Below are positions 1 through 24,915 of a stretch of 24,915 nucleotides of DNA, one piece after another. Made by a program: the position numbers and the translations under genes. The stretch is from Lachnospiraceae bacterium. GTDB lineage: Bacteria > Bacillota_A > Clostridia > Lachnospirales > Lachnospiraceae. How positions within the stretch are numbered: the first letter of the stretch is position 1; each line of letters starts with the position of its first letter. Under the pieces are notes generated by a model that was given only the letters and a program-made list of their open reading frames with translations, ran no database searches and was not told the DNA's origin. The stretch spans positions 1 to 24,915 of the forward strand of contig JAGAES010000054.1 in assembly GCA_017613055.1 (NCBI GenBank), given 5' to 3'.

Positions 1-49
1 CAGCCATCATGCCGGCTGCGCCCCCTCCGATGATTACTGCTTTACTCAT
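1..49 (-). CDS. NAD(P)/FAD-dependent oxidoreductase, N-terminal fragment (BaiN/HI0933-like)
   Basis: Only the first 16 codons lie in the window; the gene runs off the left edge. The visible peptide MSKAVIIGGGAAGMMA is a dinucleotide-binding start: a short beta strand, then a GxGxxG-type loop (GGGAAG). The 'GGGAAGMMA' form is typical of the HI0933/YhiN/BaiN flavoprotein family, whose members bind FAD with this N-terminal Rossmann fold. The ATG overlaps the pgsA stop (TAA at 42-44) by eight bases and has no clear Shine-Dalgarno of its own, so translation is probably coupled to pgsA. The exact family is inferred from very few residues; another FAD/NAD oxidoreductase is possible. Confidence 0.6.
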   Translation of the reverse strand, partial: MSKAVIIGGGAAGMMA

Positions 50-605
50 GCTTATCGGTGAGAATCCAGCGGTTCTGCCAGATGTAGACAACAAGGCTTG
101 CGACGGTCAGAATCAAAGCGAGCCACATGGCAACCCATCCGAATGCGTCGGCAATCATGAAGATGATTCCGTCATAGTCCTCGTTGGCCGTGAAAAGAAG
201 CAGCATGCACATAACCATCTGCACGACCGTCTTCACTTTGCCTAGCCAGCCCGCGGCAATGACAACGCCCTTGTCCGAAGCAATCAGACGAAAGCCGCTG
301 ATGATAAAGTCTCGCGCCATAATGATTGCGACGATGACCGCCGGAATCTTGTTGAACTCAATCAGAAGGATCAGCGCCGTGCACACAAGAATCTTGTCCG
401 CGAGCGGATCCATGAATTTTCCGAACGTCGTCACCATATTGTATTTCCGCGCGATGTGGCCGTCCAGAAAATCCGTAAAACTCGCAATCGCGAACACCGC
501 AAGCGCGATGAAATTGTAATACGGAATCTGCGGTACCATCAGAAGAAACACGAATACCGGGATCATAAAAACGCGGAACAATGTCAGTTTATTCGGCAGA
601 TTCAT
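42..605 (-). CDS. pgsA: CDP-diacylglycerol--glycerol-3-phosphate 3-phosphatidyltransferase
   Basis: Integral membrane enzyme of 187 residues that makes phosphatidylglycerol-phosphate from CDP-diacylglycerol and glycerol-3-phosphate, the first committed step of anionic phospholipid synthesis. The complete CDP-alcohol phosphotransferase signature is visible: DG (48-49), AR (52-53), G (62), D (66) and D (70), spaced DGx2ARx8Gx3Dx3D. The opening MNLPNKLTLFR and the following hydrophobic helices are typical of PgsA, and the length is normal. The start is an ATG at 605 preceded by GGGAG; it lies inside the 3' end of rimO (17-base overlap), and the stop overlaps the next gene. The rimO-pgsA pairing is common in Clostridia. 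IspA-like or Pss homologues are unlikely given the motif context. Confidence 0.95.
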   Translation of the reverse strand: MNLPNKLTLFRVFMIPVFVFLLMVPQIPYYNFIALAVFAIASFTDFLDGHIARKYNMVTTFGKFMDPLADKILVCTALILLIEFNKIPAVIVAIIMARDFIISGFRLIASDKGVVIAAGWLGKVKTVVQMVMCMLLLFTANEDYDGIIFMIADAFGWVAMWLALILTVASLVVYIWQNRWILTDKHE

Positions 606-1917
606 ACACCATCTCTCCCATCAAATCATATTCCTTTGCGCCGGTAATCTTAACCCGCACAAGGTCTCCGGACAGCAGTTCCCTGCCGGCCGTAAAGTAA
701 ACGAGTCCGTCAATCCCGGGTGCGTCCATATAGGTCCGGCCGACCGTGACGCCCTCCTCGGGAAGAACCCCGTCCACAAGCACATCGAACACCTTTCCGA
801 TGCACTTCTTTCCGTACTCTTTGCAGATGTCCCGCTGCAGGCGCATGATTTCGTTCCTGCGGCGCTCCTTCACGCGTTTCGGAACGCGCCCCGGCATCTT
901 CTCGGCCGCCGTTCCTTCCTCGGGCGAGTACGGAAACACGCCGAGGCGGTTGAATTTCATTTTTCCGGCAAATGAGGACAGTTCCTTATAGTCCTCTTCG
1001 GTCTCGCCGGGGAAACCGGTTATTAAAGTTGTCCGAAGCGTAATCCCCGGAAGCTCCTTACGAAGCTTTCTGATGAGCGCTTCGAGATCCTTTCTTGTTG
1101 TGCGGCGTCCCATTTTCCGCAGAATCGGATCGGACGCATGCTGGATCGGAAGGTCTAAATACCGGCAGATCTTCGGCTCGTTCTTCATCACTTCGATGAG
1201 CTCGTCCGTGATTTCCTCCGGATAGCAGTAAAGCACGCGAATCCGCACGATTCCGTCAATCCTGCAAAGCTTCGTAAGCAGTTCCGGAAGGGCCTTGTGT
1301 CCGTACAAATCGACGCCGTACAGAGTCGTCTCCTGCGCGACGAGAATCAGTTCCTTCGTGCCCGCGTTTGCGAGGTATTCCGCCTCCTTTAAAAGCCGTT
1401 CCATCGGAACCGAACGGTACGGGCCGCGGATTTTCGGAATGATGCAGTAGGTGCAGCATTTGTCACAGCCTTCCGCAATCTTCAGATGCGAGACGTAGTT
1501 TCCCGCGGAGATAAGCCGGGCCGCATCGGGGTCGGGCAGGTAGGAAAGGTCGCGCTTTAAAACCTCGTAGTCCTTCGATTCGATTGCCTTAACAATCTCT
1601 TCGTATGCGGTCGTTCCGACAACCGCGTCCACCTCGGGAAGCTCCGAACGGATTTCGTCCGCGTAGCGTTCCGCAAGGCACCCGGTAATCACAAGCCGCT
1701 TAAGCTTTCCGTTTTTTTTGTAATCCGCCGTTTCGATGATGGTCCGGATGCTCTCCTCCTTCGCATCGTGAATGAAACAGCAGGTATTGATGATGATTGC
1801 TTCGGCTTCCGCTTCGCTGTCGGTCATCTCGTGACCGGCGTCGCGCAGAAGCCCGCCCATCTTCTCGCTGTCCACAAGATTCTTGTCGCAGCCGAGCGAA
1901 ATCAGACAAACCTTCAC
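589..1917 (-). CDS. rimO: Ribosomal protein S12 methylthiotransferase RimO
   Basis: Radical-SAM enzyme of 442 residues that carries two 4Fe-4S clusters and methylthiolates an aspartate of ribosomal protein S12. The N-terminal UPF0004 domain supplies three cluster cysteines (Cys10 in SLGCDKNLVDSE, Cys46 in INTCC, Cys80 in TGCLAERY). The radical-SAM motif CxxxCxxC is at Cys151, Cys155 and Cys158. A C-terminal TRAM domain ends the protein and includes YMDAPGIDG, a segment typical of RimO rather than MiaB or MtaB. Translation starts at GTG (1915-1917), which shares a GTGA four-base overlap with the folD stop and is preceded by GAGG. The tight overlap on both sides indicates co-transcription with folD and pgsA. 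Confidence 0.95.
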   Translation of the reverse strand: MKVCLISLGCDKNLVDSEKMGGLLRDAGHEMTDSEAEAEAIIINTCCFIHDAKEESIRTIIETADYKKNGKLKRLVITGCLAERYADEIRSELPEVDAVVGTTAYEEIVKAIESKDYEVLKRDLSYLPDPDAARLISAGNYVSHLKIAEGCDKCCTYCIIPKIRGPYRSVPMERLLKEAEYLANAGTKELILVAQETTLYGVDLYGHKALPELLTKLCRIDGIVRIRVLYCYPEEITDELIEVMKNEPKICRYLDLPIQHASDPILRKMGRRTTRKDLEALIRKLRKELPGITLRTTLITGFPGETEEDYKELSSFAGKMKFNRLGVFPYSPEEGTAAEKMPGRVPKRVKERRRNEIMRLQRDICKEYGKKCIGKVFDVLVDGVLPEEGVTVGRTYMDAPGIDGLVYFTAGRELLSGDLVRVKITGAKEYDLMGEMVYESAE

Positions 1918-2756
1918 TTTATTTCCTCACTTCTTACGACGTTGCACATCAGCATCGCGATCGTCATCGGGCCGACGCCGCCGGGTACCGGTGTAATCGC
2001 GGAAGCAACCGGCTCCACGCTTTCAAAATCCACGTCGCCGCACAGTTTGTTGTCCTCGTTCCGGTGGATTCCGACATCAATGACAACGGCGCCTTCCTTC
2101 ACGTATTCGGCCGTGATGAATCTCGGCTTTCCGATTGCAACGACGAGAATGTCCGCACGCTTCGTGACTTCGGAAAGATTCTTCGTTCTCGAATGGCAGA
2201 CCGTAACGGTTCCGTTCTCCCGAAGAAGCATGGCTGCCATCGGCTTTCCGACGATGTTGCTGCGGCCGATTACCACGCATTCCTTACCGGCAATCGAAAT
2301 GCCGGAGCGCTTTAAGAGCTGAATGACACCGGCCGGGGTGCACGACTCAAAGCCTTTGTCGCCGATCCAGAGACGTCCCACGTTGACCGGATGGAAGCCG
2401 TCCACATCCTTGTCGGGATCGATTGCAAGAAGCACCTTGTCTTCGCAGATTCCCGCAGGAAGCGGAAGCTGTACAAGAATGCCGTTCACGTCGTCCCGCG
2501 CGTTTAACTCTTTGATCAGCGAAAGCAGCTCCTCTTCGGTCGTCTCGGCGGGAAGCTCGTAAGCAAGCGAACGTACGCCGATGTACTCGCACGCCTTCTT
2601 CTTGTTGCCGACATAGACCGTCGAAGCCTTATCGTCGCCGACCTGGATAACCGCAAGCGTCAGTTCCTTTCCTTCCGCCTTGAGCGCGGCAACCTTCTCC
2701 TTAAGTTCGTCCTTGATTTCCGCAGAAATCTTTTTTCCGTCAATCAGAAATGCCAT
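1914..2756 (-). CDS. folD: Bifunctional methylenetetrahydrofolate dehydrogenase / methenyltetrahydrofolate cyclohydrolase
   Basis: Cytosolic one-carbon enzyme of 280 residues that interconverts 5,10-methylene-, 5,10-methenyl- and 10-formyl-tetrahydrofolate. Visible motifs are the catalytic Tyr48-x3-Lys52 (YVGNK), GILVQLPLP (92-100), DPDKDVDGFHP with Asp119 (113-123), the NADP-binding GRSNIVGKP (164-172), and PVPGGVGPMTIAML near the C-terminus. The length is typical. ATG at 2756 follows a GGAG Shine-Dalgarno. Only 24 bases separate it from the last antiporter gene, with no terminator, so it probably lies on the same transcript as the membrane complex. No link in function to the antiporter genes is evident. 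Confidence 0.97.
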   Translation of the reverse strand: MAFLIDGKKISAEIKDELKEKVAALKAEGKELTLAVIQVGDDKASTVYVGNKKKACEYIGVRSLAYELPAETTEEELLSLIKELNARDDVNGILVQLPLPAGICEDKVLLAIDPDKDVDGFHPVNVGRLWIGDKGFESCTPAGVIQLLKRSGISIAGKECVVIGRSNIVGKPMAAMLLRENGTVTVCHSRTKNLSEVTKRADILVVAIGKPRFITAEYVKEGAVVIDVGIHRNEDNKLCGDVDFESVEPVASAITPVPGGVGPMTIAMLMCNVVRSEEIK

Positions 2757-2780
2757 GGTATGTCTCCTATCTTAATAGAA

Positions 2781-4943
2781 TCACTGTAAAGAATATAACA
2801 AGTACAGAAGCATTGCAAGCAAACCTGCGCAAAATGCCAAAAGTCCGTACGAAAGACTTCTCGTAATCAGTTTCGCGGTCTCGCTCGCATCGTCGAGTCC
2901 GCGGTTTACAATCTCGGTATAATTCTTCTGCTGCGCCACGGGCTTTCGAAGCAGCTTACTCTTAAATGCGACGAAAGCGTTGAGGAAGCCGCCGAGTGTC
3001 TTACTGATGCGCCGCGTCGCGGACAGCGTTGTCGTCTCGCAAACCGGCTTCAATGCGGTTCTCTGCGTACCGGTCACAAGAAGCTCCGGAATACGGTCAA
3101 GAAGGCCTGCAATCCGCTTGCAAAGCCCGAATACGCCGCGCGCAACTGCCGTAACAAACCGCTCTAAGATCCGGCATAACGTTCCGAGCACATTCGGAAG
3201 GAACGTAAGAAGAACCGGCCGGTACAGCATGTTCTCAAGATCCAGCTTCGCAGGGAATCGGTTCACATAAACAGGTTCGTTCTTCGGTACCCGTTTGGTG
3301 ATTGCTTTCTTCACGGCGAACTGCCAGAGAAGCAGGCCGATTATTAACGATATGGCAGCACCCTTCACATTTTCCGCGGTAAATGTGCGGAACGGTTCTT
3401 CTCCCGTGGACGAATAAGCCGTGATGATTGCACCGCGTCCCGCAAGCGGGAGCATCAGGTACTCGGGAAGCGTTCCGGCGAAGTAAATCAAAGCAGCCGG
3501 AACGGTCAGAAGAATCTTTAAGGAACGCGGCATGTAGTCCGTCTTCAGGCTGTTGAACGCTTCCACTTCCTTCGAAGGCCTCCGGAAGAACAGAATCACG
3601 AAAAGCTTCAGCATGTAAGCAATCGTGCAGCCGCCGGCAATCAGGAAGAGAATCTCCGCGATCTTATAAAACCACAGTCCGCTCTCCTCAAAGCAGAGGA
3701 CAAGCGACTCGTGAAGCATCGATTTCGAAACGAATCCCGACAGGCCGGGAATGCCCGCGATGCCGAGCGTTGCCAAAAGGAAGATAATCATGAACCACGG
3801 TCTTCCGACGCCGAAACCGCGGATTTTATTGAGGTCACGCGAATGCAGGTTCTTTACGACGACACCGGCGCAGAGAAACAGAACGAGCTTGAACAGCGAG
3901 TGGTTCCCCATATGAAGAAGCGCTCCCTGCACACCGAGCCACTGCTCACTCTCCAGTATGCACATCGTGCCTGCGCCGACGAGGATAAACCCGATCTGCG
4001 ATACGGACGAGCATGCGAGAATGTGTTTCATGTCGACGGAGAAAAGCGCGCCGACGGCACCGATCAGCATCGTACAGAGCGCGATAACCAGGATTACCTG
4101 ACCGAACCGGACATCGCCCAGGAAGACTCTTCCGGTGAGAATCAGGATGCCGTACATGCCGGCCTTCGTCAGGATTCCCGAGAGCAGTGCCGAAGCGGGT
4201 GCCGGCGCAACCGGGTGCGCTTTCGGAAGCCAGATGTGAAGCGGGAAAGCGCCCGCCTTCGCACCGAAACCGAACAGAAGGCAGAAGCCGGCGATGCGAA
4301 TCTCCTTTTGCCTAACGCCGTTTCCGCATACGTTCGCAAGTTCCCGGATGTCAAGCGTGCCGAGTGTCGTATCAAGAAGGAACAGCCCCATTAACATCAC
4401 GAGACCGCCGATTACCGCAACCGCGAGGTAGGTTTTCGAAGCCCGCACCGCTTCCTCATCCTCTTCCTGAACAACCCAGACGTACGAAGCAAGCGACATG
4501 ATTTCGAAGAACACGAAGGTTGTATACAGGTCCGCGGAAAGGAATACGCCGAGCGTCGCGCCGAGTGTTAAGAGCGTATAGAAATAATAGCGTCCGCGGT
4601 TCTCCTCGCCCTTCATGTACCAGAGCGCAAACGCCGACGAAACGGTCCATGCGAAGGCCGTCATGATGGCGTAAAGAGCGCGGAAACCGTCCACGCGGAA
4701 ATTAAATCCGCGCCCGCAGATATCCGAAACGGAGCAGACAACTGCGCCGTTTAAAAGCGCAGATACAGAGTAGAAAGCAATTCCGGCAAGCGTCACGAAA
4801 GAAAGCCCGAGAAATGTGACGTTCCCGCACGTTACAAGCTTACTCTTCTGTTTTTTCTCACCCAAAGCAACCAACCAGCGGCTCAAAAACGCGCCGAGCA
4901 TCGGAAGCAGAATCAGGATGAAAACAGCAACGGTTCCTTCCAT
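2781..4943 (-). CDS. Antiporter-like membrane subunit 4 of the Mrp/MBH-like complex, with long C-terminal extension
   Basis: Member of the MrpA/MrpD/NuoL/M/N proton-conducting family, 720 residues from the ATG at 4943. That ATG has GGAG six bases upstream; a longer reading to 4994 would overlap the preceding gene and lacks support. The proton-path residues are present: Glu147 in FFEIMS, Lys229 in GAKAGAFP, Lys260 in LTKAG, Lys352 in LFKLVLF and Lys407 in GFVSK. The signature LPKAHPVAPAPASALLSG is close to that of the second antiporter gene. The family core ends near residue 480. Beyond it lie an extra transmembrane helix, a roughly 110-residue amphipathic, basic stretch and a final helix at the C-terminus, arranged like the lateral-helix extension of NuoL/MbhH-type subunits. 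It is last in the complex operon. Confidence 0.9.
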   Translation of the reverse strand: MEGTVAVFILILLPMLGAFLSRWLVALGEKKQKSKLVTCGNVTFLGLSFVTLAGIAFYSVSALLNGAVVCSVSDICGRGFNFRVDGFRALYAIMTAFAWTVSSAFALWYMKGEENRGRYYFYTLLTLGATLGVFLSADLYTTFVFFEIMSLASYVWVVQEEDEEAVRASKTYLAVAVIGGLVMLMGLFLLDTTLGTLDIRELANVCGNGVRQKEIRIAGFCLLFGFGAKAGAFPLHIWLPKAHPVAPAPASALLSGILTKAGMYGILILTGRVFLGDVRFGQVILVIALCTMLIGAVGALFSVDMKHILACSSVSQIGFILVGAGTMCILESEQWLGVQGALLHMGNHSLFKLVLFLCAGVVVKNLHSRDLNKIRGFGVGRPWFMIIFLLATLGIAGIPGLSGFVSKSMLHESLVLCFEESGLWFYKIAEILFLIAGGCTIAYMLKLFVILFFRRPSKEVEAFNSLKTDYMPRSLKILLTVPAALIYFAGTLPEYLMLPLAGRGAIITAYSSTGEEPFRTFTAENVKGAAISLIIGLLLWQFAVKKAITKRVPKNEPVYVNRFPAKLDLENMLYRPVLLTFLPNVLGTLCRILERFVTAVARGVFGLCKRIAGLLDRIPELLVTGTQRTALKPVCETTTLSATRRISKTLGGFLNAFVAFKSKLLRKPVAQQKNYTEIVNRGLDDASETAKLITRSLSYGLLAFCAGLLAMLLYLLYSLQ

Positions 4944-4965
4944 AACAACTCCGAAAACAAGAATT

Positions 4966-6498
4966 CTATAATAATCCTGCCGCGACCTTCTCAATCATCC
5001 GGGCAAGCGGTCCCGAACATAAGCCGATTGCGGCAATCGCCAAAGCAAGAATCAGAAGCGGAACGCACATCCGGACGCCCGGTCTTTCGCCGGTATCCGT
5101 AAGCGGCACCGACTCCGACTCGTCCGAAGCGTAGCTCGGCAAGGTTTTCGCGGCATCCTCCGTAACAGTGCCCTCTTTCGTTACGGGCGTCCATGCCCGG
5201 ATTACAAGCTGCATAATGTATGCTGCCGTCAGAAAAGCGGAAATCATCACCGCGCCGAGTCCGATATACGAAAACGCGGTTCCGCTCTGCACCGCCGCCT
5301 GGGCGATGTACCATTTGCTGATGAAACCGCAGAACGGCGGAATGCCGATCAGGGCAATTCCGGCAACGGTATAGACCGACAGAATGACGGGCATCCTCCG
5401 GGCGATTCCGTCCATCTCCCACAGGTACTTGCGCCCGGTCTTCACCATGATCGCGCCGACGCAATAGAACAGCGTAATCTTCATCAGACCGTGGCACACC
5501 AGATGGAGAAGCGCTCCGGTAATTCCTGCTTCGCTCATCAGTGCCGCGGCGAAGATAATATACGAAAGGTTGCTGACCGTCGAGTACGCGAGGCGGCGCT
5601 TCACATGCTGCTCACGGACCGCCTTGACGGAGCCGTACACGATTGTGACCGCGGCAGCAGTCAGAATAATCTTCTGCGCGACCGACCCCGAAAGGAACGA
5701 CGTGCCGAAGCTGTAATAGGTAATCCTTATAATCGCGAACGCGCCGGCCTTCACGACCGCCACCGCATGCAAAAGCGCGGTAACCGGCGTCGGCGCAACC
5801 GAAGCCGTCGGAAGCCAGCCGTGCACCGGGAACAGTGCCGCCTTCACGCCGAAGCCGAACACGGCGAGCGTGTAGATCAAAAGAAGGAACGTCCCGTGCT
5901 TGGCGATTGCCTGCTCCGAAAGCACGCCGCCGTAGGTAAAATCAAGCGTATCCCCGAGCGTCAGAATCGCGATGAAGCCGAGGAAACCGAATGCCGCTCC
6001 GCCGAACGAATACTTCATGTACTTCCGGGCGGCGACGACCGATTTGTGATCGAGCTCATGCATCACGAGCGGAATCGTCACAATCGTTAAGAGCTCGTAG
6101 AACATGTACATCGTAAGCAGGTTGCCGGCAAATGCGATGCCGCACGTCACGCCGTAGGTCATTGTATAGAACGAGAAGAACGCGTTCTGTCGGCTGTGCT
6201 CCATATATTCAAACGCATAAAGAACCGCAAGCGGCCAAAGAAACGCAATCAGTCCGGAGAAAACCATGCCGCACCCGTCCAGCCGGAACCGGATTTCGAG
6301 AATGCCGGCGAGTTTCAGCGTGAGGTCCTGCTCTCCGGACGGGAACCAAAGGAGCGCACCGACCGCAGCCGAAGTCAGAAGCGTCACCGAAAAGACGAAG
6401 AGGTTTCTTCGCCGGGTGCTCTGAATCGGATGCAGCAGCATCACCGTCCCGCAGATTAACGGAACGAGGATGGGGATTAACATGACATAAGCGCTCAT
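4966..6498 (-). CDS. Antiporter-like membrane subunit 3 of the Mrp/MBH-like complex
   Basis: Polytopic protein of 510 residues in the MrpA/MrpD/NuoL/M/N family. Key residues: Glu135 (FYELLT, TM5), Lys219 (GVKAALFP, TM7), Lys250 (VVKAG, TM8), Lys340 (LMKITLFY) and Lys395 (GFISK, TM12). Its TM7-8 signature, SVAPTPVTALLHA, is of the MrpA/NuoL kind and differs from the other three paralogues in the operon. A hydrophilic segment rich in Thr, Glu and Ser (about 425-465) precedes the last helix. The start ATG overlaps the previous stop by one base (TAATG), so translation is coupled. It ends in TAG, one of several normal TAG stops in the window. It probably forms one of four cation/proton channels. 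Confidence 0.9.
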   Translation of the reverse strand: MSAYVMLIPILVPLICGTVMLLHPIQSTRRRNLFVFSVTLLTSAAVGALLWFPSGEQDLTLKLAGILEIRFRLDGCGMVFSGLIAFLWPLAVLYAFEYMEHSRQNAFFSFYTMTYGVTCGIAFAGNLLTMYMFYELLTIVTIPLVMHELDHKSVVAARKYMKYSFGGAAFGFLGFIAILTLGDTLDFTYGGVLSEQAIAKHGTFLLLIYTLAVFGFGVKAALFPVHGWLPTASVAPTPVTALLHAVAVVKAGAFAIIRITYYSFGTSFLSGSVAQKIILTAAAVTIVYGSVKAVREQHVKRRLAYSTVSNLSYIIFAAALMSEAGITGALLHLVCHGLMKITLFYCVGAIMVKTGRKYLWEMDGIARRMPVILSVYTVAGIALIGIPPFCGFISKWYIAQAAVQSGTAFSYIGLGAVMISAFLTAAYIMQLVIRAWTPVTKEGTVTEDAAKTLPSYASDESESVPLTDTGERPGVRMCVPLLILALAIAAIGLCSGPLARMIEKVAAGLL

Positions 6499-8066
6499 TA
6501 CTTCATTCCTACAAAGATGGATTCAATCACATTCCGAACCGCTTCCGTAAGCGGATTCGGGAACAGACCGAGTACAAACGCCGCAATCGAAAGGATTACA
6601 AGCGGGGTTAACAGAAAGATCCGTTTCTTTCCGGCAGACTGCTCGGAAGGTTCTTCCGCCGGTTCTTCACTCTTCTCACCGTCCGTCTCCTCTTCCTTCT
6701 CCTTACCGAAGAATGCGTCTGCGGAAACCGTAAGCAGATAGCCTGCGGTAAGCAGCGCGCTGATCAGAAGGACGACCGGTGCAAGCCACCCAAAAACAGG
6801 CATCCCGGTTTCGACCGCGCCGGTGGCGAGATACCATTTGCTGATAAAACCGCACATCGGAGGGATGCCGACAAGCGCGAGGCCCGCTACGGTGAAACAG
6901 GTCATCGTGACGGGCATCTTCCGCCCGATCCGCTTCATCTGATCCGCTCTCGTCTTTCCGGTCACGAAGATAACCGAACCGACGCTTAAGAACAGAAGGT
7001 TCTTGACAACCGAGTGGAAAACCATATGAAGAATTGCGCCGAGAAGCGTCACGTTCGAAAGCATATAGATTCCGGTCAGGCAGTAGGAAACCTGGCTGAC
7101 CGTGGAATACGCAAGGCGTTTTTTGAGCACTTTCTCGCGGTAGGCAAGCATCGAACCGAGGAACACTGTTGTCAGAGACAGCGTCAGAAGCGCGTCCGTG
7201 ACCCACGTCTCTGCAAGCGAAGCCGGGCAGATTGTGTAGTAAAGCACGCGGATTGTGAAAAGCAGTCCCATTTTCGTGATGTTGCCGGACAGAAGTGCCG
7301 AAGCGGGCGCCGGAGCGACCGGGTGCGCTTTCGGAAGCCATCCGTGCAGCGGGAACATGCCTGCCTTGCACGCAAGACCGATTAACATCAGGAATACGAC
7401 GGTAAGAAGCACCGTATTATCCTCTGCGATTGCGATATGACCGCCCGGAACATAGGCAAGGATGCCGCCCTCTCCGTCCGCTGCCGCCTCACGGCTTAAG
7501 AAGAAGATGCCGCACAGACCGAGGAACGCGCCCGCAACCGAGTAGAACAGATATGTCATGCCCGCGGACACCGCTTCCCTCGTCTGCTCGTGAAGCACAA
7601 GCGGAAACGTCACAAGCGTCATGATTTCATAGAACAGATAAGTCGTGATCAGGTTTCCGGAAAAGCATACGCCGAGCACCGCGCCGAACGAAAGCAGTGA
7701 GAAAATCTGATAGCGCATCTCATTTTTCTGATGGTCCATATAGGCAAATGAGAACCATGTCGAAAGGAGCCACATCACGGCCGTAACCGAAGCGAAAATC
7801 AGCGCGGTCCCGTCCGAACGGAAATAAACCGGAAAGCGGTCCGAAATCAGGTCAAACGCCCGGAAGGAAAGGGTATCCGAAAGGACAACCGCAAGTACCG
7901 AAAGCCCTGCTGCCAGAACAAAACAGAACGTCCCGATGCGTATTGCTTTTTTGTAGCGCGGATTCTCCTCGGAGGCGGATTCTTTCGGATAATAAAACCG
8001 CATCGCCAAGAGATTCAGCGCACCGAACGCCGGAAGCAGAACCGGCAGAAGCAAAATCCAATTCAT
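6498..8066 (-). CDS. Antiporter-like membrane subunit 2 of the Mrp/MBH-like complex
   Basis: Polytopic protein of 522 residues in the MrpD/NuoM/MbhH family. The ATG at 8066 is preferred over the in-frame GTG at 8075 because AAAGGAG lies eight bases before the ATG and abuts the GTG. Proton-path residues: Glu147 (FYEIMT), Lys234 (ACKAGMFP), Lys265 (ITKMG), Lys355 (VVKNLLF) and Lys410 (GFISK). The signature LPKAHPVAPAPASALLSG is the same as in subunit 4, and the DNA there is nearly identical (44 of 47 bases), pointing to duplication. A strongly acidic linker of about 25 residues (Glu/Asp/Lys-rich, near 455-480) precedes the last helix. The stop overlaps the next start. Confidence 0.9.
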   Translation of the reverse strand: MNWILLLPVLLPAFGALNLLAMRFYYPKESASEENPRYKKAIRIGTFCFVLAAGLSVLAVVLSDTLSFRAFDLISDRFPVYFRSDGTALIFASVTAVMWLLSTWFSFAYMDHQKNEMRYQIFSLLSFGAVLGVCFSGNLITTYLFYEIMTLVTFPLVLHEQTREAVSAGMTYLFYSVAGAFLGLCGIFFLSREAAADGEGGILAYVPGGHIAIAEDNTVLLTVVFLMLIGLACKAGMFPLHGWLPKAHPVAPAPASALLSGNITKMGLLFTIRVLYYTICPASLAETWVTDALLTLSLTTVFLGSMLAYREKVLKKRLAYSTVSQVSYCLTGIYMLSNVTLLGAILHMVFHSVVKNLLFLSVGSVIFVTGKTRADQMKRIGRKMPVTMTCFTVAGLALVGIPPMCGFISKWYLATGAVETGMPVFGWLAPVVLLISALLTAGYLLTVSADAFFGKEKEEETDGEKSEEPAEEPSEQSAGKKRIFLLTPLVILSIAAFVLGLFPNPLTEAVRNVIESIFVGMK

Positions 8067-8080
8067 CGTACGCACTCCTT

Positions 8081-9577
8081 TCAGGAAAACTGGCTGAGGC
8101 CGCGGGAAATCCAGTCGAATATCGGGTTACTGAGAATTCCGAAAACCAAAACAATCACAACGAAAACAAACATCGAAAAGCGGTAAGAAAAGCCCGTCCG
8201 GAACCCGCTGTCCCGGTACTGTTCGTTCATATCGGGCGTGTAAACGCTGATCGTCATCCGGATGAAATACATCGCGTTCAAAACGGTACTGATTGCCAGC
8301 GCAATCAACGTGACAATCTCTTTCGCGGTCGACGCGCCGAGGGCCGCCTGCGCGAAGTAAACCTTCGAGGTGAATCCGGCGAAAATCGGGATGCCTACCA
8401 TCGACAGCGAGCCGACGACAAATCCGACGCCGGCCGTCCGGTTTCTTATTCCGGAACCGCGGAGGTCACGGTAGTTCATGCTTCCGCCCGACACTTCGGA
8501 AAGGCCGTTCGCAGAAACGAAAAGCATCGATTTCGCCGAAGCGTGCGCCAGAATGTGGAATACCGAAGCGACCATTCCGGCTTCGACGCCGAGCCCGAAG
8601 CCCATATAGATGTATCCGATCTGCGCAATCGAGGAGAATGCGATCATGCGGCTGATGTCGGTCTGCTGTATCGCGTCAATCGAGCCGACCAGCATTGCCG
8701 CGATACCGAACATGAAAAGCACGTCGTCCGCGCCGGTCATTTTGAGCACGTCCGTCCCGATCACGCGGTACATGAACTTCAGCAAAAACAGAATATACCC
8801 TTTCGAAACGAGCGACGAAAGAATCGCGCTCGATGCGCAGGTGGAATAGCTGTAGGCGTCCGGAAGCCATGCGTGGAACGGAAACAGCGCCGACTTAATC
8901 GCGATACCGACAGCGAACAGACCTACGGCGATAATCAAAGGCTCGATGTGATTCTTCGATTCGACAAGCGAGACGACCGAAACGTGCATGTTCGACATCA
9001 GAAGATGTCCGGTAATTCCGTAAAGAATCGAAATCGAAACAAGAACAAGACCGGAACCGAGCAGCGACATGATCATGTATTTGGTCGCCGCGAGGATGTT
9101 CCGTCCCCAGCCGCGGATCATAATCAGTCCGCACGCAGCAATCGTATTGATTTCGACGAAGACATATCCGGTGAACATGTCATTTGTGTAAATCAGCGAA
9201 AGGAGCGACGCAAGAAGAAGGTCGATCATAATGAAATAAAGGTTCTTCTTATCGTCCGGAACGTCCTGTTTTAAGTATTTCAGTCCGCCGATTAAGGACA
9301 GTAACATAATCAGGCAGAAAAACGTCGCCATCAAAGCTTCGAGAACGCCCGCGCGGATTTCGTTTCCAAACGGCGCCGGGAAGCGTCCCATCGTATAGAC
9401 GAACGGCTCTTCGATCCGGAGCGTGTAATAAAGCGTGACGCCCGAAAGAATTCCGCAGACCGAGACAACCAGCATGCAGAGCCGTCCCGCTTTCTTTCCG
9501 GAAAGCACCGATGAAACCGGTCCCGATACCATGGCGAGCATAATGCAGATGAAAGGAAAGTTACGCACAAAGTCCAT
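8081..9577 (-). CDS. Antiporter-like membrane subunit 1 of the Mrp/MBH-like complex
   Basis: Polytopic protein of 498 residues from the ATG at 9577, which overlaps the MrpC stop by one base (TGATG). A GTG at 9580 is an alternative, since AGGAG lies five bases from it and eight from the ATG. Family residues: Glu142 (FVEINT), Lys228 (AIKSALFP), Lys259 (VSKGY), Lys349 (SAKSMLF) and Lys405 (GFTSK). The TM7-8 loop reads LPDAYSYSTCASSAILSS instead of the usual HPVAPxPxSALLSG; the AYSYA-like form recalls some archaeal MrpD/MbxH proteins. It sits directly after mrpC, the position MrpD or MbhH holds in related operons. Only a 14-base gap with its own AAAGGAG separates it from subunit 2. Confidence 0.9.
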   Translation of the reverse strand: MDFVRNFPFICIMLAMVSGPVSSVLSGKKAGRLCMLVVSVCGILSGVTLYYTLRIEEPFVYTMGRFPAPFGNEIRAGVLEALMATFFCLIMLLSLIGGLKYLKQDVPDDKKNLYFIMIDLLLASLLSLIYTNDMFTGYVFVEINTIAACGLIMIRGWGRNILAATKYMIMSLLGSGLVLVSISILYGITGHLLMSNMHVSVVSLVESKNHIEPLIIAVGLFAVGIAIKSALFPFHAWLPDAYSYSTCASSAILSSLVSKGYILFLLKFMYRVIGTDVLKMTGADDVLFMFGIAAMLVGSIDAIQQTDISRMIAFSSIAQIGYIYMGFGLGVEAGMVASVFHILAHASAKSMLFVSANGLSEVSGGSMNYRDLRGSGIRNRTAGVGFVVGSLSMVGIPIFAGFTSKVYFAQAALGASTAKEIVTLIALAISTVLNAMYFIRMTISVYTPDMNEQYRDSGFRTGFSYRFSMFVFVVIVLVFGILSNPIFDWISRGLSQFS

Positions 9578-9951
9578 CACTCATGCTCCTTTCGCACCAT
9601 GGTCGTAATCTCGTCGATATCGAGGGTGCGGTAACGCTCGTAAAGCTTCACCGTAAGGCCGAGCATCAGCGCGGAAACGCTGACGGACACGACGATACCC
9701 GTAAGGACGAGACCGCTCGGAAGCGGATTGACATATTGGGACGCATCGGTCACCCCGTCCTTAAGAATCGGCGCGAGGCGCCCTTCGATGTAGCCCATCG
9801 AAGCAAGGAACAGGTAAACCGCGGTATCCATGATATTGAGGCCGATGATCTTCTTGATCATGTTCCGCTGCAGCAGGAGGTTACAGAAACCGATGCCGAA
9901 CAGAATCATCGCGGCCACGCTGACGTAATTGTTCCACAGATAGGAAAGCAT
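9577..9951 (-). CDS. mrpC: Mrp-type antiporter subunit C (MnhC/MbhG/NuoK-like)
   Basis: Small membrane protein of 124 residues with three predicted helices, homologous to MrpC and to NuoK of complex I. In related complexes it lies next to the antiporter subunits and helps form the central hydrated path. The segment LVLTGIVVSVSVSALMLGL near the third helix is the characteristic MrpC/NuoK 'LTGIVIxxSxxA' stretch. The start is the ATG at 9951, preceded by AGGAGG and overlapping the upstream TGA as ATGA; a longer reading to 9999 would extend into the previous gene and is rejected. The C-terminal tail is hydrophilic. It is translationally coupled on both sides. Confidence 0.92.
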   Translation of the reverse strand: MLSYLWNNYVSVAAMILFGIGFCNLLLQRNMIKKIIGLNIMDTAVYLFLASMGYIEGRLAPILKDGVTDASQYVNPLPSGLVLTGIVVSVSVSALMLGLTVKLYERYRTLDIDEITTMVRKEHE

Positions 9952-10910
9952 CACAGCCCTCCTTTCCGGAACAGCGCGAAGAACGCGTACATCGTACACG
10001 CCACTTCGAAGCCGACCAGGATATTAATGGGCAGTATCAGCCCCGAGCTTAAGATTGTGCCGGCCTTTCCGAGCGGTACAACGGAAGCGATCCCATTTGC
10101 CCCTGTGAACAGATAATAGATAATCAGGAGGCTGTAAATCACGAGCGATCCGACCTTCACGATGTCGTAAATGCGCTCGTTGAAGAAACGCGCCGTCGCG
10201 GTAAATCCGAACGATGCCGAGTAAAGAATCAGGCCCGCTCCGATAATCGCACCGCCGGAGAAACCGCCGCCGGGCGAAAGATGTCCGTTCACCAGAACAT
10301 ACAGCCCGAACAGGAAGATAATCGGAACCATAAACTGCGCCATGGTCCTGAGAATCCGGTCGCCGCCGGGGTTCTCCCCGTCCATTCTTACGGGCTCTTC
10401 GTCTTTGCGTTTCTTAAGAAGAATCATGACCGCAATCGTTGCAAGGAACAGCACGTGCGTCTCGCCGAACGTATCAAAACCGCGGTACTGGAGGATGACG
10501 CCGGTGACCGTATTCACGACGCCGGTTTCCTCCTGTCCTTTTTCAATATAGCGCTCGGTCACCTCGTTGTTCATCGCGGTGTCGGCGCTTCCGAATTCGG
10601 GCATGAATGCAACGTTATAGATCAATATGCCGCAGATTCCGACGCACAGAACAAGCGCCATGACGGCGTACAGACGGCGGAACCAGCGCATTCCGGAGAA
10701 TTCCGCATAGCGCTTCGCGTCTTCCATCGGGTCGACGACCGGGGGCATCAGATAATGCTCCGTGGCGCGCTCATCCTCGGCCTTCTCTTCGGCTATCTGC
10801 TTCTGAAACTCCGGCATGTAATCCACTTCGGGAAGCTCCGTTTCGCCCATGATATAGCGGCGGAAACGGGCGCGGAAGGAGGTGTCATAATCCTTTCTGA
10901 TCCGGCTCAT
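9951..10910 (-). CDS. Fused MbhE-like / MnhB (MrpB) subunit of the Mrp/MBH-like complex
   Basis: Protein of 319 residues that joins two normally separate subunits. An N-terminal hydrophilic, charged stretch (1-75) leads to a helix (80-100). A short periplasmic part follows, then the MbhE / MrpA-C-terminal signature VTGVILQYRGFDTFGE (135-150) and a second helix (152-166). From about 180 the sequence is a full MnhB domain with HLSPGGGFSGGAIIGAG (210-226) and further helices. In archaeal MBH the two halves are MbhE and MbhF; in Bacillus Mrp they are the end of MrpA and MrpB. Start ATG at 10910 follows AAAGGAGG; the ORF open to 10967 is less likely. It overlaps the DUF4040 gene by 26 bases. Confidence 0.88.
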   Translation of the reverse strand: MSRIRKDYDTSFRARFRRYIMGETELPEVDYMPEFQKQIAEEKAEDERATEHYLMPPVVDPMEDAKRYAEFSGMRWFRRLYAVMALVLCVGICGILIYNVAFMPEFGSADTAMNNEVTERYIEKGQEETGVVNTVTGVILQYRGFDTFGETHVLFLATIAVMILLKKRKDEEPVRMDGENPGGDRILRTMAQFMVPIIFLFGLYVLVNGHLSPGGGFSGGAIIGAGLILYSASFGFTATARFFNERIYDIVKVGSLVIYSLLIIYYLFTGANGIASVVPLGKAGTILSSGLILPINILVGFEVACTMYAFFALFRKGGL

Positions 10911-11172
10911 GCTTTTCCTCCTTTCGGTCCTGCTTCGCGATGGCGTTGATGCGCCGGAGCGTCGCAAAGAACAAAACGGATGTCACGCCGGCGCCGACGG
11001 CGGCCTCGGTAATCGCGAGGTCGGGCGCCTCCAGAAACATCCAGATAACGGACATAATCAGGCTGTAGGACATGAAGATAATAATCGAAACAAGCAGATT
11101 CTTCGTGAAGCCCGCGCAGACGGCGCAAAGAATCAGAAACAATACGAGCAGTAAAAGAATGGCTTTCGTCAT
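10885..11172 (-). CDS. MbhD / DUF4040-like subunit (MrpA C-terminal-domain homologue)
   Basis: Small membrane protein of 95 residues with three predicted helices. The conserved segment APDLAITEAAVGAGVTS (49-65) is the hallmark of MbhD/DUF4040, equivalent to a piece of the MrpA C-terminal region and related to NuoJ. In MBH and Mrp complexes this unit sits between the antiporter subunits and the small subunits and helps form the ion path; the conserved acidic residues of APDLAITEA are thought to be functional. It begins in an ATGA overlap with mrpG and ends inside the fused E/B gene, a gene order identical to mbhC-mbhD-mbhE. Confidence 0.9.
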   Translation of the reverse strand: MTKAILLLLVLFLILCAVCAGFTKNLLVSIIIFMSYSLIMSVIWMFLEAPDLAITEAAVGAGVTSVLFFATLRRINAIAKQDRKEEKHEPDQKGL

Positions 11173-11516
11173 GGCTTCTCTTCTTCCTTTCCGTCCCCGT
11201 CGCTCACCTCGCAGTTGTCCCGAAGCCGCGGGGAAACCGTTACTTCAAGATTCGCAAGAAGATGCGACGCTACAGGGCTTGCGCACCAAAGCAGCAGAAT
11301 AATCAAAAACAGTTTTAAAGAATCGAAATTCAGCCCGGACAGAACAATCAGCCCGGACAATACTAGAAGTATCGCAAGCGTGTCGCACATCGCGGCGGCA
11401 TGCATGCGGTTCAGCGCAAAGCGGAATTTAAATAATCCGAAAGCGGCGATTACGGCGGCAAGAAGCCCGCAGAGAATCAGGAACGCGGCGCATCCGAACA
11501 GAATCCAGTCACTCAT
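11169..11516 (-). CDS. mrpG: Mrp-type antiporter subunit G (MnhG/MbhC)
   Basis: Small membrane protein of 115 residues with three hydrophobic segments and the MnhG pattern: an N-terminal helix, FGLFKFRFALNRMHAAAMCDTLAILLVLSG in the middle (the 'RMHA' and 'DTLG/A' elements are typical), then a third helix and a hydrophilic, acidic tail. A subunit of the Mrp/MBH membrane arm, needed for assembly or activity of the antiporter in characterised systems. ATG at 11516 has GAGGAGG upstream. It overlaps mrpF by eight bases and the MbhD-like gene by four, giving strict coupling. Confidence 0.93.
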   Translation of the reverse strand: MSDWILFGCAAFLILCGLLAAVIAAFGLFKFRFALNRMHAAAMCDTLAILLVLSGLIVLSGLNFDSLKLFLIILLLWCASPVASHLLANLEVTVSPRLRDNCEVSDGDGKEEEKP

Positions 11517-11823
11517 GGCGTTCCTCCTCTTTCTTCAGCATTCTCTCGTGATATACGCCGAGATAGATGCGGGTCAGTATGACAACGGCGAGGAAGGAAA
11601 TCATCGCATAGATAATCGCGACATCCAGAAGATACCCCTGCTTAAGCCACAGGGAAAGGATGCAGATAATCATGATCGTCAGCGTTCCGAGCATGTTGAC
11701 TGCCACGATGCGGTCCACAATCTCCGGTCCCTTCACGGCGCGGATCAGGACGCAGAGCATAATCAGAACGAGCACGCCGATTGCTCCGCCGTACAGTATG
11801 TTGTAAGCCTGCGACAGACTCAT
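11509..11823 (-). CDS. mrpF: Mrp-type antiporter subunit F (MnhF/MbhB)
   Basis: Membrane protein of 104 residues with three predicted helices. The central RAVKGPEIVDRIVAVNMLGT is the MnhF signature, in which GPxxxDRxxAxN is the most conserved part. The final helix is followed by a short charged tail. Structural subunit of the Mrp/MBH membrane arm. Its ATG overlaps the mrpE stop as ATGA and has GGAGG seven bases upstream. Length and arrangement are those expected of the family. Confidence 0.94.
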   Translation of the reverse strand: MSLSQAYNILYGGAIGVLVLIMLCVLIRAVKGPEIVDRIVAVNMLGTLTIMIICILSLWLKQGYLLDVAIIYAMISFLAVVILTRIYLGVYHERMLKKEEERHE

Positions 11824-12287
11824 TCCGCTTCCTCCAGTTCCTGAATCATCTGAACGAATACCGACTGATCGATTCCTTCCGCAAACTCGCGGTCCAATGC
11901 ATGCACGGTGAACCAGTCATCCTCGGAGAGGTCCACGGTAATCGTTCCGGGCGTTAACGTAATGGAATTCGCGAGGAGAACCTCATGGGAATTCTTTTTG
12001 AACGGCCTGTGAAACCGGACCAGGATCGGTTCGGGTTCCAGCCGGTCCGAAAGAATCAGTTTCGTAACCGCAACGTTCGCCTTCACGATCTCCCAAAGAA
12101 GGATTCCGAAATATTTTATAAGCCACGGAAGATTCCGGATGAAATCCCACTCCCGCTTCGGCGTAAAATGCATCACAAGGCAGAAAAAAAGATAAACGGG
12201 CACCGCAAGGACAAGTCCCGTGAGGAACACTTCCCAGGTGATGCGCCCGTTTAAAATCATCCACAAAACCAAAAACAGAATAATCAT
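11820..12287 (-). CDS. mrpE: Mrp-type antiporter subunit E (MnhE/MbhA)
   Basis: First gene of the membrane-complex operon, 155 residues. Two N-terminal helices (about 1-18 and 21-40) are followed by a cytosolic domain containing the MnhE elements LANSITLTPGTITVDL and the later FTVHALD. MrpE is a structural subunit of Mrp antiporters and of the MBH sodium-translocating module. The ribosome binding site is modest (AGGCGG). A strong promoter lies 40-65 bases upstream. The order E-F-G first is that of MBH-type clusters, unlike Bacillus mrpABCDEFG. Confidence 0.94.
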   Translation of the reverse strand: MIILFLVLWMILNGRITWEVFLTGLVLAVPVYLFFCLVMHFTPKREWDFIRNLPWLIKYFGILLWEIVKANVAVTKLILSDRLEPEPILVRFHRPFKKNSHEVLLANSITLTPGTITVDLSEDDWFTVHALDREFAEGIDQSVFVQMIQELEEAE

Positions 12288-12309
12288 ATTCCGCCTGCCT
12301 TTTGAATTA

Positions 12310-12323
12310 AACCATAGATGGTT
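12310..12323. promoter_or_regulatory. Dyad over the predicted transcription start of the mrp-like operon
   Basis: AACCAT and ATGGTT form a 6-bp perfect inverted repeat with a two-base spacer. It lies immediately downstream of the -10 element, covering the position where transcription should begin. That is a usual location for a repressor operator. No regulator is encoded nearby and no known operator consensus is recognised; a 6-bp dyad can also occur by chance. Confidence 0.35.
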
Positions 12324-12325
12324 GG

Positions 12326-12354
12326 ATTATATCACATTTTACGTTGAAAGTCAA
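12326..12354 (-). promoter_or_regulatory. Sigma-A promoter of the mrp-like operon
   Basis: On the minus strand TTGACT (12349-12354) and TATAAT (12326-12331) are separated by exactly 17 bases, with TG one base before the -10 (extended -10). This is close to a perfect vegetative promoter. Predicted start is about 12319, giving a leader of roughly 30 bases before mrpE. The -35 box overlaps the T-tract of the terminator of the preceding gene. Confidence 0.85.
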
Positions 12355-12386
12355 AAAAACTGTCGGCCGGAAAACCCGGCCGACAG
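12353..12386 (-). terminator. Rho-independent terminator of the zinc-ribbon gene
   Basis: Perfect 11-bp stem CTGTCGGCCGG (12360-12370 read on plus) with CCGGCCGACAG (12376-12386) and a five-base loop, followed on the minus strand by seven Ts. It lies about 30 bases after the zinc-ribbon stop codon and isolates that gene from the mrp-like operon. Confidence 0.93.
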
Positions 12387-12417
12387 CAGATTTTTAACGA
12401 ATTGTCTGATCGGAAGC

Positions 12418-13419
12418 TTATTTCAATCCGAAATCCTTCTTATTGTCTCCGATCGGGATGATGTACCACTCTTCATCGATTTCAACAAAGAGATAATTAT
12501 CCACGAATTCCGCGGAGCCTTCCTCGCCCTTGAAGCAGGAGGTATTCTCTACGAGATAAGCATTTGCAATGTCAACGGACTCATCGAAGTTCTCTTCGAA
12601 GGCATCCGTCAGGCTGTCAAGATCCTTACCCTTGATTTTCTTGGCGCTGTTGATGACTTCCTTGGTAACCTTGGTGTCATCGCCGCAGAAGCTGATGCTG
12701 GTCTTACCCTTCTCGTCCGTAGCCTCGAACAGGGTGTCAACGCAATCCTGTGCGGAGCGGGCTCCGTATACGTCGTATACATATTCCTGAGCAAAATCCG
12801 GAATACCCTTGGCATAATCTCTGCCGTTCGTATCGATGATTGCTTCATCGAGGGTCTGTACGAGTTCCTTGAAGGTCTTCTGCTCCTTAGAGGACATCGG
12901 AAGCTCTTCCTCTTTCTTGAAGAAGGAGTCGAAGGCTCCTAAGAAGTAAGCCGCTACTGCGCCGCCGACAAGCAGAAGAATCACAATCAGCGTAATGATC
13001 AACGGTGCTTTGGATTTCTTCTTCGGCTGCTCCTGAACGGGCTGCTGATAATAAGGCTGCTGGAATACAGGCTGCTGCATGGGCTGCTGGTATACAGGCT
13101 GCTGGTATACAGGCTGCTGATATACGGGCTCCTGAACGGGCTGCTGGTATACAGGCTGCTGTACGGGTACTTCCTGGACGGGAGCTGCTGCCTGGGCGGG
13201 AGCTGCTGCCTCAACAACAGGAGCTGCTGCCTCCTGAACGGCTTCTACGGCAGGGGCTGCTGCCTCAACAACGGGGGCTGCCGCTTCCTGAACGGCTTCG
13301 ACAACCGGAGCTGCTGCTTCCTGAACGGCCGCTACGGCTTCCGCAGCGAGTTTTTCTCCGCAGACTGTGCAGAACAAAGCGCCGTCCGGGTTCTGATTTC
13401 CGCATTTCGGGCAAAACAT
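12418..13419 (-). CDS. Zinc-ribbon, low-complexity, single-pass membrane protein of unknown function
   Basis: Protein of 333 residues. The N-terminus is a zinc ribbon (Cys3-x2-Cys6 and Cys17-x2-Cys20). Next comes an Ala/Val/Glu/Pro region (about 25-85) with repeated EAAAPVVEA units, then a Gln/Pro/Tyr/Val region (86-131) with repeated QQPVY units. A basic patch KKKSK (133-137), one transmembrane helix (139-163) and a C-terminal domain of about 165 residues complete it. With the zinc ribbon in the cytosol, the last domain is probably outside the membrane. Its end (EEWYIIPIG) recalls small NTF2-like or DUF4878-type domains, which is only a guess. ATG at 13419 is chosen over GTG at 13428 because AAGGAG is too close to the GTG. 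It has its own promoter and terminator. Confidence 0.85.
   Translation of the reverse strand: MFCPKCGNQNPDGALFCTVCGEKLAAEAVAAVQEAAAPVVEAVQEAAAPVVEAAAPAVEAVQEAAAPVVEAAAPAQAAAPVQEVPVQQPVYQQPVQEPVYQQPVYQQPVYQQPMQQPVFQQPYYQQPVQEQPKKKSKAPLIITLIVILLLVGGAVAAYFLGAFDSFFKKEEELPMSSKEQKTFKELVQTLDEAIIDTNGRDYAKGIPDFAQEYVYDVYGARSAQDCVDTLFEATDEKGKTSISFCGDDTKVTKEVINSAKKIKGKDLDSLTDAFEENFDESVDIANAYLVENTSCFKGEEGSAEFVDNYLFVEIDEEWYIIPIGDNKKDFGLK
13024..13323. repeat. Tandem low-complexity repeat inside the zinc-ribbon gene
   Basis: Two consecutive in-frame repeat blocks. One has about four degenerate copies of a unit encoding VQEAAAPVVEA. The other has about eight copies of a 12-15-base unit encoding QQPVY or a variant (plus-strand core ggctgctggtataca). 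Such tracts change copy number easily by slippage, so length may differ between strains or be mis-assembled. Confidence 0.85.
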
Positions 13420-13461
13420 AGTTTTCACTCTCCTTTTCGTTTTTTGCTTATTTGATTATAT

Positions 13462-13490
13462 ATTATACATCATTCAGCTACGCATTTCAA
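13462..13490 (-). promoter_or_regulatory. Sigma-A promoter of the zinc-ribbon gene
   Basis: Minus-strand TTGAAA (13485-13490), 17 bases, TATAAT (13462-13467). The -35 lies inside the last codons of the clpX-like gene. A second TATAAT at 13455-13460 sits seven bases further on. Predicted start is near 13455, giving a leader of about 35 bases. Confidence 0.75.
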
Positions 13491-14907
13491 TCACCGGAGC
13501 ACCATTTCCGCGAATATAATCGGCGGTTATGGTCACGGCCCCGATATAAGAGTCCTTCGGAATCTCATACATGATGTCAAGCATGAACTCCTCGAGGACG
13601 GAACGGAGCGCACGCGCACCCGTTTCCTTTTTAAGTGCCTTCTCGGCAATCAGGTCGAGCGCATCATCGGAAAATGTGAGCTTCACCTCGTCCATTGCAA
13701 ACAGCTTCTGGTACTGCTTGATGATTGCGTTCTTCGGCTCCGAAAGGATTCGCTTCATCGCTTCCTTATCAAGTCCCCTGAGCGCGAAAATCATCGGCAG
13801 ACGTCCGATGAATTCGGGAATCATGCCGTACTCGCGAAGGTCTTCCATCGTCGTCTTCGAAAGCAGGTCCGGGTCCTCGTCGTATTGGTTCTTAAGGTTC
13901 GAATTGAAGCCCATCGTGAACGACTTGGTCAGCCGGTTCTTCACGATTTCGTCAAGTCCCGGGAAAGCGCCGCCGCAGATAAACAGGATGTTCCGCGTGT
14001 TGACGGTCGTTGTCGGCACCATGCCGTTCTTGCTTGATGCCCCGACGGGTACCTCGACTTCGGCGCCCTCAAGCAGCTTCAGGAGCCCCTACTGCACGCT
14101 CTCGCCGCTCACGTCGCGGCTCGTCGTATTCTTTTTCTTAGCGATTTTATCAATCTCATCAATGAAGACGATGCCCTGCTCGGCTCGTTCCACATCGTTG
14201 TCGGCATTCGCAAGCAGTTTCGAAAGCACGCTTTCGACGTCGTCGCCGATGTATCCGGCTTCCGTAAGCGAAGTCGCGTCGGTAATTGCAAGCGGCACAT
14301 TCAGAAGTTTTGCAAGCGTCTGCACCAGATACGTCTTTCCGCAGCCTGTCGGTCCGATCATCAGCATGTTCGACTTCTCGATGATTACGTCATCCTTAAA
14401 GGCCTCTTCGTCCTGACGCTTTACTCTTTTATAATGGTTGTAAACGGCAACGCTGATAACCTTCTTCGCGTAATCCTGCCCGATGACGTATTCGTCCAGT
14501 CTTGCTTTAATCTCGTGCGGGGACGGAAGGCTCTTGATGTCCATCACGTCGCCCGGATCGGCTTCCGTCTTCTCCGGTTCCTTTTTCTTCGGCTTCAGCT
14601 TCGTCTGGTTCTGCATCTGCCCGGGAAATATGAAACGAAGATTCAAAAACGGATTCCCGCTGCCCTGCTCTTCTTCCCTGCCTTCCGCGGGTTCCTTTTC
14701 GTCCGTTCCTTCGGGCTTATCCTTAGCGGCAGGCCCGCCCGGACGCATCGTCATCGCCATCAGATCGAATGACTTCTGCAGGCAGTCTTTACATAAACAG
14801 ATATTCGGAGGCATCTTAAGAAGCGTTCCGCAGACGCTTTCCGGGCGATGGCACATGGCACATACGCTCTCGTAGCCGTCCTTTCTGTCTTCGTTCTTCT
14901 CATCCAT
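13474..14907 (-). pseudogene. clpX: ClpX-like AAA+ unfoldase, interrupted by an in-frame TAG at codon 273
   Basis: Read through the TAG, this is a 477-codon ClpX family member, the ATPase that unfolds substrates for ClpP. A zinc-binding domain (Cys16-x2-Cys19-x19-Cys39-x2-Cys42) and a linker of about 75 residues lead to [13 protein letters not shown] (133-145), Walker A GPTGCGKT (185-192), pore loop GYIG (218-221) and Walker B IVFIDE (246-251). The amber codon (14089-14091) stands where the family has the second Gln of VQQ. Past it the same frame continues with LLKLLEG, LFICGGAF, LREYGMIPEFIGRLP and the sensor-2 region KKETGARALRS. Start ATG 14907 follows GGGGAGGAG. The RKH pore loop is not recognisable. 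The 272-residue product of an uninterrupted stop would lack sensor 2 and be inactive. clpP and tig are not adjacent, so this may be a paralogue. Confidence 0.85.
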
Positions 14908-14922
14908 GAAACTTCTCTCCTC

Positions 14923-14942
14923 CCCATTTCCTCGGAAATGGG
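14923..14942. promoter_or_regulatory. Leader hairpin next to the clpX-like ribosome binding site
   Basis: CCCATTTCC and GGAAATGGG form a nine-base inverted repeat separated by two bases (an eight-bp stem with a four-base loop is more realistic). It lies between the predicted start of transcription (about 14947) and the GGAGGAG Shine-Dalgarno, which directly follows it on the minus strand. It could stabilise the 5' end of the mRNA or modulate initiation. It does not match CIRCE or the CtsR box. Confidence 0.45.
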
Positions 14943-14953
14943 TATACAAAGAT

Positions 14954-14982
14954 ATTTTAACGCATTCTTGAAGCGATTGCAA
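14954..14982 (-). promoter_or_regulatory. Sigma-A promoter of the clpX-like gene
   Basis: Minus-strand TTGCAA (14977-14982), 17 bases, TAAAAT (14954-14959): four of six and five of six matches to consensus with ideal spacing. The predicted start is about 14947, roughly 40 bases before the ATG. Confidence 0.7.
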
Positions 14983-15017
14983 GACGGATTTCCGCACAGA
15001 AACGACAATTCTTCATT

Positions 15018-15041
15018 TTTGTGTCACAATATGAACACAAA
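15018..15041. promoter_or_regulatory. Inverted repeat in the clpX-htrA divergent intergenic region
   Basis: TTTGTGT (15018-15024) and ACACAAA (15035-15041) form a seven-bp dyad with a ten-base spacer. The palindrome TTGTGTCACAA (15019-15029) is nested in its left half. It lies 53-76 bases before the htrA start codon, a plausible operator position. No unambiguous -35/-10 pair for htrA was found, so the function is uncertain. Confidence 0.3.
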
Positions 15042-15093
15042 CGCGCGGTAAAGTAAAAGCCGTAAACGGGTCAGAAGCAACAGGAGGCCGGAA

Positions 15094-16326
15094 ATGAAAC
15101 TGTTACGTAAACTGCTGTTCGGAATTCTTTTCGTGGCATTTGCCGGAGGAATCTTCTACGGCGTGCTCCGCCTCTCGGACCGCTATCTGTTCCGGACCGA
15201 ACCGGAGAAAGGCACCGCTCCCGAAGCGGAAGCGAACCCGGAAGGCAAGGTCCGTACCGGAAAGCAGATCGACGCCGCCGAACTGAACAAAGGCGACACG
15301 CTCCGCTATACGTCCGAGGCATCCGTACAGCTGTTAAACGAAATCGATATTGAAGGTATTGCCGCGAAGGTGCTTCCTTCGATGGTATCCGTCGAATGCG
15401 TCGTGACCGGGCAGAACCTCTTCGGACAGATTATCGAAGGGAAGTCCACCGGATCCGGCATCTACTTTGAATGTAAGGAAGGGCTTCTCTATCTCGTGAC
15501 GAACCATCACGTCGTGGAGGGCAGCGGGGAAATCACCGTCATCTTCCCGGACGGGGAAGCTTATCCCGCCACGTTGAAGAATTCGGACGAACTTTACGAT
15601 CTTGCGATCCTGACCGTCAAGAAATCCGCGCTGAAACAATCCACGCTTGACGCGATTGTTCCCGCGACGCTTGCCGAAAGCAAAGAAGTGCACGTCGGCG
15701 AGATGGCCATTGCGGTCGGCAACGCGCTCGGCTACGGGACCTCGGTGACGGTCGGCTACATCGGCGCGACCAATCACCGCTATTCGACCGACAGCGCAAG
15801 CATTTCGCTGATTCAGACCGACGCGGCCATCAACCCCGGCAACAGCGGCGGCGCGCTTGTGAATATCGAGGGCGAAGTCATCGGAATCAACTCCTCGAAG
15901 CTTGCTTCCACGCAGGTTGAGGGCATGGGATTTGCAATCCCCGCAAGCGTTGCCATTCCGATTATCAAAGACCTGCAGGAGAAGGAACAGGTGAAGGCCG
16001 GTGAGGAAGGTTTCCTCGGCGTATACATCACCACAATCTCCGACGACGACATCCAGAATCTCGGCATGCCGGCGGGAATCTTCATCCGTGAGATTATCGA
16101 AGGCGGCGCGGCATCCGAATCCGATCTGCAGCCCGGCGACATCATCACCCAGGTGAACGGCGTGCCTGTTCTTTCCTCGGAGCAGCTGCAGTCCCGCATC
16201 TCCTCGTACCGTTTCGGCACGACCGTGACGCTGACGATTGAGCGCCTGCAGGACGGCACCTACACGGAGATGACCGTCGACGTTACTTTAAAAGAGAAAT
16301 CCCTCCCTGTGACGGACGAAGAATAA
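15094..16326 (+). CDS. HtrA/DegP-type membrane-anchored serine protease with one PDZ domain
   Basis: The only plus-strand gene; 410 residues. A single N-terminal helix (about 7-25) anchors it, and a linker (26-85) leads to a trypsin-like domain facing outward. The catalytic triad is visible: His139 in VTNHHVVEG, Asp169 in YDLAIL and Ser251 in GNSGGAL. One PDZ domain (about 306-400, beginning GFLGVYI and containing LQPGDIITQVNG) ends the protein. Such proteases degrade misfolded exported proteins and respond to envelope stress. ATG at 15094 has AGGAGG six bases upstream. It is transcribed divergently from the clpX-like gene and ends at the shared terminator. DegP and DegQ homologues differ in PDZ number; a single PDZ fits Gram-positive HtrA proteins. 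Confidence 0.95.
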   Translation: MKLLRKLLFGILFVAFAGGIFYGVLRLSDRYLFRTEPEKGTAPEAEANPEGKVRTGKQIDAAELNKGDTLRYTSEASVQLLNEIDIEGIAAKVLPSMVSVECVVTGQNLFGQIIEGKSTGSGIYFECKEGLLYLVTNHHVVEGSGEITVIFPDGEAYPATLKNSDELYDLAILTVKKSALKQSTLDAIVPATLAESKEVHVGEMAIAVGNALGYGTSVTVGYIGATNHRYSTDSASISLIQTDAAINPGNSGGALVNIEGEVIGINSSKLASTQVEGMGFAIPASVAIPIIKDLQEKEQVKAGEEGFLGVYITTISDDDIQNLGMPAGIFIREIIEGGAASESDLQPGDIITQVNGVPVLSSEQLQSRISSYRFGTTVTLTIERLQDGTYTEMTVDVTLKEKSLPVTDEE

Positions 16327-16359
16327 CGTCACATTTGTAATAAACCACCATGATGCAGG

Positions 16360-16387
16360 AAAAACCCCGGAGTGTTCCGGGGTTTTT
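16360..16387. terminator. Bidirectional Rho-independent terminator between htrA and glf
   Basis: A perfect 12-bp inverted repeat, AAAAACCCCGGA and TCCGGGGTTTTT, with the four-base loop GTGT. Read on either strand it is a GC-rich stem followed by a T-tract, so it can end htrA on the plus strand and the cdaA-to-glf operon on the minus strand. Confidence 0.95.
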
Positions 16388-16428
16388 CTTATGTTCGTTT
16401 CGTTTATCCGGCAAATGCCACGCCTGTC

Positions 16429-17526
16429 CTACAGCTCTCTTGCCGCGAGCTGTAACGCGGACGCGATGACTTTATCCATATCGTAATACTTATACTCACC
16501 GAGGCGTCCGCCGAAGATTACGCCTTCTTCGCGGTCCGCAAGTTCGCGGTACTTTGCGAAAAGCTCCGCGTTCTTCGCGTCGTTAATCGGGTAATAAGGT
16601 TCTTCGCCGGGATGCCATTCCGCAGGATATTCCTTCGAGATGACGGTCTTGTCGGAATCGATTCCGCGGTAGAAATGCCTGTGCTCGATGATACGCGTAT
16701 ACGGAATCTCCCGCTCCGTGTAGTTCACGACGGCGTTACCCTGGAAGTTGTCGGTATCGAGTGTCTCCTGCTCGAACTTCACCATCCGGTATTCAAGATT
16801 TCCGTAGCAGTAATCGAAGTACTCGTCGAGCGCGCCGGTGTAGATGACCTTCTTTGCCTGTCTCCGGTATGCCTCGCGCTCTTTCAGGTAATCCGCGCCG
16901 GTCCGGACTTCGATTCCGTCAAGCATGTTCGCGACCATGTCGGTGTATCCCTTCTCGGGAATGCCCTGATAACGGTCATTAAAATAGTTGTTATCGTAAG
17001 TGAAACGGACCGGAAGCCGCTTGATGATGAACGCCGGAAGATCCCTGCAGTCACGTCCCCACTGCTTCTCGGTATAGCCCTTGACGAGCTTCTCGTAAAT
17101 GTCACGGCCTACCAGCGAGACGGCCTGCTCCTCGAGATTCTTCGGCTCTTCAAACCGCGATTCCGCCTTCTGCTTTTCAATGATCTGCTTCGCTTCCGCG
17201 GGTGTCTTGATGTTCCACATCTTCGAGAACGTGTTCATGTTGAACGGCAGGTTGTAAAGTTCGTCCTTATAAACCGCCACCGGCGAATTGATATAGTTGT
17301 TGAATTCCGCGAACCGGTTCACGTACTGCCAGACGGCCTTGTCGCTCGTATGGAAGATATGCGCACCGTAGGTGTGCACCGGTATTCCGCAGATGTCCTC
17401 GCAGTAAGCGTTGCCGGCGATGTGGTCCCGCCGGTCGATCACGAGGCAGGAATAGCCTCTGTCCGTTGCTTCTCTTGCAAATGTGGCACCGAACAGTCCC
17501 GCGCCGACGATCAGATAATCATACAT
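16429..17526 (-). CDS. glf: UDP-galactopyranose mutase
   Basis: FAD-dependent enzyme of 365 residues that converts UDP-galactopyranose to UDP-galactofuranose, the donor for galactofuranose in surface glycans. Visible are the N-terminal Rossmann loop VGAGLFGA (residues 7-14), HTYGAHIFHT, YTRIIEHRHF, EPYYPINDAKN and VIFGGRLGEYKYYDMD, all signature segments of the family. The length is standard. Start ATG 17526 has AAAGGAG seven bases upstream. It is the last gene of its operon, 26 bases after the cytidylyltransferase, and ends with a normal TAG. Galactofuranosyltransferases are not in the window. Confidence 0.97.
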   Translation of the reverse strand: MYDYLIVGAGLFGATFAREATDRGYSCLVIDRRDHIAGNAYCEDICGIPVHTYGAHIFHTSDKAVWQYVNRFAEFNNYINSPVAVYKDELYNLPFNMNTFSKMWNIKTPAEAKQIIEKQKAESRFEEPKNLEEQAVSLVGRDIYEKLVKGYTEKQWGRDCRDLPAFIIKRLPVRFTYDNNYFNDRYQGIPEKGYTDMVANMLDGIEVRTGADYLKEREAYRRQAKKVIYTGALDEYFDYCYGNLEYRMVKFEQETLDTDNFQGNAVVNYTEREIPYTRIIEHRHFYRGIDSDKTVISKEYPAEWHPGEEPYYPINDAKNAELFAKYRELADREEGVIFGGRLGEYKYYDMDKVIASALQLAAREL

Positions 17527-17552
17527 ACATAAACTCCTTTTTGCCCGGAAGG

Positions 17553-18266
17553 TCAGCCCTGCTCTTTTAGAATAGCCTCCGCAAGCGCCAGGTCCAAAGG
17601 ACCGGTAATCTTAATATTCGAAGCGTCCCCGGGTACGAGAACCGCTTTGATTCCTTTCCTCTCGCAAAGCCCGCACAGATCGGTGGCCGCGCTTTGATCA
17701 CTCTCCGACAGCCCCTCTAAGATACTCCGGAAGATTCCGAGCCTTGCCGTCTGCGGTGTCTGCGCCTGATACGCCATCGAGCGCTTCGGAACGCTGTCAA
17801 CCGTGCGTCCTTCCATCGAAAGAAGAATCGTGTCGCAGGCGGGAATCGCCGTCGAGGCGGCCTGCGCGTTCTCCATCGCGGTCACATTTGCCGCAATCAT
17901 CTTAGGCGTCACGAACGGACGAACCGCGTCGTGCGTCAGGAAAATGTCCGAATCGGTTGCGCCGAATTCGCGCTCCGCCGCTTCCGTCAGGCACCTAAGC
18001 GTCTCATTCCGGCTGCTTCCGCCGGCTGTCACGACTACACGCTTGCTGCTCCCCTCGCTCTTAAGCGCCGAACAGACGAGCTCTTCGGTATGAGAAATCC
18101 AATCGGAAGGCACACCGATCAGGATGCCGTCCACCTGCTCCGCACGCAGAAAGACGCGAAGCGTTCTTACAAGTATCGGCTCGCCGCCGATTGTAAGAAA
18201 CTGTTTCGGCATATTCTGTTTCATCCGTGTCCCGGTACCGCCGGCGACCAGTGCACCAAGAATCAT
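17553..18266 (-). CDS. IspD/TarI-family CTP:alditol-phosphate cytidylyltransferase, more TarI-like
   Basis: Nucleotidyltransferase of 237 residues. The CTP-binding loop VAGGTGTRM near residue 8, MPKQFL, HDAVRPFVT, a YQAQTPQTARL segment and SNIKITGPLDL near the end define the IspD/TarI family. IspD makes CDP-methylerythritol for isoprenoids; TarI makes CDP-ribitol for teichoic acid or capsule. Features favouring TarI are GVPSDWISHTEELV, VRPF in place of the usual IspD 'ARPF', and YQ.QTPQT with SNIKIT. Adjacent glf also suggests a surface-polysaccharide role. No tarJ-type dehydrogenase is present, so the substrate is uncertain. ATG 18266 follows AAAGGGG, 15 bases after leuA. Confidence 0.85.
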   Translation of the reverse strand: MILGALVAGGTGTRMKQNMPKQFLTIGGEPILVRTLRVFLRAEQVDGILIGVPSDWISHTEELVCSALKSEGSSKRVVVTAGGSSRNETLRCLTEAAEREFGATDSDIFLTHDAVRPFVTPKMIAANVTAMENAQAASTAIPACDTILLSMEGRTVDSVPKRSMAYQAQTPQTARLGIFRSILEGLSESDQSAATDLCGLCERKGIKAVLVPGDASNIKITGPLDLALAEAILKEQG

Positions 18267-18281
18267 CCGCAGCTTACCCCT

Positions 18282-19964
18282 TTACTTGTCACTATCCGCC
18301 AACAGACGGTTAACCGCACAGAAGACCGCCCGTATGGACGCTCTCGTAATGTTCGAACTGATGCCTACGCCGAATGTCGACGCATCGGTATCCAGATCCT
18401 TCATTGAAACGTATGCGGCTGCCTGCGCTTCCGAACCGGTTGTCAAAGCATGCTCGGAATAATCTAAGAGTCTCAGGTCTCTTCCGACCAGCTTCTGCAG
18501 TCCCTTCTTGACCGCGTCAATCGGGCCGTTGCCGTAGCAGTCAAGCGTCATCGGTTGGCCGTAGTACTCTAACTGCAGAACGGCATGCGTTGCCTGCTGC
18601 TCATCGGCATCCGCACGGTCATCCACGCCGCAGCGCACAAACCGAAGCGGTTCCTTCCTGCGGAGGTACTCCTCGCGGAATACTTCGAGCATCTCTTCGG
18701 GCGAAACCTCGCCGCCCTTCTGCTCGGCGTAACGCTGCACGGCGTCCGCAAATTCGCGGTGCATCGCCTTCGGAAGCTTGAAGCCGTGCTTCTGCTCCAT
18801 GACAAATGCCACGCCGCCTTTGCCGGACTGGCTGTTGATCCGTACAAGCGGATCGTAGGTCCGGCCGATATCGGTCGGATCAATCAGAAGATAAGGCACC
18901 CTCCAGCCGCGCTCCCTGCGGTCGCGCATCGCCTGAAAGCCCTTTCTTATGGCATCCTGGTGTCCGCCCGAGAAGGCCGTGAATGCAAGCTCGCCGGCGT
19001 ACGGATGACGCGGCGGGACAGGCATCTTTACGAGCCTTACATAGAGTTCCTCAATGGCGGGAAGGTTATCAATCTGAAGTTCCGGGTCAACCCCCTCCGA
19101 AAGCAGATTATATGCAATTGTCAGAATATCCGCGTTGCCGGTCCGTTCGCCGTTTCCGAACAGCGTTCCTTCGACGCGGTCCGCGCCTGCAAGAAGCGCC
19201 AGCTCGGTCGCCGCAATGCCGGTTCCGCGGTCGTTGTGCGTATGCACGCTCAGTTCGACCGCCTCGCGGTTATGAATCCGTCCTGCCACCCATTCCACCT
19301 GGTCGGCATAGACGTTCGGCGTATTCAGTTCCATCGTCTCGGGCAGGTTGATAATCGCCTTCTTATCGGGTGTCGGCTGCCATACGTCAAGCACCGCGTT
19401 GATTACCTCGGCCGCGTATTCGGGCTCGGTTCCGCTGAAGCTCTCCGGCGAGTACTCATAGTACACATTCCCCGGAAAATGTGACGCACATTCCTTCACG
19501 ACTTCCGCGGCACGGACGGCTATGTCCTTCACCTGGCTTCGGTCCATATGAAACACGACATCGCGCTGCAGCACCGAGGTCGGATTATAGATGTGCATGA
19601 TTACGTTTTGAAGCCCTTCGGCCGCTTCGAACGTGGCACGGATCTGGTCTTCGTTACATTGCATCAAAAGCTGGACCCGGCAGTCATCCGGGACCAGCTT
19701 CTCTTCCGCTAAGCGGCGCACAAAATCATGTTCAATCGTGGAAGCGGACGGAAAGCCCACCTCGATGTCACGGAATCCGATTGCGTAAAGCGCACGGAAC
19801 AGTTCTAACTTCTCGTCGACGTTCATCGGCTCGATTAAAGCCTGATTGCCGTCCCGAAGATCGACGCTGCACCACTTCGGCGCTTTCGTAATCACGCGGC
19901 CGGGCCACTGCCGTTTCGGAAAGTCCGGAACGGGATTCCGCTCATATCGGTCAAAACTCTTCAT
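18282..19964 (-). CDS. leuA: 2-isopropylmalate synthase
   Basis: Condenses acetyl-CoA with 2-oxoisovalerate, the first step of leucine synthesis. The 560-residue form has DLRDGNQAL near the N-terminus (catalytic and metal-binding Asp), VHTHNDRGTG with the metal-binding His pair, GTLFGNGERTGNADI, and a C-terminal LeuA regulatory (leucine-binding) domain. The opening FDRYERNPVPDFPKRQWP matches the longer 'yeast/actinobacterial' LeuA type. The ATG at 19964 is preferred to the in-frame TTG at 19982, since GAGG lies just before the ATG. It starts ten bases after the HPr stop. No leuBCD, T-box or leader peptide is seen; the 5' space is too short, so it must depend on the operon promoter. Confidence 0.95.
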   Translation of the reverse strand: MKSFDRYERNPVPDFPKRQWPGRVITKAPKWCSVDLRDGNQALIEPMNVDEKLELFRALYAIGFRDIEVGFPSASTIEHDFVRRLAEEKLVPDDCRVQLLMQCNEDQIRATFEAAEGLQNVIMHIYNPTSVLQRDVVFHMDRSQVKDIAVRAAEVVKECASHFPGNVYYEYSPESFSGTEPEYAAEVINAVLDVWQPTPDKKAIINLPETMELNTPNVYADQVEWVAGRIHNREAVELSVHTHNDRGTGIAATELALLAGADRVEGTLFGNGERTGNADILTIAYNLLSEGVDPELQIDNLPAIEELYVRLVKMPVPPRHPYAGELAFTAFSGGHQDAIRKGFQAMRDRRERGWRVPYLLIDPTDIGRTYDPLVRINSQSGKGGVAFVMEQKHGFKLPKAMHREFADAVQRYAEQKGGEVSPEEMLEVFREEYLRRKEPLRFVRCGVDDRADADEQQATHAVLQLEYYGQPMTLDCYGNGPIDAVKKGLQKLVGRDLRLLDYSEHALTTGSEAQAAAYVSMKDLDTDASTFGVGISSNITRASIRAVFCAVNRLLADSDK

Positions 19965-19974
19965 AAGTTCCTCA

Positions 19975-20241
19975 CTATTCAATGCCGAAGCGATTGTTTA
20001 CGGCCTTCGTAATTTCCGTAAGAACATACTCCTCGCCCTCGCCGTCACAGACGATGGTGACTTCTTCGCCGCACTTCACCTGTGCGCTTAATATGCCGAG
20101 CACGCTCTTCGCATTGACTTCATATTCCCGAACCTTCAGGTAAACCCTGCAGGGGCGGGAAAGCGCAATCCGGCTCATCTCACCGGCAGGTTTGATATGC
20201 AGTCCTTTGATGTTGGTGACTTTCACGGTTCCCTGTACCAT
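19975..20241 (-). CDS. HPr-family phosphocarrier protein
   Basis: Small cytosolic protein of 88 residues with the HPr fold pattern. The active-site histidine is His15 in GLHIKPA. The regulatory serine is Ser46 in NAKSVLGILS, matching the HPr kinase site. The usual Arg17 next to the histidine is Lys here (consensus GLHARPA), a change expected to affect phosphotransfer chemistry. It stands between cdaR and leuA, with AGGAGG before its ATG, and no PTS enzyme gene is adjacent. It could be the general HPr, or a Crh-like regulatory paralogue; the sequence does not settle this. It ends in TAG. Confidence 0.88.
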   Translation of the reverse strand: MVQGTVKVTNIKGLHIKPAGEMSRIALSRPCRVYLKVREYEVNAKSVLGILSAQVKCGEEVTIVCDGEGEEYVLTEITKAVNNRFGIE

Positions 20242-20260
20242 AAGGTCCTCCTTCCCGGAA

Positions 20261-21541
20261 TCACTCTTCCGCGTTGCCGATTGTAAGATCTACCTTGGTC
20301 TCTGTCTGTACGTTAAGACCGGTGTTTAATTTGACGGAAAATGTCTGCGTTCCCGTCTTCAGAACCTTCTCAAGGTCGACGTAAGGATGCAGGTCCTGAA
20401 TGCCGGAAATCTTGTCGGTCTCCGGTTTGAAGCCGGTCACGACAATCGTAATTTCCGTATCCTCGCTGCCCTCTGCGGCCTCAAGAATGCGATATCCTTC
20501 GGGAAGCCCCCTGAACTCGAGTTCGGAAAGCTTCACCGTAAATTCCTTCTCGCCGAGCGCTTCCACGACGATGCTCGAGGAAACGACCGTATTCTCCGAC
20601 TTCAGGTAGACACCGTCGGGCAGGTATTTCGAAACGTCGAAATCCTTCGTGACGGGTTTGATTTCCTTGATCAGAGGCTCGTCCGCCTTGAACGGAATCC
20701 GGATCATGCTGATCTTCGCAAGCACCGACTCCTCGGCGGCAATCCGCACCTTCTTCGGGCTGTACTGCGTGTCATCATAAATCGCGTAGCCGCTCACCAC
20801 TTCGGTTTCGGACGTATCGATGACAACATCGACTTCCTTGACCGGAAGGAGTTCCACTTCAACGAGCACGGTGCTCTGGGAAAGTTCCAGAGAAGGCGCG
20901 TCCATCTTGACGCCCGAGAGGTCTACCGGCTCAAGCGTAATGTATTCCTGTGTTCCGATCATCTTCGAAACGTCCACGTACGCAACGAGCTTGCCGACGG
21001 ACTCGACAACCTCCTGCGGTCCGGTAACCTCGAGCAGTTTCGAGCTGACGGACTTCGTGAGTGCGAACTTGTTGTCGGGAACGTTAATCGGTTCCACAAT
21101 CACGTTGATCAGCTTCGTCTCGCTCTTCACAAGCTGAACCTGAAGCTCGGTCTTCGACTGATAGGTCACTTCTATGCTGTTTAACAGATTCTGCCGGCGC
21201 GTTTCGACCTTGATCGGAATCGCGTTGATGCCGACGAAATCATTGAAATCGGCGTATGCGATGAAATCGCTCGCGGACAGGTTTTCCACGTCGGAACGCT
21301 TGCCGGTTACCTTGATGGAAATCGTGCCCGTCGTAAGCACGTTAATCGAAAGGTCCGCGTTCTCTTCGAGATTGTTGTAGTCGTCGCGGTGACGCGTCTC
21401 AATCGGAATGCCGTCGATTTTCTTGGTTGTCTGGGGATCCGAGATGCTCATGATGATGACCCAGACGAGAAATGCCAGAACAAAGGAGAGAAGCTTGACT
21501 CCGATGTTTCTGGTAAACATGGCGCTAAGCTTTCTTCTCAT
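20261..21541 (-). CDS. cdaR: CdaA regulatory protein CdaR (YbbR-repeat protein)
   Basis: Protein of 426 residues with a single N-terminal helix (about 16-33) and a large extracytoplasmic part made of about four YbbR repeats. The repeats are beta-rich and recognisable by recurring segments such as VxVxGxxxxV and 'LPxGY'. CdaR binds and modulates the diadenylate cyclase CdaA at the membrane. ATG 21541 lies 16 bases inside cdaA and has AAAGGAG ten bases upstream; ATG at 21520 is a less supported alternative. In most Firmicutes the next gene is glmM; here an HPr gene follows instead. Confidence 0.93.
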   Translation of the reverse strand: MRRKLSAMFTRNIGVKLLSFVLAFLVWVIIMSISDPQTTKKIDGIPIETRHRDDYNNLEENADLSINVLTTGTISIKVTGKRSDVENLSASDFIAYADFNDFVGINAIPIKVETRRQNLLNSIEVTYQSKTELQVQLVKSETKLINVIVEPINVPDNKFALTKSVSSKLLEVTGPQEVVESVGKLVAYVDVSKMIGTQEYITLEPVDLSGVKMDAPSLELSQSTVLVEVELLPVKEVDVVIDTSETEVVSGYAIYDDTQYSPKKVRIAAEESVLAKISMIRIPFKADEPLIKEIKPVTKDFDVSKYLPDGVYLKSENTVVSSSIVVEALGEKEFTVKLSELEFRGLPEGYRILEAAEGSEDTEITIVVTGFKPETDKISGIQDLHPYVDLEKVLKTGTQTFSVKLNTGLNVQTETKVDLTIGNAEE

Positions 21542-22394
21542 TCTTCTCGCGCTCCTTTCTGAATTTCAGACGATTCTGCGGCGTCTGCTTATTCTGGAAC
21601 TCAAGCAGTTTGTTGGAGAGGAATTCCTCGTCCACGCCGCGGATCAGCTGTCCCTTCTGGGCAACGGATACCTTGCCGTTCTCCTCGGAGACGATAATCA
21701 CGAACGCATCCGAAATCTCACTGACTCCGACACCGGCACGGTGTCTCGTTCCGAGGTCTTTCGAAAGACGCATATTCTCGGAAACCGGAAGAATACAGGT
21801 TGCCGCCGCGGCACGGTTTCCGCGGATCAATACCGCACCGTCATGGAGCGGCGTGTTCTTCTCGAAAATGTTAATCAGAAGCGCCGCGGAAACAACGGAA
21901 TCGGTTGCGATTCCGGTCCGCTCGTATTCCTCAAGGCTGACCACTCCCTCGATGCAGATCAGGGCACCGGTCTTCACCTTGGCCATCTCAAAAACGCCGG
22001 TAACGATCTCATTTCTCGTCTCGTCGGAATACCGTTCCTGGGTTCCGGACGGATCCGCGAAGAGACCGAACAGTTTTCTCTGGCCGAGCTGTTCAAGCGC
22101 GCGGCGGAGCTCCGGCTGGAATATGATGAAAATGGCAATGATGCCGACATTGATCGTATTGACGAAAATCCACTGGATTGCGCTGAAGCACAGGATGGAA
22201 ACGAGCACCCAGACCGCAACCAGGATAACGATACCCTTTACGAGATACCACGCCCGGGTGCGCTTAATCCATTTGATCAGGTGATAGATGATAAAGGCAA
22301 TCAAAAGGATTTCCACGAGATCCAGAGGATGGATTTTCGGAATCAAAAGGCGGCTGAAATAGCTCGAAAAGAAATCTTTCAGATTATCCCACAC
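21525..22394 (-). CDS. cdaA: Diadenylate cyclase CdaA (membrane-bound DisA_N domain)
   Basis: Makes cyclic di-AMP from two ATP; c-di-AMP controls potassium and osmolyte transport and cell-wall homeostasis. 289 residues: three N-terminal helices (roughly 25-41, 50-70, 80-95), then the DisA_N catalytic domain with DGA (185-187, in LHDGAVLIRGN) and RHR (217-219, in GTRHRAGVG), both needed for catalysis. Translation starts at GTG 22394, preceded by AAGGAGG eight bases upstream. The stop is TAG within the start of cdaR. The sequence is complete and ordinary. Confidence 0.96.
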   Translation of the reverse strand: MWDNLKDFFSSYFSRLLIPKIHPLDLVEILLIAFIIYHLIKWIKRTRAWYLVKGIVILVAVWVLVSILCFSAIQWIFVNTINVGIIAIFIIFQPELRRALEQLGQRKLFGLFADPSGTQERYSDETRNEIVTGVFEMAKVKTGALICIEGVVSLEEYERTGIATDSVVSAALLINIFEKNTPLHDGAVLIRGNRAAAATCILPVSENMRLSKDLGTRHRAGVGVSEISDAFVIIVSEENGKVSVAQKGQLIRGVDEEFLSNKLLEFQNKQTPQNRLKFRKEREKNEKKA

Positions 22395-22426
22395 AGCCGT
22401 GTCCTCCTTTATCTAAGTGTAACGGA

Positions 22427-23773
22427 CTACTCGTAATCCTCGTCCCGTTCGGATGCCTCAGGCTCCTCATCGGGTTCCTCCGACGGTTCAGCGAAGAAAT
22501 TCGGAACTTCGCTCTCGTCGTCTTCCTCTTCGTCCGTCAGGCGGCGGACTTTTGTTTTCTTATCCTTCTTCGGCAGGAAAGCCTTAAGCTTGTCAAACCC
22601 GGATTTCAGAAATGCAAGGCCGGCGTCGGACTGTTCGCCTTTCGGTCCCTTGATGACGACCTCATCGTCATCGTCATCCTCGCCTTCGTAGTCCTCGGGC
22701 TTCGGCGCCACATCCCTGCGGAGCCGTTTTGCAAGCCCCGGCGTAAGCGGCTTCTGATAAGGGCTCTTCTTGCCGGCAAGCATCGATTCCATTGCCTCGA
22801 TGGCTTCTTCTTCGCTTTCCTCCGCGTCCTCTTCTTCCTTGCGTTCGGACAGGACTTTGCGGATGGCCTTCTTGGGCGTTCCGGTCGTAATCTTCGGAAC
22901 GGCGGTGACGTAGTAGTAATACCGCTCGTCTTCAAACTGAACCCGCTCGACCGCGGTATAATTCAGCACGCGGTAGAAGAACAGGCACACGGCGACGATT
23001 CCCATCGCCAGAACGCTTCCGAACAGCACGGCGGTCACGGAAAGGTCCATATCGTATTTCAAAGATCCGATGATGTAGCCGAGAATCATGACGCCCGTTC
23101 CGAAGCCGAGAGTAATCTCAAACGAGAAATCCATCTGCAGCGACCTTACGAGCACGATGACGATGATAACCACAGCGAAAACCGCCATGATGACATACAT
23201 CTGCGGCCGCTTAATCAGGTCGTCGAGAATGTCCATGTAAATCTGCAGCGCCTGATCCTTCAGGGCTTTAATCTCATCGATTGTGATGATGTTGTTCCGG
23301 ACGGCTTTCAGCATGTAAAATGCCACAACTCCGCAGGCGGCGGGAACGACCGAAAGAATCGATCCGAACATGCCGAGGAAAAGCGGAATCAGGTACGGAA
23401 AACCAAGCGACATGAGAACCGGCGTCGCGATTACCGCGAGCCCTTCCTTCGGTGCAAACCGGAGAAAGAACATGTAAAGCACCAGGAATACCATCATGAC
23501 CGTGACGGAAATCAGAACCGAAGCGGTCAGAATCTGCAGGAATACGTACACAACCGCAACAAGCACCATCAAAGACGGAGGAAGAACCGAACAGAACGCC
23601 GCAAGCACGAGAATCAGTCCCGTTCCGGAAAGCGTGGTGTTGTAGCCGACTGCCTTGCTTGCCTTACTGAAGGCAAGGAACATTAACAGAAACTTCAGGG
23701 CCGTCTTTACGAAGAAATCGTACTTCTGGTAGATTTCCGTAATCTTGGCCCGGATTTCAAACACGAGCATCAT
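22427..23773 (-). CDS. Uncharacterised polytopic membrane protein with charged, acidic cytosolic tail
   Basis: Not recognised as a named family. 448 residues: an amphipathic N-terminus, then about eight hydrophobic segments between 24 and 270 (for example 52-75, 77-105, 112-155, 190-210, 222-238, 245-268), with a soluble helical interruption at 160-188. The C-terminal 170 residues are hydrophilic, with alternating Glu/Asp-rich runs (312-330, 360-371, 414-421, 428-448) and basic patches, and are probably disordered and cytosolic. The ATGATG start overlaps the previous stop, so it is coupled to the small membrane protein upstream. Position directly before cdaA suggests a role in the same envelope or c-di-AMP process, which is inference only. 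Confidence 0.8.
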   Translation of the reverse strand: MMLVFEIRAKITEIYQKYDFFVKTALKFLLMFLAFSKASKAVGYNTTLSGTGLILVLAAFCSVLPPSLMVLVAVVYVFLQILTASVLISVTVMMVFLVLYMFFLRFAPKEGLAVIATPVLMSLGFPYLIPLFLGMFGSILSVVPAACGVVAFYMLKAVRNNIITIDEIKALKDQALQIYMDILDDLIKRPQMYVIMAVFAVVIIVIVLVRSLQMDFSFEITLGFGTGVMILGYIIGSLKYDMDLSVTAVLFGSVLAMGIVAVCLFFYRVLNYTAVERVQFEDERYYYYVTAVPKITTGTPKKAIRKVLSERKEEEDAEESEEEAIEAMESMLAGKKSPYQKPLTPGLAKRLRRDVAPKPEDYEGEDDDDDEVVIKGPKGEQSDAGLAFLKSGFDKLKAFLPKKDKKTKVRRLTDEEEDDESEVPNFFAEPSEEPDEEPEASERDEDYE

Positions 23774-24207
23774 GCCTGCATCTCCTCCCAGTTCTCCTCT
23801 TCGAGTTCCTTCTCGTACTCCTGCTCTTCGGCAATCTTCTTAATCTTTCCGAGCATCCGGTAGTATCTGCCGAGGCGCTTGTGGGATTTCATGTAAAGGT
23901 AGCTGTACCGTCCCACGGCGAACACGATGTACGCGGCAATCAGAAGAATGTAATAAGCAAGTGCCCGCATGCCGAGCATCTTGTAGTTCAGCTGAAGCGC
24001 GTTCTTAATCAGGAACTCAAGATAATAGATGACGATCATCGTCAACAGAAAAAAATACCCGAACGTGATTCCGAGAATCGTCTTTAAAACTTCGAGCCGG
24101 ATGTAGTCCGCCCGGAAGAACTTCGCGATCTTCAGATCGTCTGTTCCGTCATGCTTTTCGTAGATTGCACACTGTGTCATCAGTCTGACTTTTTCTGTGT
24201 TAATCAT
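23770..24207 (-). CDS. Uncharacterised small membrane protein with C-terminal coiled coil
   Basis: First gene of the cdaA operon, not recognised as a named family. 145 residues from ATG 24207, which has GGAGGAG upstream; the reading open to 24237 lacks a ribosome binding site. It has a soluble N-terminus of about 40 residues, two transmembrane helices (about 42-62 and 80-100), and a highly charged C-terminal helix (115-143, Lys-rich then Glu-rich) that looks like a coiled coil. Two Tyr-rich segments border the second helix. It overlaps the next gene by four bases (ATGA); the two may work as a pair. Confidence 0.8.
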   Translation of the reverse strand: MINTEKVRLMTQCAIYEKHDGTDDLKIAKFFRADYIRLEVLKTILGITFGYFFLLTMIVIYYLEFLIKNALQLNYKMLGMRALAYYILLIAAYIVFAVGRYSYLYMKSHKRLGRYYRMLGKIKKIAEEQEYEKELEEENWEEMQA

Positions 24208-24240
24208 CCGAAACTCTCCTCCCAAACCATAGTTCATTTA

Positions 24241-24249
24241 ATTATATCA
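24241..24249 (-). promoter_or_regulatory. Extended -10 promoter of the cdaA-to-glf operon
   Basis: Minus-strand TG, one base, TATAAT (24241-24249), a perfect -10 with the extended TGn element. No good -35 is seen at 17 bases (TTCCTT), which is typical when an extended -10 is present. Predicted start is near 24234, giving a leader of about 27 bases before the first ATG. The same TGATATAAT core occurs in the mrp-like operon promoter. Confidence 0.7.
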
Positions 24250-24400
24250 TACTTTCCGCGCAAAAGGAAGCAAGAAATATTACGTTTTCCTTACAGTTCT
24301 CTGACATTTTCGTGTATTTTCCGTGTTTTTCGTGCAACACCCGCCGGATTCTGACCGGATAAAGGGGTTTCCTTGGACTTTTCTGCTTTTCGGATATACT

Positions 24401-24616
24401 GGTACTCAAAGCGCCAATCGGCAAAGTGTGGTACCATTATTTTTGATTCAAATGGTATCCGACCGCCCGAATCAGCGGAAAGAGTACCATTTCACCTTCA
24501 TTTTACATTGAATGTGCAGTGAAGGATTGGTACCAATGCAAGGTAAAAACATAATTGAATACCATTCCGGACGTAAAAAAAGGTACTCAACAGCACGTAA
24601 TCTGCTGTTGAGTACC
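24401..24616. repeat. Cluster of GGTAC/TACCATT hairpins bounded by 9-bp inverted repeats
   Basis: GGTACTCAA (24401-24409) and TTGAGTACC (24608-24616) are perfect inverted copies bounding 216 bases. Within them TACCATT occurs at 24432, 24485 and 24560, inverted AATGGTA at 24451, and the 12-base palindrome ATTGGTACCAAT at 24526-24537. Three hairpins can be drawn: 24432-24457; 24485-24532 with nested CCTTCA/TGAAGG and ACATT/AATGT arms; and 24582-24616 (the terminator). No protein-coding frame is convincing here. It may be a MITE-like element, a binding-site array or a structured RNA. Confidence 0.55.
24575..24616 (-). terminator. Rho-independent terminator after the CBM6-like gene
   Basis: Perfect 14-bp stem, GGTACTCAACAGCA (24582-24595) with TGCTGTTGAGTACC (24603-24616), and a seven-base loop. 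On the minus strand it is followed by seven Ts (24575-24581). It lies about 75 bases after the stop of the CBM6-like gene. Confidence 0.9.
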
Positions 24617-24691
24617 ACATAATCGTTAAAACTTGGTCGAAAGAGGTGTTCTGTTGTTTCGGAACACTCTGCCGTCGCCCGTAAATCAATA

Positions 24692-24915
24692 TTATTTTCC
24701 GAACTTCCAGTCAATCCACTCATAACCGGAACCGCTGAACAGGAAGTACACGTCGTGAACGCCCGTAATCTTCTCCGAAATCGAAATACCGACGCCGGCT
24801 CTTGACGCACCGCTCCCCTCGACCGAAACCGGAAGCGTTACCGCGTCCTTACCGTCCGTAAGGCTGTCAAGCCGTACCGTAACCGCGCCTTTTGCGTTTT
24901 CATCTACGGAGAACA
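24692..24915 (-). CDS. C-terminal fragment of a CBM6-like carbohydrate-binding protein (probable glycoside hydrolase)
   Basis: The last 73 codons of a gene entering from the right edge, ending at TAA 24692-24694; no start lies in the window. The peptide ends ITGVHDVYFLFSG, a short loop, then YEWIDWKFGK. 'TGVHDxYxxF.G' followed by a terminal 'W..F' is the C-terminal signature of family 6 carbohydrate-binding modules, in which aromatic residues contact xylan or other beta-glycans. Preceding residues (VTVRLDS, VTLPVS) fit its beta sandwich. The domain commonly ends secreted xylanases, arabinofuranosidases and related hydrolases; the catalytic part is not visible. Its terminator follows. Confidence 0.75.
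   Translation of the reverse strand, partial: FSVDENAKGAVTVRLDSLTDGKDAVTLPVSVEGSGASRAGVGISISEKITGVHDVYFLFSGSGYEWIDWKFGK

Follow-up and report, generated by a model that had tools for sequence, protein, structure and literature searches.

Mrp antiporters (CPA3) of groups 1 and 2, such as those of B. pseudofirmus, A. flavithermus and Dietzia, have two antiporter-like subunits (APLS) and no redox subunits, and a ratio of 2 H+ per cation has been proposed for such two-APLS forms. Group 3 Mrp, as described in passages of PMC5703873, has three antiporter-type subunits, the MrpD-type gene being present twice, in an irregular order (mrpFGBCDDAE in Microbacterium, mrpCD1D2EFGAB in Aphanothece). The membrane-bound hydrogenase MBH (mbhA-N) joins one APLS to a NiFe-hydrogenase-type module. 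Four APLS occur in a form of complex I (Chadwick 2018, as cited in passages of PMC7419157; the S. meliloti pSymA nuo locus), together with Nuo redox genes and a NuoM that carries Glu in TM12. How Mrp, MBH and complex I work is under debate, and passages of PMC9568556 describe the H+/cation ratio of Mrp as unmeasured.

The window (the whole stretch of 24,915 nucleotides analysed here) contains ten co-directional, nearly contiguous genes on the minus strand at 2781..12287, in the order MrpE, F, G, MbhD, an MbhE+MnhB fusion, MrpC and then four consecutive APLS, numbered p1 to p4 (Table 1). All ten proteins exceed the curated Pfam cut-offs, which bears out the identities assigned by the earlier sequence-only reading; four are Proton_antipo_M proteins (E-values 1e-46 to 1e-60). 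Like the Mrp antiporters of groups 1 and 2, the operon encodes MrpB, C, E, F and G homologues together and lacks redox subunit genes (ORF list and Pfam). It differs from them in having four APLS rather than two, and in that the NuoJ-like C-terminal domain of MrpA is split into MbhD and MbhE, the latter fused to MnhB. Group 3 is comparable in its duplicated antiporter-type gene, but has three APLS in another order, and MbhD/MbhE genes are unnamed in the passages of PMC5703873. The small-subunit order and the MbhD/MbhE type are those of MBH, a comparison that the sequence-only reading had made correctly (passages of PMC7419157), and the window MbhD has the Glu position of single-APLS MBH-type loci; the hydrogenase module, seen by Pfam in a single-APLS MBH locus serving as positive control (L120), was not found linked to loci of the window type in the fetched stretches. 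The four-APLS complex I agrees in APLS number, but in the window neither Nuo redox genes nor a TM12 Glu were found: all four APLS carry Lys there, as do the Mrp references Niallia and Dinoroseobacter, whereas E. coli NuoM, HyfB and HyfF carry Glu. Searches of the open literature listed no description of a four-APLS Mrp that lacks a redox module.

Table 1. Features of the operon and its upstream flank (window positions).
Feature	Position	Strand	Length	Remarks
Terminator-like hairpin	12359..12387	-		13 pairs + T-run; behind upstream zinc-ribbon gene
Promoter-like site	12326..12354	-		TTGACT-17-TATAAT, TG before second hexamer; 38 bases before first gene
MrpE	11820..12287	-	155 aa	Pfam MNHE 1.4e-31
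MrpF	11509..11823	-	104 aa	Pfam MrpF_PhaF 2.6e-14; D29 kept, D35 -> Asn
MrpG	11169..11516	-	115 aa	Pfam PhaG_MnhG_YufB 6e-19
MbhD	10885..11172	-	95 aa	Pfam MbhD 1.6e-20
MbhE+MnhB fusion	9951..10910	-	~319 aa	Pfam MnhB 1.1e-21 + MbhE 4.5e-8, single protein; probable start
MrpC / NuoK-like	9577..9951	-	124 aa from 9951	Pfam Oxidored_q2 2.9e-23; probable start
APLS p1	8081..9580	-	499 aa	PF00361 1.4e-46
APLS p2	6498..8075	-	525 aa	PF00361 1.6e-52
APLS p3	4966..6498	-	510 aa	PF00361 3.9e-54
APLS p4	2781..4943	-	720 aa	PF00361 1.1e-60; MrpA-N/NuoL-like, long C-terminal helix; probable start

Three starts are probable assignments. The p4 start is placed at 4943 on the strength of a database protein of 720 residues that is 99% identical; for the fusion protein a Met codon lies at 10910 and a longer open frame reaches 10967, and for MrpC, many relatives of which have 123-127 residues, the longer frame extends to 9999. 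The promoter-like site matches 11 of 12 consensus positions and is a consensus match only, eight such sites occurring in the scanned stretch against 5.9 in shuffles. Nowhere in the window does a match to an Rfam family attain the gathering score.

A Lachnospiraceae MAG, the closest relative identified, carries the same operon, and we followed it through 397 genomes of that relative's family, from which 95 MbhE-positive loci were fetched. The locus type was found in 85 of these loci, that is, in about one fifth of the genomes (85/397; hereafter cluster genomes), so the gene order, for which a genome search had been proposed, is not a chance arrangement. Four intact APLS are encoded in 73 of the 85, and one locus has five. 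MrpE-G are not in front in three of the 73 complete loci, nor is MbhD in two of these, and a lone MrpE gene was found on another contig. Exactly four PF00361 matches were counted in 61 of the 75 cluster genomes tested, and likewise in G001, one of the window's nearest relatives in the trees; 14 of the 75 have five or six matches, seven of them unexplained by a genome with PF00146.

The closest kin found in the trees are three-APLS Mrp loci of Clostridia (16 of 40 loci in a survey of the class, plus one Peptoclostridium plasmid), and not MBH. These loci share the small-subunit order of the window, and in most of them the first and last APLS are orthologous to those of the window type; they have a single middle subunit rather than two, and their MbhE is unfused (open frame 91-160 aa). 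The tree of the four paralogues that had been proposed places p1 with p1, and p4 with the last subunit (p3), of the three-APLS loci (two trees each), whereas p2 and p3 fall in the group that holds most middle-type subunits of those loci; the middle subunit of three loci (L141, L145, L165) falls instead in the last-subunit group. In one tree p2 and p3 are sisters with SH-aLRT 100, and their origin by duplication of a middle-type subunit is well supported. BLAST gives the window p2 almost equal similarity to p3 (37%) and p4 (36%). AU tests do not reject a grouping of p2 (p 0.215) or of p3 (p 0.197) with the four nearest three-APLS p2 rows, so the duplication may have come before or after the split from the three-APLS forms; a grouping of p2 with a wider set of six is rejected (p 0.0002). 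For two further loci (L133, L136), one tree sets the extra subunit next to the middle-subunit group (93) and the other next to p1 (0.83); its more probable origin is a separate gain.

Taken together, the operon probably encodes an Mrp-family cation/H+ antiporter that has no redox module and lines up four proton-channel subunits. In such an assembly MrpE, F, G, MbhD, MbhE/MnhB and MrpC would form the cation-handling end; p1, whose gene adjoins that of MrpC, would face this end in the manner of MrpD, p2 and p3 would lengthen the proton arm, and p4 would be the distal MrpA-N/NuoL-like subunit, its lateral helix running back along a single arm. The predicted coupling ratio lies above 2 H+ per cation and perhaps reaches four. 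A ratio of this order would allow a small proton-motive force to hold a steep cation gradient, or cation influx to expel several protons.

The key proton-path residues are conserved. As the sequence-only reading had it, each of the four APLS of the window has the TM5 Glu (E5) and the Lys residues of TM7, TM8 and TM12 (K7, K8, K12), and alignment revealed no loss of the kind that would make two or more of them degenerate. Across 74 four-APLS loci (73 from the family and the window), E5 is kept in 74/74 at each of p1 to p4, K7 in 74, 74, 74 and 73, K8 in 73, 74, 63 and 73, and K12 in 74, 74, 74 and 73. Rather less likely is an ordinary antiporter of about 2 H+ per cation, in which the additional APLS would help in stability, regulation or proton collection while the ratio stays unchanged. 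The replacement of K8 by Asn in 11 of the 74 p3 proteins (the window p3 keeps Lys) would suit this explanation, as would the unmeasured Mrp ratio cited above and the large proton-gathering surface by which passages of PMC7419157 explain why Mrp may be so large; the invariance of E5, K7 and K12 in p2 and p3 over wide divergence argues against it and is as expected if each subunit still moves protons.

The same four-channel machine might also work backwards, so that cations entering down a gradient kept up by a primary Na+ pump would push out several H+ per cation and deacidify the cell. The window's nearest relatives in the trees (G001, G174, G190), the three genomes examined for it, each have a protein of the OAD_beta sodium-pump family, and Rnf was not found in them, a pattern that fits reversal. 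Rnf is present somewhere in 77 of the 85 cluster genomes, much as in the family at large, and is absent from 8/85 cluster genomes vs 32/312 others (p 1.0), so that cluster and Rnf are independent across the 397 genomes; direction, moreover, is not readable from sequence. We consider reversal unlikely.

Least probable is a redox pump in which the arm attaches to, or operates in complex with, a redox module from another part of the genome (Ech/MBH hydrogenase, formate dehydrogenase, Nuo-like or Rnf). PF00146, the NuoH-like heel subunit required by a complex-I-like module, is absent from 77 of the 85 cluster genomes and shows no enrichment (8/85 vs 49/312 others; Fisher p 0.16, odds ratio 0.56); where present, it lies in a separate MBH locus (three genomes) or on a contig other than that of the operon (five). 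Within the stretches fetched for loci that have at least four APLS, profiles of MBH/Nuo redox subunits gave nothing but two weak ferredoxin-profile hits (L078), and no hydrogenase or Nuo genes were found there as a continuation of the loci. G001 has neither PF00146 nor a PF00361 match outside the operon, and PF00146 was not found in G174 or G190. Hydrogenase/Nuo coupling, tried as an explanation, is thus supported neither by linked profiles nor by genome-wide PF00146. In favour of a redox pump are the eight cluster genomes with a PF00146 protein, the Rnf of 77 of the 85, and precedents in the wider clade: 9 of the 40 loci in the class survey have one- or two-APLS arms with linked NuoH/NuoD-type genes, and of 20 loci examined in the phylum, five place an Mrp arm of two or three APLS between the RnfA/E/B genes and apbE (by Pfam in L190; by phmmer hits in L183-L185, L190 and L194), so kin of the machine may work with Rnf. 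No rnf genes turned up next to the four-APLS loci of the family sample, and across the family no link between Rnf and the cluster was found. The sequence-only reading had left two branches, and these data favour the one in which the complex works alone as a secondary antiporter over a redox module elsewhere, at least of hydrogenase or Nuo type; of the redox genes whose co-occurrence it proposed to examine, those of hydrogenase and Nuo were not found linked in the stretches read. Rnf is frequent but independent of the cluster.

Returning to a redox-free antiporter, the cation path is altered at specific positions. MrpF D35 is described in passages of PMC7419157 as invariably conserved and important for activity, but the corresponding residue is Asn in 107/107 loci with three or four APLS (or cut), three-APLS loci included, and the cation and activity of the machine are therefore putative. 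The MrpC His pair (H37, H40), likewise altered relative to groups 1 and 2, is mostly replaced in these loci by Thr/Ser and Tyr/Phe. Other residues of the path are kept (MrpF D29, MrpC T75, MrpG P86, MrpE P114), and at the position of MrpA E706 there is Gly, with a Glu four residues before it, a pattern shared by almost all loci that have a separate MbhD. The transported cation could be other than Na+. A more speculative reading, somewhat less likely than not, places the operon in a natural Clostridia series of gears, in which one small-subunit module would combine with three, four or five APLS and no hydrogenase/Nuo, channels having been duplicated repeatedly, each added channel contributing about one further H+ (four here) and the MrpF Asn marking the altered cation path. 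An exchanger that has two additional channels but no redox module, together with natural three- and five-APLS relatives, would offer a direct test of ratio against channel number, free of electron transfer, and the antiporter reading assigns a likely role to an operon carried by about one fifth of the sampled family genomes.

The AlphaFold2 model of p4 (pLDDT 88.6) has a helix at 569-629, and its best Foldseek match is MrpA (7qru_A). The C-terminal length behind K12 has a median of 298 residues in four-APLS loci vs 272 in three-APLS Mrp (p 0.003, uncorrected for kinship, three three-APLS loci of another type omitted), a modest difference that makes helix length a weak ruler of subunit number; single-APLS loci stand at 237, so this length does not simply track the number of subunits. 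Among the best 120 hits, those p4 relatives that have database names are called sodium:proton antiporter, complex I subunit 5 family or proton-conducting transporter protein.

All ten proteins of the minus-strand operon in the window scored above the curated Pfam cut-offs for the families expected of them, which bears out the order of genes assigned in the sequence-only reading, with four antiporter-like subunits (APLS; MrpA/D-NuoL/M/N type, PF00361; p1 to p4 in operon order) at the end. Given the inferred starts, adjacent genes overlap or are spaced within about 25 bases, and folD begins 24 bases behind the operon. Because a terminator-like hairpin and a promoter-like site precede them, the ten genes appear to be transcribed as a separate unit. 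Elsewhere in the window, a ClpX-like AAA+ gene (AAA_2 and ClpB_D2-small domains in Pfam; the ClpX-like name was given by eye) is split, by a frame break or an assembly error, and a gene for the diadenylate cyclase CdaA (DAC and CdaA_N domains) lies about 9 kb from the operon.

Coordinates of the operon and of other features in the window
Feature	Position	Strand	Remarks
Ten-gene operon	12287 to 2781	minus	MrpE, MrpF, MrpG, MbhD, MbhE+MnhB fusion, MrpC, p1, p2, p3, p4
Terminator-like hairpin	12387-12359		just upstream of operon
Promoter-like site	12354-12326		TTGACT-17-TATAAT, near-consensus by consensus match; just upstream of operon
ClpX-like AAA+ gene	13474-14997	minus	split into two open frames: 14997-14089, 14022-13474
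CdaA gene	21525-22394	minus

The sole match of the genome-contig scan was a Lachnospiraceae MAG, Lachnoclostridium sp. UBA1241 (G001), whose p4 is 74% identical; it shares the ten-gene operon and the folD-rimO-pgsA neighbours with the window, and its PF00361 matches number exactly four, all inside the operon. A profile search for MbhE (PF20501) among 397 genomes of this family found it in 92 genomes at 95 places, all of which were fetched. By profile annotation, 73 of the 95 loci carry four intact APLS and one (L083) carries five. Frame breaks interrupt L061 and L112, and nine further loci are truncated by the end of a contig; L102 encodes three APLS, and the last nine loci a single one. The intact four-APLS loci, L083, and the frame-broken and truncated loci form the cluster set of 85 loci from as many genomes, so that the arrangement of the window recurs in 85/397 family genomes, among neighbours that mostly vary. 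In three genomes (G040, G356 and G135) the four-APLS operon lacks MrpE, F and G ahead of the fusion gene (L069, L095 and L071, respectively), and in L069 and L095 also MbhD; since each genome has one MNHE gene on a separate contig, the operon seems to be split there.

The sequence-only reading had described an arm with no hydrogenase module and had raised a redox module encoded elsewhere. Profiles for NuoH-, NuoB-, NuoD-, 30 kDa- and ferredoxin-type subunits, which covered a median of 6.5 kb downstream (shortest, 4 bases), gave, across the family loci with at least four APLS, two weak ferredoxin hits in L078 and no others, and thus no MbhI-N or Nuo-type continuation was found in these relatives. 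Linked redox genes are present in 8/9 single-APLS family loci, for example in L120, where Pfam recognized PF00346/PF00374, PF00146, PF01058, ferredoxin and 30 kDa proteins. PF00146, the family of the heel subunit in the membrane part of complex-I-like redox enzymes, is present in 57/397 family genomes and is not enriched with the operon (8/85 cluster genomes versus 49/312 others; odds ratio 0.56, p 0.16). In three of the eight (G212, G299 and G300) it belongs to a separate MBH-type locus, and in five (G011, G151, G314, G332 and G367) it and the operon are on different contigs. Draft genomes may miss genes, but it is implausible that a redox module was overlooked in 77/85 cluster genomes. PF00361 matches number exactly four in 61 of the 75 cluster genomes searched and five or six in 14, of which seven are outside the PF00146 set (G040, G115, G168, G197, G206, G356 and G375; G206 has frame breaks).

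In the class, MbhE was found in 42/341 genomes at 49 places, of which 40 were fetched and tallied (three were already in the set and six are outside the tally). Three APLS with no redox gene recognized by the profiles are present in 16/40 loci (the first APLS of L135 in two frames) and four APLS in five, with MbhE and MnhB separate in L133 and L136 and fused in L140, L148 and L157; a single APLS occurs with redox genes in four and without recognized ones in seven, five loci have two APLS plus linked redox genes, and three are cut. In L147, L151, L153, L159 and L160, a two-APLS Mrp arm has NuoH- and NuoB-type genes behind it. All but L159, which is cut, add NuoD-like and 30 kDa-like genes and a ferredoxin/pyridine-nucleotide oxidoreductase of 607-630 aa (Pfam was run on L147). 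The first APLS lacks K7 and K8 in all five, and the arrangement resembles a ferredoxin:NAD(P) redox pump. In L133-L135, L138, L139 and L154, a gene of about 660-676 aa resembling sigma-54-type activators (family named by eye) immediately precedes an Mrp operon with three or four APLS. Two Rhizobium plasmid loci (L129 and L131) combine an MbhD/MbhE-type Mrp with a single antiporter subunit of 1030-1039 aa. In the phylum, 95/299 genomes have an MbhE match; among 20 places sampled from the shorter frames, three-APLS loci predominate (13). Four APLS are encoded in L179 and in L175 (its last one cut) and two APLS in three loci; L187 and L191 are rearranged. In L191, antiporter-type genes flank the small subunits on both sides (716, 499, 536, 717 and 729 aa).

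Rnf proved common in the family and independent of the operon. PF03116 is missing at similar frequency from cluster genomes (8/85) and from the others (32/312), and the operon therefore does not depend on Rnf. The three genomes closest to the window in the trees, G001, G174 and G190, lack Rnf; each has an OAD_beta sodium-pump family protein and ATP-synt_C proteins, and among them only G001 has a membrane pyrophosphatase. The OAD_beta gene shares a contig with the Mrp operon, about 20-30 kb apart, in G001 (C29) and G174 (C13). In five of the 20 phylum loci (L183, L184, L185, L190 and L194), two- or three-APLS Mrp genes stand between RnfA/E/B-type genes and apbE (Pfam on L190, phmmer on all five), possibly forming an Rnf-Mrp unit. 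In the family set, phmmer detected no Rnf linkage next to four-APLS loci and hit only ferredoxin-type proteins, all in four loci with a single APLS; in the class set it returned only an apbE behind L148. The Rnf-linked arms of the phylum weigh slightly in favour of the alternative that the four-APLS arm works with a redox partner encoded elsewhere, which we still consider improbable, and slightly against our preferred reading, that the operon probably encodes a redox-free Mrp-family cation/H+ antiporter with four proton-channel subunits.

For such an antiporter, four chained APLS could translocate up to four H+ per cation, and at equilibrium the proton-motive force could then balance a cation gradient four times as large. 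The literature searched yielded no redox-free four-APLS Mrp; section 5 of one review (PMC5703873) calls the mrp clusters of anaerobes markedly different, and among the forms named there the number of antiporter-type subunits reaches three at most.

Along the cation path, MrpF D29, MrpC T75, MrpG P86 and MrpE P114 are almost always retained in the compared loci, and by eye the window also has the Asp and Glu of MbhE. MrpF D35, which PMC7419157 describes as invariably conserved, is Asn in 107/107 loci with three or four APLS (or cut) and in 6/7 class-set one-APLS loci without redox genes, and Ser in L102 and L124. The Asp is kept in 12/13 of the other one-APLS loci (L124 being the exception), in 6/6 two-APLS redox-type loci (one cut), in the two loci on Rhizobium plasmids, and in the Niallia reference. 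By this distribution, Asn35 accompanies arms without a linked redox module in this Clostridia sample; it marks a subfamily and does not fix which cation is carried.

Trees of the APLS (413 rows, FastTree; 122 rows, IQ-TREE with the C20 model) agree on the two outer subunits: p1 falls with the first APLS of three-APLS Mrp and p4 with its last. Both also recover p2 and p3 as two clades, which are united with SH-aLRT 100. The group enclosing them (99) also includes an antiporter subunit from the nuo locus of S. meliloti pSymA and the middle subunits of most three-APLS loci; the middle subunit of L141, L145 and L165 falls in the last-subunit group (FastTree). From the position of p2 and p3 within the middle-subunit group, the extra subunit of the window is a duplicated middle-type subunit. 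AU tests did not reject a pairing of p2 (p 0.215) or of p3 (p 0.197) with the nearest three-APLS middle subunits, so that the duplication may predate or postdate the divergence from three-APLS Mrp. A wider grouping with three-APLS middle subunits was rejected (AU test). The third subunit of L133 and L136 forms a long branch by itself whose position differs between the two trees, a pattern suggestive of an independent gain. L083 (G300), with its five APLS in one Mrp operon, shows a further doubling of p2 (p2 versus p3 identity, 65.5%).
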